Source of the DNA: Natronobacterium texcoconense
Lineage (GTDB): Archaea; Halobacteriota; Halobacteria; Halobacteriales; Natrialbaceae
Length of the DNA stretch: 64,000 bases
Direction of reading: 5' to 3'
Assembly: GCF_900104065.1 (NCBI RefSeq)
Contig: NZ_FNLC01000001.1
Span: 744,001-808,000, forward strand
Shown here: positions 1 to 64,000 of the stretch, in pieces
How the letters are laid out: every line of letters begins with the position of its first letter
How positions within the stretch are numbered: position 1 is the stretch's first letter
Notes under the pieces: model-generated
What the model was told of the DNA's origin: nothing
The model's database searches: none
What the model saw: only the letters and a program-made list of their open reading frames with translations
Position numbers and translations under genes: made by a program

Positions 1-302
1 AAGGGAGTGATCTACCTCTGATCTACGAGCCCTCGTTCGCAACTATCGATTTCACGCACTCGAGTATAAACCCCACGAATTCACCCGGCGCTGTGCGGGA
101 GTCTCTGGCACGCCGACCCGCCACCGAGCCGGTTACGCAACGCTTTAGTTCGTCGTAGTGATAGGCCAGGTGGGAAGCGCACGGCCGCAAATCTGACTCG
201 TCACCGTTCGGTGGCTTGGGATTGCGGAAGTGCATCGCCAGTCGTCGGTGTCCGGCGACTGGCACACTATCGTGCGGTCAGTGCGGTTCCTATCCTCGAA
301 CA
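1..302. other. Non-coding stretch upstream of rps15
   Basis: No convincing gene is visible. A TATAAA sequence at 65-70 on the plus strand could start transcription near position 95, which would give the S15 transcript a leader of about 200 nt. A hairpin lies at 238-262, with 7-bp arms CCAGTCG and CGACTGG, about 40 nt before the S15 start. The leader hairpin could be regulatory or a processed RNA, but nothing identifies it. The 80-codon reading frame on the minus strand here has no recognisable family. Confidence 0.4.
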
Positions 303-773
303 ATGGCACGAATGCATACTCGCCGTCGTGGCTCGTCCGGTTCGGACAAGCCGACGGCAGACGAACCTCCGGAGTGGAGCGACGTCGACCCCGAAGATAT
401 CGAATCGCGGGTCGTCGAACTGGCAGAGCAGGGCTACGATCCCAGTCAGATCGGGATCAAGCTGCGTGACGAAGGCGTCACCGGCACGCCCATCCCGGAC
501 GTCAAGCTGGCGACCGGGAAGAAGATCACCGAGATTCTCGAGGAGAACGACGCCGACCCCGAGATTCCCGAGGATCTGCGGAACCTGATGAAACGTGCCG
601 TGCGACTGCGCGAGCACGTCCAGCAGAACCAGCAGGACTACCAGAACAAGCGAGCCCTGCAGAACACGGAGTCGAAAGTCCGTCGACTCGTCGACTACTA
701 CCGTGGCGACGAACTCGAGCCGGACTTCACGTACTCCTACGAACAGGCCAAGGACCTGCTCGACGACGTCTAA
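303..773 (+). CDS. rps15: 30S ribosomal protein S15
   Basis: This is the small-subunit ribosomal protein uS15 (archaeal S15/eukaryotic S13 type), which binds 16S rRNA early in 30S assembly. The 156-residue protein starts MARMHTRRRG, the usual archaeal beginning. It contains the conserved VELAEQGYDPSQIG and LRDEGVTGTPIPD segments and a C-terminal helical rRNA-binding half rich in Arg, Lys and Gln. The ATG at 303 was chosen over upstream in-frame starts because homologues begin there. It is followed after 11 nt by the RecJ-like/Pcc1/S3Ae genes, an arrangement common in archaea, so the four genes are probably one transcription unit. Confidence 0.97.
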   Translation: MARMHTRRRGSSGSDKPTADEPPEWSDVDPEDIESRVVELAEQGYDPSQIGIKLRDEGVTGTPIPDVKLATGKKITEILEENDADPEIPEDLRNLMKRAVRLREHVQQNQQDYQNKRALQNTESKVRRLVDYYRGDELEPDFTYSYEQAKDLLDDV

Positions 774-784
774 GCTAGTTCCAG

Positions 785-1966
785 ATGTCCACCGACAGTC
801 GCCCCGTCGAATCGACGACCGCCACACCCGGCCTCGAGAGCGCCGCGTTCGTTCGCCTCGTAACGCGATCGGACGGTGACGCCTTGGCCGCGAGTGGTAT
901 CGTCGCGCGGGCGCTTGCGGAACGGAACACGCCGTTCCAGGTAACTGTCGGCCGAACGGTCGCGGACCGAACGGACCGCGCTCGGGCCGGCGAGGAGGGC
1001 GATCTGACGCTCGCCGTCGGCGCAACGGACGCGGACGTGCCGCGACTCGACGCGGACGATCGACCCGCGACGCTCGCGGCCGTCGATCAGGTCCGCGAAC
1101 TCGGCGTCACTCCGGATCCCGTGCTCGCGCTCGCCGGACTCGTCGCCGCTGGCGTCGAACCCGGCGCAGGCGAGAGCGAGTGGGTCTTAGAGACCGCGCA
1201 GGACCGTAACCTGGTCGACCGACGGCCGGGCGTCGCGGTACCGACCGCGGACCCGATCGACGGCGTCGCACATTCGACACGACTGTGCGGGCCGTGGTCG
1301 GGCGACCTCGAGGCGACCCGTGAGGCGCTCGCCTCGAGCGTCGATCTCGAGTCCGACCTCGAGCAGGAGGACCGCCGCGCGATCGCTTCGGCAGTCGCAC
1401 TCGACGTCGTCGGTGACGACGAGGCGACCGAGACCGCAGCCAGCGCGATCCGGCGCGGACTGAAACCCTACGCGACGACCGGATCCGACGCGCCGTTCGC
1501 CACCGTCGGCGGCTACGCCGACGTGCTCGAGGCGACGGCCCGGACGGAACCCGGCACCGGCGTCGCGCTCGCGATGGGTCACGACGCTCGCGATCCGGCA
1601 CTCGCGGCCTGGCGCGAGCACGGTCGTCGCGCACACGAGGCACTCGAGTCGGCCTCGACTGGCCGGTACGACGGGTTGTTCGTCGTCGGGATCGACGACG
1701 GCCCCGTCGAGGCGGTCGCTCGTATCGCCGTCGCGTACCGCTCGCCGGAACCGGTCGTGCTCGCGGTCGCCGCCGACGGTGGCGAGGCCGCGATCGCGAC
1801 CCAGGACGACGATCCGCTGGGTGCGACCGTCGAACGAATCGCTCGCGAACTCGAGTCCGACGCAGAGGGCGTCGAGTACGACGTCGGTCGTCGTCGGGGC
1901 TACCTGCGGTACGATCCCGGCCTCGAGCGATCGACGGTCGTCACGACAGTGAGGGAGCTTCTATGA
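785..1966 (+). CDS. RecJ-like DHH-family protein, motifs degenerate
   Basis: The 393-residue protein occupies the place of the archaeal RecJ-like exonuclease gene next to Pcc1. It keeps a DHH-fold pattern: an N-terminal RSDGDALAASGIVARAL segment that corresponds to motif I (normally HxDxDG), and a C-terminal glycine-rich region resembling a DHHA1 domain, near residues 270-300. The LTLAVGATDAD segment sits where an active DHH motif would be expected, but no DHH triad is present. Family knowledge says active members are manganese-dependent nucleases or phosphoesterases; the loss of metal ligands suggests a non-catalytic, perhaps structural role. The last 4 nt overlap the start of pcc1. Confidence 0.75.
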   Translation: MSTDSRPVESTTATPGLESAAFVRLVTRSDGDALAASGIVARALAERNTPFQVTVGRTVADRTDRARAGEEGDLTLAVGATDADVPRLDADDRPATLAAVDQVRELGVTPDPVLALAGLVAAGVEPGAGESEWVLETAQDRNLVDRRPGVAVPTADPIDGVAHSTRLCGPWSGDLEATREALASSVDLESDLEQEDRRAIASAVALDVVGDDEATETAASAIRRGLKPYATTGSDAPFATVGGYADVLEATARTEPGTGVALAMGHDARDPALAAWREHGRRAHEALESASTGRYDGLFVVGIDDGPVEAVARIAVAYRSPEPVVLAVAADGGEAAIATQDDDPLGATVERIARELESDAEGVEYDVGRRRGYLRYDPGLERSTVVTTVRELL

Positions 1967-2250
1967 GTCGGCGAGCGACGATCCGGACGGAACACGGCGA
2001 CGCCGAACTCGTCGCGCGGGCGCTCGAGCCCGACAACACCGACGAGATGGAGACGACCGTCGACGCGGAGTCGAGCGCAGTCGTCACCCGGATCGAACGC
2101 GAGACGACGAGTGGACTCCAGTCGACGGTCGACGACTACGTGGTCAATCTGGACGTAGCGATCGACGTCGCGAACGCAGCCGAACAGCACGGACGACCGA
2201 CGGACGCGGGACCTGCGTCCGATACAGAACCTACCAACAACAATGAGTGA
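1963..2250 (+). CDS. pcc1: KEOPS complex subunit Pcc1
   Basis: This small protein (95 residues) matches Pcc1, the dimerisation subunit of the KEOPS complex that makes N6-threonylcarbamoyladenosine on ANN-decoding tRNAs. It has the typical alpha/beta core of about 80 residues with the conserved RALEPDN segment near the start and TVDDYVVNLDVA toward the end. The start ATG overlaps the stop of the RecJ-like gene (ATGA), and its own 3' end overlaps the S3Ae start by 8 nt, so translation of the three genes is probably coupled. The last 20 or so residues are a low-complexity polar tail. Confidence 0.88.
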   Translation: MSRRATIRTEHGDAELVARALEPDNTDEMETTVDAESSAVVTRIERETTSGLQSTVDDYVVNLDVAIDVANAAEQHGRPTDAGPASDTEPTNNNE

Positions 2251-2881
2251 ACGATCAGTTTCACGCGCGAAACAGGAGAAGCGGTGGTACACCGTGCTCG
2301 CCCCGGAGCAGTTCGACCGGGAGGAGCTCGGCGAGACCCCCGCTGACGAACCGGAAAAGCTCTACGAACGAACTATCGAGACGACGCTCGGCGACCTGAA
2401 GGGAGCCGCAAGCGAGAACAACACGAAGCTCACCTTCAAGATCAACGACGTCGGCAGCGACACGGCCTACACGGAGTTCAAGGAACACTCCCTGACCCGT
2501 GACTACCTGCGCTCGCTGGTCCGCCGCGGTGCCTCGAAGATCGAGGCCTACGTCACCGTCCTCACGACGGACGACTACCGCGTCCAGATCCAGCCCGTCG
2601 CCTTCACGACCAAGAAGGCCGACGCGAGCCAGGAGAAGGCGATCCGCGAGGAGATGGTCGCGATGATCGAGGAAGCCGCTGCCGAACGCACCTTCGAAGA
2701 GCTGATCGACAGCGTCGTCGAAGGCCGACTCTCCTCGGCGATCTACGGCGAAGCCAAGACGATCTATCCGCTTCGCCGCGTCGAAATCCAGAAGGCGACC
2801 CTCGAGGCCCACCCCGAGGAAGTCGCCGAAGAGGAAGCGACGGCCGTCGACGTCGACGAAGAAGACGTCGCAGCCGACTAA
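2243..2881 (+). CDS. rps3ae: 30S ribosomal protein S3Ae (eS1)
   Basis: This is ribosomal protein eS1/S3Ae, an archaeal and eukaryotic small-subunit protein near the mRNA exit site. The 212-residue product contains the characteristic KRWYTVLAPEQF opening, the LKGAASENNTKLTFKI and YLRSLVRRGASKIEAYVTV segments, and a C-terminal KTIYPLRRVEIQKA helix followed by an acidic haloarchaeal tail. Translation starts inside the end of pcc1 (8-nt overlap), which fits the conserved archaeal gene order S15-RecJ-like-Pcc1-S3Ae. Confidence 0.97.
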   Translation: MSERSVSRAKQEKRWYTVLAPEQFDREELGETPADEPEKLYERTIETTLGDLKGAASENNTKLTFKINDVGSDTAYTEFKEHSLTRDYLRSLVRRGASKIEAYVTVLTTDDYRVQIQPVAFTTKKADASQEKAIREEMVAMIEEAAAERTFEELIDSVVEGRLSSAIYGEAKTIYPLRRVEIQKATLEAHPEEVAEEEATAVDVDEEDVAAD

Positions 2882-2901
2882 CGTTCCCGTATCGCACGTT
2901 C

Positions 2902-2915
2902 GGTTTCGATTTTTG
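2902..2915 (+). terminator. Possible T-rich terminator after S3Ae
   Basis: A T-rich run including TTTTT at about 2911-2915 lies 30 nt after the S3Ae stop, between this operon and the convergent truD gene. Archaeal transcription often ends at such oligo-T stretches. No strong stem precedes it, so the call is tentative. Confidence 0.35.
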
Positions 2916-2938
2916 GGATCGCGTCTCGAGTAGCGACG

Positions 2939-4291
2939 CTATCCGAGGTCGATCGGGTTCACCTTCAGGTACTCCCGGACGACTACGGTCGCGTACGATC
3001 CTTTCGGCAGGGAAAAGGAGAGCGTGAGCGGATCGCTCTCGAGGTCCATATCCGTCCGAACGAGAATCGCTCGCCGGGTGCCGGTCGAGTGGAACTCGTC
3101 GGGGAGGTCGAAGTCCGCTGGCGCGAGTCCCAACTCGTCGAGTACGTCGCGTTCGATCTCCCCTTGCTCGCCGTCGGCGAGTTCGGTGTCGGTGCCGACC
3201 AGTGGTGCGGTGACGAACGCTCGGCCGCGCTCGCAGTGACGAGTGACGGAGTCGACCCGGCGCTCGTCGACGCGCTGGAGTCGGTCGGTGTCGGGTAGGA
3301 CGAGTTCGTCGGGGACGTCGCTGCCGGTATCGGAAAAGCAGACCACGTCGCCCTCGACGGGCCGGTCGAACGGCAGCCCGCGCTCGAGGCGTTCGCTGAG
3401 CATCAGGTTGAACGCGTAGGACTGTGCGGCGTGGACGAACAGCCGCTGGAGGTTCGACGGGACGCGCTCGAGTGCGGCCCGGAACGTCTCCTCGTCGGGT
3501 TCACCCGAACACTCGGCGAGTTCGTGGAGCATCGAGCGTTCGTACCGTAACCGGTTGGGAAACCGCTCGAGTGCCTCCTCCCAGTCGCGAGTTTCCTCGA
3601 GAAATGCGCGGGCCTCCTGAGTCCCCTCGGGTTCGGCGTCGGCCGGGTTCCCGAGGTAGGCCATCACCGCGCCTTCCCAATCGCCGCGAGCGATCGCGAG
3701 GCCCACTTCGTGGGTGATCGGCCGTCGGCTACCGAACCGCTGCTGGCCGAAGAAGTTGGGGACGCCGATCTCTCCGTCCTCGCTCTCCCGGCCGCCGAAC
3801 TCGCGTAGTTCCGCTGTAATCTCCGCGGCCGTCTCGGGCCTGTCGGGGTCGCTGACGACGAGTTCGAAGGCGTTGCCCGCGAGGTCGCCGAACTCGAGGC
3901 CACGGCCCGCCCGTCCTAGCACCTCGAGGTCGACGCCGTCTATCTCGAGGGCTGCGAGCGCGTCGGGGTCGGTACCGTCGACGGAAAATAGCTGGGTCGT
4001 GATCGCGTACTTGTCCTTGGTCCCGGCCCAGTCGACCCGTTCCCGGGAGATACCGAGTGCGTCCGAAACCCGGGCGGCGAAGTCGTTCGTGTCCCAGCCG
4101 CGAAGCGTCGCCCGAAAGACGACGTGTGGGTAGCCGCCCGTATCGGCGTCGATGGGTTCGGTGGAGAACCGCTCGAGTTCACGCACGCGGAAGTGTTCGT
4201 CGTCGGCGCGAAGACGGCCGCCGACGCCGTCGGCGTCGCTGACGTAGTGGTCCATGCCGACGGCCTGTTCCGTGGGATGTGCCGGGCGCAT
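2939..4291 (-). CDS. truD: tRNA pseudouridine synthase TruD
   Basis: TruD/Pus7 family enzymes isomerise uridine 13 of tRNA to pseudouridine. The 450-residue protein carries the diagnostic [13 protein letters not shown] motif near residue 95, in which the aspartate is the catalytic residue. It also has the [15 protein letters not shown] motif and the C-terminal [18 protein letters not shown] signature. The N-terminus [19 protein letters not shown] matches the archaeal form. It is transcribed toward the S3Ae operon (convergent). The PRC-barrel and pth2 genes lie just upstream on the same strand, and archaeal truD and pth2 are often neighbours, suggesting a tRNA-maintenance cluster. Confidence 0.96.
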
Positions 4292-4345
4292 AGTCGTTGC
4301 CGGCGCTTTGGCCGCCGGGGATAAATCGGTTCGTTCTCGCGGGCG

Positions 4346-4603
4346 TTAGGCTTCGCTACTCAGGTCCGCGTCGACGCGAATCTCCGAGTCGGTGACCGTC
4401 GCGACGTTCTCGGCGGGAATCTCGAGATCGTCTTCGTTCGCGTTGCCACGTCCGAGACTCTGGAGCCACGCTTCCGTGAGGCTCGGGTCCGGATCGACGT
4501 AGGCGACCTGTTCGACGGGATCGACCTCGGTGACGATCCCGATCTGTTCGCCGCGGACGTCCATCAGGAACTTTCCTTCGTCTTCAGTCGAGAGGACTGA
4601 CAT
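4346..4603 (-). CDS. PRC-barrel-like small protein
   Basis: This is an 85-residue acidic protein starting MSVLSTEDEGKFLMD. The segment GKFLMDVRGEQIGIVTEVDP has the beta-strand and turn pattern of PRC-barrel domains, which often bind RNA or act in RNA processing; the middle is VAYVDPDPSLTEAW. The ATG at 4603 was preferred over an in-frame start 18 nt upstream because a TATA-like element (4631-4640) is correctly placed for it. It lies between pth2 and truD on the same strand. The exact role is unknown. Confidence 0.65.
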   Translation of the reverse strand: MSVLSTEDEGKFLMDVRGEQIGIVTEVDPVEQVAYVDPDPSLTEAWLQSLGRGNANEDDLEIPAENVATVTDSEIRVDADLSSEA

Positions 4604-4630
4604 AGTACCGAAAACTTCCACCGTGATTGA

Positions 4631-4640
4631 TAAATAATTA
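4631..4640 (-). promoter_or_regulatory. TATA-like box for the PRC-barrel gene
   Basis: On the minus strand the sequence TAATTATTTA lies 28-37 nt before the ATG at 4603. This is the spacing expected for a haloarchaeal BoxA serving a leaderless or nearly leaderless transcript. Confidence 0.5.
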
Positions 4641-4699
4641 CTGCTGGCGGTGACTTCGAACGAACTGGTCGTTCGAGGGCTGATTGCCCGCTCGAGCCG

Positions 4700-5038
4700 C
4701 TAGAATAGCGACAGTTCGCCGGTCACGCGGTCGACGATATCCTCCTCGGCAGGGCCGACCGCGAGCGCGGTGACGGTCCCTGGCTCGAGTTGCGTGTGAC
4801 CGGCGTCGCGGATCAGGGCGTTGGCGATCCCTTTGCTGTCTGCGATCTCGGAGAGTTCGTGTAGCTGGCGTTCGCTTTCCCCTTTCAGGACGACCTTCTT
4901 CTGCCCGCCCTGTTTCCATCGATCCTGCGTCCGTCTCTCGGCTTTCTCGTATGCCGATAGCGACGCGTGAGCGACCTGTGCGGCGAGTTTTCCCTGTCCC
5001 ATCCCGACGTCGGTGCGAGCGACGATGGCCTGTTTCAT
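4700..5038 (-). CDS. pth2: Peptidyl-tRNA hydrolase Pth2
   Basis: Pth2 releases tRNA from peptidyl-tRNA that drops off the ribosome. The 112-residue product is the normal size and carries the signature opening [26 protein letters not shown] with its lysine and histidine, followed by [16 protein letters not shown] and the C-terminal [20 protein letters not shown] motif. A TTTATC element at about 5062-5067 on the minus strand is suitably placed as BoxA. The palindromic repeat at 5083-5166 begins about 45 nt upstream of the start. Confidence 0.96.
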
Positions 5039-5082
5039 ACGCGAGTTCTCGAGGGGGATCGATAAATCGTCGGCGATCCCGG

Positions 5083-5166
5083 TATAGTAACAACTGAAAC
5101 TGTTTGCACACCGATCGCACCGCTGTCGTGCGATCGGGTGCGCACTGACTTTCAGTGGCTACTATA
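5083..5166. repeat. 84-bp palindromic intergenic repeat, family A
   Basis: This is an imperfect inverted repeat that spans most of the pth2-dsbA intergenic gap. The left end reads TATAGTAACAACTGAAAC and the right end is close to its reverse complement, TTTCAGTGGCTACTATA. Inner arms pair as well: CCGATCGCACCGC with the right-hand GTGCGATCGGG. It encodes no protein, has no direct repeat obvious at its ends and resembles small non-autonomous palindromic elements of haloarchaeal genomes. It could fold into a long hairpin in RNA or cruciform DNA between two divergent promoters. Confidence 0.75.
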
Positions 5167-5215
5167 GCTGGGACTCCCCGTCACGTATTTGGCTCCTGCT
5201 TGGTTAGCCGCCGAC

Positions 5216-5824
5216 ATGGACGAAACGCGTCGGTCGTTTCTCGCGACGGCCGCGATTGCAGGCGCGAGTATCGGGATCGCCGGCTGTCTCGGTGACGACG
5301 AGCCCTCGACGTCACCGGAGCCGCCGGAGCCACCCGTAGCGGGAAACCCGGACGCGGACGTGACGGTGACCGTCTACGAGGACTTCGCCTGTGGCGTCTG
5401 TCGACAGTTCAAGTTCCAGATGTTGCCGTACATACAGGAGAACTACATTGGCCCAGGACTGATCCGACTCGAGCAACGGGACTTCCCGATTCCGGTCGAC
5501 GAGACCTGGTCGTGGGCCGTCGCCTCCGGTGCCCGTGCCGTCTACGAGACGGAGGGCGACCAGGCGTTCTGGGAGTTCGCCGCCGAAATCTACGGTCACT
5601 TCGACGACTACTCCTACGACGCGATCGAGACCGTCGCCGACGACCTCGGGTTCGACGGTGAGGACATTCGCGAGGCGGCCGAGAAAGAAACGTACCGTGA
5701 CGCCCTCGAAACGAACCGAGAGTACGGTTCGGCCAACGGCGTCGAGGGGACACCGACGTTCTTCGTCGACGGCGAACTGGTCGAAGACGACCTCGTGAGT
5801 GCGATCGACGGCGCACTCGAGTAA
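5216..5824 (+). CDS. Secreted DsbA-like thioredoxin-fold lipoprotein
   Basis: This predicted exported thiol oxidoreductase or protein-disulfide catalyst has 202 residues. The N-terminus has a Tat-like [10 protein letters not shown] signal and a lipobox IAGC with Cys24, so it is probably a membrane-anchored lipoprotein facing outward. A Pro/Glu-rich linker (28-45) precedes a DsbA-type thioredoxin fold: YEDFACGVC with the CGVC active site at Cys59/Cys62, and the [12 protein letters not shown] segment containing the cis-proline near the C-terminus. The ATG at 5216 was chosen because it begins the Tat signal. It lies upstream of dcd on the same strand. Confidence 0.88.
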
Positions 5825-5891
5825 CGGGCTGTCGGACTATCCACTGGACTGGATCGAACCGTTTACACCCTCGCCGTTCGACTCGACGGGT

Positions 5892-6494
5892 ATGATCCTC
5901 TCCGACGCGGACATTCTCGAACGACTCGAGGAGGGCGACCTGGTCGTCGACCCCCTCGACGATCCCGAACTACAGATCCAGCCGGCGAGCGTCGACCTGC
6001 GCCTCGGTCGCGAGTTCCTCGAGTTCCAGCGGACGAACATCTCCTGTATCCACCCAAACTCCGAGCAGGAGGTCGACGAGTACGTCACCGAGACGGTCGT
6101 CGACGATGGTGACGACTTCATCCTGCATCCGGGAGACTTCGTGCTGGGGACGACCCACGAGCGCGTCGAGATCCCGCCGGACCTGATCGCTCACGTCGAG
6201 GGACGCTCCTCGCTGGGACGGCTCGCCGTCGTCGTCCACGCGACTGCAGGACTGTGCGATCCCGGTTACCGTGGCCAGATCACCCTCGAACTCTCGAACC
6301 TCGGAACCGCGCCAGTCGCACTCACGCCCGGTATGCGAATCTCACAGCTCACGTTCACAGAGCTCAAAACACCCGCAGAACGACCCTACGGCAGCGAACG
6401 CGGCTCGAAGTATCAGGATCAGGACGGTCCACAGGCCTCGCGCATCCAGGGTGACCACGAGTTCGGTGGCGACCAACTCGAGCGCGAGGACTAA
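5892..6494 (+). CDS. dcd: dCTP deaminase
   Basis: This enzyme deaminates dCTP to dUTP in pyrimidine deoxynucleotide synthesis. The 200-residue product starts [12 protein letters not shown] and shows the family motifs [34 protein letters not shown] and [21 protein letters not shown], in which the glutamate of the ITLEL segment is the catalytic residue. The trimer-forming C-terminal region ends in a polar acidic tail. The internal ATG at 5892 was taken as the start because homologues begin there. The stop is one base from the convergent stop of the next gene. Confidence 0.96.
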
Positions 6495-6495
6495 G

Positions 6496-6879
6496 TTACT
6501 CTTCTATCGGTTCCGTCCCTTCGGCAAACCCGGATCGAGAGACGCCGTACGCACAGAGCAATCCGAGTACGAATCCGGAGCCGATCGACTGGATCGGGCC
6601 GAGGTGGACGACGACGACGCCACCGACGAGTCCGACGAAAAAGCCCGCGCCGAAGCCGGTCGTGATCCCTGCAACGCGTCGTCGTCCCGGCGGAACGTCG
6701 GGGGTGAGGGTGACGCTGACGGCCGCCGTCGCGACCAGTCCAGCGATAGTCCCGGTGAGCAGTCCGAGGAGGAGTTCGAACTCCACGAGCGGGCCGGTGA
6801 TCGCGGCCGTCGTCATTCCGAATCCGAAAAAGGCGAGGAGTCCCGAGACGAGCGCGAGCACGACTGTTCTGGCGGACAT
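6496..6879 (-). CDS. Small haloarchaeal membrane protein
   Basis: This is a 127-residue protein with about four hydrophobic segments: residues 5-30, 35-58, 68-92 and 95-115. The loops are short and Arg-rich (PPGRRRVAG) and there are no enzymatic motifs. Gly/Ala-rich helices such as AGFFVGLVGGVVVV suggest tight helix packing. It is convergent with dcd and divergent from the ThiN-domain regulator. It resembles the small integral-membrane DUF proteins common in haloarchaea; no function can be assigned. Confidence 0.7.
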   Translation of the reverse strand: MSARTVVLALVSGLLAFFGFGMTTAAITGPLVEFELLLGLLTGTIAGLVATAAVSVTLTPDVPPGRRRVAGITTGFGAGFFVGLVGGVVVVHLGPIQSIGSGFVLGLLCAYGVSRSGFAEGTEPIEE

Positions 6880-6980
6880 CGCTTACACCACACTGCTATC
6901 GACTCCCGTAAGTGTTGATCGGTCTCACTCCGGGGACGGTACCGACAAGTTATCCCCGAGGCGGTCGTACGGAACGGCAA

Positions 6981-7880
6981 ATGCAATTCGTCGAGGAAAT
7001 CGTCGTCGACGAGTTCCTGCCGACCGTCCGGTCGTTGCTTGCCGGCCGGCTCCGCGAGCAGGGACTCACCCAGAGCGAAGTAGCGGACGTGCTCGGCATC
7101 AGCCAGAGCGCGGTCTCGAAGTACGCCCACGGCGACGTCGCGACGAACGACCGGATCGCCGACGACGAACGTGTCGAGGCACTCGTCGACGAACTCGGCG
7201 AGGGACTCGCTGCCGGCGACATTACGCCAGTCCAGGCACTGATCGAAATCGAGGTCCTGATCCGCGAACTCGAGGGCGGCGGCGACCTGCTTGCTCAGCT
7301 TCACGAAGCGGAGGTGCCCGAACTCGCCGACCACGGCTCGAGTTTCCGGGTGCACGACCCCGAGAGCGACCTGCGGACCAGCGAGCGCGTACTCTCGTCG
7401 CTTCGGCGTGGACTTCGCATCCTCGAGAACTCGAGCGGGTTCGCGACGCTGATCCCCGCCGTCGGCTCGAACCTGGTGGCGTGTACGCCCGACGCCGAGG
7501 ACGTCGACGACGTCGCCGGCGTTCCCGGCCGAATCTTCGACGTGAAAGGGCAGGCGACGGTCCCGACAGGCCCCGAGTTCGGCGTTTCCGAACACGTCGC
7601 GACAGTGTTGCTGGCCGCCCGCGCCCACGGATCGGACGCGTCGGCGGCGATCAACATCAGCTACGACCGAGACCTGCTCGCACAGCTGTCCGAGGACGGC
7701 CACGTCACCGCCGAATTCGACGAATCGGACGACGTCGCCTCGAGCGTCGCTGCAGCGATCGAAGACGAACCGGAAGCGACGGTGCTGTACCAGACCGGCG
7801 GGATGGGGATCGAACCGTTGATCTACGTCCTCGGCCCGGACGCGGAGTCGGTCGCCGATACGGTTCGATCGCTACTGTAG
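6981..7880 (+). CDS. HTH + ThiN-domain transcriptional regulator (ThiR-like)
   Basis: The 299-residue protein has an N-terminal helix-turn-helix at residues 25-50 (LTQSEVADVLGISQSAVSKY) followed by a linker and a C-terminal domain of the ThiN thiamine-phosphate-synthase family (about 130-299, ending PLIYVLGPDAESVADTV). This architecture is the archaeal ThiR type, described as controlling thiamine genes with thiamine phosphate as the likely signal. The start ATG at 6981 follows a TTATCC element about 32 nt upstream. It is directly followed, with no spacer (TAG then ATG), by a methyltransferase gene. The thiamine gene thi4 lies 6 kb away on the other strand and is a plausible target. Confidence 0.85.
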   Translation: MQFVEEIVVDEFLPTVRSLLAGRLREQGLTQSEVADVLGISQSAVSKYAHGDVATNDRIADDERVEALVDELGEGLAAGDITPVQALIEIEVLIRELEGGGDLLAQLHEAEVPELADHGSSFRVHDPESDLRTSERVLSSLRRGLRILENSSGFATLIPAVGSNLVACTPDAEDVDDVAGVPGRIFDVKGQATVPTGPEFGVSEHVATVLLAARAHGSDASAAINISYDRDLLAQLSEDGHVTAEFDESDDVASSVAAAIEDEPEATVLYQTGGMGIEPLIYVLGPDAESVADTVRSLL

Positions 7881-8567
7881 ATGTCCGCGAGCACGAGTTC
7901 GGCGTCCGCCCAGGAGTTCTACGGCCGCTGGGCGCGTCTCTACGACCTCATCGCGCGTCGTACGCCGGGCATCCCACGCCTCCGGAGACGGGCCGCGGCA
8001 ACCTGTCGACTCGAGCCCGGCGACACCGTCGTCGAGATGGGCTGTGGAACGGGTGCGAACCTGCCGTACCTGCGCGAGCAGGTCGGTCCCGGCGGTACCG
8101 TGATCGGGATCGACTTCACACGCCAGGTACTCGAGCGAGCGCGCGACCTGACGGCCGAGTACGACAACGTTCACGTCGTTCGCGGTGACGCGACGCGGCC
8201 GCCGCTCGCAGACGTGAACAGGGACGTCGACGCCCTGCTGGCGACCTTCGTCGTCGGGATGCTCGAGGACCCCGCGGGCGCGGTCGACGACTGGTGTGAC
8301 CTCGTCGGTCCCGACGGTCACGTCGTCCTCGCGAACGCGGCCCGCAGCGACGAGTGGTACGCGCCGCCGGTCAACGCCGTCTTCCGGGCGATCGTCGTCC
8401 TCTCGACGCCACCGACGACGAAACTGCGCTACGAGGACCAGCCACATCTGCGACTCGACAGGAAGATCGACGGCGCTCACGCTCGCCTCCGGGAACGCTC
8501 GAGTGCGGTCGCCGACGAGACGCACGTCTTCGGCGTCGTGCGGTTAACTGGCGGTCGACTGGGTTGA
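7881..8567 (+). CDS. Class I SAM-dependent methyltransferase
   Basis: This is a 228-residue Rossmann-fold methyltransferase. The SAM-binding motif I is VVEMGCGTGANLPYL (about residues 50-64), followed by the acidic loop GIDFTRQVLERA and the motif II/III region VRGDATRPPLADVNRDVDALLATFVVGML. It looks like the UbiE/Coq5-type small-molecule methylases, but the substrate cannot be read from sequence. Its start abuts the regulator stop, so the two are co-transcribed. Its TGA stop overlaps the first base of the palindromic repeat that follows. Confidence 0.85.
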   Translation: MSASTSSASAQEFYGRWARLYDLIARRTPGIPRLRRRAAATCRLEPGDTVVEMGCGTGANLPYLREQVGPGGTVIGIDFTRQVLERARDLTAEYDNVHVVRGDATRPPLADVNRDVDALLATFVVGMLEDPAGAVDDWCDLVGPDGHVVLANAARSDEWYAPPVNAVFRAIVVLSTPPTTKLRYEDQPHLRLDRKIDGAHARLRERSSAVADETHVFGVVRLTGGRLG

Positions 8568-8646
8568 TACGGTTTGCTGTAACTGGTTCCCACCGATCGT
8601 CAGACCGGGATCGGCGATGGTGGGAAGTGACTACAGCAGACCGTAT
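8567..8646. repeat. 80-bp palindromic repeat, family B, copy 1
   Basis: The element runs from ATACGGTTTGCTGTAACTGG to a right end ACTACAGCAGACCGTAT. The two ends are reverse complements with a few mismatches, and the inner GGTTCCCACC pairs with GGTGGGAA. Its first base is the last base of the upstream TGA stop codon. A second copy with the same outer arms lies at 60180-60261, again starting on a TGA stop. It may act as a bidirectional terminator or be a non-autonomous mobile element. Confidence 0.78.
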
Positions 8647-8674
8647 GAGAAGAAAAGCGAGTCGAGTCCGGACG

Positions 8675-9085
8675 TCAGGCCGTCGCCTCGAGGTTCTCGT
8701 ACTCCGCGATCCGTTCGCGAACCTCGTCCGAGAGCGGCTCCGGCTGTCCCTCCGAATTCGTCTGGACCATGACGGTTTCGGCGGTCGCGGCGATTTCGCC
8801 GTCGGCAGTGCGAATTTCGTACTCGATCGTGCAACTGGTCGTTCCCAGGTCGGTCACCCAGAGCGTGACAGTGGGTTCGTCACCCCGCGTGAGTGGTCGT
8901 TTGTAGGAAATCTCGAGGTTCACGATGACGAAACCGGCGTCCTGCTGGCGAATCTCCATGACCTCGTCGATGTAATCGATTCGTGCGGCTTCGATGTAGC
9001 TCGCGTAGACAGCGTGGTTGACGTGATCCATCGGGTCGAGGTCGCGAAACCGGACGGGGATCTCGGTGGTGAACTTCTCATTCAT
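8675..9085 (-). CDS. Acyl-CoA thioesterase (4HBT hotdog fold)
   Basis: This 136-residue single-domain hotdog protein contains the 4-hydroxybenzoyl-CoA thioesterase signature FRDLDPMDHVNHAVYASYIEAARI (the aspartate of the DLDPMDHVNH stretch is the likely catalytic residue) and the second-half pattern EISYKRPLTRGDEPTV. It hydrolyses an acyl-CoA thioester, substrate unknown. It lies on the minus strand, just downstream of the repeat, and is convergent with the methyltransferase. Confidence 0.88.
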   Translation of the reverse strand: MNEKFTTEIPVRFRDLDPMDHVNHAVYASYIEAARIDYIDEVMEIRQQDAGFVIVNLEISYKRPLTRGDEPTVTLWVTDLGTTSCTIEYEIRTADGEIAATAETVMVQTNSEGQPEPLSDEVRERIAEYENLEATA

Positions 9086-9146
9086 TGTTCATTGTCGAAA
9101 CGGAGCGGGCTAAAGAGCCCACCGGTTCGGGCAACGTTCGAGCCGG

Positions 9147-9914
9147 TCACTGCTGGCTGTACAGTCGGGCGTGTTCGTCGCAGAACACAGGGTCGCGTAG
9201 CTGGGCCTCGATCAGGTCCTCGTGATAGTGAGCGTTGTAGAGCCGACACGCTTCGCGGTCACAGAAGGCCTCGCCCGTCTCGAGGTAGTGGTAGGCCTGC
9301 AGGACGTAGCCTTTCAGGGCGTCGGTCGTCCGCGGATCGTCCTCGACCAGGAAGTCGCCCTCGACCTGATTCTCGAGGACCTCTCGCGGCGGTGCGTCGC
9401 CCGAGAGCAGGGCGTGGCGCTGCTTTTCCTTGTAGTACTCCTCAGGTTTGGCCGGTGCCTCGTAGAGGCCGGGCACCGATACCAGCGCGGGCTGACCCAG
9501 TACGTTCACGCGCTTGTGCCAGCGGCCATCGTGGTCGCCCCAGGTACCGATCGCTCGATCCAGCAGTGGGACGTGAAGTTTCTCGAGACCGCGTTCCTCG
9601 TCCGGCAAGGCGCTGTTCAACGCTCGCTGGACCTGAAGCCCGTCGTAGAGGACGCCACCCTCGCGGTCGGGGTTCTCGAGCGCGCGTTCCTCGTATCGGA
9701 TCGTTCCGAGCATCGTGTTCCCCGTTTCGCGGTCGTACGGCGAGGTGACGCGGGCCTCGGCGAACCGTTCGGGGAGGTCGTCCGTTCGGTGTACCTCGAG
9801 AAACCGGTCTTGGACGGACACCGTGGCGTCGACGCGGCCCTCGAGCCAGTCGGCGAGTTCGTCGGTGTCGACGGGGGTCGTCGGCGCCCGGTAGAGCGTA
9901 ACTCGATCGACCAT
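9147..9914 (-). CDS. Conserved haloarchaeal protein, possible metallopeptidase (DUF6775-like)
   Basis: This 255-residue soluble protein starts MVDRVTLYRAPTTPVD. I recognise it only as a conserved archaeal family; the pattern resembles DUF6775 putative metallopeptidases. Possible metal ligands are a C-terminal CDREACRLYNAHYHEDLIEAQ stretch and PVFCDEHARLY, giving clustered Cys and His residues (about 219-250). It contains GVLYDGLQVQRALN and a RHALLSGDAPP segment. It lies between the thioesterase and the flippase on the same strand. Confidence 0.55.
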   Translation of the reverse strand: MVDRVTLYRAPTTPVDTDELADWLEGRVDATVSVQDRFLEVHRTDDLPERFAEARVTSPYDRETGNTMLGTIRYEERALENPDREGGVLYDGLQVQRALNSALPDEERGLEKLHVPLLDRAIGTWGDHDGRWHKRVNVLGQPALVSVPGLYEAPAKPEEYYKEKQRHALLSGDAPPREVLENQVEGDFLVEDDPRTTDALKGYVLQAYHYLETGEAFCDREACRLYNAHYHEDLIEAQLRDPVFCDEHARLYSQQ

Positions 9915-10016
9915 GTATTCCGTAGTCGTACCACGCGGTAATGGGTTGCGGTCCTCGGGGAGGTGAACGTACAGTGGCGTTCCGCAGCGATAGCGACCGA
10001 TTCCTGTCGAGGTGCC

Positions 10017-11567
10017 CTACGCGGAGCGATCGGTGGGTTCCGGCGTCTCCGTCAGTTCGGCCCGGTACCGGTCGGCGAGTTCGCGAACGACGAGCCTGTC
10101 CCGTGGATCGACGCCGAGAACGTGGAGCGTCAGGACGTAAGCGATCAACCCTGCAGGGATACCAGCCAGAGCGACGAACCCGCTGGAGACGCCGGCGCGT
10201 ATCGTCCACATGACGGACAGCGCGACGCCGCCAGCCGCGATCGGCGTGAGGAACGTCCGATCGAACGGCCACAGTCCCTCGAACTGTCGCAGGAGAACGA
10301 CTTGGATGCCGTTCTGGACCGCAATCGCGATCGAGGTGCCGAGAGCGGCACCGACGAGGCCGAACTCCACGACGAACAGGTACGTCAACGCGACGTTGAG
10401 TATCGCCAGGAGCCAGTCGAGGAGCATCCGAGCGTACTGGTGGTCCGTCATCATCAGCAGCCACCCGGTCGCGCCGACGGCACTGCCGACGAAGACGCCG
10501 CCGAGATACACGACCAGTGGAACGTACCCCTGCGTGTACGTCTGTCCGAACAGCGCGAGAAACTCCCGCCCGTACACGACGAGTACGACGAGAACGGGGA
10601 CGACCGTGGTGACGATCAGCCGCGTGACTGACGTATAGATCTCGTTGAGGACGTCGATCCGGCCGTCAGCGTACAGATCCGACGCAACTGGCGGTAACAA
10701 CTGGTTGAACGACCGTAGCGGAATCCACGCGATCGCGATCAACACGAGCAAAGCGTTGTAGACGCCGGCCGCGACCGTCGTCAGCAGCGCCCCCACCAGC
10801 AGCACGTCGATCCGGTTCTGGAACACTTTTCCGAGGCTACTCATCGCGACGGGGCCGGCGTGGTTGTAGAAGCGCCGGCTCTCGCTTCGAATCTCGCGCA
10901 GGGACGGGACGATTCCCGTTACATGCGCCGCAATCGGTGCAGCGAGCACCGCCAAGACAGCCGTTCCGACGACGATCGCGCCGGTGACGCCGACGACCGA
11001 GTACCCGAGCGCGAGTGCCACGCTCGCACAGACGAGCCGAACGCCCGGACGAAACAGCTTGTTGAACGCGACTTCGCCGCGGGCGGAGCCGACCGACCGG
11101 AAGATGCCGGAGACGACCGTGATGATACCGAGCAACAGCACGAGGAACCCGAAGCCGCGCATCGTCGGCACGAACGACGGGTGGTCGACGGTGAGTTCGT
11201 TGATCCGCGGGGCCAGGAGCCAGACGGCGACCCCCAGCAGGACGCCGAATCCTATCGTGGTCGCGTACGCCAGTCCCACGACCGTCGACTGGCGCCGGGG
11301 CCGTTCCGCATAGGCGGGAACGTATCGTTGCAGCGCCGGCACGCTCCCGAAGGTCACGAGTCGGACGAGTATCTGTGCGATCCGCCACGCCATCGCGTAC
11401 ACGCCGTACGCCGTCGGCCCGAGACCGCGTGCGAGAACGACCTCGACGGCCGTCATCAGCGCTCGCTGTCCCGAAATTCCGCCGGAGGTGACGACTGCGC
11501 CGTGAGCGATAGTCAGGAGGGCGTCCCGTTCCTCGTCCGGAATCGACTCCTCGTCCGCTCGAGTCAC
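10017..11567 (-). CDS. Polysaccharide/oligosaccharide flippase, MATE-MVF superfamily
   Basis: This 516-residue integral membrane protein has about 12-14 hydrophobic helices. The N-terminal segment IAHGAVVTSGGISGQRALM and the LGPTAYGVYAMAWRIAQILVRL repeat are typical of Wzx-like flippases that move lipid-linked oligosaccharides for N-glycan or exopolysaccharide assembly. The GTG at 11567 is preferred because related proteins start close to the EESIPDEERDALLTIAHG motif; an alternative GTG lies at 11585. It is followed (at higher coordinates) by a sugar epimerase, which supports a glycan context. Confidence 0.83.
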   Translation of the reverse strand: MTRADEESIPDEERDALLTIAHGAVVTSGGISGQRALMTAVEVVLARGLGPTAYGVYAMAWRIAQILVRLVTFGSVPALQRYVPAYAERPRRQSTVVGLAYATTIGFGVLLGVAVWLLAPRINELTVDHPSFVPTMRGFGFLVLLLGIITVVSGIFRSVGSARGEVAFNKLFRPGVRLVCASVALALGYSVVGVTGAIVVGTAVLAVLAAPIAAHVTGIVPSLREIRSESRRFYNHAGPVAMSSLGKVFQNRIDVLLVGALLTTVAAGVYNALLVLIAIAWIPLRSFNQLLPPVASDLYADGRIDVLNEIYTSVTRLIVTTVVPVLVVLVVYGREFLALFGQTYTQGYVPLVVYLGGVFVGSAVGATGWLLMMTDHQYARMLLDWLLAILNVALTYLFVVEFGLVGAALGTSIAIAVQNGIQVVLLRQFEGLWPFDRTFLTPIAAGGVALSVMWTIRAGVSSGFVALAGIPAGLIAYVLTLHVLGVDPRDRLVVRELADRYRAELTETPEPTDRSA

Positions 11568-11624
11568 TATTCGTACCCGTACCACTCGATCTGAAGTTGA
11601 AAAGTCAATCGTTCCGACGGGTAT

Positions 11625-12515
11625 CTACTTCTCGAGAAACGCCGGCCCCTCCACGGACTCCGTCTCGGCCTCCCGCCACGAGTGAGCGGGTTCCCAGTTC
11701 AGGTCCCGGCGCGCTTTCGCCGTCGAGAACGCCGACTGGTCGCCCTCGAGAGCACACTCTTCGGGCAGGTCGCCGAAGACGGCTTCGATCGTCTCCGCGG
11801 TCGGCCGACCGAGGTAGTTCTCCGCCGCCATCGCGTGGTAGGCCTCGTGGCCGTCGACGTCGGCCTCGAGCGCGGCGTCGACGATCGAGACGACGTCGCG
11901 GACGTCGACGTACGACCAGAAGTGACCGGCCGGTTCCGCCGTCGCCGGATCGAACGCCTCCGATTCGTCGGTCGCCACGTACTCACCGGGATACTGGACC
12001 CAGGACGGCCGTATCGAGACGACCGAGACGTCGTGTTTCCGAACCGTCTTCGCCGCGAGTTCCTCGCCGACGAGTTTCGACGTGCCGTACCCGTCCTCCG
12101 GTCGCATCGGATGATCCTCGTCGATCGGCAGGTAGTCGGGGAGAAACGGCTCCGCGGCGAACGGCATCCCGTAGAGGCTCTCGCTCGAGGTCCAGACCAC
12201 GTCCGCGCCGGTCCGACCCGCGGCCTCGAAGACGTGGTAGGTCGTCTCGACGTTCGTCAGGAACGTCTCGGTACCGGTCCGTTCGCCCATCCGCGGAATC
12301 CCCGCAGCGTGAACCATCGCGTCCGGGTCGTGCTCGAGGACCGTCTCCCACGCCTGACCCTGGTCGGTGAGATCGGCCGCGAGAAAGGTGGCGTTCTCGC
12401 GTTCGCTGGATGGTCGCTCGAGATCGAGTCCGAGGACGTCGTGTCCCTCGTCCGCGAAGTGATCGACGATCCAGCTTCCGACACCGCCGGTCGCGCCGGT
12501 GACGACGAGTTTCAT
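11625..12515 (-). CDS. NAD-dependent epimerase/dehydratase (extended SDR)
   Basis: This 296-residue extended short-chain dehydrogenase has an N-terminal NAD-binding GATGGVGSW motif (residues 7-15) and an acidic residue after the second strand (LDLERPS). A YGTSKLVGEE segment near residue 150 provides the catalytic Tyr and Lys, and a serine lies shortly before. It probably acts on a nucleotide sugar (epimerisation or reduction). The ATG at 12515 begins the fold exactly (MKLVVTGATG). The flippase downstream on the same strand supports a role in glycan synthesis. Confidence 0.85.
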   Translation of the reverse strand: MKLVVTGATGGVGSWIVDHFADEGHDVLGLDLERPSSERENATFLAADLTDQGQAWETVLEHDPDAMVHAAGIPRMGERTGTETFLTNVETTYHVFEAAGRTGADVVWTSSESLYGMPFAAEPFLPDYLPIDEDHPMRPEDGYGTSKLVGEELAAKTVRKHDVSVVSIRPSWVQYPGEYVATDESEAFDPATAEPAGHFWSYVDVRDVVSIVDAALEADVDGHEAYHAMAAENYLGRPTAETIEAVFGDLPEECALEGDQSAFSTAKARRDLNWEPAHSWREAETESVEGPAFLEK

Positions 12516-12573
12516 ACCCAACGGCTGTCGCGGGCCGGCGAAAACAGTGTGGGTTTCGGTGAGGGGACGAGGG

Positions 12574-12906
12574 TTACTCGGCGCCGGTAGTTTCCCCCGA
12601 GTTGCCTACGTCGCCGGAACTGCTCGAGTCGTTCGACCCTCTCGGTTCGTCCAGCTCTTCTGTCAACTCCTCGAGGTCGAGGTCGGCGGTCGCACCGAGG
12701 AACCACCAGCTACAGAGTGTGGCGACGAGAAATCCGCTTGCGAACAGAAACTCACCGCCACCGAGCACGAACGGTGAAACCATCGCGGCGAGACCGACGA
12801 GAGTTCCGAGAGTGGCCAGAAGCAACGAGACGAGTCGCCGGAAGAAGTGGTTTAGCTCCCGTCGAACGGCGATTCGGACGGCAGTCACGTCGCGGTCGTC
12901 TTCCAT
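12574..12906 (-). CDS. Small membrane protein with acidic tail
   Basis: This 110-residue protein has two predicted transmembrane helices (about residues 25-47 and 51-70) and a C-terminal acidic, Ser/Gly-rich tail (residues 72-110). The cytoplasmic N-terminus contains RRELNHFFRRL. It is typical of uncharacterised haloarchaeal membrane proteins; no motif indicates a function. Confidence 0.6.
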   Translation of the reverse strand: MEDDRDVTAVRIAVRRELNHFFRRLVSLLLATLGTLVGLAAMVSPFVLGGGEFLFASGFLVATLCSWWFLGATADLDLEELTEELDEPRGSNDSSSSGDVGNSGETTGAE

Positions 12907-13015
12907 ACGTCAACCACCGACGGGAGGTCTATCAATTCGGTGATCGACGAATCCATCAGTCTCGTTCGCGTGCGGGTCCCACCAGCACGGGATGTGAAAT
13001 CTCGTCGGCAGAAGG

Positions 13016-13021
13016 TTTATT
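13016..13021 (+). promoter_or_regulatory. TATA-like box for zinc-ribbon membrane protein
   Basis: TTTATT lies 33-38 nt before the GTG at 13054, a spacing compatible with a short-leader transcript. It argues for that GTG rather than an upstream start at 12940, because the upstream start would lie before the promoter. Confidence 0.45.
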
Positions 13022-13053
13022 CTCCCGACGGAGAAACAGGATGGTCATCGACG

Positions 13054-13353
13054 GTGCCACTCGAGGCTATCACTTCAGAGTCAGTAGTGACGATCGCGGT
13101 GCTCGTCGCGATCGGCGTCGGGACCTACTTCCGGATCGTCGTGGAGTTCGAGCAGCTACATGCGCTCAGCAGTTCTGACGATTCGACGTCGACGCCGCCG
13201 AAGACCAATTGTCCGTCCTGTGGCTCCCGGACGACCGACGACGGAACCTGTGATTACTGTGGCGAGTCGCTCGCCGAGGATCCGGCCGATCACGACTCGA
13301 GCGATCGGACCCAGACCGAAAGCGGCTGGAGCGACGAGACTGGCTGGTCGTAG
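13054..13353 (+). CDS. Small membrane protein with zinc ribbon
   Basis: This 99-residue protein has one N-terminal transmembrane helix (TIAVLVAIGVGTYFRIVV) and a soluble C-terminal part holding a zinc ribbon, CPSCGSRTTDDGTCDYCGES (two CxxC knuckles). It ends with a Ser/Thr/Trp-rich tail. The GTG at 13054 was chosen on the promoter position and because the upstream extension is Arg-rich and unlike the rest. The zinc ribbon plus membrane anchor recalls small DUF proteins of unknown function in haloarchaea. Confidence 0.62.
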   Translation: MPLEAITSESVVTIAVLVAIGVGTYFRIVVEFEQLHALSSSDDSTSTPPKTNCPSCGSRTTDDGTCDYCGESLAEDPADHDSSDRTQTESGWSDETGWS

Positions 13354-13390
13354 CGTCGTCGCGAAAGTCGGAGAACTCGTTCGTACGCGG

Positions 13391-14320
13391 TCAGTCGTCG
13401 GCCGGTGCCGCACGCGACGTGATGTCGACGGGTTCGGCGTCGACCTCGAGCTCGTCGAGTGCTTCCTGTGCGGCGCGCTTGCCGGAGACGAGCATGGCAC
13501 CGAAGGTCGGACCCATGCGCGGCAGGCCGTAGGTCGTCGCGGTGGCCATCCCGGTGGCGATCAGGCCGTCGTGGACGAGCCCGGTGTGTTCGACGACGGC
13601 GTCCTCGCTCTTGCCGACCCACATGGAGTCGTGGCCGGGCGAGTCGTGACCGGGCGCACCGTACTGATCGTCGCCGGTCTGGTCCATTCCTGTCGCGGAG
13701 GCTTCGGCGTCGCCGATACCGGGTGCGTCGAGGACGCCGCGCTCGTCGAGTTTCTTGACGGCCATCGCGTCGTGACCCGTCGCGTCGATGACGAGGTCGG
13801 CCTCGACCGCGATCGGGTCGACGCAGGTGATCTCGCGGGGCAGCGCGTGGACCGGCGTCCAGTTCATCACGATCCCCGAGACCTTGTGGTCCTCGCGGAT
13901 GACGATGTCCGTGAACTCGGTCATGTTCTGCATCTTCGCGCCCGCGTCACAGGCAGCTTTGATGAGCCCGGAACAGGCCTCCGGACCGTTGGCGACGTAC
14001 AGCCCTTCGCTGTCCTCGGACTGTTTGTAGGAGACCTCGAGTTCCTCGAGGATGTTCTGGGCCGGATCACGTACCGTCACCTTGTTCATCAGGAATCCGC
14101 CGAGCCAGAAGCCGCCGCCGAGGTAGTTGTTCTTCTCGACGACCATCGTCTTCACGCCGCGCTCTGCGAGTTCCTTCGCGGCGGTCAGCCCCGAGGGGCC
14201 ACCGCCGACGATGATGACGTCTGAGTCCGAGAAGTCCATGAACTCCTCGGTCCACTCCTGGCCGATTGCACGCGTTACGTCCGCCTCGCCCACCTGACTG
14301 AACTGGTCGAAGTCGCTCAT
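13391..14320 (-). CDS. thi4: Thiamine thiazole synthase Thi4 (sulfide-donor cysteine type)
   Basis: Thi4 makes the thiazole moiety of thiamine from NAD, glycine and a sulfur source. The 309-residue protein has the FAD/NAD-binding motif [11 protein letters not shown] (residues 34-44) and the family motif [16 protein letters not shown]. Cys166 in ITCVDP aligns with the active-site cysteine known from yeast Thi4 and essential in Haloferax volcanii Thi4, so it is probably the single-turnover, cysteine-sulfur donor form rather than the His-containing methanogen form that uses free sulfide. The HxxH-like [16 protein letters not shown] stretch is also conserved. Its promoter region (14321-14400) is a candidate target for the ThiR-like regulator. 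Confidence 0.92.
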
Positions 14321-14474
14321 ACAACTAGGTGGTATACTCGAGTGGTGAAAAGTCTGTCGCGACGTTCAGACGTGACTGAACGATCGTGCCAGCGTAACCC
14401 ACGGACTGGTGAGCAGCGAGTCGAGCTATGAAATCGGACTTCGGTAGTCTGCAGAGAGAAAAGCGATGAAGCGG

Positions 14475-14900
14475 TTACTCGGTAACGACGACCGTCCCTG
14501 CCATCGTTCCGGGTTCGAAGTGCGGTTCGCAGATGTAGACGTACCGGCCCGGGACCTCGAAGGTGTATTCGAACGTCTCCCGTGGACCGATTCGGCCGCC
14601 GCGATAGCCGTGCCAGGCGTCTCGAGCGGTTTCCTCGTCGTCGTAGCCGCCGCTTGCGAAGTACTCAGCCTCTTCGGGGATGCCGTCCTCGAGCGCCGTC
14701 ACCGTGTGGTCGGCGCTGCTCGTGTTCTTCCAGACGACGGTTTCGCCGACGCTGGCCTCGTACTCCTCGGGATCGAACGCGTTGCGAGACATACCGATCT
14801 GGTACTCCTCGCCGTCGAACGCACTGAGAACTGACGTACAGCCCGCGATCGTCGCCGAAACGCCGGTTCCGACGGCGGCGAGGTAGACGCGCCGGTTCAT
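14475..14900 (-). CDS. Halocyanin-like blue copper lipoprotein
   Basis: This 141-residue exported electron carrier has a signal peptide with lipobox TIAGC (Cys21), so it is membrane anchored. The plastocyanin fold shows the four copper ligands: His65 (SADHTV), Cys124 (YICEPH), His127 and Met133 (GTMAG). Halocyanins carry electrons between respiratory complexes on the outer face of the membrane. It stands alone between thi4 and the archaetidylserine synthase. It retains all the ligands, unlike the halocyanin-like protein at 53874-54443. Confidence 0.9.
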   Translation of the reverse strand: MNRRVYLAAVGTGVSATIAGCTSVLSAFDGEEYQIGMSRNAFDPEEYEASVGETVVWKNTSSADHTVTALEDGIPEEAEYFASGGYDDEETARDAWHGYRGGRIGPRETFEYTFEVPGRYVYICEPHFEPGTMAGTVVVTE

Positions 14901-15030
14901 ACCGGACGGTTAGGCGAGTGGGGGTATAACCAGCCCGGTTCGGGAGTCCGGTTCGACGATCGAACCACGGCCGTGTCCGGTCGTCATGAAACGAAAACAC
15001 GTAAGGTATCTGCCCGTCGAATCGGCGAGT

Positions 15031-15756
15031 ATGCTCCCGCGGTTCGTCGGTCGACTGGGCGTCGCCGACGCGGTGACGATCGCAAACGCCGCGCTGGGTT
15101 TCGTCGCCGTCGTCGTCGCGTTCGTCGACATCGATCTCGCCGCCCGCCTCATCCTCCTCGCAGCAGTCGCGGACGGATTAGACGGCATCCTCGCACGCCG
15201 GTACGGTGGTACCGAGGCCGGCCCCTACCTCGACTCGCTCGCCGACGTCGCCTCCTTCGGCGTCGCGCCGGCCGTCCTCGCGTTCGTCGTCGTCACCGAC
15301 GGGCTCGGCGTCAGTCACGACGCCGTCACCGCCGAACTCCTACTGGTGACCGCCGTCTGCGCCCTGTTCGTCGCGACGGCGGTCGCCCGGCTGGGAATGT
15401 ACACGACATACGACACCGCCGCGAACTACACCGAAGGGATCCAGACGACGCTGGCCGCGACGATCCTCGGAGCCGCCATCCTCGCAGGCGTCGCCGACGC
15501 CTGGCTCGTGCTCGCGATCACCGGTGCGTTCTGTTACCTGATGGTCTCGCGGATCACCTACCCCGACCTGCTCGCTCGCGACGCTGCCATCATGGGCGTC
15601 GTCCACGTCCTCGCGGTGCTCGTCCCGACCTTCGCCGACCGATCGTTCCCCTTTGCCCTCCTGTTGCTCGGACTCGCGTACATGACGTTGAGTCCCTGGT
15701 TCTACTGGCGCGAGGGCCCCGAACCGGCGACGGCCGACGTGCATGGAAACGCTTAG
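15031..15756 (+). CDS. CDP-alcohol phosphatidyltransferase, probable archaetidylserine synthase
   Basis: This 241-residue integral membrane enzyme of phospholipid synthesis has the CDP-alcohol phosphotransferase signature in DGLDGILARRYGG followed by LDSLAD (the D-x-x-D-G-x2-A-R-x8-G-x3-D-x3-D pattern). About 7-8 transmembrane helices follow. The following SFGVAP matches the phosphatidylserine synthase (PssA) type, so archaetidylserine synthase is the likeliest reaction (CDP-archaeol plus serine). The ATG at 15031 begins the family-like N-terminus MLPRFVGRLGVADAVTIAN; an upstream start at 14986 is possible but adds an Arg/Lys-rich, unlike stretch. Confidence 0.85.
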   Translation: MLPRFVGRLGVADAVTIANAALGFVAVVVAFVDIDLAARLILLAAVADGLDGILARRYGGTEAGPYLDSLADVASFGVAPAVLAFVVVTDGLGVSHDAVTAELLLVTAVCALFVATAVARLGMYTTYDTAANYTEGIQTTLAATILGAAILAGVADAWLVLAITGAFCYLMVSRITYPDLLARDAAIMGVVHVLAVLVPTFADRSFPFALLLLGLAYMTLSPWFYWREGPEPATADVHGNA

Positions 15757-15828
15757 GGCGATCCTGACACGACCGTAGCGTATGGACTCTGTCACGCGTC
15801 GGCGTCGTCTTGCAGCGACGGTGGTACC

Positions 15829-17199
15829 ATGAGCGAAGACGAGTCAACTCCCGACGAGAGCGAAGCCGAACAGTCGGCGGATCTCGACGCGATTCGGGAC
15901 CGCCTGGACTCGTTCGAGAACGACCTCGAGGATCTCGAATCCGACCTCGAGGCGGCCGAAACCGAAGACGACTTAGACGTCGTCGAGGCCGACCTCGAGT
16001 CAACCCGCGAAGACCTCGAGGACGTCGAGATTCCGGATCCGCCGGAGACGGACGACGACGAGGAAGAGGACGACGAACCCACGCCCGAAGAGGAACTGCA
16101 GGACCGCTACGACGACGTCGAGAGCGATCTCGGCGATCTCGAGGACGACCTCGAGGACCAGCGCGGCCCCTACGCCGAGGACGTCGTCAGCGAGATCGAC
16201 GGCGTCGCGAACACGATCACGAACACCCGCTGGACGGTCGAGGGCGACGAGGAACTGATCGAGGCCGTCAACTCGTTCCTCACGGACGTGAACGACCTGC
16301 TCGGCAGTGACCTCTCGACGCCCGGCGGTCTCGAGCCAGTAAGCGGTGCCGAACTCGGTGAGAAAGGCGAGGAGGAGGGCAACGTCCCCGAGAAGCTCGA
16401 GGACACACTCGAGGACGCTACGGAGGCCGTCGAGGACGCCGGTCTCGACCCCGACGACGACGCCGAGACGATCGCCGGCCTGCTCGAGGCGACCGACGAC
16501 TTCGAGGGCGACGTCGACGACGCGACCGAGTGGACGGACCTCGAGGTCCGCGAACAGCTCCGCCGTGAAGGGTTCTACGACGTGCTCGATCACGTCAAGG
16601 ACTTCCCACCGGAGTGGCACGCGCTGAAGGTCCACGAGAAGCGAGGGAACGTCGATCAGATCCTGCTGGCCTACGAGACGCTCGGCTCCGAATTCATGGA
16701 GGAACACTGTCTCGAGGCCCTGGAACGGATGGGTCCCGAGGAGGCGATCGACCCGATGCTCCAGAAAGCGAACCGGCGTGACCAGGCGGCGATGCGTATT
16801 CTCGGAAAGATCGGCGTCGCAAACGACGACGTCGTCGACACGCTCGTCGACTACGTCGACTCCAACCCGGACCTCCAGAAGCCGGCGTTTCGTGCGCTCG
16901 GCGAGATCGGTGCCGAAGACGCCGTCCAGCCGATTGCGGACCAGCTCGTCGCGGACAATCCGGACGTTCGAAGCTGGGCCGCCCGTGCACTCGGTCTGAT
17001 CGGCGACACCCGCACGATCGACCCGCTCGCCGACGTCCTCGAAAACGACGACGAGGACCGCGTCCGTGCCAGCGCTGCGTGGGCGCTCAACCAGATCGGC
17101 ACGACGGAAGCCCTCGAGATCGTCGCCGAGTACCACGACGACCGGGCCTACCTCGTCCAGGCCGAAGCCGAGAGCGTCGACCTCGAGCCGGCTGCCTAA
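15829..17199 (+). CDS. Acidic coiled-coil protein with HEAT-like repeats
   Basis: This 456-residue protein has two parts. Residues 1-110 are very acidic with heptad-like Leu spacing (RDRLDSFENDLEDLESDLEA), predicting a coiled coil; a linker follows to about 240. Residues 270-455 form HEAT/armadillo-like helical repeats (for example RAALGEIGAEDAVQPIADQL-like units with AAWALNQIG). HEAT repeat proteins act as scaffolds or in protein-protein contacts, and haloarchaeal relatives are annotated only as HEAT domain proteins. No enzymatic motif is visible. It is convergent with the metallo-hydrolase gene, 22 bp away. Confidence 0.8.
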   Translation: MSEDESTPDESEAEQSADLDAIRDRLDSFENDLEDLESDLEAAETEDDLDVVEADLESTREDLEDVEIPDPPETDDDEEEDDEPTPEEELQDRYDDVESDLGDLEDDLEDQRGPYAEDVVSEIDGVANTITNTRWTVEGDEELIEAVNSFLTDVNDLLGSDLSTPGGLEPVSGAELGEKGEEEGNVPEKLEDTLEDATEAVEDAGLDPDDDAETIAGLLEATDDFEGDVDDATEWTDLEVREQLRREGFYDVLDHVKDFPPEWHALKVHEKRGNVDQILLAYETLGSEFMEEHCLEALERMGPEEAIDPMLQKANRRDQAAMRILGKIGVANDDVVDTLVDYVDSNPDLQKPAFRALGEIGAEDAVQPIADQLVADNPDVRSWAARALGLIGDTRTIDPLADVLENDDEDRVRASAAWALNQIGTTEALEIVAEYHDDRAYLVQAEAESVDLEPAA

Positions 17200-17221
17200 C
17201 TTTCGGCACGACCGACTGTTT

Positions 17222-17992
17222 TCAAACGCCGTTTCGTTCGTCCAGAGCGACCGGTATCCCGTGGCTCGCCACCTCGCCGGCGAACGCCTGCGAGTCGGCC
17301 TCGAGGTCGGGGAACGTGTTGTAGTGGATCGGCACGACGAGCTCTGGCTCGAGTTCGACGGCGAGTTCGGCGGCGTCGTGGCGGTCCATCGTGAAATTCT
17401 GTGCGATCGAGGGCACGAACACCGAGACGTCGACCGGAAGGTCGGAGTGGGCGTCGATCACGTCCGAGTCGCCCGTCCAGAAACAGGAAATGTCGTCGAC
17501 GGTGAGGACGAACCCGCAGCCAAAGCCGTCGGGATGAATCGGATCGCCGTTGGAGGTGTTCGGTCCGTTGGGACGGTTGTACGCGGGGACGACGTGGACG
17601 TCGACGCCGGCGACGGTCAGTTCGTCGCCGTACTCGACCCGCCGGACGTCGTAGGGAAGTTCCTCGGGTTCGACGACGTCCCGTCCACCGTCGGTGATGC
17701 GTTCGGCCGACACCGCGTCGTAGACGACGACCGTCGCGTCCTCACTCGCGACGCGTTCGACGCCGTCGCTGTCGTAGTGATGGTCGTGCGTGATAACGAC
17801 GAGGTCGCCGTCCCGTGCGTCGTAGGGCTCCCCACTCGGATGTTGGGCGTCGCCGTACTGCTCCGTCCAGGTGCCATCGAGCGTCCCGTACCGCCCAGGA
17901 TCCGTGTAGACCACGGTACCGTCGGAGGCTTCGATGCGTGCAGTCGCGTAACCGAGCCACGAGACCGTCAACCCGTCGTGGGTGATCGTCAT
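17222..17992 (-). CDS. MBL-fold metallo-hydrolase (UlaG-like)
   Basis: This 256-residue metallo-beta-lactamase-fold hydrolase has the metal-binding stretch THDHHYDSDG (a variant of HxHxDH), the second conserved region SDVIDAHSDLPVDVSVF and a C-terminal VPIHYNTFPDL histidine motif. It belongs to the UlaG/YhfI-like L-ascorbate-6-phosphate lactonase superfamily; substrate unknown. The ATG at 17992 gives the usual start MTITHDGLTVSWLGYATARIE. Upstream in-frame codons run into the right end of the IS element, which was inserted about 24 bp upstream. Confidence 0.85.
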   Translation of the reverse strand: MTITHDGLTVSWLGYATARIEASDGTVVYTDPGRYGTLDGTWTEQYGDAQHPSGEPYDARDGDLVVITHDHHYDSDGVERVASEDATVVVYDAVSAERITDGGRDVVEPEELPYDVRRVEYGDELTVAGVDVHVVPAYNRPNGPNTSNGDPIHPDGFGCGFVLTVDDISCFWTGDSDVIDAHSDLPVDVSVFVPSIAQNFTMDRHDAAELAVELEPELVVPIHYNTFPDLEADSQAFAGEVASHGIPVALDERNGV

Positions 17993-18015
17993 ATACGGCT
18001 CAACCTGACCACGTT

Positions 18016-18150
18016 CTGACATCCTCCCACGGCTAAAGCCGTGGGGTTCCCCCACTGGGGGTTGAACCCACGGATACGGAGAGGTTCGCAGGTTCGTCGT
18101 CACGTGGGACGATGACCTGCGTTTCGGGCTGTGCCAGTACAGCCCCCGCC
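18016..18150 (-). ncRNA. Putative omega RNA at the right end of the IS
   Basis: TnpB nucleases are guided by an RNA (omega RNA) transcribed from the 3' end of tnpB through the IS right end, with the guide taken from the flanking host DNA. Here the tnpB 3' part and the right-end hairpin (about 18026-18045) form the scaffold, so the guide would be the minus-strand sequence below about 18016, beginning AACGTGGTCAGGTTGAGC. This is inference from family knowledge; no transcript is demonstrated. Confidence 0.35.
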
Positions 18151-19187
18151 TCGGACAGCGGTTTCGAGAACTTGCCCAAGGCTCGTTTGCCGATGTTCAG
18201 CGCACCGTTCTTGTCGGCGTTGTCGTCCAGCCCACACTCGGAACACTCAAAGCGTCCCTGCGTCTCTCGGACGCCCTTGCAGGCACAGCGGTTGCACGTC
18301 TTCGACGTGTCGTATTCTTTGACCAACTGCACGTTGATGCCTGCGTCGTGGGCTTTGTACTCGATGTAGTTGAGCAGGCAGGCGAACGGCATCTTGTGGG
18401 TCTTGTCGTTGACGTACCGCCCTTTGTCGTTGTCCTTGCGAATCCCGCCGAGGTCGCCCACAACGATGACCGCGTTCCGTTCTTCGGCATCCCCCACGAT
18501 TTGGCGAGCAATCTTGTGGAGGCGGTCGTCCACCTTCCGCGCTTCCGCGTCACCGATACGCTCGACCACCTGTTGTCCCTGTCGGGGTTTGGATTTCCCG
18601 ATGGACTTCCGCAGTTGCTTGTAGTGTTCTCGGATACGGCGCACTTCCTCGCCGTAGAAGGTGGTTTTGCGGTCGGAGAGGAACGCACAGGTGGCAACCC
18701 ACCGTGCGCCCATGTCGATAGCCAGTACGTCGTCGTACTCGTCTTGGACGGTCACAGACCGCTTGACGACGAGATGGACGTACCAGTCACCGTCATGACG
18801 CACCAATTCACTGTCCCGAATATCGCCTCCATGGATGAGTTGTTCGTCCTTGTGCGGAACGTGAGCGGGACACCAGATGGAGTTACCCCGTCCCCGTTCG
18901 GGGTCGTAGACAGGGACTTTGACCCACCACGACGAGAGAACCGTGTCTTCGTCGTGAGAAATGTTGAACACGTCGTTGCGGAGGACGACGGGTTGTTCGG
19001 TGTCGGGATTCGGGTCTTTCTGTCGCTGGACTTTCGACACTTGTTGTTTGGTCGCGGAGTAGAGGTCGGCGTCCCCGCCGTGAACCTCGGTCTGAAACGC
19101 CTCGTACTCACGGGCGAGTAGGTCAGCCTTCCTGTTGGTCAGCGAGTGGAGTTTGACCCGCACCGTGGTCGAGACGTTCCGTTGCAT
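18033..19187 (-). CDS. tnpB: TnpB, RNA-guided RuvC nuclease of IS605 family
   Basis: This 384-residue TnpB has an N-terminal wedge-like region, RuvC-I LAIDMGARWV (Asp158), a RuvC-II position IVVGDLGGIR (Gly244-Asp245), a C-terminal zinc finger CNRCACKG...FECSEC, and a last catalytic segment DDNADKNGALNI (Asp325). RuvC-II normally has EDL with a catalytic Glu; here the residue before DL is Gly. A second-site Glu, such as Glu276 in YIEYKA, may substitute, as proposed for some TnpB and Fanzor proteins. The stop codon lies inside the right-end hairpin. It probably biases the retention of the IS and guides cleavage at the empty site. Confidence 0.86.
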   Translation of the reverse strand: MQRNVSTTVRVKLHSLTNRKADLLAREYEAFQTEVHGGDADLYSATKQQVSKVQRQKDPNPDTEQPVVLRNDVFNISHDEDTVLSSWWVKVPVYDPERGRGNSIWCPAHVPHKDEQLIHGGDIRDSELVRHDGDWYVHLVVKRSVTVQDEYDDVLAIDMGARWVATCAFLSDRKTTFYGEEVRRIREHYKQLRKSIGKSKPRQGQQVVERIGDAEARKVDDRLHKIARQIVGDAEERNAVIVVGDLGGIRKDNDKGRYVNDKTHKMPFACLLNYIEYKAHDAGINVQLVKEYDTSKTCNRCACKGVRETQGRFECSECGLDDNADKNGALNIGKRALGKFSKPLSEAGAVLAQPETQVIVPRDDEPANLSVSVGSTPSGGTPRL

Positions 19188-19190
19188 AGT

Positions 19191-19580
19191 CTATTCACCT
19201 GCTTGGGCGTCGATGTACTCCTCGATGACTTCGCTGGATACGTCGCCCGCACTTGAGACGAAGTACGAGCGCGTCCACAGCGACGGCAAGCCGAAGTCAA
19301 ACTCGTCGCGGAGGTGGCGCGAGGAGTAGCCCTTGACCTGTTGCATTATTTTGTTCGGGGCGAGCGTCGGGTCGCCCGTGATGAACAAGTGTACGTGGTC
19401 GGGGCGAATCGCCAACTCCAGTATCTCTAACCCGAGTTCGTCGGCTTTCTCCTCGATGAGTTCTTCGAGACGGTCGCGTACCTCGCCCTCAAGCACCGCT
19501 TTCCGGTACTTCGGACACCAGATGAAGTGGTACTGGAGTTTGTGGACGTTGGTACGTTCCCTGTCGAACCCACGAGGCAT
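19191..19580 (-). CDS. tnpA: TnpA, IS200/IS605 Y1 transposase
   Basis: This HUH-superfamily tyrosine transposase excises and inserts the IS as single-stranded DNA. The 129-residue protein starts MPRGFDRERTN and has the YHFIWCPKYRK opening and the HUH motif in RPDHVHLFI. A C-terminal EVIEEYIDAQ provides the catalytic tyrosine. A GTG at 19604 would extend it by 8 residues; the ATG at 19580 is preferred because a TTTAGG element at about 19606-19611 sits 26-31 nt before it. It is complete, with no frameshift, so the element may be active. Confidence 0.9.
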   Translation of the reverse strand: MPRGFDRERTNVHKLQYHFIWCPKYRKAVLEGEVRDRLEELIEEKADELGLEILELAIRPDHVHLFITGDPTLAPNKIMQQVKGYSSRHLRDEFDFGLPSLWTRSYFVSSAGDVSSEVIEEYIDAQAGE

Positions 19581-19766
19581 CGTCGGTATATAGAAATCAC
19601 TCACCTAAAGATGTTACGCAGACATCTAATCCCAATCGTGGCTATGAGCGTGGAGAGATTCCCAGTTATCGGCTTCATCCCACCCCTGAAGAGGTGGGCT
19701 TTCGCCTCACTACCGCTGTAAAAAACGAGCGGTCAGCCTCGGTCCAGCCCTCGAGTCGGACGAGAG

Positions 19767-19774
19767 TTTATATA
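19767..19774 (+). promoter_or_regulatory. TATA box for the PLD-like protein
   Basis: TTTATATA lies 24-31 nt before the ATG at 19798, which fits a leaderless haloarchaeal transcript and supports that start. Confidence 0.6.
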
Positions 19775-19797
19775 TCGGGCAGCGGCCAGAGCCGTCG

Positions 19798-21597
19798 ATG
19801 AAGTGGCCTGCTGTCGCGCTGTTGGTCGTCCTCGCTCTGGGGACTGTCGTCAGCGGTGCGACCGCGGCTACCGGACCGACGCCGACGGTCGACCCACCGG
19901 GTGAACCAGCGACGTCACAGTCAGCGCCCTCGAGTGCACTCGAGTGTCCATACGAGGGTGTTCACGAGTCTACGGCTTCCACGAGAGCGGAACCGCCGCC
20001 GAACGACAATCGAACTGACGTGGCGATCGAAGCCGACGAACCGCGGATCGTCGAACTCTATCCGAACCCGACGACCTACCGGAACGTCGGCGAGTACGTC
20101 GTCCTCGAGACGCCCGCAGAAACCCGACTCGAGAACTGGACGATCACCGACGGACACACGACGGCGTCGTTCCCAAACGAGAGTGTCTCCGGACGCGTCG
20201 CAGTCAGTACGAACGCGAGCGCCACGCGGTCGCTGACCGACGATCCGGTGCTCGAACTCGAGGGAACTGTCCGTCTCGCCGTCGACGGTGATACGCTCGA
20301 ACTCCGAGACGGCGACGATACCGTCGACCGCGTTGCCTACGACGAGGCACCGGTCGCACAGCGATGGTATCGAACTGATTCGAACGCGGCCTCGAGCACA
20401 ACGCCGACGACGGACGTCGACGGCCGCTGGTGGCCCCGCGATGCGACCTGTCTCCCCGCCTCTGAGAGCGACACTGACGAGGCGACGGCGTTCGTCTTTC
20501 CGGACTCGCCCGAGGTTCCACGGGAGACGATCCGGAACGCCGACGACCGCCTCCTGCTTGCCGGCTACACGATCACCTCCGAATCAGTCGCCGAGGAACT
20601 GGTCGACGCAGCCGACCGCGGCGTCGACGTGGCCGTCCTCCTCGAGTCCGGACCCGTCGGGGGAACGCCACAGACGACCGAACCGGTCCTGAGGCAACTC
20701 GAGGACAGCGACGTGGACGTCCGCGCGATTGGCGGCGAAGGAGCACGCTACCGCTATCACCACCCCAAGTACGCCGTCGCCGACGACCACCTTCTCGTCA
20801 CGACCGAAAACTGGAAGCCCTCGGGGACGGGCGGCGAGTCCAGCCGTGGCTGGGGAATTCGACTCGAGGACGAACGACTCGCTGCGGATCTCGCGGCCGT
20901 CTTCCAGGCCGACTTCGAGGGATGGGACACCCAGTCCGGGGCCGAGTTCCGGCAGGAGACGTCGTTCGTCGAAGACGAAGAGTCGCCGCCGCGGTCGTTT
21001 CCCAGCGAACATCCGCCCGAGGCCGTTGCCCTCGAGTCGGCCGAACTCCTCGTTGCCCCCGACAACGCCGAGCGGCGATTGATCGAACTTGTCCGGAACG
21101 CAGACGACGAACTACTGGTCAAGCAGGCCAGTATCGCCGACGACACACAACTGCTCGAGGAGACCGTCGATGCGGCCCGCCGTGGCGTCGACGTCCGTAT
21201 CCTGCTCGACTCGACGTGGTACCACGAGGACGACAACGCTGCACTCGCGGACGACCTCGGACGAACGGCCCAAAGTGAAGACCTACCGCTCGAGGTGCGA
21301 CTCCTCGAGGACTCCGACCGGTTCGAGAAGATCCATGCGAAAGGCGTCGTCGTCGACCGCGAGGTCGCCGTCGTCGGTAGTGCCAACTGGAACGACAACG
21401 CCTTCGAGAACAACCGCGAGGTACTGATCGCGGCCCACGGCGAGGAGGCCGCCGGGTTCTACGCGGCGGTCTTCGAGGACGACTGGGCGGAAGAAGGGTG
21501 GACGCTGCCGCTCGAGTTGTCGGCGACCGTCGTCGTCGCGCTCGCGGGGGCAGCGGTCGTTGGATACCGATACGTTCGGTTCGGCGAGGAACACTGA
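19798..21597 (+). CDS. Secreted, membrane-anchored phospholipase D-like protein
   Basis: This 599-residue surface protein has an N-terminal Sec signal (residues 1-24) and a beta-rich domain at about 70-180 (IVELYPNPTTYRNVGEYVVLE) resembling a lamin-tail-like domain. Two phospholipase D HKD motifs follow: HPKYAVADD near residue 320 and HAKGVVVD near 511, the latter in a DRFEKIHAKGVVV stretch. A C-terminal transmembrane helix is followed by a short basic tail. The HKD pair forms the active site of phosphodiesterases or nucleases, so an extracellular phosphodiesterase or DNase activity is likely. It has no obvious partner genes. Confidence 0.85.
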   Translation: MKWPAVALLVVLALGTVVSGATAATGPTPTVDPPGEPATSQSAPSSALECPYEGVHESTASTRAEPPPNDNRTDVAIEADEPRIVELYPNPTTYRNVGEYVVLETPAETRLENWTITDGHTTASFPNESVSGRVAVSTNASATRSLTDDPVLELEGTVRLAVDGDTLELRDGDDTVDRVAYDEAPVAQRWYRTDSNAASSTTPTTDVDGRWWPRDATCLPASESDTDEATAFVFPDSPEVPRETIRNADDRLLLAGYTITSESVAEELVDAADRGVDVAVLLESGPVGGTPQTTEPVLRQLEDSDVDVRAIGGEGARYRYHHPKYAVADDHLLVTTENWKPSGTGGESSRGWGIRLEDERLAADLAAVFQADFEGWDTQSGAEFRQETSFVEDEESPPRSFPSEHPPEAVALESAELLVAPDNAERRLIELVRNADDELLVKQASIADDTQLLEETVDAARRGVDVRILLDSTWYHEDDNAALADDLGRTAQSEDLPLEVRLLEDSDRFEKIHAKGVVVDREVAVVGSANWNDNAFENNREVLIAAHGEEAAGFYAAVFEDDWAEEGWTLPLELSATVVVALAGAAVVGYRYVRFGEEH

Positions 21598-21614
21598 TGC
21601 GGAATCAGTTCCGG

Positions 21615-22058
21615 TTAGTGCTCGTCCTCGTGGTCGTCGAACGGGCGGAGCAGTCCTGGCCGGGCGAACAGAACGGCACCGTACATGGCGAAGAGGTACC
21701 CGAGAACCAGATTTCGATTGGGGCGTGCTCCGATTCCGTCGACACTGATCCAGATGACGCCGAGTCCGACTGCCAGAATCGTACAGCCAACGACTCTGTT
21801 GTGTCGAGAGAGCCACGAGAAAAACGGCAGTGCGAAGAGGATGATGACCCCAACGTCGAGAACTCGCTCGAGATCGATCAGGCGACCAGTAAGCAGACTG
21901 GAGACGATCAGCCATCCGACGACCACGAGTGCGATCCCTCGAACCTGTCGGTCGGACAACCTATCGTGGCCCACAAATGTGAAATAGGCAAGATGTTCAA
22001 TAGCTGTTTCGATGTGGTTCAGGTCTGCCAGCGATCGAGTCGGTCGATATCGATACAA
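21615..22058 (-). CDS. Four-helix membrane protein
   Basis: This 147-residue integral membrane protein has four predicted helices: about residues 41-59, 67-84, 88-105 and 117-132. The N-terminal half (1-38) is polar, and the C-terminus is rich in Asp/His (DDHEDEH). It is convergent with the PLD gene. No motif identifies it. Confidence 0.6.
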   Translation of the reverse strand: MYRYRPTRSLADLNHIETAIEHLAYFTFVGHDRLSDRQVRGIALVVVGWLIVSSLLTGRLIDLERVLDVGVIILFALPFFSWLSRHNRVVGCTILAVGLGVIWISVDGIGARPNRNLVLGYLFAMYGAVLFARPGLLRPFDDHEDEH

Positions 22059-22124
22059 CTCGATCTGCTACTAATATCGTGACGACTGTGAAGGATTCGT
22101 TCGAAAACGTATACGTATCGTAGC

Positions 22125-22559
22125 TCAGTCCGCGCGTCCGCCGATTTCGGCCTCGAGTCGCTCACAGCAGTCGCGTTCGGGGTCGAAACAGTCCGGACAC
22201 TCCTCGGGTCGGTCGATGATCGTATCCAGTCGTTCGGCGACCGTGTCGTCGATGACGCTCTCTAGAGCGCGGGCCTCCTCCCGAAACTCCTCGACCTCGA
22301 GGACGTTCGCGAGGAATCGCTCGATGATACAGTAGGTCTGCAAGGCGTCGTGGGCGCGCTCGAGCCCTTCGTCGGTCAGGCTCGCGCCCTTGTACTTCTC
22401 GTGTTCGACGAGGTCGCGATCCTCGAGTTTGCCGATCATTTCGTTGACGCTCGCTGGACTCACCTCGAGCAAGTCCGCGAGGGTGCCCGTCGAGGCTGGA
22501 CCGTCTTCGATGCGTTGAGCGAGATAGATCGCCTTGAGATACTGATCTGCGGTGTTCAT
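22125..22559 (-). CDS. DtxR/MntR-family metal-dependent regulator
   Basis: The 144-residue protein has the N-terminal winged helix of DtxR/MntR/SirR regulators (residues 1-70, TLADLLEVSPASVNEMIGKLEDRDLV) and a dimerisation/metal-binding domain (about 70-125). A C-terminal cysteine-rich CPDCFDPERDCCER segment (residues about 120-133) is added; DtxR proteins usually lack this, though it occurs in haloarchaea. Such proteins repress metal uptake genes when iron or manganese is sufficient. The Cys cluster may bind Fe or an Fe-S centre. It lies downstream of the ferritin-like gene on the same strand. Confidence 0.82.
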   Translation of the reverse strand: MNTADQYLKAIYLAQRIEDGPASTGTLADLLEVSPASVNEMIGKLEDRDLVEHEKYKGASLTDEGLERAHDALQTYCIIERFLANVLEVEEFREEARALESVIDDTVAERLDTIIDRPEECPDCFDPERDCCERLEAEIGGRAD

Positions 22560-22689
22560 CGCGTCCCTCCGTCAGTGAGATACGTCGTCGCAGTACGCCG
22601 GTGAACCTGCTCCCGGGAAACTGTACGCACGGACCGAGCACTGACTTCAGGGATGTGGCTGTCAGTCGCGACCGCCGTCGTGTCCCCGA

Positions 22690-23184
22690 TCATGCTATGT
22701 GCTCCATAATCTCGGTCACCTCTTCGACCCCTTCCTTCTCTTCCTCGCGAATCTCGTACAGCGTCTCGAGAAGCCGCTCGCGGTCGATCGCGAACTCGGC
22801 GTCGGAGGCCTCGACCGCCTCGATGAGGTCGTCGTAGAACTTGTAGGCGGTCTCTTCGTTCGCTAGCTGGTCGTAGAGGACGCCGTCGGTGTCCTCCGGC
22901 GGCCCGTACTGGGCGTCGACGAGGGCGTTTATCTCCTCGTAAGCGACCGTCTCGGCCTCGAGGTCGGCGATCAGTGCCTCGAGGCGCTCGCGGTGCTCGG
23001 CCGACTCTTCGCTGGCCTCGTCGAGCAGTTCACGTACCTCTTCGTCGACGTCCGTTCGCTCGTCGGGAGGGAGCGACTCGAGGTGGTGAGCGGCGCGTGA
23101 TTCGACGACCTCCTCCAGCACGACCCCGATCTGGAGCAATCGGGCGAGCTGGTGGTCGCTCGAGACGCGCTGTCCCAGACTCAT
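22690..23184 (-). CDS. Ferritin-like/rubrerythrin-type helical protein
   Basis: This 164-residue all-helical acidic protein has Glu/His patterns suggestive of a diiron four-helix bundle: VLEEVVESRAAHH, EESAEHRE, NEETAYKFYDDL and REEEKEGVEE. These resemble ExxH pairs of rubrerythrin-like or ferritin-like proteins. An iron-binding or storage role is plausible, consistent with the adjacent DtxR-type regulator and the suf operon just upstream. Without an alignment the diiron ligands are not certain. Confidence 0.6.
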   Translation of the reverse strand: MSLGQRVSSDHQLARLLQIGVVLEEVVESRAAHHLESLPPDERTDVDEEVRELLDEASEESAEHRERLEALIADLEAETVAYEEINALVDAQYGPPEDTDGVLYDQLANEETAYKFYDDLIEAVEASDAEFAIDRERLLETLYEIREEEKEGVEEVTEIMEHIA

Positions 23185-23295
23185 ATCACCACAAGAGGCC
23201 CGGGATCACTTAGTCATCCCGGAGTGCCATCGCGACTCGGTCGAGAGCGGTCGCTCGAGGGGCGTGAACCGAAGAAAACGATAGCGACGAAGGTG

Positions 23296-24513
23296 TTAGT
23301 CGCGCTTGCGAAGACGCGCCTCGATCAGTTCTTCGAGGTCCTCGCGCAGTTCGTCGACAGCGATTTCCTCGAGGACGGGCACGAAGAAGCCTTCGACGAG
23401 CATGTTCCGTGCGGAACGGGGGTCGATGCCACGGGAGGTCATGTACAGCAGGTCCTCCTGGTCGATCTGGCCGACCGTCGCCGAGTGGCTGGCCTCGGTG
23501 TCGTGGTTGTTGATGATCAGCTTCGGCGAGGCGTCGGCCTCGCTCTCGTCGGAGAGCATGAGGGTGTTCTCGCGCTGGTAGGAGCTGGTGTCCCAGGCGT
23601 CGCGGCCGACGTCCTGGACGCCCTCGTAGACCGATCGGGCGACGTCGTCGGTGACGCCGCGGGTCACGAGGTCGGCCGTGGTGTGTTCGGCGCGGTGCCA
23701 GACCTTCGCGTCTAAGTCGAAGTGCTGGTCGTTGTGGCCGTAGAAGGCCCCGACAATCTGGGTCTCGGAGGAGTCACCGTTGAGCTCCGTCGAGACGCCG
23801 GACTTCGTCAGTTGCGTGCCGAGGTTGACCTCGATCCAGTCGATCGTCGCGTACGTGTCGGCGTCGCCGCGCTTGAGCGAGAAGTTGTAGGCCTCCTCCG
23901 AGAGGTTCTGGAGGCTACCGTACTGTACCGAACTGTTCTCGCCGGCGACGACTTCGACGATCCCGCTGTAGTACTGTTCGTCCTGTTCGGCACCGGTCGA
24001 CTGCCGCTCGAGGATCGTGACCGAAGAGGACTCCTCGGTGACGACGAGCGTGTAGTTGAACAGCGAACGCGAGTTCTGCTCGGTCCGGATGGTGACGTCC
24101 TCGGCGTCGACGCCCTCGGGGACGTAGACGACGGTCCCGGTGCTAAACAGCGCCGTGGAAAGCGCCGTCAGGTAGTTTTCCTGGGGATCGACGACGGATC
24201 CGAACTGCTCTTTGATGAGGTCCTCGTGTTCCTGGACTGCTTCGCCCCATGGGAGGACGTCGACCTCGTCGGGGCCGACCTGATCCTTGTCTTCCGCGGC
24301 GTTCAGCGGGTCCACGAGCGACTCGTAGTCGAGGTCGTGGAGGTTCGTCCAGGACCGCCCAGGCGTCCGGATGACGTCGGGCATGTCCAGTTCCTCGAGT
24401 GCCTCGAGTGCCTCGAGGCGGGTCTCGAGGAGCCACTCCGGTTCGTCGAGACCCTCGCTGATTTCGCGGACCTGTTCTTCCGTCAGATTGGCGTGTACCT
24501 GCGTCGTGCTCAT
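23296..24513 (-). CDS. sufD: Fe-S cluster assembly protein SufD
   Basis: SufD is the scaffold partner of SufB in the SufBCD Fe-S assembly complex. The 405-residue protein begins MSTTQVHANLTEEQV and ends with the SufB/D C-terminal pattern ATVGQIDQEDLLYMTSRGIDPRSARNMLVEGFF. It contains the NSSVQYGSLQNLSEEA segment common to the SufB/D family. It is the last gene of the sufCBD order on the minus strand; its start lies 1 nt after the sufB stop, so translation is tightly coupled. Confidence 0.95.
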   Translation of the reverse strand: MSTTQVHANLTEEQVREISEGLDEPEWLLETRLEALEALEELDMPDVIRTPGRSWTNLHDLDYESLVDPLNAAEDKDQVGPDEVDVLPWGEAVQEHEDLIKEQFGSVVDPQENYLTALSTALFSTGTVVYVPEGVDAEDVTIRTEQNSRSLFNYTLVVTEESSSVTILERQSTGAEQDEQYYSGIVEVVAGENSSVQYGSLQNLSEEAYNFSLKRGDADTYATIDWIEVNLGTQLTKSGVSTELNGDSSETQIVGAFYGHNDQHFDLDAKVWHRAEHTTADLVTRGVTDDVARSVYEGVQDVGRDAWDTSSYQRENTLMLSDESEADASPKLIINNHDTEASHSATVGQIDQEDLLYMTSRGIDPRSARNMLVEGFFVPVLEEIAVDELREDLEELIEARLRKRD

Positions 24514-24514
24514 A

Positions 24515-25945
24515 TTATCCGAGGCTTCCCTCCATCTCGAGTTCGATGAGGCGGTTGAGTTCGACCGCGTACTCGATCGGCAGTTCCTCCGTGATCGGCT
24601 CGATGAAGCCGGCGACGATCATCTTCTTGGCGTCGTCGTCGTCCAGTCCGCGGGACTGGAGGTAGAAGATGTCCTCGTCGCCGATCTTGCCGACGGTCGC
24701 CTCGTGTGCGACGTCGACCTTCGACTCCTCGATCTCCATGTACGGCATGGTGTCCGAGGTAGACTCGTTGTCGAACATCAGCGCGTCACACTCGACTGCA
24801 GTGGAGGAGTTCTCGGCGCCGTCGGCGATGTGGACGAGGCCGCGGTAGTTGGTGCGGCCGCCGTCTTTGGAGATCGACTTCGATTCGATGGTCGAACTCG
24901 TCTCGGGCGCGTTGTGGTAGACCTTCGCGCCAGTGTCGATGTCCTGGCCCTCGCCGGCGAAGGCGATGGTGATGTGGGTGTCGGTCGCGCCGCGACCCTT
25001 GAGGATCGAGCACGGGTAGAGCATGGTGGCCTTCGAGCCCATCGAGCCCGAGATCCACTCCATCGTGCCGTTCTCTTCGACGATGGCGCGTTTCGTGTTG
25101 AGGTTGTAGGTGTTCTTCGACCAGTTCTGGACCGTGGAGTACTGGACGTGAGCGTCTTCTTTGACGAAGACCTCGACGCCACCCGAGTGGAGGTTATGAG
25201 CACCGTACTTCGGTGCGGAACAGCCCTCGATGTAGTGGACCTCGGAGCCTTCCTCGGCGATGATGAGCGTGTGCTCGAACTGCCCCATCCCTTCCGAGTT
25301 CATCCGGAAGTACGCCTGGACGGGCATCTCGACGGTGACGTCTTCGGGAACGTAGACGAAGGATCCGCCGGACCAGACGGCCCCGTGCAGCGCCGCGAAC
25401 TTGTTGTCGCTCGGCGGCACGCAGGTCGTCATGAAGTGCTCTTTGACGAGCTCTGGGTGCTCCTGGACCGCGCGGTCCATGTTCATGAAGATGACGCCCT
25501 TCTCCTCCCACTGCTCCTGCATGTTCTGGTAGACGACCTCCGACTCGTACTGGGCGCCGACGCCCGAGAGGGCGTTCTTCTCGGCTTCCGGGATACCCAG
25601 CTTGTCGAAGGTGTCCTTGATCTCGTCGGGCAGTTCCGTCCAGTCGTCGACGCCTTCACGCTTGTCGACGTCCGGGCGGATATAGGGAATGATCTCTTCG
25701 ACGTCCAGCCCCGAGAGGTCGGGCATGCCGGGCCAGTTCGACGGCATCGGCATGTTCTGGTACTGCTCGAGTGCGCGCAGACGGCGCTCGAGCATCCAGT
25801 CGGGCTCGTCCTTGTCGTCGGAGATCATGCGGATGACCTCCTCGGTCAGCCCCTTGTCGGATTTCACCGCGGCGTTCTGTTCTTTCTTGAACTCGAACCG
25901 CGCTTCAGTGTCAGTTTCTTTGAGGTGATCTTGTTCGGAACTCAT
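24515..25945 (-). CDS. sufB: Fe-S cluster assembly scaffold SufB
   Basis: SufB (476 residues) is the main scaffold on which the Fe-S cluster is built. It shows the long beta-helix family motifs, including ISDDKDEPDWMLERRLRAL near the start, FVYVPEDVTVEMPVQAYFRMN, EEGSEVHYIEGCSAP (with a cysteine) and the C-terminal HEATVGKIGDEDIFYLQSRGL. It is followed immediately by sufD and preceded by sufC, all transcribed together. It runs from the start at 25945 and is full length. Confidence 0.97.
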   Translation of the reverse strand: MSSEQDHLKETDTEARFEFKKEQNAAVKSDKGLTEEVIRMISDDKDEPDWMLERRLRALEQYQNMPMPSNWPGMPDLSGLDVEEIIPYIRPDVDKREGVDDWTELPDEIKDTFDKLGIPEAEKNALSGVGAQYESEVVYQNMQEQWEEKGVIFMNMDRAVQEHPELVKEHFMTTCVPPSDNKFAALHGAVWSGGSFVYVPEDVTVEMPVQAYFRMNSEGMGQFEHTLIIAEEGSEVHYIEGCSAPKYGAHNLHSGGVEVFVKEDAHVQYSTVQNWSKNTYNLNTKRAIVEENGTMEWISGSMGSKATMLYPCSILKGRGATDTHITIAFAGEGQDIDTGAKVYHNAPETSSTIESKSISKDGGRTNYRGLVHIADGAENSSTAVECDALMFDNESTSDTMPYMEIEESKVDVAHEATVGKIGDEDIFYLQSRGLDDDDAKKMIVAGFIEPITEELPIEYAVELNRLIELEMEGSLG

Positions 25946-26006
25946 AATTTGATTGTGGTTGTGTTTACGGCTGTAGGGTTATTACCGTTGTTCTAGCCGA
26001 AACCGG

Positions 26007-26912
26007 TTACGCAGTGCCGTAGACTTCTTCGCGAACCCAGTCGTACCCTTTGTCCTCGAGTTCCTCGGCGAGCGAGGCGTCGCCGCTCTTTGCGATCTGG
26101 CCGTCGAGCATCACGTGGACGTGGTCTGGCTCGACGTAGTCGAGGATGCGCTGGTAGTGAGTGATCTGGAGAATGCCGGTGCCCTGCTCGTCTCGAAGCG
26201 CGTTGATGCCCTCGGAGACGTCCTGAAGGCGGTCGATGTCGAGCCCGGAGTCGATCTCGTCGAGGACGGCGACCGACGGCTCGAGGATCGCGGCCTGCAA
26301 CACTTCGTTCTGTTTCTTCTCGCCGCCGGAGAAGCCGGCGTTGAGGTAGCGCTGGGCGAACTTCTCGTCCATGTCCAGCTGCTCCATCTTCTCCTGGAGG
26401 ATCTCCTGGAACTCGGCGACGCCGATCTCGCCCTCGTCCGCGGGGCCTTCCATCGGCGACGTTTCGAAGCCTTCGTCTTCCTCCTCTTCTTCGCCTTCCT
26501 CTTCCTCGAAGAGCTCCTCGCGCTCCTCGAGTTTGGCGTTGAGTGCCGTACGGAGGAAGTTCGTCATCGTGACGCCCTCGATCTCGGCGGGGTACTGGAA
26601 GCCGAGGAAGACGCCGAGCGCGGCACGCTCGTTCGGCTCGAGGTCGAGCAGGTTCCAGGTGCGCTGGTCCTCGTCGATCTCGACGTCGTCGCCGAACTCG
26701 TCTTCCTCGAGGTGGATGAGGACTTCGCCCTCGGTGACCTCGTAGGCTGGGTGGCCGGCGATGACCTTCGCGGTCGTCGACTTCCCGGAGCCGTTTGGAC
26801 CCATCAGGGCGTGGATTTCGCCCGATTCGACCTCGAGGTCGACGCCCTCGAGAATCTGCTCGTCGCCCTCAGCTACTTCCGCGTGCAGGTTGCTCAGTTC
26901 GAGACGTGCCAT
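26007..26912 (-). CDS. sufC: Fe-S assembly ATPase SufC
   Basis: SufC is the ABC ATPase that drives SufB-SufD conformational change. The 301-residue protein has Walker A MGPNGSGKST, the signature FSGGEKKQNEV and Walker B VAVLDEIDSGLDID. An acidic insertion (about residues 132-162, a run of Glu and Asp then ETSPMEGPADEGE) lies before the signature; haloarchaeal SufC proteins commonly have it, bacterial ones do not. It is the first gene of the operon and is preceded by a promoter/operator region with an 18-bp palindrome. Confidence 0.97.
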   Translation of the reverse strand: MARLELSNLHAEVAEGDEQILEGVDLEVESGEIHALMGPNGSGKSTTAKVIAGHPAYEVTEGEVLIHLEEDEFGDDVEIDEDQRTWNLLDLEPNERAALGVFLGFQYPAEIEGVTMTNFLRTALNAKLEEREELFEEEEGEEEEEDEGFETSPMEGPADEGEIGVAEFQEILQEKMEQLDMDEKFAQRYLNAGFSGGEKKQNEVLQAAILEPSVAVLDEIDSGLDIDRLQDVSEGINALRDEQGTGILQITHYQRILDYVEPDHVHVMLDGQIAKSGDASLAEELEDKGYDWVREEVYGTA

Positions 26913-27235
26913 AGTACTCTGTCACTCGAACGGTGGGTCGTATGACTGATAACGGTTTCGTATCCAATTGGATACGGTATTCTATTCTCAAAATAATTTT
27001 CCAAAATGGGAACTCCGGTTCACTCTCGAACAGCTACAGAACTGGAAACCCGAACCGGTTCCCGGAAATACTTATAAACCCGTCGTTCGAGGGGACGGTT
27101 CGAACGGAGTAAATTCTACTGGAAGCGGAATGTAATTCCGGCAGTCAGATACTGTGGCCATCGGTTCGTCGTCTTCGTCGCTACCGAGTTCGAGAGGTAC
27201 CAGCAGAACGAGAGAGATCGAGACGATCCCACAGG
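26913..27235. other. Intergenic region between sufC and polB
   Basis: This 323-bp gap holds the sufC promoter area (a TATA-like AATTATTTT on the minus strand near 26988-26998, and the palindrome at 26959-26976). A second TATA-like TTATAAA on the plus strand near 27070 is followed by a short inverted repeat CGTTCGA/TTCGAACG at about 27083-27104. A plus-strand transcript toward the polB stop is possible. No ORF or tRNA fits. Confidence 0.4.
26959..26976. promoter_or_regulatory. 18-bp perfect palindrome, candidate suf operator
   Basis: CGTATCCAATTGGATACG is identical to its reverse complement. It lies 47-64 nt before the sufC start and just downstream of a TATA-like AATTATTTT (about 26988-26998), so it covers the expected transcription start. 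A dimeric repressor bound here would block the suf operon. The regulator is unknown; iron- or Fe-S-sensing factors are candidates. Confidence 0.7.
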
Positions 27236-29965
27236 TTACATGAAGCTATCGAGGCCCGTCTGCTCTTGCCCACTCTTGACTTCCTCCCACGAGATGTCGA
27301 GCGCCTCGAGAATGCGTTCGATCGGTCCCTTCAGGGTCTTCTCGAGCATTTTGTCGTAGTCGATCTCGAACTCGTCGGGAATCTGGTCTTCGTACTCGAA
27401 GCAGATGACGTCTGGGTCGCGCTTGAATGCGCCGTAGAGGGGGTCACGCTGGGGGTCGAACCCTTCCTCGTTCTCCATCCGACGGAAGAAGGCGGGGTCG
27501 ATCCGATCCAGATAGAGTCGCTTGGGTTTGCTCCCGCGCTGGAAGTTGGTCTCGAGCAGGAGGTTCGCGTACTTCGCACCCCGGACCTGGGCCGTGTCCG
27601 TGTCGTAGTTGTCCAGTCGCTTGCCGATGCCGCCCGGGATGGCGATGTTCTCGAGGCTCACCTCGCCGGCCAGGACGTCCTCGATGACGCCGTTGACGTA
27701 CTCCTTGGCACCTTCGACGTCGCCTTCCTTGACGATCATCTCGATAACCCGATGCTGGACGTCCTTGGTGATCGGCGCGATGTCCGACCGCTGGTACTCG
27801 AAGCCGACGATGTCGATCGTGTCGACGTCCTTTCCTTCCTTCCAGGTGATGTGTCCGGCGTAGCGTTTCTTCTTGCCCGCCTGGAAGAACCGCCGGTAGA
27901 GCTTCTCGAACTCGATCTGGAAGCGGTGTTCCTCCGCGTTCAGATCCTCTCGAGCGAAGTCGTCGTACCGGTTGTTGATGTGCTCCTCGATCTTGAAGGA
28001 GGTCTCGATGGCTTCTTCCTTCGGGATGCCGTCGCCGAGCTCGAGCATCACGCTGTCGGTATCACCATACGTAACCTGATAATCCAGCTCTTTTGCAGCA
28101 GTCTCGGTAAATTCGATCACTTCGCGGCCAGTGGCAGTGATCGCAGATGCTGCCTCTTTATCGTACAGCCTGAACTGTTCCCATCCCGACACGCCATACA
28201 GAGAGTTCATAATAACCTTTACAGCTCCTTGCTGGCGGTCGTACTGCTCGTATTCGGGAGAACCGGGTTCGTGTTCGTCCCGGAGTTCCTTCTTCTCCTC
28301 GCGCTCGGCGAGCAGTTCTTCGATCATCTCCCGGTTGACCCCGTCCGGTTCCTTCCGGAAGTGGGTCCCCGTCGGCGCTTCGTAGGTCTCGCCGTCGTAC
28401 GCCTCGGGATCGACCTTCGTCTCTGGGCTTGCGTTAGTCGTCACCATACACATCGGGTACAGCGACTTCAGGTCGAGCACGGTGACGTTCTCCTTGACGC
28501 CCGTGATCGGCTCGAAGACGGCACCGCCCTCGTACTCCTCACCGGCTTCCTGCTGGCCTTTCGAGGGCAGCGCGAACTCGCCGTAGGCCTGGTGGAGGAC
28601 GTACATGTCGACCGCGTCACCTGGCGTGGGCGCATCCTCTAACTTGCAGCCGACGAACGACCGCACCTCGTCCCAGAAGGCGATGATCGCCTGCTGACGG
28701 TCGAGTTCGACACAGAGTTCGACGTCCCGGAGGTTGTACTCGAGTAACCGGGTGGGGTCGTCCTCCCAGAGATCACCGATGTCGCCGGCGTATCGCTCCT
28801 TGCCGACGCCGAGTTCTTCCTCGCCGACAGCGTCGAGTCGGTAGGAGTCCAGTTCCGAGAAGACCATCCGCTGATACCCGTACAGGAGGTCGAAGACGAC
28901 CCGTCCCTTGACGTCCGGACCGCCCCAGTTGCTCCGCCAGACCTCGTCGACTCGAGAGAGTCGGTCGATCTCGAGGTTGTAATCGTGGCCGCCCTGGAGT
29001 TCCTCGAGCCGATCGAGGAAGTAGGGAGCGTCGAAGTCCTCGAAGTTCCAGCCCGTCAGCACGTCGGGGTCGGTCTCGTCGACGTAGTCGATAAAGGCCT
29101 CGAGCATCGCTTCTTCCTCCTCGAAGGCCCGGACCTCGTGGTCGATCTCGCCCTCGATCGGGTCGTACCCCTCGATTTCGGTCGGAATCTCGCCGTCGCC
29201 CTCGTCGGCCTCCCAGACCCACATAATGTACTCGTCAAGATAGGAATCGTGACTCGTGAGACAGAGGATCTTCTCTTCGCCGTCTTCTGGGAATCCGGAG
29301 CGGTCGTCGACCTCGATGTCGAACATACAGACGCGCGGTTCGGCGTCGACGTCGGTCGGTTCGACCTCCTCGTGGTGGATCACCAGCGAGTCGTCTTCGG
29401 CGCGGCGTTCCGGGATACGGATGCCGCTACGGACGTCCTTGTCGATCAGAAAGCGGTTCGGGAAGAGAATGTCCGCCTCGTAGTGTTCGAAGTCGTCACG
29501 GACCTGTCCGACGTCGCGTGGCGTCTGGCCAAAGATACGGGTCAGTTTCTCGCCACGGATACTCTCGTAGTGTTCGCCGTTTCGGTCCTTCTCGCGGCTC
29601 CCCGTCAGCCGGTCGTACTCCTCCTCTGGTGGCCGCTCGAGCGTCTCCGTCGGCGCGTAGAAGTACGGTTTGAAATCGACTACCTGGACGTGCTCGAGGG
29701 TGCCATCCGGCGTCCGCCCGAAGACGTGGATGATCGGCTGTTCCTCGGCTCCGTAGCCGGCGACCGTGTAGTCGACCTGCATGACGGCGAGTTCGAGTTC
29801 GCCGTCGGGTTCCGGAAGCGTCTCCTCGACGACGTCGATCACCTCGACGCCACCGTCGGCACTCGCGCCGGCGACTGCAACTGCCTCTTCGTCGGGTCTC
29901 TCCTCGTCCGCGGACTCCGGCGACGACGAAAACGCCGTGAGTCCGGCCTGGCCCGGCTCGGTCAT
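27236..29965 (-). CDS. polB: Replicative DNA polymerase, family B (PolB1)
   Basis: This is the main family B DNA polymerase, 909 residues. The 3'-5' exonuclease domain has Exo I MFDIEVDD and Exo II GWNFEDFDAPYF. The polymerase motifs are A LDLKSLYPMCM, B-region NSLYGVSGW and C YGDTDSVML, all intact. The N-terminal OB-like domain includes QVDYTVAGY and HVFGRTPDG. The ATG at 29965 was chosen because MTEPGQAGLTAF is a normal haloarchaeal start and a promoter lies 24-32 nt upstream. No intein is present, although haloarchaeal PolB genes often carry them. Confidence 0.97.
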   Translation of the reverse strand: MTEPGQAGLTAFSSSPESADEERPDEEAVAVAGASADGGVEVIDVVEETLPEPDGELELAVMQVDYTVAGYGAEEQPIIHVFGRTPDGTLEHVQVVDFKPYFYAPTETLERPPEEEYDRLTGSREKDRNGEHYESIRGEKLTRIFGQTPRDVGQVRDDFEHYEADILFPNRFLIDKDVRSGIRIPERRAEDDSLVIHHEEVEPTDVDAEPRVCMFDIEVDDRSGFPEDGEEKILCLTSHDSYLDEYIMWVWEADEGDGEIPTEIEGYDPIEGEIDHEVRAFEEEEAMLEAFIDYVDETDPDVLTGWNFEDFDAPYFLDRLEELQGGHDYNLEIDRLSRVDEVWRSNWGGPDVKGRVVFDLLYGYQRMVFSELDSYRLDAVGEEELGVGKERYAGDIGDLWEDDPTRLLEYNLRDVELCVELDRQQAIIAFWDEVRSFVGCKLEDAPTPGDAVDMYVLHQAYGEFALPSKGQQEAGEEYEGGAVFEPITGVKENVTVLDLKSLYPMCMVTTNASPETKVDPEAYDGETYEAPTGTHFRKEPDGVNREMIEELLAEREEKKELRDEHEPGSPEYEQYDRQQGAVKVIMNSLYGVSGWEQFRLYDKEAASAITATGREVIEFTETAAKELDYQVTYGDTDSVMLELGDGIPKEEAIETSFKIEEHINNRYDDFAREDLNAEEHRFQIEFEKLYRRFFQAGKKKRYAGHITWKEGKDVDTIDIVGFEYQRSDIAPITKDVQHRVIEMIVKEGDVEGAKEYVNGVIEDVLAGEVSLENIAIPGGIGKRLDNYDTDTAQVRGAKYANLLLETNFQRGSKPKRLYLDRIDPAFFRRMENEEGFDPQRDPLYGAFKRDPDVICFEYEDQIPDEFEIDYDKMLEKTLKGPIERILEALDISWEEVKSGQEQTGLDSFM

Positions 29966-29988
29966 GGTAACGGAGTTTGGAGCCACCG

Positions 29989-29997
29989 AATAAAAAC
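29989..29997 (-). promoter_or_regulatory. TATA box for polB
   Basis: On the minus strand TTTTTATTC lies 24-32 nt before the polB ATG, consistent with a leaderless transcript and with choosing the start at 29965 over the longer reading frame. Confidence 0.6.
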
Positions 29998-30104
29998 CCC
30001 TGCAATCCACCGACGCGGTTACAAGACAGCGGGTACCATACAGTACTGCGGAAGCAACAAGACATATAGTGTGGTAACACATAACAAGTGATGAGGTGAT
30101 CGAC

Positions 30105-30284
30105 ATGTCTCCCCCCCTAAACGACGACGAAACGACGGATCGACGCGAGCCGAGCAGTGAACCCGAGGGAACTGCGACGATCGAGTCCTACGAGACCGAG
30201 GAAGGCGTCGTCTTCTATGACGCCGAAAACCCCCTCGCGTGGGTGGAAACGTCGCGGACGCTGACCCTCGAGGAACTGGCCTGA
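30105..30284 (+). CDS. Small acidic haloarchaeal protein (DUF7331-like)
   Basis: This 59-residue acidic protein ends with GVVFYDAENPLAWVETSRTLTLEELA, a pattern typical of the small DUF7331 family of haloarchaea. The ATG at 30105 is preceded by GAGGTGATCGAC, a good Shine-Dalgarno-like sequence, which is unusual because many haloarchaeal genes are leaderless. The gene is divergent from polB. Function unknown. Confidence 0.65.
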   Translation: MSPPLNDDETTDRREPSSEPEGTATIESYETEEGVVFYDAENPLAWVETSRTLTLEELA

Positions 30285-30335
30285 TCCTGACGTCGAACGC
30301 GAATCCTTTTCTTTCCGGTGGCCCTCGTCTCCCGT

Positions 30336-30848
30336 GTGGTATTCGAGGGGAGCGACCACGAGCCAGACGAACCCGAAGAGTACGATCCGGAGGCCGAGTT
30401 CCGGGATCCCGACAGCGACTCGCTGACGATTCCCGACGTCACACCCGAGTCGGAGTCGGAGTCGGAGTGGGATCCAGCACAGTTGCCGACGGTGAGTCCT
30501 CCAGAGGTCGCTACTCCCGAGACCGACGTCCCACCCGAACTCGCGAAGACCTTCTGGGCGCTCGTACTCGTGGTCAACGCTGCAGTTTTCGCCCTCGCTC
30601 TCGGCATCCTATTTCTGCTATTCGAGGGGAACACGACCTACGCCGCCTGGCTGATCGGCGGCGGAATCGTCCTCGTTGCCTTCGCTATCCGCCGATACCT
30701 GACATTCGATTCCGACTCGCTGGAGTCCGAACCGACGGACGGAAACGACGAAGCGAACGCCGAGTCCGAAGCCGAAGTCGACGCCGACGGGCACGATTCC
30801 ACTACGGAATCCACGCCAGCCGAGAATCCAGACGACACCGACCCATGA
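30336..30848 (+). CDS. Membrane protein with acidic N-terminal region (DUF7322-like)
   Basis: This 170-residue protein has an acidic soluble N-terminal half (PDEPEEYDPEAEFRDPDSDS), two predicted helices (about residues 72-100 and 103-122), and an acidic C-terminal tail. The GTG at 30336 fits the family beginning VFEGSDHEPDEPEEYDP; a GTG at 30318 is an alternative. It overlaps the next gene by 4 nt, suggesting translational coupling. It matches a haloarchaeal DUF7322-type family; function unknown. Confidence 0.62.
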   Translation: MVFEGSDHEPDEPEEYDPEAEFRDPDSDSLTIPDVTPESESESEWDPAQLPTVSPPEVATPETDVPPELAKTFWALVLVVNAAVFALALGILFLLFEGNTTYAAWLIGGGIVLVAFAIRRYLTFDSDSLESEPTDGNDEANAESEAEVDADGHDSTTESTPAENPDDTDP

Positions 30849-31285
30849 ACCCAGTTCGAGACGACCGAGGCAACCAGTACCTGCTCGTGAAACGCTCCGA
30901 AAGCGCGAGTCTCGTCCGCAACCCCGAAACTGGCGACGAGTGTTACATCCAGAACGACCGCCTCGAGTTCATAGAGGCGTCCGGTCTCGAGACGGCGGCC
31001 GAAACGATCGACGACCCGGTTCGAACCCTCCTGACGAACGTCCACGACGAGAAGACGCTCGGTCTGCTGGTCGAACTCGAGAACCGCGGGACGCTCGGCG
31101 TTCGAACGCTGCTCGACGAGTACGACCTCTGCGAGAGCGACCTCCACGGACGACTGACCGTCCTCACGGCTGCCGGCTTGCTTGAGGAAACCGAGGTCGC
31201 CGGCGAACGTGGCTATCGTGTCACCGAGACGTGTGAGCGAGCGCTCGAGGCGATTCGAAATACCGTCGACGACGAAGCCGACTAG
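30845..31285 (+). CDS. Winged-helix protein adjacent to rad50 (DUF7346-like)
   Basis: This 146-residue protein begins MNPVRDDRGNQYLLVKRS, has a small beta-rich N-terminal region (NPETGDECYIQNDRLEFIE) and a C-terminal winged helix (about residues 60-140: LLTNVHDEKTLGLLVELENRGTLGVRTLLDEYDL). It resembles the haloarchaeal DUF7346 family. A DNA-binding role is possible. It starts inside the previous stop (ATGA) and its own stop abuts the convergent stop of rad50 with no spacer. Confidence 0.68.
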   Translation: MNPVRDDRGNQYLLVKRSESASLVRNPETGDECYIQNDRLEFIEASGLETAAETIDDPVRTLLTNVHDEKTLGLLVELENRGTLGVRTLLDEYDLCESDLHGRLTVLTAAGLLEETEVAGERGYRVTETCERALEAIRNTVDDEAD

Positions 31286-33970
31286 TCAATCCGACGCGAG
31301 CAACTCCGCCTCGGGCGGTTCGCCGCGCTCGAGTCGCGAGCGGTTCGAGGTCGCGTCCTTTTCGACCCGCACGAGCGAGTCGGCCGCGCCGACGAGTTCC
31401 TCGTCGTGGCTGACGACGACGATCTGTTCGACGCCCAGGTCGCGCATCGACTCGACCAGCGAGACGAGTTGCGTGACGTGGCCGGAATCGAGGAAGACGG
31501 TCGGTTCGTCCAGAATCAGCGGCGGCATCGGTGCCGTTCCCTCGACCCCCTCCGCGAGCAGGCGGTAGATCGCACACCGCAGGCTGAGGTTGAACAGCGC
31601 CCGCTCGCCGCCGGAGAGCTGTTCGGGCTCTAAGGTCTCGCCGTCTTTCTGGTAGACCGTCAGCCGATAGTCGCCGTCGAGTTCGATCGCGGCGTAAGAG
31701 TCGTTCTGATAGACCAGTTCGAACGTCTCGTTGAGCAGCCGTTCTAAGGTCTCGACGTTGCGCTGTCGAAGCTCCGAGCGCAACTCGCCGTAAGTCGTCT
31801 GGAGCGTCTCGGCCTCGTCGTACAGCGACTCGAGTCGCTCACAGCGTTCCTCGAGCGCCTCGAGCCGGTCGCGAAGCCGCTCGAGTTCCTCGAGTTTCTC
31901 CTCGACGCCGCCGATTTTCCCCTGGATCTCGTCGCGGTCGGCCTCGAGTTCCTCGAGTTTCGCGTCGACTTTCTCGATGTACTCTTTGGCGTTTTTCTCG
32001 TCCTCACGGGCCGTCTCGACGCGTTCCTCGTCGAACTCCTCCTCGAGATCGCGTTTGCGGTCGCGTTTGTCCGAGAGCTGGTCGCGACGTTCGTCGTTGA
32101 GTTCCTGCCAGTCAGCGCGGCGTTCGCGCCGGTTCTCGATCTCGCCTGCGAGTTCCTCGCGCTCGTCGCCGATCTCGCTCACGCGCCGAAGCGTCTCGAG
32201 CGAGTCCTTGATATCGCTGCGTTCGGCGTTGATCTCGCCGAGGGCGGCTCGCTTCTCGTCGATCTCGTCCTCGAGAGCATCGGCTTCGTCGCGTTTCTCG
32301 GCGGCCTCGTTCTCGTACTCCTCGGCGTCCTCGCGTAGTTCGTCGCGCTGACTCCGGCGGTCGGCGATCGTCTCGCGTTTCTCTTCGAGCAACTGTTCGA
32401 CGTTGTCGCGGTTGTCCTCGAGCCGTTCGACGCGGCGTTCGGCCTCGCGAAGGGTCTCCGCGTCCTCGATTCGGTCCTCGAGGTCGTCGCGTTCGTCTTC
32501 CAGGCTCTCGAGTTCCGACTCGAGTTCCGCGAGCTCCTCGCGTTTGTCGTCGAGTTCGACGTGGGGCGAGTCCTCGACGGGCTGGCCACACTCGGGACAC
32601 TTCCCCTCCTCGAGCAGGCGTTCGCCCTCCTCGATGGCGTTCTCGACGGCTCTGACGTCGGCGGTGAGATCCCCGATTTCGTCGGTTAGCTCGTCGCGGT
32701 CGGCCTCGAGTGCCTCGAGGTGGGAGGCCGCCTCGCCGAACTCGATCGGTGCGTCCTCGAACCGTTCGCGGGCAGTCGCAATCTCGTCCTCGAGTTCCTC
32801 GAGTTTCGTCTCGCGGTCCTCGATCGCTTCCTCGTCTTCCTCGAGTTTCTCGGTCAGGTTGTCGGCCCGTTCGCGTGCTTCTTCGGCCTGCTGTTCGAGG
32901 TCGTCGGCTTCCTCGACGAGTCGGTCGCGCTCGCCGCTTTTCGTCTCGATCGCGATCTTGACGTCCTCGAGGTCGTCTCGAAGCTCTTCGTCTCGGCTCT
33001 CGAGGTCGTCGATCGCGGTCTCGATCGCTTCGCTTCGGTCGTCACCGTCGAGGTCGCCGTCGACCTCGGCGAGCAGTTCCGTCCGTTCCTCGGCGAGTTC
33101 CTCGCGTTCGGCCTCGAGTTCACGAATCGCTTCCTTCGCGTCCTCGCGTTTACGTTCGGTCTCCTCGATCTTCGAGCGAATCTCCTCGATCTCTTTCTCG
33201 AGGTCGCCGATCTCCTCTCGGGTCTCTTCGTGGCGCTCGAGGACTTCTCGCGCGGTCTCGAGCGTCTTCCGCGCCTCTTCGCGCTGGGAGTCGTAGTGAT
33301 CGATCTGCTCGGTGATCTCGGCGCGCCTGGACTCGAGGTCGTTGAGCCGCTCGTGAAGATTCGCCGCTTCTTTCTCTTCGACCTGCTTGCGGACGTCCTC
33401 GAGGACTTCCTGCTGGCCGTCGAGGACGGACTTGACCCCCAGTCGGGCGTCGCTGGCCCGTTCGCGGTACTCCTCGAGCGCGCCGAGTTGCAGGAGGTCG
33501 TCGATCATGTCCTGCCGGTCGCTCGGCGAGGCGTGAATCAGCTTGTTGACCTCGCCCTGACGGACGTACGCGCAGTTGACGAACGCCTCGGCGTCCATCC
33601 GCAGCAGTTCCGTCACCTCCCGGCGAACGTCGCGAGCGCCCTCGATGGTCTCGGTCGGCGTCTCGAGGACGCACTTCGTCGTCGTTGCCCGGTCACCTCG
33701 GAGTTTGAGTCGGCGTTCGACGTGGTACTCGCGGTTGTCGTGGGTGAACCACAGTTCCACTTCGGCTTCCTCCTCGCCGGTGGTGATCACGTCGTCTAGC
33801 GTGCGCTCGTCGAGGGCTTTCGATCCGTACAGCGCGAAGAAGACGGCCTCGAGTAACGTCGACTTCCCGCTGCCGTTGACGCCGTGGACGACGGTGACGC
33901 CGCGCTCGAGCGTGAGGTCGGCGTCGCCGTAGCACTTGAAGTTCAGCAGGCGAACGCGGTCGACTCTCAT
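31286..33970 (-). CDS. rad50: DNA double-strand break repair ATPase Rad50
   Basis: Rad50 (894 residues) is the SMC-like ATPase that works with Mre11 to process DNA ends. Walker A is GVNGSGKST (near residue 30), the signature is LSGGERALFNLSL, and Walker B is PLILDEPTVFLDSG. The middle is a long acidic coiled coil interrupted by the zinc hook CPECGQPV (about residue 457), which dimerises two molecules. Its start overlaps mre11 by 4 nt (ATGA). It is convergent with the winged-helix gene. Confidence 0.97.
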   Translation of the reverse strand: MRVDRVRLLNFKCYGDADLTLERGVTVVHGVNGSGKSTLLEAVFFALYGSKALDERTLDDVITTGEEEAEVELWFTHDNREYHVERRLKLRGDRATTTKCVLETPTETIEGARDVRREVTELLRMDAEAFVNCAYVRQGEVNKLIHASPSDRQDMIDDLLQLGALEEYRERASDARLGVKSVLDGQQEVLEDVRKQVEEKEAANLHERLNDLESRRAEITEQIDHYDSQREEARKTLETAREVLERHEETREEIGDLEKEIEEIRSKIEETERKREDAKEAIRELEAEREELAEERTELLAEVDGDLDGDDRSEAIETAIDDLESRDEELRDDLEDVKIAIETKSGERDRLVEEADDLEQQAEEARERADNLTEKLEEDEEAIEDRETKLEELEDEIATARERFEDAPIEFGEAASHLEALEADRDELTDEIGDLTADVRAVENAIEEGERLLEEGKCPECGQPVEDSPHVELDDKREELAELESELESLEDERDDLEDRIEDAETLREAERRVERLEDNRDNVEQLLEEKRETIADRRSQRDELREDAEEYENEAAEKRDEADALEDEIDEKRAALGEINAERSDIKDSLETLRRVSEIGDEREELAGEIENRRERRADWQELNDERRDQLSDKRDRKRDLEEEFDEERVETAREDEKNAKEYIEKVDAKLEELEADRDEIQGKIGGVEEKLEELERLRDRLEALEERCERLESLYDEAETLQTTYGELRSELRQRNVETLERLLNETFELVYQNDSYAAIELDGDYRLTVYQKDGETLEPEQLSGGERALFNLSLRCAIYRLLAEGVEGTAPMPPLILDEPTVFLDSGHVTQLVSLVESMRDLGVEQIVVVSHDEELVGAADSLVRVEKDATSNRSRLERGEPPEAELLASD

Positions 33971-35250
33971 TCGAAATCACCCAGCGAGGCTGGTTCGGCG
34001 GGTTCGTCTTTCGGCTCCTCGCTTTCTTCTTCGACCTCCACTTCTTCGTTCTCTTCCTTCTCCGACTCCGACTCCGACAACTGATCTGCCACCGTCGTCA
34101 CGTCCTCGTCGCCCGGTTCTCGGTCGGGTGCGGGCTCGAACGCGGTGTCGTCGTCCTCGAGCAACTCGCGAACGCGTCGTTCGACCGACTCGCGAACGTT
34201 GGCGTCGGCGAGTTTGCCGTCGCGGACGGTCTCGTCGATCTCGAGGGCGGCGTCGCTGAGGCCGAGGTCGCGGACGCGTTCCCGGACGGCCTCGTCGGGG
34301 TCGGCGAAACTCACCGACACCTCCTCGTCCTCGTCGGGGAGGTCGCGCCGGTCGTTGACGCGGGCGATCATCGCGCCGCGATCGATCGCGAGTTCCTCGA
34401 TTGCGGCGGGCGTGATCGGCTTGCCCTCGCCCTCGATGGTGACGATGACGACCGCCTCTTCGAGGTCGTGTTGCCGAACGCGTTCTTGGACGCGGTCGAT
34501 TCCCTCGCCGGCCTCGAGAGAGACGTCGACGAAGACGAACTCTCGGATGTCGGTCAGCGCACGGCGGCTGATCGTCACTTCCTCGTCGAACTCGACGAGG
34601 TTGTAGCCCCGATCCTCGCGTTCGCTCGCGCTCGCTCGTTCGGTCGAGCCACAGTAGGTGACCCACGTGTCACTCATCTCCGCTGTATCGGGGTGATGGT
34701 TGTCGCCCAGCAGGACGGCGTCGAACTCGACCGTCGACTCCTCGAGAAGTCGTTCAGTGTCCCAGTCAGCGTGGGCGAAGGGTTCGAACAGGCCGTGGCT
34801 CACGAGCGTTGCGTGATCGGCTTCCTCGGGCAGCGGGGCGAACTCGTACTCGAGGTCCTCGCGTCGCGATCGGGGGACGAAATCCAGCCCGTAGAAGGCG
34901 ACGTCGTCGACGATTTCGGGTTCCGCACCTAGCCGAGTCGCGAGTCCCAGATCGGCGAACAGGTCCAGCCACTGGGCGTCGCGTTTCCCCTCGTGGTTGC
35001 CGACGACGGCGAGGAAGGGAATGTCGGCCTCCCGGAGGTCCCGGAGGATGTCGACCGTTCCCTGCAGGTCGACCAGCGTCGGCCGGCGGTCGTGAAAGAG
35101 GTCGCCGGCGTGGACCACGGCGTCGACGTCGTCCTCGATTGCGTCCTCGACTACGTCGCGAAAGGCCGAGAGAAAGTCCCGTCGTCGCTCGGGCGCGTTG
35201 TACTGTTGATACCCGATGTGGGTGTCGCCCGTGTGTATCACCCGCGTCAT
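33967..35250 (-). CDS. mre11: DNA double-strand break repair nuclease Mre11
   Basis: Mre11 (427 residues) has the calcineurin-like phosphoesterase motifs: HTGDTHIGYQQYNAPERRRDF at the N-terminus, VVHAGDLFHDRRPT, LAVVGNHEGKRD and later VSHGLFEPF and LLGDNHHPDT. These provide the metal-binding Asp, His and Asn residues. The C-terminal third is very acidic with a low-complexity tail. It is the first gene of the mre11-rad50 operon. Confidence 0.96.
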   Translation of the reverse strand: MTRVIHTGDTHIGYQQYNAPERRRDFLSAFRDVVEDAIEDDVDAVVHAGDLFHDRRPTLVDLQGTVDILRDLREADIPFLAVVGNHEGKRDAQWLDLFADLGLATRLGAEPEIVDDVAFYGLDFVPRSRREDLEYEFAPLPEEADHATLVSHGLFEPFAHADWDTERLLEESTVEFDAVLLGDNHHPDTAEMSDTWVTYCGSTERASASEREDRGYNLVEFDEEVTISRRALTDIREFVFVDVSLEAGEGIDRVQERVRQHDLEEAVVIVTIEGEGKPITPAAIEELAIDRGAMIARVNDRRDLPDEDEEVSVSFADPDEAVRERVRDLGLSDAALEIDETVRDGKLADANVRESVERRVRELLEDDDTAFEPAPDREPGDEDVTTVADQLSESESEKEENEEVEVEEESEEPKDEPAEPASLGDFE

Positions 35251-35329
35251 CTACCGATCGTTCGGGGGCAGTCCCTAAAGGAGTTCCGCGACCGGTGTGA
35301 AAGTAAAGCGAGCCGAACGTTCGAGAGAG

Positions 35330-35608
35330 TCAGCAGTCGATGTCGAGGGTATAGAGTCGCTTCCGGGCGTCCGAGAAGGAAAACCGGGAGTCGACGACGT
35401 TCTCCTCGTCGAGACGGTTCAGTGCGTACCGGACCGTCCGCGCGGGAAGGAGCGTCTCCTCTGCGATCTGTTGCTGGGTCATCGTGTCGTTGTACTCTAA
35501 GACCTTCGCGACCAGTTTGGCGCTCGGTGGGAGGTCACGGACGTCCTCCCAGGTCCCGCGATCGTCCGGATCGTCCGTTCCCTGTCGTAGGGGCTCTGAG
35601 GTACTCAT
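35330..35608 (-). CDS. Winged-helix transcriptional regulator (MarR/TrmB-like)
   Basis: This 92-residue protein contains a single winged helix (residues 28-80: SAKLVAKVLEYNDTMTQQQIAEETLLPARTVRYALNRL). It ends in DIDC. Haloarchaea have many such small HTH proteins. The start was placed at the second of two adjacent ATG codons (35611 and 35608). It is divergent from pan, so it might regulate that gene, but this is only positional. Confidence 0.72.
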   Translation of the reverse strand: MSTSEPLRQGTDDPDDRGTWEDVRDLPPSAKLVAKVLEYNDTMTQQQIAEETLLPARTVRYALNRLDEENVVDSRFSFSDARKRLYTLDIDC

Positions 35609-35729
35609 CATGTATCCCTTCCGAATACGGGCTAATAATATTTTCTGTTCTATTTAATGCTTATGAGTTATACAGTCTGCGAACCCCTACCGACCCGAAG
35701 TCTCTTATGAACCAACCCCCAAAGCAACG

Positions 35730-36950
35730 ATGATGACCGACACTGTGGACGACGTCGACCTCCCATACGACGAGGACGAGGCGTCCCAACAGGAGAAAAT
35801 CCAGGCGCTCGAGGAACGCCTCGAAGTCCTCGAGGCGCAAAACGAGGAGATGCGTGACAAACTCCTCGACGCGAACGCCGAGAACAACAAGTACCAGCAG
35901 AAACTCGAGCGACTGACCCACGAGAACAAGAAGCTCAAGCAGTCCCCACTGTTCGTCGCTACCGTCCAGGAAGTCACGGACGAAGGCGTCATCATCAAAC
36001 AGCACGGGAACAACCAGGAGGCCCTGACCGAGGTCACCGAGGAGATGCTCGAGGAACTCGAGCCCGACGACCGAGTGGCCGTCAACAACTCGCTATCTAT
36101 CGTCAAGACGCTCTCCAGCGAGACCGACGTCCGCGCTCGCGTGATGGAAGTCACCGAGAGCCCCGACGTCAGCTACGAGGACATCGGTGGCCTCGAGGAC
36201 CAGATGCAGGAGGTCCGCGAGACCGTCGAGATGCCCCTCGAGAAGCCGGAGATGTTCGACGACGTCGGAATCGACCCGCCGAGTGGCGTCTTGCTACACG
36301 GTCCGCCGGGGACCGGCAAGACGATGCTCGCGAAGGCCGTCGCCAACCAGACCGACGCGACCTTCATCAAGATGGCCGGCTCCGAACTCGTCCACAAGTT
36401 CATCGGCGAGGGGGCAAAGCTCGTCCGTGACCTCTTCGAGGTCGCCCGCGAGCACGAGCCAGCCGTCATCTTTATCGACGAAATCGACGCCATCGCCGCC
36501 AAGCGAACGGAGTCGAAGACCTCCGGCGACGCCGAGGTCCAGCGGACGATGATGCAACTCCTCTCGGAGATGGACGGGTTCGAGGAACGCGGCGAGATCC
36601 GAATTATCGCGGCGACCAACCGCTTCGACATGCTCGACCGCGCTATCCTCCGGCCCGGCCGCTTCGACCGCCTCATCGAGGTCCCCAAGCCCAACGAGGA
36701 AGGTCGCGAGATCATCTTCGACATTCACACCCGCGGCATGAACGTCGCCGACGAGGTCGACTTCGGCGAACTGGCCACGGAAGCCGAAGAAGCCTCCGGT
36801 GCCGACATCAAGGCCATCTGTACCGAGGCCGGGATGTTCGCCATCCGCGACGACCGCACCGAGATCAGGACCGAGGACTTCTACAACGCCTGGGACAAGG
36901 TTCAGGCCGACTCCGAGGACGTCGAGGACGTCTCGAAGACGTTCGCGTAA
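35730..36950 (+). CDS. pan: Proteasome-activating nucleotidase PAN1
   Basis: PAN is the AAA ATPase that unfolds substrates into the 20S proteasome. The 406-residue protein has an N-terminal coiled coil (residues about 17-70), an OB-fold domain (SPLFVATVQEVTDEG), Walker A GPPGTGKT and Walker B VIFIDEIDAIA, the sensor/second region IIAATNRFD and arginine fingers in the RPGRFDR motif. The C-terminus ends in KTFA, not the HbYX (hydrophobic-Tyr-any) tail that docks many PAN proteins into the proteasome. Two adjacent ATG codons lie at 35730 and 35733; the first gives the usual start. Confidence 0.95.
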   Translation: MMTDTVDDVDLPYDEDEASQQEKIQALEERLEVLEAQNEEMRDKLLDANAENNKYQQKLERLTHENKKLKQSPLFVATVQEVTDEGVIIKQHGNNQEALTEVTEEMLEELEPDDRVAVNNSLSIVKTLSSETDVRARVMEVTESPDVSYEDIGGLEDQMQEVRETVEMPLEKPEMFDDVGIDPPSGVLLHGPPGTGKTMLAKAVANQTDATFIKMAGSELVHKFIGEGAKLVRDLFEVAREHEPAVIFIDEIDAIAAKRTESKTSGDAEVQRTMMQLLSEMDGFEERGEIRIIAATNRFDMLDRAILRPGRFDRLIEVPKPNEEGREIIFDIHTRGMNVADEVDFGELATEAEEASGADIKAICTEAGMFAIRDDRTEIRTEDFYNAWDKVQADSEDVEDVSKTFA

Positions 36951-37105
36951 CTCCTGTCGGGAGGTCGCTCTCGGTTCGGTTGCCGTTTCTACCGTTCTTC
37001 ACGGAATTCAGTTACGACAGTGGCCGCCGGCGAGCGACTCGCTCGAGTGGCCGCGGGCAGCGCTACAGAAACGAGATAGCGACGCGAGACGCGGCGGTCA
37101 CGCTG

Positions 37106-37243
37106 TTAAAGCGCGAGGAAAACGAGCCACGGGACGATAAACAGTGCGACCGTCAGCACGATCAGAATGAGGAGATAGCCCGTGATCGCTCCTGCGGCGG
37201 TGATCCAGGACGGATGCTTGAACTCGTTGAGATCGACTGCCAT
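37106..37243 (-). CDS. 45-residue single-pass membrane protein
   Basis: The protein MAVDLNEFKHPSWITAAG begins with a short polar segment and is followed by a long hydrophobic helix (AAGAITGYLLILIVLTVALFIVPWLVFLAL). The conserved HPSW motif and the size match a small haloarchaeal membrane protein family. The ATG at 37243 was chosen over an upstream start because the added part is Arg-rich. Function unknown. Confidence 0.6.
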   Translation of the reverse strand: MAVDLNEFKHPSWITAAGAITGYLLILIVLTVALFIVPWLVFLAL

Positions 37244-37603
37244 GGGAGTATCGTCCGCCGAGCGGCGTATAAACGTACCGGAACGATCAGTAACGGTCAA
37301 TCGGTTCATCGTTTCGTCCCGTTGTTCGGACGAGCGGCTGTGATATGATGGCGTTCTCGAGCCGTCCCGACTACCCTACAGCGGTCGTAGTGAGGCGATG
37401 AGCCGCCGAATGGACGGTCGCGAGTACATACAGCTGTACTGTAACAAAGGTACAAGTCGGCGGTCGTGGTGCACGATTACGAGAGACATGATAATTACCA
37501 GAGGTGGCGAGAGTTCTCGCCAGTGGTCATTCGACGGGGGCATCGACCGAGCGAACGACGACGATTCGTCGAAGCGGAGACGCAATGTGAACGTGGGGCA
37601 TCC
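37244..37603. other. Non-coding stretch upstream of the secreted protein
   Basis: This 360-bp gap has no convincing gene. It contains the inverted repeat AGTACA-N6-TGTACT (37423-37440) around the palindrome TACAGCTGTA (37429-37438), a possible operator. The ORFs seen are Arg-rich shadows. The secreted protein gene follows at 37604. Confidence 0.4.
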
Positions 37604-38413
37604 ATGACGAAAACACGTGCTCTCGCGATCGGTCTGGCGACACTCCTGTTGGTTTCTGTCCTGGCGACGGGTTTGACCACCGGGATGGCGAGCACGACGG
37701 CGACTGCAGACGAGCGGTCGGCGATCGATGGCGTCACCACGCTAGATGACGAGGCGTCCGCCAATAGCTCGTTTACCGCTTACGCACAGGAGGGAACGAT
37801 CGTACTCGGTGGCGATCAGGACGATCCGATCCTCCTTCCGGAGAGCGACGAGGACGAGCCACAGCCCGAGAACGCACCCGAAGACGTCGAGTGGGAGGAC
37901 GATTCGTTCGTTATCGACGCCGACCTCGATCTCGAGGACGGAACGTGGGAGGCAGACCCCGAAGACACCGATATCCCGTTGATCACCTCCTACAGGGTCA
38001 ACGCGGATCGAGCCGAGGTCCAGATGAGCGCACCCGACGGGTTCCAGGGAACGATCGATCCCGACACCGGCGAGATGACGGCCGAAGCAGTCTTCGAGAT
38101 CGAGGCCGCGGTCGTCGGGCCGCTCTTCGGTCTCGGCCCCGACTCGACCTGTGTGACCGAGACCGAACTCGAGATGACGACCGAGACCAGTGACGGTGGT
38201 CTCAGCGGCGAGTCGTTCGAGACCGGGCTGGAGGGTGAGACTGCCACCGCGACGCTCGTCGACGACACCTTCACCGTCCCCGGCTTCGATACCGTCGAGG
38301 GATCCGGAACCGTCTGTGACTCCGCGGCCGATACGTACGGTCTTCCGGCAGAAGAACCGGGTGACAACGAGTTCGAACTCGAACTCTGGTTCGACCTCTC
38401 GGACGACGAGTAG
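37604..38413 (+). CDS. Secreted acidic protein, unknown function
   Basis: This 269-residue protein has a Sec-type signal peptide (residues 1-36, LAIGLATLLLVSVLATGL) and a mature part rich in Asp, Glu, Thr and Gly. Two cysteines (in DSTCVTE and SGTVCDS) could form one disulfide. Beta-strand-like patterns such as FVIDADLDLEDGTW predict a beta-sandwich domain. No family was recognised. The ATG at 37604 gives the signal peptide; longer in-frame extensions are Arg-rich and improbable. Confidence 0.65.
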   Translation: MTKTRALAIGLATLLLVSVLATGLTTGMASTTATADERSAIDGVTTLDDEASANSSFTAYAQEGTIVLGGDQDDPILLPESDEDEPQPENAPEDVEWEDDSFVIDADLDLEDGTWEADPEDTDIPLITSYRVNADRAEVQMSAPDGFQGTIDPDTGEMTAEAVFEIEAAVVGPLFGLGPDSTCVTETELEMTTETSDGGLSGESFETGLEGETATATLVDDTFTVPGFDTVEGSGTVCDSAADTYGLPAEEPGDNEFELELWFDLSDDE

Positions 38414-38482
38414 CCGCGATTACTCGAGTCCCGAGCTTCCGGGACCGGTACTCGTTTTTCCGTGCCGCCCGACGACCGTCGT

Positions 38483-39184
38483 ATGGTAACCGCCGTGCTG
38501 TTCGACCTCGACGACACCCTCTATCCCTACCCACCGTGTAACCGGGCGGGAAAGGAGGCCGCGAGGAAAGCTGCTCGAGAGCGAGGCTACGAGTTCGACG
38601 CCGACGAGTTCGAGGAGTTCTACCAGACTGGCCGCCAGGAGGTGAAACGCCACCTCTCGGGCACCGCCGCCTCGCACGAACGACTGCTGTACTTCAAGTG
38701 TGCTCTCGAGGAACACACCGGCCGTCCCCAGCCAGCGGACGCGCTCGCGCTCGGTGACGCGTACTGGGACGGGTTTCTCGAGGCGATGGAGCCGTTCCCC
38801 GACGCCGTCGAGATGCTCGAGACGCTCCAGGATCGCGGCGTCGACGTCGCCATCGTGACGAACCTCACGACGCGGATCCAGCTCCGGAAACTCGAGCGAC
38901 TGGGGATCGCCGACTCCCTCGACCTGCTGTTGACTTCCGAGGAAGTCGGCCGGGAGAAGCCCGACTCGGTCATGTTTACGCTTCCCCTGGCGCGACTCGA
39001 CCGACGGCCCTCGGAGGCCGTCATGGTTGGAAATTCCGTCTCGTCGGATATCGTCGGTGCGAACGCGGTCGGACTCGAGACCGTACTGTTCAACGGCGGC
39101 GTCGACGACCCCGAGTCACTCGAGGGCCGCCGGGAGCCCGACCACAGGATAGATGCCCTGGCGGAGGTAACTGAACTGGTATGA
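38483..39184 (+). CDS. HAD-superfamily hydrolase
   Basis: This 233-residue haloacid dehalogenase-like phosphatase has motif [10 protein letters not shown] (nucleophile Asp at residue 8 and second Asp at 10), motif [10 protein letters not shown], Lys in [13 protein letters not shown] and motif [16 protein letters not shown]. Helical cap elements lie between motifs I and II. It overlaps the next gene, a class II aldolase, by 4 nt, so the two are translationally coupled and may act in one pathway. Confidence 0.88.
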
Positions 39185-39843
39185 CCGAGTCGGATCTCCT
39201 TGCGTCGGAGCGTCGAGCTATCGTCGATCACGCGTCCGAACTGGCCGACCTCACTCCTGGCAGGACTGGAAATCTTAGCGTCCGCGGCGACGGCGACGAG
39301 TCCGACGCCTTCGCGATCACGCCAACCGGTGTCCCCTACGATGGTTTCGACGTAGCGGACGTTCCGGTGGTCGGAATCGACGCCGACGGCGAACAACTCG
39401 ACGGCGAGATGGCTCCGAGTAGCGAAGTGCCGATGCATACGGCTATCTACCGGCGCGAGGACGTCGGCGCCATCGTTCACACCCACTCGCCGTGGGCGAC
39501 CGCGCTGGCCGTCGCGGACGAACCGTTGCCGCCGATCCACTACATGATCGTCGCCGTCGGCAAGCGCGTCCCCGTCGCCGAGTACGCCCCCTATGGGACC
39601 GACGAACTCGCGGCGAACATCGTCGCCGCGATGGACGCGGCCGACTCGACCGCCGCACTCATCGAGAACCACGGCCTCGTCGTCACCGCGCCCGACCTCC
39701 CGACCGCGCTCGAGAACACCCACCACGTCGAGAGTCTCGCACGGCTCTATCTCGAGAGCCGATCCGCGGGGCTGGAACCACAGACGCTGTCGGACGAGCA
39801 ACTCGAGGTCGTGCTCGAGAAGTTCGAGTCCTACGGGCAGTGA
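39181..39843 (+). CDS. Class II aldolase/adducin family protein
   Basis: This 220-residue zinc-dependent aldolase or dehydratase of the fuculose-phosphate aldolase family has the metal-ligand motifs [11 protein letters not shown] and [13 protein letters not shown], and the conserved [12 protein letters not shown]. Its sugar-phosphate substrate cannot be told from sequence. Coupling to a HAD phosphatase resembles salvage pathways for 5-deoxyribose or methylthioribose phosphates, in which a class II aldolase cleaves the sugar phosphate; this is an inference. Its stop abuts the convergent Nudix gene. Confidence 0.82.
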
Positions 39844-40335
39844 TCAGAGATACGGCCGAAACAGGTCGTCCTCGTGCAGGTTCTCGGGAAGCGTCTCGAA
39901 CCACTGTGCTGCGGTAATTTCGTCGGAATCGACGCCCAACTGGTCGACGTCAGGGATCGGTCCGTCGGCGCTGGCGGCAAACAGGACAAACTCCGCATGG
40001 AACTGGACGCCGGAATCGGCCTCGGAGACGTACGTCTGATCGAGAACGAGGATCGGTTCGTCGACCGTCGCCTCGAGCCCCGTCTCTTCGTACACTTCGC
40101 GTCGTGCGGCGTCGGCGGGCGTTTCGCTCGGCTCGACCGCACCGCCGGGTGCGATCCAGCCGTCCGACCAGCCGTTCTTGACGAGGGCGATCCGGCCGTC
40201 GGAGTCTCTGACGCGAGCAGCGGCCGTCAGCCCGGTTCCGTCAGTTGCCCACTCCCGGTACGACTCGACTCTGGTGGGCGGAACGTGGATCGTCTGAGTC
40301 TCCCGTGGCACGTCGGATGGAACGCCAGCGTCCAT
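39844..40335 (-). CDS. Nudix hydrolase
   Basis: This 163-residue Nudix hydrolase has the Nudix box GGAVEPSETPADAARREVYEETGLE (residues about 77-101), which binds Mg2+ and cleaves nucleoside diphosphate derivatives. The N-terminal region is acidic/polar. The substrate is unknown. Its stop is directly adjacent to that of the convergent class II aldolase. Confidence 0.9.
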   Translation of the reverse strand: MDAGVPSDVPRETQTIHVPPTRVESYREWATDGTGLTAAARVRDSDGRIALVKNGWSDGWIAPGGAVEPSETPADAARREVYEETGLEATVDEPILVLDQTYVSEADSGVQFHAEFVLFAASADGPIPDVDQLGVDSDEITAAQWFETLPENLHEDDLFRPYL

Positions 40336-40407
40336 TCGTAACGCGTCGGTTTCGTTTCAACTGCTGATAAAGAACGTGAAAGACCCTCGAGTTGCGGACG
40401 ACCGGTT

Positions 40408-41511
40408 CTACGTCGCCCCGGCCGCGTCGAACCCTTCTTCGAACCGGAAGTCGCCGTTTCGCTGGATCACGTCGCCGTCCACCTCGACGACTGACTCCTC
40501 GCCGACGTCGACGATCAGGTCCGCGTGGATCGCGCTCTCGTTGAACGGCTGGTCTTCAGGGACACACTCCTCCATCGCGTTCCCCAATGCGATGTGCAGC
40601 GTGTCACCCATCTTCTCGTCGAAGAGGACGTTGTTCGTCGCTCGCTCGATACCGCGGTTCATCCCGAATCCGAGTTCACCGACGCGTCGCGCACCGTCGT
40701 CGGTCTCCAGCATGGATTCAAGCGCCGCCTCGTTTCGGCTCGCCTCGTAGTCGACCACGACGCCGTCCTCGAACTCGAGGCGAACGTCTCGAATCTCGCG
40801 ACTGTTCCGGAACAGGGGAACGTCGAACGCGATCTCGCCGTCGACGCTATCGGGAACGGGCGACGTTGCCACCTCTCCGCCCGGCATGTTCTCCTCGCCC
40901 GCGTCGTTGAGCGTTCCCATTCCCGAAATCGAGAGTCGAAGATCGGTCGTCTCGCCGGAGCGGATCCGGACTTCCTCGGCCGGCTCGAGGATCTCGACTA
41001 GCTGGCGCTGGCGTTCCCGCTGGGCTTCCCAGTCCCTGTCGATGGCGTCGTAGACGTAGTCCGCCCAGCCAGCGGTGCTCATCTCGGCCCGCTGTGCGCC
41101 GGCCGGCGCGGGATGTTGCGTGATGACCCACCTGGTCTCGAGTCGCTGCTCAAGGACGGGCTTGCGAGCGCGGCTGGCGGCGGCTTTCGTCTCGCCGTCC
41201 ACGTCCGATCCCTCGGCCGCGTTCCGAGCTGCCTTGATGAGGATGACGACGTCCGTCTCGGCCATCGCCGCGAGGTCGTGATTGGCTGTTCGGTAGTCGT
41301 CCGGTTCGATCGTCCGGTCGTAGGCTCGCTTCGCTCTCCAGTTGAGCCACTCTGTTCGCGGGCGCGCGCCTCGAGCCCCGAGTTCCGCGTAGAGAGCGAC
41401 GACGAGGTCTTCGGCGACGGTCGGTGCGCGAACGAGCACGTCGTCTTCGGGACCGACGTCGGTACAGTAGTCGACGAGAATCTCGGCGTGTCGTCTGATC
41501 CGTTCGTCCAT
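40408..41511 (-). CDS. Aminopeptidase, M29-like
   Basis: This 367-residue protein starts MDERIRRHAEILVDYCTDV and shows the M29 (aminopeptidase T) pattern. The metal ligands lie in the C-terminal half: ELGFGMNRG, DTLHIALGNAMEE and IHADLIVDV. M29 enzymes are dimeric metallo-exopeptidases. The ATG at 41511 was chosen, as a further upstream ORF extends into the neighbouring gene region and lacks family features. It is divergent from the amidotransferase guaAA. Confidence 0.86.
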   Translation of the reverse strand: MDERIRRHAEILVDYCTDVGPEDDVLVRAPTVAEDLVVALYAELGARGARPRTEWLNWRAKRAYDRTIEPDDYRTANHDLAAMAETDVVILIKAARNAAEGSDVDGETKAAASRARKPVLEQRLETRWVITQHPAPAGAQRAEMSTAGWADYVYDAIDRDWEAQRERQRQLVEILEPAEEVRIRSGETTDLRLSISGMGTLNDAGEENMPGGEVATSPVPDSVDGEIAFDVPLFRNSREIRDVRLEFEDGVVVDYEASRNEAALESMLETDDGARRVGELGFGMNRGIERATNNVLFDEKMGDTLHIALGNAMEECVPEDQPFNESAIHADLIVDVGEESVVEVDGDVIQRNGDFRFEEGFDAAGAT

Positions 41512-41624
41512 ACCCGTTGGATGGTCGACGTGTACAACTAGGTCGGCCAGACGCGGTGAAAGTGAAACTGAAACCAAATTCACTCCCCGTCTGTCCATCC
41601 GACTCGAGAACCCATTCCGGGTCG

Positions 41625-41630
41625 TTTTTA
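41625..41630 (+). promoter_or_regulatory. TATA-like box for guaAA
   Basis: TTTTTA lies 26-31 nt before the ATG at 41656, as expected for a leaderless haloarchaeal transcript. Confidence 0.5.
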
Positions 41631-41655
41631 CCGGGTGACTGGCTATAGACCCACA

Positions 41656-42210
41656 ATGACGAGAATCGTCGTGGTGGACAACCACGGGCAGTTTACACAC
41701 CTGGAGCAGCGCGCGCTTCGCGACCTCGGCGTCGACACGGAACTGATCGACAACGACACGCCGCCCGAAGACGTCGACGCCGACGGCGTCGTCCTCTCCG
41801 GCGGCCCGGACATGGACCGGATCGGCAAGTCGGCCGACTACCTCGAGGCCGACGTACCCGTACTCGGGATCTGTCTCGGCATGCAACTGATCGCGGCGGA
41901 ACTGGGCGGTCGCGTCGGCGGCGGCGAGTACGGCGGCTACGCCGACGTGACCGTCGACGTCGTCGACGACGACGATCCCCTGACGGGCTCTCTGCACCCC
42001 GAAACTCGAGTCTGGGCGAGCCACGCCGACGAGGTCAAGGAACTCCCGGATGGATTCGAACTGACCGCAAAAAGCGACGTCTGTGACGTCGAAGCGATGA
42101 GCGACACCGATCGGGACCTCTACGGCGTCCAGTGGCACCCCGAGGTCGCCCACACCGAGGAGGGCGACGAAATCTTCGAGAACTTCCTCGAAATCTGCGA
42201 GTCTGCCTGA
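41656..42210 (+). CDS. guaAA: GMP synthase glutamine amidotransferase subunit
   Basis: In archaea GMP synthase is split into an amidotransferase subunit and an ATP-pyrophosphatase subunit. This 184-residue class I glutamine amidotransferase has the nucleophile motif GICLGMQL (Cys about 75) and the His-Glu pair in QWHPEVAHTE. The N-terminus TRIVVVDNHGQFTHLEQRAL is typical of the split archaeal form. No ATP-pyrophosphatase subunit is visible nearby, so it lies elsewhere. Confidence 0.93.
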   Translation: MTRIVVVDNHGQFTHLEQRALRDLGVDTELIDNDTPPEDVDADGVVLSGGPDMDRIGKSADYLEADVPVLGICLGMQLIAAELGGRVGGGEYGGYADVTVDVVDDDDPLTGSLHPETRVWASHADEVKELPDGFELTAKSDVCDVEAMSDTDRDLYGVQWHPEVAHTEEGDEIFENFLEICESA

Positions 42211-42371
42211 CACGGACCGCTGTACGTCACTTTCGGCGTGACCGCGACTCGTTCGACGGTCGCCCCGATGAATACACCGTTCCATACGAATTCGAACGAT
42301 CTCTCACTTCGTGTTTCTCTGTCTCTCGTTTGAACGAAATTACACAGTGGTCTACTCCCGGCATATGGCCT

Positions 42372-43736
42372 CTACGCGTGGTCGGCGTTACCGGTGGCGG
42401 CTGCAATCGCAGCCGGAATCGCCGTCGCCAGTTCTTCGATCTCGCGGTATCGGAGTCGCGTTCGCTCGAGATCGACAGTCCATTCGTCCGCCGCATCGTC
42501 GTTGATCGCGTCGAGATGGCGGCCGAGTCGTCGTTCCTGTCGATCGAGTCGTTTTACGAGCGTCGCACACAGGTGGCGAACGAGCGGATCGTCACCGTCT
42601 GTGCGGATACGGTCGTCGAACGCGACGGCGGCACGATTTTTGGCATCGCGAACGTCCGCACCCGTCGTGTCGAACTCGGGGATGGAAGCGTCAAAATGTT
42701 GCGTGGCTGGTGCATCCTCGAATTCCGAATGAATCAGTGCATACGCATGGTGTTCTACCTTTCGACGCACTGCGAGTGCGAGCAACTCCTTCTCGTACGC
42801 ATCGTCTGGTCCGTCGTGGACCGCGATGTACTCTCGAAGCGAAATCTCGGACGCGTGAGAGCGCACCTCGTCTGCACCGTCCTCGATATCGAACTCGACT
42901 TGCTCGATAACCGTGTCCGTGCGCTCCTCGAGCCGTTCGTACGCGTCCTCGAGTTCCTGCTCGAATGAGTGGGCGGTCGTGTTCTCTCGTGCGGTTTCCT
43001 CGAGCGAGTCGCGCAACCGGTCGGCATCGGCGAGACGGGCGCGTGCACTGGCTGCACGGGCGGCCGAATACTGTGGTTCGACGGTGTCGATGGTCCCTTC
43101 ACCGTGAACGTATCGCTCACCCATCCGAATAGAGCCGCGGGCGTTGTCCAGCCATTCGTCTAGTTCCCCGTACGCAGTAGCGGCCCACGAGAGACTGGAT
43201 GCAACGTACGACAGGTCGTCGAGGGCCGTCTCGTACTCGTCGCGCAATGCCTCGAGGTCAGTGATGATGTCATCTCGGTCGCGATCACCGCGCTGGAGAT
43301 CTGCTAGGGCAACTGCCTGCTCTGCACCGCCCAGTGCAGTTCGGAGGTCGCCGAGAACCTCGAGTCGTTCCGCCGCCGAGAGTTCCTCGAACGTCCTTCG
43401 TTGTTCCTCGAGGTCCTCGAGCGTTGCCTTCGCTCGCTCGAACCGTCGGCCGGAGTTCGCCATGTATTCCTCGTCGTCGGCCTCGACTTCCTCGTCTGGC
43501 CACCGCTCTCGAGCGGCGTCCACGCGCTCGGCGAGGTCGTCGAGCGCGTCGGTGAGATGAGATTCTGTTGGACGGAGATATGAGGGGTGCGAGACGGTGG
43601 GATACTCGATCTCCTGTGCCGCGTGCAACGCGTCGCGATCAGGCCACCGTCGCAGGCGACGTCGCTGGTGATATCCCCCGAGTCCAATTACGACCAGTCC
43701 GCTTCCGAACCAGGCGAGGACACTCCGTCGGTTCAT
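42372..43736 (-). CDS. Coiled-coil exported or membrane-anchored protein
   Basis: This 454-residue protein starts MNRRSVLAWFGSGLVVIGLGGYHQRRRL, a Tat-like or uncleaved signal anchor. The rest is highly helical and charged, with long heptad-like segments (for example AKATLEDLEEQRRTFEELSAAERLEVL). No catalytic motif is seen. An ATG at 43736 was chosen over an upstream frame lacking the signal. Nothing relates it to its neighbours; an envelope or scaffold role is a guess. Confidence 0.62.
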   Translation of the reverse strand: MNRRSVLAWFGSGLVVIGLGGYHQRRRLRRWPDRDALHAAQEIEYPTVSHPSYLRPTESHLTDALDDLAERVDAARERWPDEEVEADDEEYMANSGRRFERAKATLEDLEEQRRTFEELSAAERLEVLGDLRTALGGAEQAVALADLQRGDRDRDDIITDLEALRDEYETALDDLSYVASSLSWAATAYGELDEWLDNARGSIRMGERYVHGEGTIDTVEPQYSAARAASARARLADADRLRDSLEETARENTTAHSFEQELEDAYERLEERTDTVIEQVEFDIEDGADEVRSHASEISLREYIAVHDGPDDAYEKELLALAVRRKVEHHAYALIHSEFEDAPATQHFDASIPEFDTTGADVRDAKNRAAVAFDDRIRTDGDDPLVRHLCATLVKRLDRQERRLGRHLDAINDDAADEWTVDLERTRLRYREIEELATAIPAAIAAATGNADHA

Positions 43737-43847
43737 TGCAAAATACGGTCGGCTGGGCGGCAATAATCGTTGGGAATACGACTGGTTACGCGATTTACTG
43801 GTTGAGTATTCAACAACACCTCTTTCTCTCCTGCAGTCTACTACCGG

Positions 43848-43861
43848 TAACACCGGTGTTA
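43848..43861. promoter_or_regulatory. 14-bp perfect palindrome between divergent genes
   Basis: TAACACCGGTGTTA is its own reverse complement and lies in the 260-bp region between the divergent coiled-coil gene (43736) and NmrA-like gene (43996). It is upstream of the NmrA-like start by about 135 bp. Such a palindrome could be a dimeric regulator site; a TATA-like GCTATATG lies about 25 bp downstream, near 43890. Confidence 0.5.
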
Positions 43862-43995
43862 GGTACTATCGCCAGTGTTGTGGGAGCTATATGTAGTTCG
43901 CCAGCGAAGCTAGTAACGTGATGCAACCAGTTACTGCTACCGTCTCGAGCCACGTATCGCTCACGACCGACGACACCCCGGAGGAGGTGGTCTGA

Positions 43996-44898
43996 ATGGC
44001 GACCAGCGTCCTCGTCACCGGCGCGACCGGCAATCAGGGCGGTGCCGTCGTCGACCACTTGCTCGAGTCCGACGCCGAGTTCGATGTCTACGGACTCACC
44101 CGCGACGCCTCGAGCGAGACGGCCGAGGAACTGTCGGATCGCGGCGTGACGATGGTCGAGGGCGACCTGAACGAGAAGGAAACGCTCGCACCCCACGTCG
44201 CAGAGGTCGACGCGGTCTTCGCCGTCACCAACTTCTGGACGCAGGGCTACGATCAGCAGGTAAAGCAGGGCAAGAACATAGCGGAGGTCGCGAGTGAGGA
44301 GGGCGTCGACCAGTTCGTCCTCAGCGGCGTCGGCAGCCACTGGGAAGACACTGGCGTCCCCCACTTCGACTCGGCCTGGGAGATCGAACAGCACGCCCAG
44401 GAACTCGACCTGCCGCTGACGACGCTTGGGCCGGTCTTCTTCTTCCAGAACCTCGAAGCGTTCGCGGAGGACGTCGTCGAGGACGGACAGATCGCGCTCC
44501 CGCTCGAGGAGGGCGTCTCGCTCCAGATGATCGACACGCGAAACGTCGGTCGTGCTGCCGCGGTCGCACTCGCGAACCCCGACGAGTTCGTCGGCGAGCG
44601 CATCGAAATCGCGGGCGACGAGTTGACGCTGTCCGAGACTGCCGACGTGCTCTCGGAAGTCACGGGCCAGAACGTCGACCCCGTCCACGTCCCCATCGAG
44701 GACGCCTACGACTCCTTCGGCGAGGAGTTCACCGTCATGTGCGAGTGGTTCAACGAGGTCGGCTACAGCGCGGATCTCGAGGGACTCGAGGACCGATTTG
44801 GCTTCGAGTTCACGGACCTCGAGACCTATCTGCACGACCACGGCTGGGAAGAGAAGGAGGGCATGGCCTCCGTCCCTGGCTGGGTCAAAGCCCTGTAG
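43996..44898 (+). CDS. NmrA-like NAD(P)-binding protein
   Basis: This 300-residue atypical short-chain dehydrogenase has an N-terminal nucleotide-binding motif GATGNQGGAVVDHLL and an NmrA/HSCARG-like sequence (MIDTRNVGRAAAVAL; FFFQNLEAFAEDVV). Members of this family act as redox sensors or isoflavone-reductase-like oxidoreductases. The Tyr/Lys catalytic pair of classic SDRs is not obvious. A purine-rich GGAGGAGGTGG lies 5-15 nt before the start, a strong ribosome-binding site for this genome. It lies upstream of the lactate-utilisation genes on the same strand. Confidence 0.85.
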   Translation: MATSVLVTGATGNQGGAVVDHLLESDAEFDVYGLTRDASSETAEELSDRGVTMVEGDLNEKETLAPHVAEVDAVFAVTNFWTQGYDQQVKQGKNIAEVASEEGVDQFVLSGVGSHWEDTGVPHFDSAWEIEQHAQELDLPLTTLGPVFFFQNLEAFAEDVVEDGQIALPLEEGVSLQMIDTRNVGRAAAVALANPDEFVGERIEIAGDELTLSETADVLSEVTGQNVDPVHVPIEDAYDSFGEEFTVMCEWFNEVGYSADLEGLEDRFGFEFTDLETYLHDHGWEEKEGMASVPGWVKAL

Positions 44899-44948
44899 CG
44901 GCCCGATCACCGCCACCGTCTTGGTCGTGCGCCGATATTCGGTAGGTG

Positions 44949-45455
44949 ATGACGACCGACACAGTCGGCCGGTTCGAACGCTCGCTCGAGGATCTCGAGG
45001 TCACGAGCGAGGTCGTGCCGGCCACGGACGCAGGCGATCGTATCGCCGCGGCGGTCGAGGACCCAGCAGTCGGTACCGTTCTGCCGTTCGAGGGCGTTTC
45101 GCTGCCCGAGACTGTCACGGCGGAGCCGACATCCGAAGAGCTCGAGAACGCTGCGACCGGCGTGACGCCGGCGGCGTTCGCCATCGCCGAACACGGAACG
45201 GTCGCGATCACCTCGAGCGAACGGGGCGACGAACCGATCAGTCTCTACCCGGACCGACACGTCGCGGTCGTCGCCGAGAGCGACGTCGTCGACGACCTCG
45301 GGAACGGGTTCGGTCGACTGCTCGAGGGGTTTTCCGACGGGCAGGATAGCGTCGTCTTCGCGACCGGCCGGAGCGCGACCGCGGACATGGGCGGGCTGGT
45401 CCACGGCGTCCACGGCCCCGGCGAGGTACACGTGATCGTCCTGGAGGACCGCTGA
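44949..45455 (+). CDS. lutC: LUD-domain protein LutC/LldG-like
   Basis: This 168-residue protein of the LUD superfamily is the small LutC/LldG-type subunit of lactate-utilisation complexes. It has the family pattern GVTPAAFAIAEHGTVAITSSER and VAVVAESDVVDDL. The next gene, 2 nt downstream, encodes the LutB/LutA fusion, so the two form an operon for oxidation of L-lactate to pyruvate. The exact role of LutC is not established. Confidence 0.85.
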   Translation: MTTDTVGRFERSLEDLEVTSEVVPATDAGDRIAAAVEDPAVGTVLPFEGVSLPETVTAEPTSEELENAATGVTPAAFAIAEHGTVAITSSERGDEPISLYPDRHVAVVAESDVVDDLGNGFGRLLEGFSDGQDSVVFATGRSATADMGGLVHGVHGPGEVHVIVLEDR

Positions 45456-45457
45456 CC

Positions 45458-47710
45458 ATGGCGAGCGAACCGTCCCGCACCGAGACCGCCGAACGGCTGC
45501 GTCACCTGCTCGAGACCGAGGGCGAGTCCATTCGGCCGCGCGCGAGCCAGAAGAACGCCCGCAGGGAGGGCGTCTACGAGGAGTTCGAGGAACTCGAGGA
45601 GCTACGAACCGAGGCGAGAGTGATCAAGGAGGACGCGATCGATCGCCTCCCCGAACTGATCGAGACGGTCCGCGAGGCCGTCGAGGAAAACGGCGGCACG
45701 GTCTACGTCGCGGACGACGCTGCGGACGCGAACGCGTACATCGCCGACGTCGTTGACAACCGGTCAGACGACGACGCCGACCGGCCGTCGGTCGTCAAGT
45801 CGAAGTCGATGACCACCGAGGAGATCGATCTCAACGACGCCCTCGAGCGGCGGGGTATCGACGCCTACGAGACGGATCTCGGGGAGTGGGTGATTCAGGT
45901 CGCCGACGACTCGCCCTCGCACATCGTCGGTCCCGCGATGCACCTCGGCCGGGATCAGATCGCCGAACTGCTTAGCGAGGAGTTCGACCCCGACGCCGAG
46001 TTCGAGACCGCCGAGGATCTCACCAGATTCGCCCGTGACTACCTCGGCGAGCGCATCCGCGAGGCCGACGTCGGAGTCACCGGCGCGAACTTCGTCGCCG
46101 CCGAGAGCGGGACGATCACGCTGATCACGAACGAGGGAAACGCCCGAAAGTGTGCGGTCACGCCCGACACCCACGTCGCCGTCGCCGGGATCGAGAAACT
46201 GATTCCCTCGATGGACGACCTCGAGCCGTTCGTGAACCTGATCGCCAAGAGCGCGACGGGACAGCCGATCTCCCAGTACGTGACGATGCTCTCGCCGCCG
46301 ACCGACTCGCCGACGATCGAGTTCGACGGCTCCGCGGCCGAGGAGCCGATCACGGACGGCGAGTCGGACCGCGAGTTCCACCTCGTCTTGCTCGACAACG
46401 GTCGGACGGCGATGCGCGAGGACGACCAGCTCCGGGAGACGCTGTACTGCATCCGCTGTGGTGCCTGCTCGAACTCCTGTGTGAACTTCCAGTCGGTCGG
46501 GGGCCACGGCTTCGGCGGCGAGACGTATTCGGGCGGCATCGCGACCGGCTGGGAGGCCGGCGTCCACGGCCAGGACTCCGCGGCCGAGTTCAACGACCTC
46601 TGTACGGGATGTACGCGCTGCGTGAACGCCTGCCCGGTCAAGATCGACATCCCGTGGATCAACACCGCCGTCCGCGACCGGGTCAACCGCGGCAAAGATC
46701 CCGAGGCCTACGACTTCCTCGTCGACGGGCTCACACCCGACGAAGAGTCGGGCGGACTCCCCCTCGACAAGCGCTTCTTCGGGAACATCGGCACGGTCGC
46801 GAAACTCGCGAGCGCGACCGCACCGCTCTCGAACTGGATCGCCAGCGCCGACCCCGTCCGGGCGCTGCTCGAACGAACCATCGGGATCGACCGCCGTCGC
46901 GACCTGCCGGCGTTCCAGCGTCGATCGCTCGTCGACTGGTTCGAGGCCCGCGGCGGCGTCGATGCCTCTCGACGGCGCGCTCGAACGTCGGCTGTCGCGT
47001 TCGAGCGCGAGGCCGTTCTCTACCCCGACATCTACACGAACTACGTCGACGTCGACCGTGGTAAGGCGGCCGTCCGGACGCTCGAGGCACTCGGCGTTCC
47101 AGTCTCGGTCCCGTCCCTCCCGGAAAGCGGCCGCGCCGCGCTCTCGCAGGGGATGATCGCGACCGCGGATCGTCAGGCCAGTAAGGTCTACGCCGAACTC
47201 GCCGAGGACGTCGACGCCGGTCGCGACGTGGTCGTCGTCGAACCCTCTGATTTGGCGGCCTTCAAACGAGAGTACGAACGGCTGCTCCCCGAGGCGTCGT
47301 TCGAACGCCTCAGTTCGAACAGCTACGAGATCTGCGAGTACGTCTACGGTCTCCTCGAGAACGGCGCCGACGCCGACGCGCTCTCGACCGGCGACGGTGA
47401 CGAACCGATCGGCTACCACTCCCACTGCCAGCAGCGCACGCTCGACCTGGAAGCACCGACGGTAGCGGTGCTCGAGCAGTGTGGCTACGCCCCCGAAACC
47501 ACGATCGGCGAGTGCTGTGGCATGGCCGGATCGTTCGGCTACAAACGCGACTACTACGACGTCAGTATGGACGCCGGGAAACACCTGGCTGAAGAACTCG
47601 AGGACAGCGACCGGGTCGTCGCCTCCGGTACGTCCTGTAGCGACCAGCTCGAGACGCTTCTCGAGCGGCCGGTTCCGCATCCGATCGAGTTGCTGGCGCC
47701 GGACAGCTAA
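45458..47710 (+). CDS. LutB-LutA-like fusion, Fe-S lactate utilisation protein
   Basis: The 750-residue protein joins a LUD domain (residues about 60-310), a ferredoxin-type part with two 4Fe-4S motifs (CIRCGACSNSCVN and CTGCTRCVNACPVKIDIP, about 330-400), and a C-terminal CCG-domain part (SHCQQRTLDL and GECCGMAGSFG, about 640-700) like LutA. LutB and LutA are separate in Bacillus. The first CCG repeat lacks its cysteine (YPDIYTNYVD), so only one CCG motif is intact. It probably oxidises L-lactate with electrons passed to the membrane. Confidence 0.85.
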   Translation: MASEPSRTETAERLRHLLETEGESIRPRASQKNARREGVYEEFEELEELRTEARVIKEDAIDRLPELIETVREAVEENGGTVYVADDAADANAYIADVVDNRSDDDADRPSVVKSKSMTTEEIDLNDALERRGIDAYETDLGEWVIQVADDSPSHIVGPAMHLGRDQIAELLSEEFDPDAEFETAEDLTRFARDYLGERIREADVGVTGANFVAAESGTITLITNEGNARKCAVTPDTHVAVAGIEKLIPSMDDLEPFVNLIAKSATGQPISQYVTMLSPPTDSPTIEFDGSAAEEPITDGESDREFHLVLLDNGRTAMREDDQLRETLYCIRCGACSNSCVNFQSVGGHGFGGETYSGGIATGWEAGVHGQDSAAEFNDLCTGCTRCVNACPVKIDIPWINTAVRDRVNRGKDPEAYDFLVDGLTPDEESGGLPLDKRFFGNIGTVAKLASATAPLSNWIASADPVRALLERTIGIDRRRDLPAFQRRSLVDWFEARGGVDASRRRARTSAVAFEREAVLYPDIYTNYVDVDRGKAAVRTLEALGVPVSVPSLPESGRAALSQGMIATADRQASKVYAELAEDVDAGRDVVVVEPSDLAAFKREYERLLPEASFERLSSNSYEICEYVYGLLENGADADALSTGDGDEPIGYHSHCQQRTLDLEAPTVAVLEQCGYAPETTIGECCGMAGSFGYKRDYYDVSMDAGKHLAEELEDSDRVVASGTSCSDQLETLLERPVPHPIELLAPDS

Positions 47711-49035
47711 TCGGCTCGCCCGTCCGAGATTTGCTCGGCTCGTGCCCGTAACTCCTCGAGGACCCGCGGCGGGCCGCGACACTCGATCGTCACCCCACCG
47801 TCGTAGTCGACGGTTTCGACGGTCGTCCGATCGTACGCCCGCGAGACGAGCGTCATCGCCTCGTCACAGTTGGGAACCTGGAGTTCGGCCGTATCGGTCG
47901 GTAACCGTTCCATGACGGTCTTCCGAAGGCGTTCGAGGTTCGTCCACTCGAGCACGCTCACCGGAATCGGATCGGCGGCCGCCGCCGGCAGTCGTTCCTC
48001 GGCGATCTCCAGTCGACGCCCTCGAGCGTCCTCGGAGAGGCAGTCGATCTTGTTCAGCGCCGGAACGATCCGCTCGTCCTCGACGCCCTGGGACGCGAGC
48101 ACCTCGAACGAGACGTCGAGACGCTCGCGAAACTGCGATTCGGGATCGCTCGCGTCGACCACGAGCACGACGACGTCGGCCGCCCCCGCCTCCGACAGCG
48201 TCGCGCTGAACGACTCGACGACGTCGTGTGGCAGGTCGTCGACGAACCCGACCGTATCGGTCACGAGCAGCGGTCGGCCGTCGATCGTTGCCCGGCGGGT
48301 CGTCGTCTCGAGGGTCTCGAACAGCCGATCCCTGACGGCTGCAGTGGCGTCCTTCTCGGTACTGGCGTCGCCTGATTCCGCGCGCGAGTCGGCGTCAGAA
48401 AGCGACATCTCGTCCGCAATCCGGTGCAGCAGCGTCGACTTCCCGGCGTTCGTGTAGCCGGCGAGTGTGACGAGGTCGAACCCCTCCTCGCGGCGGCGTT
48501 CCCGGAACTGCTCCGCCGGTTCGGGCAGTTCATCGAGTTTTCGCTCGAGTCGATCGATCCGGTCGCGGACGTCGTAGACCGGCGATCCCTTCTCGGTCAT
48601 CTCGTTGAGCATCCCCTCGTCGGCCGACTCGATCAGGCGCGGCAGGTCGTACCGGAGTCCTGCGAGCTCGACCTGTAGCTTCGCGCGCCTCGAGCCTGCG
48701 CCCGCCTCGAATATCTCGAGGACGAGTCGGTGGCGGTCGAGGACCGCCGTATCGTCGGGCATCGACGACTCGAGGGTGCGGTGCTGACCCGGCGTGAGTT
48801 CGTCGTCGACGACGATGCGGTGGGCGTCGGTGTCGGCGACGGTATTGGCGAGTTCGTCGACTTTTCCGCGGCCGAAGTAGCTGCCCGCATCCTCGCGGCC
48901 GGCCTGGGTTACGGCGGCGACGACCTCGTCGCCCGCCGCCCGGACGAGTGCTTCTATCTCGTCGGTCTCGACGGGGGTGGCCTTCGATCGGTTCGCGACG
49001 ACTGTTCGTTTCGGTGCGTTATGCGTTCGTGACAT
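47707..49035 (-). CDS. hflX: GTPase HflX
   Basis: HflX (442 residues) is a ribosome-associated GTPase that can split stalled ribosomes. It has an N-terminal HflX domain (RIVVDDELTPGQHRTLE), a helical coiled-coil hinge, and a GTPase domain with G1 AGYTNAGKSTLLHRI, G3 DTVGFVDDLPHDVV and G4 NKID. An acidic, low-complexity insertion (about residues 222-240) follows G1. Its stop overlaps the stop of the convergent LutBA gene by 3-4 nt. Confidence 0.93.
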   Translation of the reverse strand: MSRTHNAPKRTVVANRSKATPVETDEIEALVRAAGDEVVAAVTQAGREDAGSYFGRGKVDELANTVADTDAHRIVVDDELTPGQHRTLESSMPDDTAVLDRHRLVLEIFEAGAGSRRAKLQVELAGLRYDLPRLIESADEGMLNEMTEKGSPVYDVRDRIDRLERKLDELPEPAEQFRERRREEGFDLVTLAGYTNAGKSTLLHRIADEMSLSDADSRAESGDASTEKDATAAVRDRLFETLETTTRRATIDGRPLLVTDTVGFVDDLPHDVVESFSATLSEAGAADVVVLVVDASDPESQFRERLDVSFEVLASQGVEDERIVPALNKIDCLSEDARGRRLEIAEERLPAAAADPIPVSVLEWTNLERLRKTVMERLPTDTAELQVPNCDEAMTLVSRAYDRTTVETVDYDGGVTIECRGPPRVLEELRARAEQISDGRAD

Positions 49036-49281
49036 TGGCTGTCTGGTGGCGTCATGGCTGTCGTAACAATGCTGGTCCGGCGGCTATCGCCGGAGAACTC
49101 GCGGTTCTCCCGTGCGTTCACGCCGCTACTCGCGACCGAACGCGACGGATCGGGAGCACCGAACTACTGAAAAACGGTCTCCATAGTCCTCGAATACCGA
49201 TTCGAGGAACCGATACTTATCAGTTGTGGGCCATATCGAACTGTAGAATGGTGACGATGGCGTCGACGGCGGACGAAACGC

Positions 49282-49548
49282 TTACTCCCCGAACAGTTCG
49301 TCGACCGCCTCACGCGCCGCGAGTGCGGCGTCGTCCGCGACCTGCTCCGGGTCGGGACCGTCCTCCTCGTCGGGCGCGTTCAGGTAGACGTCGACCTCGA
49401 GGACGCCGTCCTCGAAGATAGCCGTGACGTCGTAATCGCGAACGTCGGACTGTCTGTACTGCGAGAAGATCAGTCCTTCCGCAGCTTCCGAGGCCGTCTG
49501 GACGACGGTCTCGTCGGACGGGTCGTCGCCATCGGCGTCAGTCGCCAT
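49282..49548 (-). CDS. DUF3194 family protein
   Basis: This 88-residue acidic archaeal protein is of the DUF3194 family. It contains SEAAEGLIFSQYRQSDVRDYDVTAIFEDGVLEVDVYLN. It starts 3 nt after the stop of prefoldin beta on the same strand. The two are neighbours in many archaea, suggesting a related or co-regulated role, but its function is unknown. Confidence 0.85.
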   Translation of the reverse strand: MATDADGDDPSDETVVQTASEAAEGLIFSQYRQSDVRDYDVTAIFEDGVLEVDVYLNAPDEEDGPDPEQVADDAALAAREAVDELFGE

Positions 49549-49550
49549 GG

Positions 49551-49949
49551 TTACGCGCCGCCAGCGCCCGGCCCGCCCGGACCTGCGGGGCCGCCCATGC
49601 CGCCTGCGCCGCCGAGCAGTTCTTCGAGGTCTTCCTGCAGGTCCTCGAACTGATCCTGCACGCGCTCTTCCTGTTTCTCGAGGGTCTCGAGGCGGAGTTC
49701 GAGCGAGTCGACCTTCTCTTCGAGGTCGTCCTCGGCCTCGTCGTATTCGGTTTCGACGAGAAGCTCGCCGACCTGCCGGTACATCGTCGTGCTGTCGTCG
49801 ATGTTCTCGAGTTCGTCGAGGGCGTTCTCGGCGTCGGTGAGGTTCGATTCAGTTTCCTGTTTCTGGACGGCGACCTCCTGGGCGGTCTCCTGGAGGTCCT
49901 GAAGCTGTTCGATCTTTTCCTGTGCTTCCGGCGGCAGGTTTCCTTGCAT
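49551..49949 (-). CDS. pfdB: Prefoldin subunit beta
   Basis: Prefoldin is a chaperone that captures unfolded proteins and delivers them to the thermosome. This 132-residue beta subunit has two long coiled-coil helices ([29 protein letters not shown] and [29 protein letters not shown]) linked by a central beta region ([21 protein letters not shown]). It ends in a Gly/Ala/Pro-rich tail of about 18 residues, not typical of methanogen prefoldin. The ATG at 49949 is preceded by a short leader. Confidence 0.93.
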
Positions 49950-50095
49950 ATCTCGACCGATGCCTTCCGGACTGATAAAGCCAAGCTTTGTCTTCGACCC
50001 CGACCGCTCGAGCGCAGCGAACTGACCCCTACGTCGTCGTGCAAACGACTCGAGACATGGCAATCCTTTTCCCCGGCCGTCAAGAAGCCGAGGGT

Positions 50096-50449
50096 ATGAC
50101 GGACGAAAACAACGGCTCCGAGGAGAACGGCGAGGAAAGCGAAGAGAAGTCCTTCCGGGAGCGGGTCGAGGAGATCCGCGAGAAACGCGCCGAGGAGGGC
50201 GAAGGTGAAGGCGAACCGCCCGAGAGTCCGTTCGGCGGCGGTGGCGGCCCCGGCGGTATGGGCGGTGGCAACCCGTTCGCCCAGATGATGGGCGGCATGA
50301 TGGGCGGCGGCCCCGGCGGTCCCGGCGGCCGACCCGGTGGCGACGAGAGCAACGAGGAACTGGTCCGTGAGGTCCGCCAGCTCCGCGACGAGATGCGCGA
50401 CCAGACCCGCGCGATCAAGCGTATCGCCGACGCACTCGAGGACGAGTAA
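50096..50449 (+). CDS. Gly/Met-rich acidic haloarchaeal protein
   Basis: This 117-residue protein has three parts: an acidic Glu-rich helix (residues 10-42), a low-complexity Gly/Pro/Met stretch (about 50-80, [23 protein letters not shown]) and a C-terminal charged helix ([30 protein letters not shown]). The start at 50096 was chosen over an upstream ATG that would lie near the expected promoter. It is divergent from pfdB and conserved in related genomes. Function unknown. Confidence 0.65.
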
Positions 50450-50946
50450 CGTCCACGCCTCGTCGTCTGATCACTTTTCGCCGTCGTTTTCCGCTGTAGT
50501 GGCGACGCCGACGGCCGAGTCGGTTCGATACTTGCTCGAGTAGCACGGGCCGACGACCGATTCCCCGACGACGGTTCCGCGACCGAACGCGTTCCCCCCG
50601 ACTCCGTCGGAACTTCTTTCCTCGAAGTTCGTGGGCCCACTCGTCTCCGATTCACCGCCTTGTCTCCTCGTCACACGAAAGAACATGTTCGGAGAAGGGA
50701 ATACCGGCGTGGCGGAGCGAATCCTATTCATGAACCTGCCTGTGACTTCCGCCGAACACACCCGAGAGCAGTCCGAATGGGTCGATCTTCGGACTGTCCT
50801 CCTTCTCGGCCCGTCCGCTCGTGGATCGGAGACGGCGACTCGCATCCCACGCTCGAGTCCACCGAGACCATGATTCGGTCGATCGATACGGCCGACGCAA
50901 CGCTCGCTTCCCACCGACGGCACAGCCGTCACTTACCTGTTCACCC
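50450..50946. other. Gene-free interval upstream of the heme synthase fusion
   Basis: This 497-bp gap contains only weak ORFs in both strands, rich in Arg and Pro or lacking family features. No repeat family, tRNA or clear promoter was recognised, though the ctaA/ctaB promoter must lie in it. The sequence is of normal G+C and gives no sign of transfer. Confidence 0.35.
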
Positions 50947-52404
50947 ATGACATCCACCACTACCCGAACTCGGTTCACGTCCCTCCTGATAGCGACGACG
51001 ATCGCAACGTACGTCCTCATCGTCCTCGGCACGGCGGTGTCGACCACTGGCAGTGCAGATACCTGTGCGACCTGGCCGAGTTGTTCGACCGAGTGGGCCA
51101 TCGGACCGATAACCAGCGACGGGCTCCTCTTCTGGGGTCACCGCGCCGTCGCCCTCGTCACCGGACTCCTCCTCGCGGGGGCGGCCTACACCGCCTCGAA
51201 AATCGACCTCGATCGAGCGACACGGGCGGGGCTCGCGTTCGCTTGCGTCCTCTTTCCCGTCCAGGTCGGCGTCGGAGCCGCCCTCGTCGTTCGCGAGTCG
51301 GCGCTCGTCGGCGCAGCGCACCTCCTGCTCGCGATGGTGATCTTCGGTGGCCTGCTCGTCGCGCTCGTGCGCACGCTCGAGATTCATTCCGAGTCGACGG
51401 CCGGAACGCCCGCGAGTACCGTCGACGCGAGATCGATCGAGCCGGCGCCGGACGACTCGTCCGATCCCGACCCGGTCGCGGCCACAGACGGCGGAGGCGA
51501 GAACGCGTCCTCGAGCGGCCGACTGGCAGAACTCCGCAAAACCGTCGGTGCCTACGTCACCCTCACCAAACCGAAGCTGATGTGGCTGCTGTGTCTCGTC
51601 GCGCTCGCGGGGATGGGACTCGCGACGCTTACCGGGGCGACGCTCGAGCCGGCTGTCGTCGCAGCGACGCTGCTCGGTGGTGTTCTCGCGATCGGTGCCA
51701 GCGGGACGTTCAACCACGTCCACGAACGCGACCGCGACCGAAAGATGCAGCGGACGTCCGATCGGCCGCTCGTTCACGATCGCGTTCCGGTGGCGAACGC
51801 GATCTGTTTCGGCGTGGTACTCACCGTCACGTCCGCGCTCGTGATGCTCGTCTGGGTGAACCTCCTTGCGACGCTGCTCACGCTCGCGGCAATCGGCTAC
51901 TACGTCGTCCTCTATACGGTGCTGTTGAAACCCAATACGGCGTGGAACACCGTTCTCGGCGGTGGCGCCGGTGCACTGCCGGCGCTGATCGGCTGGGTCG
52001 CGGTCACTGGCAGCGTGGATCTCCCGGCGCTGGTCCTCGCAGCGGTGATCTTCCTGTGGACGCCCGCACACTTCTACAGTCTCGCGATCGCTTACCGTGA
52101 GGACTACGCGAAGGGTGGGTTCCCGATGTTCCCCGTCGTCGCGGGCGATCTGGTCGCTCGGCGTCACATCATGCTGTATCTTGGTGCGACGCTTCTGGCC
52201 GTGAGCCTGCTTGGATGGATCGCGGGACTCGGCTGGCTCTACGCGTTGACTTCGATCGCGCTCGGGACAGTCTTCCTGCGTTCGGTCGTCCGACAGTACC
52301 ACGACCCGACGAAGGAAGTCGCCCTTCGCTCGTTTTACGTCTCGAACTACTATCTGGGAGCGATCCTGATCGCGATTATCGTCGAGACGTTGCTACTCGC
52401 GTGA
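50947..52404 (+). CDS. ctaB: Half-CtaA/CtaB fusion, heme O/A synthesis
   Basis: The 485-residue protein joins two enzymes. Residues 1-145 are a four-helix half of heme A synthase (CtaA/COX15): a CATWPSC pair (Cys40, Cys46), heme-ligand histidines in FWGHRAVALVTG (His65) and GAAHLLLAMVIF (His125). A polar linker (146-195) precedes CtaB (protoheme IX farnesyltransferase, heme O synthase): TLTKPKLMWLL, the prenyl-diphosphate-binding NHVHERDRDRKM (Asp-rich), and YREDYAKGGFPM. Halves of CtaA are known in archaea; fusion to CtaB is unusual. It supplies heme for the heme-copper enzyme 5 kb downstream. Confidence 0.87.
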   Translation: MTSTTTRTRFTSLLIATTIATYVLIVLGTAVSTTGSADTCATWPSCSTEWAIGPITSDGLLFWGHRAVALVTGLLLAGAAYTASKIDLDRATRAGLAFACVLFPVQVGVGAALVVRESALVGAAHLLLAMVIFGGLLVALVRTLEIHSESTAGTPASTVDARSIEPAPDDSSDPDPVAATDGGGENASSSGRLAELRKTVGAYVTLTKPKLMWLLCLVALAGMGLATLTGATLEPAVVAATLLGGVLAIGASGTFNHVHERDRDRKMQRTSDRPLVHDRVPVANAICFGVVLTVTSALVMLVWVNLLATLLTLAAIGYYVVLYTVLLKPNTAWNTVLGGGAGALPALIGWVAVTGSVDLPALVLAAVIFLWTPAHFYSLAIAYREDYAKGGFPMFPVVAGDLVARRHIMLYLGATLLAVSLLGWIAGLGWLYALTSIALGTVFLRSVVRQYHDPTKEVALRSFYVSNYYLGAILIAIIVETLLLA

Positions 52405-52452
52405 CTTCTTCCCCTGCTGAAGCCGTGGGCTTTCGTCCTGTTCTTTCTGTAA
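52405..52452. repeat. Solo IS200/IS605-type left end
   Basis: The sequence starting CTTCTTCCCCTGCTGAAGCC and continuing GTGGGCTTTCG to CTGTAA closely resembles the left end of the complete element at about 19668-19721 (CTTCATCCCACCCCTGAAGA, then GGTGGGCTTTCG, ending CTGTAA). No transposase gene is nearby, so it is a remnant or non-autonomous end, placed immediately after the ctaB stop. Confidence 0.65.
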
Positions 52453-52595
52453 CCGATCCTGCCGGCCCGAGATTGACATTTGATGGGTTTTTTAGTACCT
52501 GTTTTCGTCGTGTGTCCACGATGCCTTCACATGTCCATGCAGAGTTTTGCGTCCAGAAGCCCATTTGAGGCCCGATACTGTGGGGGTGGCAGGAG

Positions 52596-52603
52596 CATAT
52601 AAA
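52596..52603 (+). promoter_or_regulatory. TATA-like box upstream of nirK
   Basis: CATATAAA lies about 92-99 nt before the nirK ATG, which would give a leader of about 65-70 nt. It sits between GGCAG and CTGCC, a flanking inverted repeat, which might be an operator. No element was seen at the -25 distance that a leaderless start would need. Confidence 0.45.
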
Positions 52604-52694
52604 GGACTGCCCGAACATCTACCTTTGTTTACTCTTGTCCGGGAGCCTGGTCTGTATTTGAATAAACGTGGGTTTCTATTTCCGGGTGTAGACC

Positions 52695-53804
52695 ATGAGC
52701 CCGACCGATCACAACAAACGACGACGACGGTTCCTGCAAACGGTGGGCGTGGCTGGTGCAGCCGCTCTCGCCGGTTGTTTCGGAGACAGTGGCACAGACG
52801 CCGACGATTCGGGAAGCAACGGTAACAGTAACAGCAACGGTAACGTCGAACTGCCGCCGCCGGAAGAGCCAGAGGTCGATACGATCGCTGCCGATCCGAC
52901 GGACGTTCCGGATCCGGTCGACTGGGATTCGCCGCGGACTCACGAGATCCGGATCCAGACCGAAGAGTACGTCGCCGAAATCGAGCCGGGTGTCACGACT
53001 CGGTTCATGACCTTCGAGGGACAGGTCCCCGGTCCGATGTACCGAGTGCGGGTCGGCGACACTGTCCGCCTGACGTTCGACGTCCCCGAAGACCTGAACC
53101 GGGACGTTCACAACATCGACTTCCACGCGGTGTACGGACCCGGTGGGGGTGCCGTCGACACGACGATCGCTCCCGGCGAAGGCGAAGAAACGATCGAATT
53201 CCAGGCGACGTACCCCGGTGCACACATCTACCACTGTGCGCCCGGTAACCACGACCAGCACATCAGTCTCGGCATGTTCGGGACGATCCTGGTCGAACCC
53301 GAAGACGGACTCCCCGAAGTCGATCGGGAGTTCTACATCGGCCAGCACGAGCTGTACCTCGAGGGCGAGACCGGACAGGAAGGTCACCACGCCTTCGACT
53401 TCGACGAGGCCGCCTCGGAGGACCCGACGTACGTCCTCTTCAACGGCGAGGTCGGCCGGTTCACCGAGGACGGTGCGGCTGGCCCGCTGCACGCCGAGGT
53501 CGGCGAGACGGTCCGGGTGTTCTGGTGTAACGGTGGGCCGAACCTGACCAGCGGTCCACACCCGATCGGCAACGTCTGGACCGAGTGGTACCGCGACGGT
53601 GACGTCCTCTCCGACCCCGCCCAGTACGTCGAAGGGACGGCACAGGCGGCCGGTACCACGGCCTTCGGGACGATGGACATGGAAGTCCCCGGCCCGATCT
53701 TCCTGGTCGACCACGCACTCAGCCGAGTCAACCGGAAGGGGCTGATGGCGACGATCAACGTCGAAGGCGAAGAAGACCCCGACATCTACAACCCCGATCC
53801 GTAG
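52695..53804 (+). CDS. nirK: Copper-containing nitrite reductase NirK
   Basis: NirK reduces nitrite to nitric oxide outside the cell. The 369-residue protein has a Tat-type signal (KRRRRFLQT) and lipobox LAGC (Cys28), then two cupredoxin domains. Type 1 copper ligands are His139 (VHN), Cys181 (YHCAPG), His189 and Met194 (GMFG). Type 2 ligands include His144 (DFHAVYG), His180 and His340 (VDHAL), with Asp142 as the conserved catalytic residue and His289 in SGPHPIG as the second catalytic His. The Cys-to-His spacing is 7 residues. It starts the copper block 52695-59369. Confidence 0.94.
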   Translation: MSPTDHNKRRRRFLQTVGVAGAAALAGCFGDSGTDADDSGSNGNSNSNGNVELPPPEEPEVDTIAADPTDVPDPVDWDSPRTHEIRIQTEEYVAEIEPGVTTRFMTFEGQVPGPMYRVRVGDTVRLTFDVPEDLNRDVHNIDFHAVYGPGGGAVDTTIAPGEGEETIEFQATYPGAHIYHCAPGNHDQHISLGMFGTILVEPEDGLPEVDREFYIGQHELYLEGETGQEGHHAFDFDEAASEDPTYVLFNGEVGRFTEDGAAGPLHAEVGETVRVFWCNGGPNLTSGPHPIGNVWTEWYRDGDVLSDPAQYVEGTAQAAGTTAFGTMDMEVPGPIFLVDHALSRVNRKGLMATINVEGEEDPDIYNPDP

Positions 53805-53873
53805 TACTGCCCCAGCCGATTGAATCGCCGGCGAGACCCGAGCGAAAACCGTTCCATTACCATTTCCCCATTC

Positions 53874-54443
53874 ATGAACGACCTCACACGGAGAAACGCG
53901 ATCAAACTGGGCGCAGCCAGTGGCATCGCTGCAATCGCCGGCTGTCTGTCGGATCGCTTCGGGGATACCGGGACGTCCGGGGACGGAGACGGAACCATCG
54001 GCAATCCAGCCGACGAAGTCGTGGTCGACGTCGTCTCGACGCCCAATCCCGCGTTCGAATCACGACTCGTTCACGTCAATCCGGGAGGAACTGTCACGTG
54101 GGACGTCAAGGGTCACCGTCACACCGTCACTGCGTATCATCCCGATACGTACGGCCCACAGCGAATCCCCGACGGCGCGGAGCCGTGGGGAAGTGGAACC
54201 CTCAGCGGAAACCGCGACTTCGAGTGGACGTTCGAACAGGAGGGGATCTACGACTACACCGACACCCGGACTCTCTGTGCCACCCACGAATCCCTCGGTG
54301 CGGTCGGCCGCGTCGTCGTCGGCTGGCCGGACCTCGAGGGACAACCGGCTACCGAACACGACGACCTGGAACTGCCCGGTCGAGCCTCGACGGTCATCCA
54401 GGAGATCGACAACGAAATGCGCGCGGTACTGACCGAAGAGTAG
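53874..54443 (+). CDS. Halocyanin-like lipoprotein, axial Met replaced
   Basis: This 189-residue exported protein has a Tat-like signal (TRRNAIKLG) and lipobox IAGC (Cys24). The cupredoxin region carries His83 (GHRHTVT), Cys135 and His138 (LCATHESLG); the position of the normal axial methionine (GM.G in relatives) is Ala143 (LGAVG). Copper could still bind with three ligands, but the potential or stability would differ, or the protein might be a copper carrier. Placement right after nirK suggests it donates electrons to NirK or supplies copper. Confidence 0.82.
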   Translation: MNDLTRRNAIKLGAASGIAAIAGCLSDRFGDTGTSGDGDGTIGNPADEVVVDVVSTPNPAFESRLVHVNPGGTVTWDVKGHRHTVTAYHPDTYGPQRIPDGAEPWGSGTLSGNRDFEWTFEQEGIYDYTDTRTLCATHESLGAVGRVVVGWPDLEGQPATEHDDLELPGRASTVIQEIDNEMRAVLTEE

Positions 54444-54704
54444 CGCAGTCTCGGCATCGTCGCAGGGTCGTCGTACTCGTTTTCGTCCGTCGTTCTTCAC
54501 CTATACAGTACGAATTCGTACGGGGATCGTCGTCATTTCGTCCGAACGCCGTGAACCGACTCTCCGTTCGGGTTTCGCCGCCAGTCCGTTCGAGATTCGA
54601 ACCAGTACTTAAGTGCCGCACAGCAGATGTTCGGGTGGGTTCCTGCCCCTCGAGAACCACGATCGCTCTTTAGCCGATGGTATGGCTATCTCTACGTAGA
54701 GACC

Positions 54705-55538
54705 ATGAACTCCTTCGATCGACTCGGCCGACGGACGTATCTGGCTGCGACCGGGTCGGCAGTGGTGGGACTCACTGCCGGCTGTACGGACCTGGTATCG
54801 GACCAGCAGTACGACCGGGTCGTCCTTGAGCCACCCGAAAACTACGACGCCCTTCGCGACTCGCGGGACCGCGGTGAGCTTCCGCACCCGATATACGGCG
54901 ACGAACTGCCGGACGTGAGCGCGCCGTGTACGATCCGCGACGAGGAGATCGCGACGGGCGATTTCGAGGGTGAACGCCACTCGCTATACACGTTCATCTT
55001 CGCACGCTGTCACGGCGCGTGTCCGGCGCTGACGTCGTCGCTCAGACACGTGCAGGCTGATTCCGCCGACAACGACTACGCCGACGACGTCGCGCTGGTA
55101 CACGTCACCTTCGACCCCGAACACGACACGCCAGAGGTGCTCGAGGAGTACGGCCACGACCACGGCGTGAACTACGACCTGAACAACTGGTACGACCTCC
55201 GACCGGAGAGCGAAGCGGCGGCCCAGGAGTACGTCATGGACGAGTTCGGGTGCTTCTACATGCGAAACGAGGATTTCGAAGCGGACGACGGCCACGGCGA
55301 CGGCCACGAGAACGATCACGACGACGACGGCCACGATGAACACGACGACCACGACGACGAACCACCCGAACCCGACGAACTCGACGACGAGAGCGAGATG
55401 GAGATGGCGTTCCAGCACGAGTCGATGATCGTCCTGGCCAACGCCGACGGCTACGTCGAACGCACCTACACCGGTGACGGACTCCCATCGTACAGTGACC
55501 TCATAGACGACGTTCGAACGGTCGCCGAGGAGTGGTAA
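54705..55538 (+). CDS. SCO1/SenC copper chaperone with His/Asp-rich insertion
   Basis: SCO proteins insert copper into the CuA site of oxidase subunit II. This 277-residue lipoprotein (signal plus LTAGC, Cys27) has the CxxxC motif FARCHGACPAL (Cys102, Cys106) and the third copper ligand His238 (QHESMIVL). Between the two lies an insertion (residues about 193-230) of Asp, Glu and His including six His residues, absent from normal SCO1 proteins. It may buffer copper. The stop is followed after 2 nt by the thioredoxin-like gene; together they form an assembly operon for the heme-copper enzyme. Confidence 0.88.
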   Translation: MNSFDRLGRRTYLAATGSAVVGLTAGCTDLVSDQQYDRVVLEPPENYDALRDSRDRGELPHPIYGDELPDVSAPCTIRDEEIATGDFEGERHSLYTFIFARCHGACPALTSSLRHVQADSADNDYADDVALVHVTFDPEHDTPEVLEEYGHDHGVNYDLNNWYDLRPESEAAAQEYVMDEFGCFYMRNEDFEADDGHGDGHENDHDDDGHDEHDDHDDEPPEPDELDDESEMEMAFQHESMIVLANADGYVERTYTGDGLPSYSDLIDDVRTVAEEW

Positions 55539-55540
55539 CC

Positions 55541-56077
55541 ATGCGTCGCAGAGAGGTACTGGTCGGTGCGGCCGCAGCAGCCGTTGCAGGCGCCGGTGCA
55601 GCCGTAACGCTCGGCGACTGGGATCCTCTCGAGGACGGCGACGGCGTTCCGGAGTTCGAACTCGAGGGGATCGATGCACCAGGAAGCAACGCGGGAACGG
55701 TCGTCGTCCCGGAGCGAGGGACGGTGACGTTCCTCGAGGTGTTCACGACCCCGTGTGGCGTCTGTTCGGACATGATGGCGCCGCTGGGGGAGGTGTACGA
55801 CGACGTCGGCGACGAGGTGCAGTTCGTCTCGGTGACGAACGAACCGCTCGGTCGGACGACGACCGCCGACGACGTCGCCGACTGGTGGGCAGACCACGAC
55901 GGCCGCTGGCAGGTCGCCCACGACGACGACCTCGAGTTTACCAGGGAACTCGATGCGACGGGAACGCCGTACAGCCTCGTGTTAAACGAGGAAAACGCCG
56001 TCATCTGGTCGGACAGGGGATTCAAGACCGCAGACGAACTTCGCGAACAGATCGAAACCGCTCTCGGAAGTGAGTGA
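55541..56077 (+). CDS. Exported thioredoxin-like protein (TlpA-type)
   Basis: This 178-residue protein has an N-terminal Tat/Sec signal (RRREVLVGAAAAAVAG) and a thioredoxin fold with the CGVC motif TTPCGVCSDMM (Cys72, Cys75) and TGTPYSLVL containing the cis-proline. TlpA-like reductants keep the SCO and CuA cysteines reduced. It sits between sco and ccdA and overlaps the latter by 4 nt (GTGA), so electrons probably pass CcdA to this protein to SCO or CuA. Confidence 0.88.
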   Translation: MRRREVLVGAAAAAVAGAGAAVTLGDWDPLEDGDGVPEFELEGIDAPGSNAGTVVVPERGTVTFLEVFTTPCGVCSDMMAPLGEVYDDVGDEVQFVSVTNEPLGRTTTADDVADWWADHDGRWQVAHDDDLEFTRELDATGTPYSLVLNEENAVIWSDRGFKTADELREQIETALGSE

Positions 56078-56736
56078 CCGTGCCTCTGGGTGAACTGGTC
56101 GGAATGGTCCTGTTCGCACTCGGGTCGGGAGTGGCAACCTTCTTCGCGCCGTGTTCGTACGCGTTGCTTCCCGGCTACGTCGGCTACTACGTCGCGGCGA
56201 CCGGTCAGGAACGGGCACCGCTGGGTGGTGCTGCCGTTCGTGGTGGTGCCGCTGCTATCGGCGCACTCGCCGTCTTCGTGGTACTTTCGGTACTTGCGGT
56301 CGTCGCGGGCGAGGTACTCGAGCGAACGCTTCCGGTTCTCGAGGTCGGCGTCGGCGTCGCACTCGTCGTCCTCGGTGCGTGGATCCTGTACGCCGGCAGC
56401 GGTGCGGTACACGTAATGTTGCCCGAACGTCGAGCGACGGTCTCTGGCTTCACGGTCTTCGGCGGGATGTACGCGCTCGCGGCGACTGCCTGCGTGTTGC
56501 CGCTGTTCCTGGCGGTCGCGTTCCAGTCGCTGACGCTCTCGACGACGGAGACGGCGCTGGTACTTGGTTCGTACGCCGGCGGGTTCGCGGTGCTCATGCT
56601 GTCGGTTACGGTTGCGATCGCGGTCGGACACAACCTGGGCGCTGGTCGCATCGCCCCTCGGTCGGACTGGCTGATCAAGCTCGCAGGTGGCGTGATCGTG
56701 CTCGCCGGATTCGGGCAACTCTACGTGGCGCTCTGA
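56074..56736 (+). CDS. CcdA/DsbD-like transmembrane thiol transporter
   Basis: This 220-residue membrane protein with six predicted helices carries reducing equivalents from cytoplasmic thioredoxin to the outside. The two conserved half-sites are FFAPCSYALLPGY (Cys27) and AATACVLPLF (Cys140), forming the CcdA redox pair. The GTG start at 56074 overlaps the stop of the thioredoxin-like gene. It completes the thiol pathway serving the copper proteins of this block. Confidence 0.9.
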   Translation: MTVPLGELVGMVLFALGSGVATFFAPCSYALLPGYVGYYVAATGQERAPLGGAAVRGGAAAIGALAVFVVLSVLAVVAGEVLERTLPVLEVGVGVALVVLGAWILYAGSGAVHVMLPERRATVSGFTVFGGMYALAATACVLPLFLAVAFQSLTLSTTETALVLGSYAGGFAVLMLSVTVAIAVGHNLGAGRIAPRSDWLIKLAGGVIVLAGFGQLYVAL

Positions 56737-56811
56737 TCGATTCGCGAGCGTTTTCCCGGTCCCGTGGCAGGGGCCGTGCAGTGGTCGGCCACTCGAGCCC
56801 ACCGAATAGCC

Positions 56812-56832
56812 ACTACTATAATATATTATTTT
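56812..56832 (+). promoter_or_regulatory. AT-rich promoter of the CuA/heme-copper operon
   Basis: The run ACTATAATATATTATTTTTG contains ATAATATATTAT, a 12-bp palindrome, in otherwise G+C-rich DNA. It lies about 100 nt before the small membrane protein start. It could be a TATA box plus activator site for the operon 56932-59369. Confidence 0.5.
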
Positions 56833-56931
56833 TGATTCCAGATACGGTTCCCATGTACTGCATTTCTGTCCGAATATGTACGGCAACGTTACCATAGACC
56901 CCCGGTTACAATCGTCGGATGGAGAAGTGCT

Positions 56932-57081
56932 ATGACCACGTCACACAGGGACGACGAGATACCGTTCATGCAACGGTTGTACAATAGAATATGGCTCCTG
57001 GCTGCGGCAGCGTTGCTGTTTTTCGCGCTGTCGTACGTCGTATGGGGGCTGATCGACATTTACACGGTTCCAGCGGGGTAA
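56932..57081 (+). CDS. 49-residue membrane peptide before coxB
   Basis: ATG at 56932 to TAA at 57079-57081 encodes MTTSHRDDEIPFMQRLYNR followed by a hydrophobic helix (IWLLAAAALLFFALSYVVWGLIDIYTVPAG). It begins three bases after nothing else and ends 3 nt before the coxB ATG, so it belongs to the same operon. Small single-helix subunits are common in heme-copper complexes. A positional role as an accessory subunit is inferred; no family name is recognised. Confidence 0.72.
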   Translation: MTTSHRDDEIPFMQRLYNRIWLLAAAALLFFALSYVVWGLIDIYTVPAG

Positions 57082-57084
57082 TCC

Positions 57085-57630
57085 ATGACGTCACCAATCA
57101 AACCGCCGGAAGGAAACTGGTGGGATCAACCCGTCAACAGACGTGAAACGATCTGGCTCGGCCTCTGTACCGGGTGGGCGTTCGTCCTCTTCGGCTGGAT
57201 GAGCGCGTTCACCCGGGTCGGTGACCAGAACCCGATCGGGGAATCCTACAAGGTCGAAAGCGAGGAGTATCGCGAGAAAGTGCAGGCCTACATCGAGGAG
57301 GCCGAAGAGACCGACGACGGAATCGTCCCACCTGGGGACGACGTCTACATCGGCGCGTACTCCTTCAGCTGGGACGGACTCCCGGTCGTGCTCGAGGCCG
57401 GCCGCGAGTACAACATCCACCTCGGCTCCTACGACGTCCAGCACGGCTTCTCGATTCGGCCGGAGGAGACGCTGAGCCAGCAGATCAACCTGCAGATGCT
57501 CCCGGGCTACGAGTGGATCGTTCCCATGGAGTTCGAGGAGCCGGGGACCTACCGCGTGCTCTGTAACGAGTTCTGTGGAAACGGCCACGAAACGATGCAC
57601 GGGAGACTGATCGTGGAGGAACCAGAATGA
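57085..57630 (+). CDS. coxB: Subunit II with CuA site (CoxB-like)
   Basis: This 181-residue subunit II has one N-terminal helix (IWLGLCTGWAFVLFGWM) and an outer cupredoxin domain. The CuA ligands are His120 (VQHGF), Cys160, Cys164, His168 and Met171 in CNEFCGNGHETM. Such a site accepts electrons from halocyanin or cytochrome c. It overlaps subunit I by 4 nt. In this context it may serve a nitric oxide reductase, since CuA subunits occur in CuA-NOR enzymes as well as oxygen reductases. Confidence 0.93.
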   Translation: MTSPIKPPEGNWWDQPVNRRETIWLGLCTGWAFVLFGWMSAFTRVGDQNPIGESYKVESEEYREKVQAYIEEAEETDDGIVPPGDDVYIGAYSFSWDGLPVVLEAGREYNIHLGSYDVQHGFSIRPEETLSQQINLQMLPGYEWIVPMEFEEPGTYRVLCNEFCGNGHETMHGRLIVEEPE

Positions 57631-59369
57631 CGCACAAGTACGACGTGCTGGGGCTGTTCGACAACGAGTACGACGAGGACGGGTTCCGGACCTGTTCGGT
57701 GACCGGCCTCGACGTCCATCGGTCGGTCGAGAACCACGTGAAGGCGTTCGGCCTCACGGCGATCGTCTTCATGATCGTCGGCGGGTTCTTCGCGATTACC
57801 GTCGCGTTGACCCGCTGGGAGACGATCGGTCTGCTCGACGCGTCCGACTACTACATCCACCTCAGCATGCACGCCTGGAGCATGCTGCTTTTCTGGATCG
57901 TCTTCATGGAGGTGGCGATCCTCTACGTCGGTGGTCCGATGGTACTGGGCCGTCGGTTGCCGCTGACTGCAGTGGCGAAAGCCGGTTACGCACTCATGCT
58001 CGCCGGCGCCGTAGCGGTGTACTACTCCATCTGGACGACCTCCGCACCCGACCAGGCGCCGCTGCTGACGGCGTACGTGCCGCTCCCGTCGTCACCGGCG
58101 TTCTACGCGAGCGCGCTCTTGTTCGTCATCGGCGTCGTCGTCGCGGCACTCCCGTTCTTCGTCTCTCTTTGGCGCGAGAAGCGCCAGAACCCGGGACAGA
58201 CACTCCCGCTCGTGACGTTCGGGGCCTTTATCACCTCGATCATCGCTGTCGAGGCACTGCTCGGCGGGGCCGTCGCGTTCGGTAGCGCCCTGCTGTGGCG
58301 ACTCGAGATCGTTACGACCCTCGACGCCGGCTGGTACCGGATGTGGTTCTGGATCATCGGCCACGGGACCCAGCAGATCAACCTCGTGGCGATGATCACC
58401 GTCTGGTACTTCCTGACCCACGTCGTGGGTGGTGCCGAGGTCGTCAGCGAGAAGGTCTCGCGGACGGCGTTTATCCTCTATCTCTTCTTCATCAACATGG
58501 GTGCGGCCCACCACCTGCTGGTCGACCCAGGTATCTCGACCGGCTGGCGGATCTGGAACACCTCGTATGCGTTCTACGGGGCGACGCTGGCCAGCCTGAT
58601 TCACGCCTTCGCTATCCCGGCGGGGATCGAGGCCGGTCGCCGCAAGCGCGGGAAAGGCGGTGGTCTCTTCGGCTGGCTCACCTCTGCACCGTGGAAGAAT
58701 CCGGTGTTCGCCGCACCCGTGCTCGCGATCATCCTCTTCGGATTCCTCGGCGGCATCACGGGCGTGCTCATGGGTCAGCTCCAGCTCAACATGAGCTGGC
58801 ACAACACGTTCGCGACCGTCGGTCACTTCCACAGCACCGTCGTGCTCGGCACGACGATCACGTTCATGGGCCTGGTCTACTTCGTGATCCGGACCATGTT
58901 CATGCGGAAGTTCATCTCCTCGAAACTGGCCTCTGCCCAGCCGTTCCTCTACGGCGGCGCGATGGGGCTGACGGCGCTGATGATGATGTACGTCGGCATC
59001 CTCTACGGCGTCCCACGACGGACGCCCGAGGTCGTCGAGAACATCCCTGGCACCGAGTTCAGCCTCCAGGCTGCTGCGCCACTGTTCAACGTGTTCGGGG
59101 TCGTTGCCCTGATCGCGATCCTCGGCGGCGCGCTGTTCGTTGCGCTGGCCGTCCTCTCCGTGCTGTTCGGTGAGCGGATCGAGCCGGGCGACAACCAGGA
59201 TCTCGTCGCCGACGGCGGACTGGCGATGGCCGAAGATCCCGAAGACCCAGTTCACGCCTACGAGATGCGTGGCTCGTTCGTTCTCTGTCTGATCTTCTTC
59301 GCCGCGTTCGTCATCACCTACGTGCTGAACTGGTATCTGCTCACGCAGCTGTGGTCGATCGGCGCCTGA
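57627..59369 (+). CDS. Heme-copper oxidase subunit I, probable CuA-type nitric oxide reductase
   Basis: This 580-residue, roughly 13-helix subunit I has the heme ligands His82, His400 and His402 (GHFHSTV) and the copper-site pair His295-His296 (GAAHHLL). The remaining active-site His246 lies in IIGHGTQQINL. Oxygen reductases of A and B families have HPxxY there, with Tyr cross-linked to the His; here the Tyr position is Gln250. Absence of this Tyr is characteristic of NO-reducing members such as CuA-NOR. Tyr285 on the next helix could substitute as in cbb3, so oxygen reduction is not excluded. nirK lies 4 kb upstream. Confidence 0.85.
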   Translation: MTHKYDVLGLFDNEYDEDGFRTCSVTGLDVHRSVENHVKAFGLTAIVFMIVGGFFAITVALTRWETIGLLDASDYYIHLSMHAWSMLLFWIVFMEVAILYVGGPMVLGRRLPLTAVAKAGYALMLAGAVAVYYSIWTTSAPDQAPLLTAYVPLPSSPAFYASALLFVIGVVVAALPFFVSLWREKRQNPGQTLPLVTFGAFITSIIAVEALLGGAVAFGSALLWRLEIVTTLDAGWYRMWFWIIGHGTQQINLVAMITVWYFLTHVVGGAEVVSEKVSRTAFILYLFFINMGAAHHLLVDPGISTGWRIWNTSYAFYGATLASLIHAFAIPAGIEAGRRKRGKGGGLFGWLTSAPWKNPVFAAPVLAIILFGFLGGITGVLMGQLQLNMSWHNTFATVGHFHSTVVLGTTITFMGLVYFVIRTMFMRKFISSKLASAQPFLYGGAMGLTALMMMYVGILYGVPRRTPEVVENIPGTEFSLQAAAPLFNVFGVVALIAILGGALFVALAVLSVLFGERIEPGDNQDLVADGGLAMAEDPEDPVHAYEMRGSFVLCLIFFAAFVITYVLNWYLLTQLWSIGA

Positions 59370-59460
59370 CTCGGCGCTGACCTTCTTTCTTCTGTGCCTG
59401 ACCGAACGGATTCCCGAGAACTACCAACCCGATTCGACCCGTACACACTCACAAGACGAT

Positions 59461-60180
59461 ATGTCCGACTCCACGTCACCAAACACGAACGGATCGCCCG
59501 CCGCGTCGACGGTATCCTACCCGCGACGCCTCCTCAGACAGGCCTGGCGAGATACACTGAGCATCTACTACGCCAACACACCGATCTGGCGCGTCCTCAA
59601 AAGCGGCGGGCTCCTGGTGTTCGGCCTCTTTTGCTGGTCCGCGGCGAGCCTGCTTCTGTCCTACGTCCCGGAGTGGACGTTCCTCCACTACGTGATGGCC
59701 TACGGCTTCGTCCTGATCTTCTGGGGGCCACTCACGCACTTCGTGATCGTCCCGCTCGCGATCCGTCTCCGACGGACTGCAGAACACCCCGTCGCGCGAA
59801 CGTTCGCGCGACAGGCGTCCAAGATCAACCTCTCGACGTTCCTCCTAATCGTCCTCGTGCTCGGGACGGCACCCATCTCACCCATGATGCTGGACTTCGG
59901 CGCGCCGTTGAGCGACGACTCGAGCCCCGACGTCGATACGGACCTCGTCTGCTCGGAAGGAGAGGAGGTCATCACGTGTCACCTGACCGATCCAGCGGGT
60001 GTCGATCACGCCGTGGTGACGTCCGGTGAGAACGAACTGAAAGTCGTCGACGATCCCGAAAGCGAGTTCGAGATACGGATCGACGACCTCGAGGAGGTCA
60101 GGGACTGGAAGGAGTTCAACGTCGAACTGAAAGACGAAAATGGCGATCGCCTCGGCGTCATCCGAGAGATCGTTCACTGA
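59461..60180 (+). CDS. Membrane protein downstream of the heme-copper subunit
   Basis: This 239-residue protein has three predicted helices (about residues 46-68, 76-100 and 124-142) and a C-terminal outer domain (about 150-239) with CSEGEEVITC (two Cys, 8 apart) and a beta-rich, acidic DDPESEFEIRIDDLEEV stretch. It lies 92 bp after the subunit I gene. It may be an accessory or assembly factor; I recognise no family. Its TGA stop overlaps the first base of the family B palindromic repeat. Confidence 0.6.
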   Translation: MSDSTSPNTNGSPAASTVSYPRRLLRQAWRDTLSIYYANTPIWRVLKSGGLLVFGLFCWSAASLLLSYVPEWTFLHYVMAYGFVLIFWGPLTHFVIVPLAIRLRRTAEHPVARTFARQASKINLSTFLLIVLVLGTAPISPMMLDFGAPLSDDSSPDVDTDLVCSEGEEVITCHLTDPAGVDHAVVTSGENELKVVDDPESEFEIRIDDLEEVRDWKEFNVELKDENGDRLGVIREIVH

Positions 60181-60261
60181 TACGGATTGCTGTAACGGTT
60201 TACCGGTGTAACCGCGATCCGGGCGGCGGTTGCACCGGAAATGAATTACAGGAAACCGTAT
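60180..60261. repeat. 82-bp palindromic repeat, family B, copy 2
   Basis: The element begins ATACGGATTGCTGTAACGG and ends ATTACAGGAAACCGTAT. The outer arms match copy 1 at 8567-8646 closely, while the centre differs (ACCGGTGTAACCGCG against GCGGTTGCACCGG), preserving its own pairing. As in copy 1, the first base is the last base of the upstream TGA stop, suggesting a preferred insertion or a terminator function. Confidence 0.78.
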
Positions 60262-60312
60262 GACTGCAGTCACGTTCTGCCGTCCTGTTTTCCAGGCCGA
60301 TTTCGACGGCGG

Positions 60313-61305
60313 CTACGCATCCGATTCGGCCCGACCGTACACGCCGTCGTCGATCGAAACCTGGCCGTAGACGACGTACACCCACACTGCGATGAGTGCG
60401 ACGCCGACCACGACGCGGGCGAACTGTGATCCGAACGCAGTGAGCATTGACGGGTCGGTCGCGGTCTCGACGACGACGATCGACGGGAGCGTGAGTCCTC
60501 CGAGCAGCGTCGCCTGCTGCACACTGTAGGTCACGATCCCGCCGAAGTGGACTCCGATCGGCAGCGCCAACTGGCCGGTGAGGACGTAGCCGGCCGCGAA
60601 GTAGATCCCTGCGATCGCGCTGGTAATCACGAGCGCAGCCCCGCCCCCGAGAACGTGGAAGAGCCCGAAAAGCGGGAGACTGACCGCGACTGCCGCGCCA
60701 ACGGCCGGAACGACGCCGAACGAACGCTCCCGAAGCCCCTCCGCGGCGTTCGTGATGACGATGCCGCGGAAGAGCACCTCCTCGAGTACGTTGTTCGCCA
60801 GGACGAAGCCCACCAGCACGGCGAGTACGACGGCGGTCACCGCGGCGGAGTCGACCCCCACGCCGGTCAGTTCGACCTCGGCGGTCATCTGGCCTGCACC
60901 GACCGAGAACGCGATCATACTGCCGGAAGCGACGAGACCGATCGCCACACCCCCACCGAAGTCCCGCCACCACGCCCGCGAGAACTCGAGGCCGTATCTC
61001 GTGATCGGCCGTCGATCGAGCCGGGACGCCACCAGGAGCGCGGCCGTCGTCGCGACGCCGATCACGACGATAATCGCGACACTACCCGCTATCCCTTCCT
61101 GTACGTCTACGGCTCCGTTCGGACTCGGTTCGCCACCTGCTCCGACGAACTGCTGGACGGCGAGAAGTCCGAGCACGTACACCGTGATGGCGACGACCAG
61201 CGGAACGAGTACGCGCCACGTGGCACGCAGCCGGGTGTCGCCGCCGTACAGGACTCGGTCGACGATTCCTCCTCGAGAATCGTCGTCTACTGTCGGTTCG
61301 TGCAT
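60313..61305 (-). CDS. CPBP-family intramembrane glutamic endopeptidase
   Basis: This 330-residue membrane protein with about 8 helices carries the CPBP (CAAX protease and bacteriocin processing) motifs: NNVLEEVLFRGIVI (EExxxR), FGLFHVLGGG (FxxxH) and PIGVHFGGIV (HxxxN-like third motif). These Glu and His residues coordinate the catalytic water. Targets are unknown; related proteins cleave membrane proteins. The ATG at 61305 was preferred to an upstream GTG at 61314. It is convergent with the repeat/copper block and downstream of the copper ATPase on the same strand. Confidence 0.85.
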   Translation of the reverse strand: MHEPTVDDDSRGGIVDRVLYGGDTRLRATWRVLVPLVVAITVYVLGLLAVQQFVGAGGEPSPNGAVDVQEGIAGSVAIIVVIGVATTAALLVASRLDRRPITRYGLEFSRAWWRDFGGGVAIGLVASGSMIAFSVGAGQMTAEVELTGVGVDSAAVTAVVLAVLVGFVLANNVLEEVLFRGIVITNAAEGLRERSFGVVPAVGAAVAVSLPLFGLFHVLGGGAALVITSAIAGIYFAAGYVLTGQLALPIGVHFGGIVTYSVQQATLLGGLTLPSIVVVETATDPSMLTAFGSQFARVVVGVALIAVWVYVVYGQVSIDDGVYGRAESDA

Positions 61306-61388
61306 CGAGTACACTCGTCAAACGAGGTACAAAAAACGAGGGGACAGGTTTCCACAATGGAGCAATCCCTTCCGCTCGAGCAGACCGG

Positions 61389-63863
61389 TCACCGATCGCG
61401 AAGCACAGATCGCCGCGAGTTCGAGACGACGATGATGCTGCTTGTCGCCATCGCGATCGCTGCGAACAGTGGGTTGATCATCCCGACTGCGGCGAGGGGA
61501 ATTGCGATCGCGTTGTACAGCAGCGCCCAGCAGACGTTCTCGCGGATCCGGCGCCGGGTGCCCGCCGCCAGGTCGAAGACGGTGCCGACGTCCCGCAGGT
61601 CGCTGCTCGTGACGATCGCGTCGGCGGCGTCGGCCGCCTGTGCGGTGCCGTTCCCGAGTGCAATGCCGAGGTCGGCCGCGGCCAGGGCGGGCGCGTCGTT
61701 GGTCCCGTCGCCGACCATCGTCGTCACGCCCTCCGCCGAAAGCCGACGCACCGTCTCGACTTTCCCGTCCGGCGGCACGCCTGCAAACACCCGGTCGATC
61801 GCGGGGTGTTTTCGGAACGTCTCGGCTGCAGTCTCGTCGTCGCCGGTGAGGACGATCCGTTCGCGCCCCTCGAGCGCCGACAGCGCCTCTTCCCACTCCT
61901 GGCGTTCGCGGTCACCGACGACGGCGACCGCTCTCGCTTCGCCGTCGTAGCCGATTACGACCGGGAGGTGGCCGTCCGCCTGAGCGTCGTCGACGGCCGA
62001 CCGCAGTTCGGACGGAACCGGGCCGACGAGTCGCTCGACGAGGTCGGGGGTGCCGACCACGACGCGGTCGCCGTCCACGACGCCGCTGACACCCTCACCG
62101 GGGTGGCGTTCGAACTCGGTTGCATCGACGGGAATCGACGCGTCGCCGGCCGACGGACGCTCCTCGGCGGGTTCCTCTCGCTCGAGCAGTTCACTGCTGG
62201 CGGCGCGAGACTGGACCGTTCCACCGTCCGCGACGGCGGCTTTATCGCCCGAATCGCGTACGTAGTCGGTGATCGCCGACGCAGCCGGGTGTTCGGAGTA
62301 CTGTTCGACCGCCGCGGCGCGCTCGATCGCTTCCCCGTCGCCGGTCACCGAGACGACCTCCATATCGCCCGAGGTGAGCGTCCCGGTTTTGTCGAACACG
62401 AGCGTCTCGACCGACGGAGCCGACTCGAACAGTGCCGCGTTCGTGACGACGATCCCGCGCTCGAGTGCATCTCGCAATCCGCCGGCGATCGCGAGCGGCG
62501 TCGCCAGCCCCATCGCACACGGACAGGAGACGACGAGAACCGTGAGACCGGTGAGCAACGCGTCCGCCGGGGCTGTGCCGGTCGCGAGCCGGTACCCAGT
62601 TACGACCGTCGCCAGGACGATCACCAGCGGGACGAAGATCGTCGCGAGTTTGTCGGCGAACCGCTGAATCCCCGGCGACTCGCTCTGTATCTCCCAGAGC
62701 AAGGTCGCGATACGGTCGATCGTACTCTCCGCGTCCTCGCCGACCTCGACCACGAGCGCACTGTCGGTGACGACCGAGCCGCCGATCACGTCGTCGCCTT
62801 CCTCCCGCGTCACCGGCAGCGACTCACCGGTCAGGACCGACTCGTCGACGGCTGCAGCGCCGTCGACGACCGTTCCGTCGATCGGGACGCGTTCGCCCGG
62901 CCGGACGATCACCTCGTCGCCGGGCTCGAGTTCCTCGAGACCGACCGTCTCGGTGCCGTCGGCCGTTCGTCGGGTCGCCTCGCGGGACCGGGCTGCGGTC
63001 AGGTCGGAGACGAGGCTGGTCGCCCGGCGTTTGATCCGACGTTCGTAGTAGGTGCCGAGGCTGACGACCATGATGACGGCGACGGTGACGTCGTAGTAGA
63101 GGTGGGTGCTCCCGGTCGCCAGCGCGACGGTACTGTACGCGTAGGCTGCCACGGCCGCGAGCGAGACCAGCAAGTCCATGTTCGGCTGGCCGACCCGGAG
63201 ACTGACGTAGGCTCCCCTGAGGACGGGATAGCCCGTGTAGAACAGGACGATCGTCGTCATCAGGCCGAGGATCGTCATCGGAAGGAACACGCCCACCTGG
63301 CTCGTCGCGTCGACGTCTAAGATCCCGGTCTCGATCCCGACGTAGCTGGGATAGAGGTAGACTAGATACCACGGCATGATCAGCATGCTGAAGAAGCCAC
63401 CGACCACCAGCCGCGTGGCCAGGTCGTGGTCGCGTCGCCGCGAGATTCCGTCGTCGTCCTCGTCCCTGAAGTACGTCGTGTAGCCGTACCCCGAGAGTCG
63501 CTCCGGAAGTTCCTCGAGTGTCACCTCGTCGGGATCGTAGACGACGCGAGCGGTGTCGGTCGCGTAACTCGCTTCGACCGCATGAATTCCCGCCTCCTCC
63601 TCGCCGAGAATCGAGAGGAACCCCTCGCAGGTCGAACAGTGCATCCCCTCGACGCCGAGAAACACCTCCTCGGCGCCGTCCGGGACGGATCGACTCGTCT
63701 CCTCGCCTGCACGTCGCTCGAGGTCGTCCCGATCCACGCCGTCGATCCCCTCGAGGGCCTCGTGGACCTCCAGACAGCCGCGACAGCAGAAGGTCCCGTC
63801 GACGGCGGCATCCGTTACCGGGGGGTCCGGCGTCGGAAGGTCGCAGAGAGAGCAGGTGGTCAT
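61389..63863 (-). CDS. Copper-transporting P1B-type ATPase (FixI/CcoI-like)
   Basis: The 824-residue P-type ATPase has an N-terminal Cys-rich zinc-ribbon-like region (CSLC, then CCRGC, residues 4-30) typical of FixI/CcoI ATPases, an HMA domain with GMHCSTC (about residues 73-79), the transmembrane metal-binding CPC in VVSCPCAMGL, the phosphorylation motif DKTGT and the hinge MVGDGTNDAP. FixI-type pumps deliver copper to heme-copper oxidases. It is 2 kb from the CuA-containing operon, on the opposite strand, which supports a role in supplying copper to it and to NirK. Confidence 0.92.
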   Translation of the reverse strand: MTTCSLCDLPTPDPPVTDAAVDGTFCCRGCLEVHEALEGIDGVDRDDLERRAGEETSRSVPDGAEEVFLGVEGMHCSTCEGFLSILGEEEAGIHAVEASYATDTARVVYDPDEVTLEELPERLSGYGYTTYFRDEDDDGISRRRDHDLATRLVVGGFFSMLIMPWYLVYLYPSYVGIETGILDVDATSQVGVFLPMTILGLMTTIVLFYTGYPVLRGAYVSLRVGQPNMDLLVSLAAVAAYAYSTVALATGSTHLYYDVTVAVIMVVSLGTYYERRIKRRATSLVSDLTAARSREATRRTADGTETVGLEELEPGDEVIVRPGERVPIDGTVVDGAAAVDESVLTGESLPVTREEGDDVIGGSVVTDSALVVEVGEDAESTIDRIATLLWEIQSESPGIQRFADKLATIFVPLVIVLATVVTGYRLATGTAPADALLTGLTVLVVSCPCAMGLATPLAIAGGLRDALERGIVVTNAALFESAPSVETLVFDKTGTLTSGDMEVVSVTGDGEAIERAAAVEQYSEHPAASAITDYVRDSGDKAAVADGGTVQSRAASSELLEREEPAEERPSAGDASIPVDATEFERHPGEGVSGVVDGDRVVVGTPDLVERLVGPVPSELRSAVDDAQADGHLPVVIGYDGEARAVAVVGDRERQEWEEALSALEGRERIVLTGDDETAAETFRKHPAIDRVFAGVPPDGKVETVRRLSAEGVTTMVGDGTNDAPALAAADLGIALGNGTAQAADAADAIVTSSDLRDVGTVFDLAAGTRRRIRENVCWALLYNAIAIPLAAVGMINPLFAAIAMATSSIIVVSNSRRSVLRDR

Positions 63864-64000
63864 CGTACGCGAACGTTCGAACGCACGTGCGGTAGGGATG
63901 GTGCCGAACGCGTTCGCCTTCCGCCGAATCCGCCCTCACATCCAGTCAGAACCGGATTCTCACGTTCGAGGAACGGACGCTATACATATCCTCCAGGCTT

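Follow-up and report, generated by a model that had tools for sequence, protein, structure and literature searches.

The window analysed here is a stretch of 64,000 nucleotides from Natronobacterium texcoconense (contig NZ_FNLC01000001.1, positions 744,001 to 808,000), and it holds the genes of a heme-copper enzyme, assigned below to the eNOR family, together with NirK and a set of possible accessory genes (Table 1). The frames of subunits I and II are both intact and overlap by 4 bp. The span considered in an earlier, sequence-only reading of this DNA (57085-59369) excludes the 49-aa peptide and orf3. That reading placed a copper nitrite reductase 4 kb upstream, and the NirK gene indeed scores above the cut-off, its end lying 3.3 kb upstream of subunit II. 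Among the neighbours, the CtaA-CtaB fusion has been assigned to heme supply for the oxidoreductase, the halocyanin-like protein probably passes electrons to NirK, to the CuA subunit or to both, and the P-type ATPase possibly serves copper supply or export. The multi-helix membrane protein has no Pfam match at E<=1. The AT-rich stretch may be an archaeal promoter from which the IIa-II-I unit is transcribed independently of nirK; a scan for bacterial promoters found none, and the bacterial model does not apply to archaea.

Table 1. Genes and features at the eNOR locus, in positions of the window
Feature	Position	Strand	Evidence and remarks
COX15/CtaA - CtaB (heme o synthase) fusion	50821-52404	+	PF01040 189.9 bits, PF02628 30.1 bits; start codon uncertain
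NirK, copper nitrite reductase	52695-53804	+	TIGR02376 336.8 bits, cut-off 296.3
Halocyanin-like blue copper protein	53820-54443	+	Weak halo_cyanin / pseudoazurin matches; neighbour of NirK in related loci as well
SCO1/SenC-type copper chaperone (CuA assembly)	54627-55538	+	PF02630 49.8 bits
TlpA/ResA-like thioredoxin (thiol reduction, copper-site assembly)	55532-56077	+	PF08534 Redoxin 38.4 bits
Multi-helix membrane protein, CcdA-like by position only	56074-56736	+	Kept beside TlpA-like gene; putative function
AT-rich stretch (TATAATATATTATTTTT)	56812-56840	+	Read from sequence
One-helix peptide, 49 aa	56932-57081	+	ORF ending 3 bp before subunit II; pattern kept across loci
eNOR subunit II, 181 aa: one N-terminal helix and CuA cupredoxin domain	57085-57630	+	CoxB-like, under cut-off
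eNOR subunit I, 580 aa	57627-59369	+	COX1 family 189.5 bits, alignment, tree, AlphaFold model
orf3, haloarchaeal eNOR-linked membrane protein, 239 aa	59461-60180	+	Follows subunit I in 20/20 haloarchaeal loci
Heavy-metal (copper-type) P-type ATPase beside eNOR cluster	61389-63863	-	

By alignment, the heme ligands of subunit I are H82, H400 and H402, and the CuB ligands are H246, H295 and H296. In the helix VI motif GHGTQQ, Gln250 occupies the position of the cross-linked Tyr of oxygen reductases; the Tyr four residues past the CuB His of this helix is thus absent here, whereas all 13 B-family rows of our tree have HPxVY, HAIVY or HGIVY. The residues named in the sequence-only reading were each confirmed by residue index, both in subunit I (H246, Q249, Q250, Y285, H295, H296) and for the full CuA set of subunit II (H120, C160, C164, H168, M171). 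The motif GHxxQQxN was found in 30/30 nearest haloarchaeal homologues, in 16/16 strong matches in one bacterial order and in 9 further genomes. These 55 homologues were gathered by whole-protein or COX1-family search and not by motif, and every one has Gln at the position of Gln250. The bacterial sample obtained from a scan of 84,980 named genomes was partly gathered via the GHxxQQ motif, and its uniform Gln is therefore not independent evidence. Gln-type proteins in the alignment have Q249-Q250-x-N252, S323, H326, Y261 and the CuB and heme histidines in common, with one exception in helix X, the Thermus plasmid copy described below.

The sole Pfam match of subunit I is the general COX1 family, and its scores lie far under every cut-off of the NCBIfam oxidase models (59 bits, as against 671 for CtaD). 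It had been predicted that automatic annotation would call the protein a cytochrome oxidase, and this fits with COX1 as the sole match over cut-off and with public annotations of its relatives as 'cbb3-type oxidase'. The AlphaFold model of subunit I has a pLDDT of 85.6 and a pTM of 0.89, and the full-length identity to bacterial Gln-type enzymes is 38-43%. In subunit II, which has no NCBIfam match over cut-off and a CoxB-like score only below it, C160, C164, H168 and M171 are identical in 130/130 aligned sequences, and H120 and Glu21 in 129/129 each.

Three relatives with changes at ligand positions were seen during these searches. A Gln-type subunit I on the Thermus thermophilus plasmid NZ_AP025614.1 (L036:5983-7668) has HFK in helix X instead of HFH, so that this copy is without one His expected to bind the low-spin heme; close to it are genes for a multicopper oxidase, cytochrome P460, DUF542 and Rrf2. 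In the searched bacterial order, two divergent heme-copper relatives (L179 and L180, from G410 and G531) have YH for the HH pair of CuB, and GYFHF in helix X where others have GHFH.

The 49-aa peptide is likely the subunit IIa equivalent of eNOR. Its pattern, Q..L..N..LL followed after 3-4 positions by Y..WG, recurs directly ahead of subunit II in all 21 haloarchaeal loci. Overall, about 96/99 loci have a counterpart, a count that is approximate because it relied on a regular expression and a simple rule for ORFs. Gene position and topology are those of ba3 subunit IIa, but the PxGT/A motif described for the latter (PMC3128077) is absent here.

The product of orf3 has about three hydrophobic transmembrane helices, followed by a C-terminal domain predicted to be beta and containing Cys164 and Cys173. 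No Pfam family matches it over cut-off, no match was found in the 83 bacterial eNOR loci, and a single-sequence model (pLDDT 61, pTM 0.33) was not good enough to search for similar folds. The gene follows the enzyme closely: orf3 is present in 70 of the 71 haloarchaeal genomes with eNOR, the exception (G034) being a genome whose contig ends inside subunit I, and four genomes with two full eNOR copies have two copies of orf3 as well. Matches in haloarchaeal genomes lacking eNOR number 4/320, and these are fragments in three genomes (G036, G280, G334) and a match at noise level in G258. We take orf3 most readily for a subunit of the haloarchaeal enzyme or a factor devoted to its assembly, and the peptide and orf3 together as candidate extra subunits of eNOR.

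The fragment in G280 (L203, G280:C1, locus 8783-9357) is of a particular kind, since subunit II residues 1-73 run straight into orf3 residues 115-229 and subunit I is gone. This fusion is the scar that a deletion left when the eNOR locus was lost.

For comparison of gene neighbourhoods, 20 haloarchaeal eNOR loci, picked across genera and families, and the 83 bacterial eNOR loci were used. Within about 9 kb, the haloarchaeal loci have NirK in 8/20, a CtaB homologue in 12/20 and a P-type ATPase homologue in 15/20. CtaB-like and SCO-like genes were found in 40/83 and 38/83 bacterial loci, respectively, and NirK in just 5/83, so that linkage to NirK is mainly haloarchaeal.

Phylogenetic placement was examined with reference sequences taken from the organism's own genome, plasmid records, the scan of 84,980 named genomes and whole-genome searches. 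The tree contains 79 sequences (46 Gln-type rows, 13 B-family rows, and rows of the A and C families, among them qNOR) and was built without bNOR, sNOR, gNOR and nNOR sequences; supports are given as bootstrap/SH-aLRT. All 46 Gln-type rows, archaeal and bacterial, form one clade (100/100), in which the 15 haloarchaeal rows form one sub-clade (100/100). The B-family ba3 clade (99/97) is sister to the Gln-type clade; the A family and the C family, to which the qNOR rows are related, fall outside. A tree had been proposed as a check by the sequence-only reading, and in it the enzyme falls outside all sampled oxygen-reductase clades. Other Gln-type members come from Chloroflexota, Thermomicrobiota, Deinococcota, Gemmatimonadota, Nitrospirota, Nitrospinota, Pseudomonadota and more.

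A characterised member of eNOR is that of Rhodothermus marinus. The hallmark of the family is this very Gln, accompanied by a cupredoxin subunit II encoded directly ahead of subunit I (PMC8756737 sections 2.7.1, 3.3, Table A4), and here too a cupredoxin/CuA subunit II gene lies immediately upstream of subunit I. eNOR is one of the four biochemically characterised NOR families and is related to the B family (PMC11388526); its name dates, according to citing papers, from 2008 and was given in archaea (Hemp & Gennis 2008). Its presence in Natronomonas and throughout Halobacteria is already on record, and its misannotation as cytochrome c oxidase has been pointed out (PMC8756737). The enzyme belongs to this already named family and is not a new kind of enzyme. 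We are highly confident that the locus encodes a haloarchaeal eNOR, a heme-copper NO reductase related to the B family, whose parts beside subunit I are the CuA subunit II, the IIa-like peptide and probably orf3 as a further subunit; NO reductase function of this archaeal CuA-bearing enzyme is very probable. The earlier proposal of an archaeal, CuA-bearing heme-copper NO reductase beside NirK thus gains support from the Gln hallmark, the tree and the gene linkage.

The following working scheme can be proposed. NirK would reduce nitrite to NO outside the membrane, and halocyanin, the haloarchaeal one-electron carrier (PMC8305020), or a similar carrier would deliver electrons to CuA of subunit II. 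Subunit I would then receive them, first at its low-spin heme and next at the high-spin heme/CuB site. At this site the reaction would be 2 NO + 2 e- + 2 H+ -> N2O + H2O, and NosZ could carry N2O further. Oxygen reductases need the Tyr as a fourth electron and proton donor for O-O cleavage; with Gln250 in its place this extra donor is gone, and NO reduction does not require it. The analysis shows the sequence of the enzyme, its family, its conservation and the linkage of its genes; substrate, electron donor and proton path, like the role of orf3, are what we infer from these.

For the proton path, we take the K-channel of ba3 to consist of Glu15 (subunit II, at the channel entrance), Ser309, Thr312, Tyr248, Tyr244 and Tyr237, for which the corresponding residues here are Glu21 (subunit II), Ser323, His326, Tyr261, Ile257 and Gln250, respectively. 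Q250, N252, S323, H326 and Y261 are invariant across the 46-sequence alignment. The simplest reading is a modified K-type channel, through which protons would probably be taken from the cytoplasm via Glu21 (II), Ser323, His326 and Tyr261, ending at Gln250/Asn252. Since protons would be taken up from the cytoplasm in this way, the reaction may conserve energy. This reading agrees with the literature, in which eNOR is given one proton channel (PMC8756737).

The genome of N. texcoconense has four clear heme-copper catalytic subunits, of aa3 type, ba3 type, qNOR and eNOR. The Tyr is intact in the aa3-type (GHPEVY) and ba3-type (GHPVVY) oxidases, which are for oxygen, while the qNOR (888 aa, G000:C4:87985-90648, L004:271-2937) has Glu at the active site. 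NosZ is also present, and NarG was not found in the genome by TIGR01580. Three side observations concern the same genome. A second NirK (L207, G000:C6:101720-102655) scores 364 bits, against 337 for the copy in the window. A 456-aa multi-helix protein (L005:1351-2721, G000:C1 near 1047000) gives a weak COX1 match under cut-off. One haloarchaeal group of qNOR matches the 888-aa copy from residue 2-3, and most others match only from about 142-148, which indicates a qNOR subtype extended at the N-terminus by about 140 residues.

Surveys have held qNOR/NorZ to be the sole nor gene of haloarchaea (PMC8400030, PMC8301774). Among 391 haloarchaeal genomes we found eNOR in 71, NirK in 215 and qNOR in 206. 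NirK is present in 67/71 genomes with eNOR and in 148/320 genomes without it, an association with a Fisher p of about 2e-15 when shared ancestry is ignored. qNOR accompanies eNOR in 45 of the 71 genomes, and 25 haloarchaeal genomes have NirK and eNOR without qNOR. At the level of gene content, these counts contradict the qNOR-only surveys, and by qNOR-based criteria the 25 genomes would score as lacking NO reduction.

As to physiological role, the genome also has qNOR, and eNOR may therefore be a detoxifying or oxygen-tolerant back-up and not the main respiratory NOR. That eNOR serves mainly for NO detoxification under oxygen, and not for energy-conserving respiration, is a serious though less favoured possibility, which touches only the role of the enzyme. 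It agrees with the presence of both NORs in the 45 genomes, with hemerythrin, DUF542 and Rrf2 genes near relatives, and with the statement that eNOR works in microoxic conditions (PMC11388526), but the 25 genomes in which eNOR stands beside NirK without qNOR, and the conservation of the proton-path residues, argue against it. We lean slightly towards the view that haloarchaeal eNOR is larger than a two-subunit complex (IIa-like peptide, subunits II and I, and orf3, whose beta domain would lie outside and which comes and goes with the enzyme) and that it is the sole NO reductase in a good part of the haloarchaeal denitrifiers.

The ba3 fold, the possible K-type proton path, and the heme-o synthase and SCO genes close by, as in oxidase operons, would also suit an oxygen reductase in which the cross-linked Tyr is missing or displaced, for example to Tyr285 in the manner of cbb3. 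This we consider highly improbable. In cbb3 the cross-link Tyr sits in helix VII, six residues ahead of the CuB His pair; the residue aligned with it here is Ile289, and Tyr285 lies four residues earlier, one helical turn away. Tyr285 is moreover not a conserved catalytic Tyr, because the position has Ile in L048 and Leu in L078. A cbb3-like cross-link at Tyr285, which the sequence-only reading had named as an observation that would speak against an NO reductase, was accordingly ruled out by the alignment. The two canonical oxidases already in the genome, and the adjoining nirK, also speak against an oxygen reductase.

A CuA-NOR (bNOR) of the Bacillus azotoformans type, which the sequence-only reading named among the NO reductases without this Tyr, or likewise an sNOR, shares with the present enzyme the CuA subunit II, a small membrane peptide beside it, the loss of the Tyr and the relation to ba3 and the B family (PMC3475470), but this identity was ruled out on the diagnostic residue and the literature and is left with hardly any probability, since both B. 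azotoformans CuA-NORs (PMC3475470) and CuANor and sNOR in general (PMC8756737 Table A4) have Asn at the cross-link position where every member examined here has Gln, bNOR is known from Bacillota only (PMC11388526), and the Gln-type enzymes form a clade of their own in the tree without bNOR sequences.

An eNOR assignment places the enzyme among known systems as follows. T. thermophilus ba3 (1xme/1ehk) is the nearest solved fold to the subunit I model (TM about 0.74), and the two have in common the six heme and copper histidines, a one-helix CuA subunit II and a small IIa helix at the same gene position; they differ at the positions of Tyr237, Thr312 and Tyr244 (Gln250, His326 and Ile257 here), have only about 26% identity and belong to separate clades. 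The haloarchaeal qNOR (NorZ), of which the same genome has a copy, carries out the same reaction, but it is one fused chain with an active-site Glu and quinol as donor, is related to the C family and is very distant in the tree; the active-site Glu of qNOR and cNOR is absent in the present enzyme, which has Gln250 instead. With eNOR, reported from Natronomonas and other Halobacteria, Chloroflexi and Proteobacteria, the present enzyme shares the Gln at the cross-link Tyr position, the CuA subunit II immediately upstream and the relation to the B family, and it may share a putative K-type channel. In the published eNOR descriptions consulted, two subunits are given and the small peptide is unmentioned, and in comparison with the bacterial eNOR loci examined orf3 is an extra of the haloarchaeal members. 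The IIa-like gene and orf3 are two concrete and testable candidate additions to eNOR.
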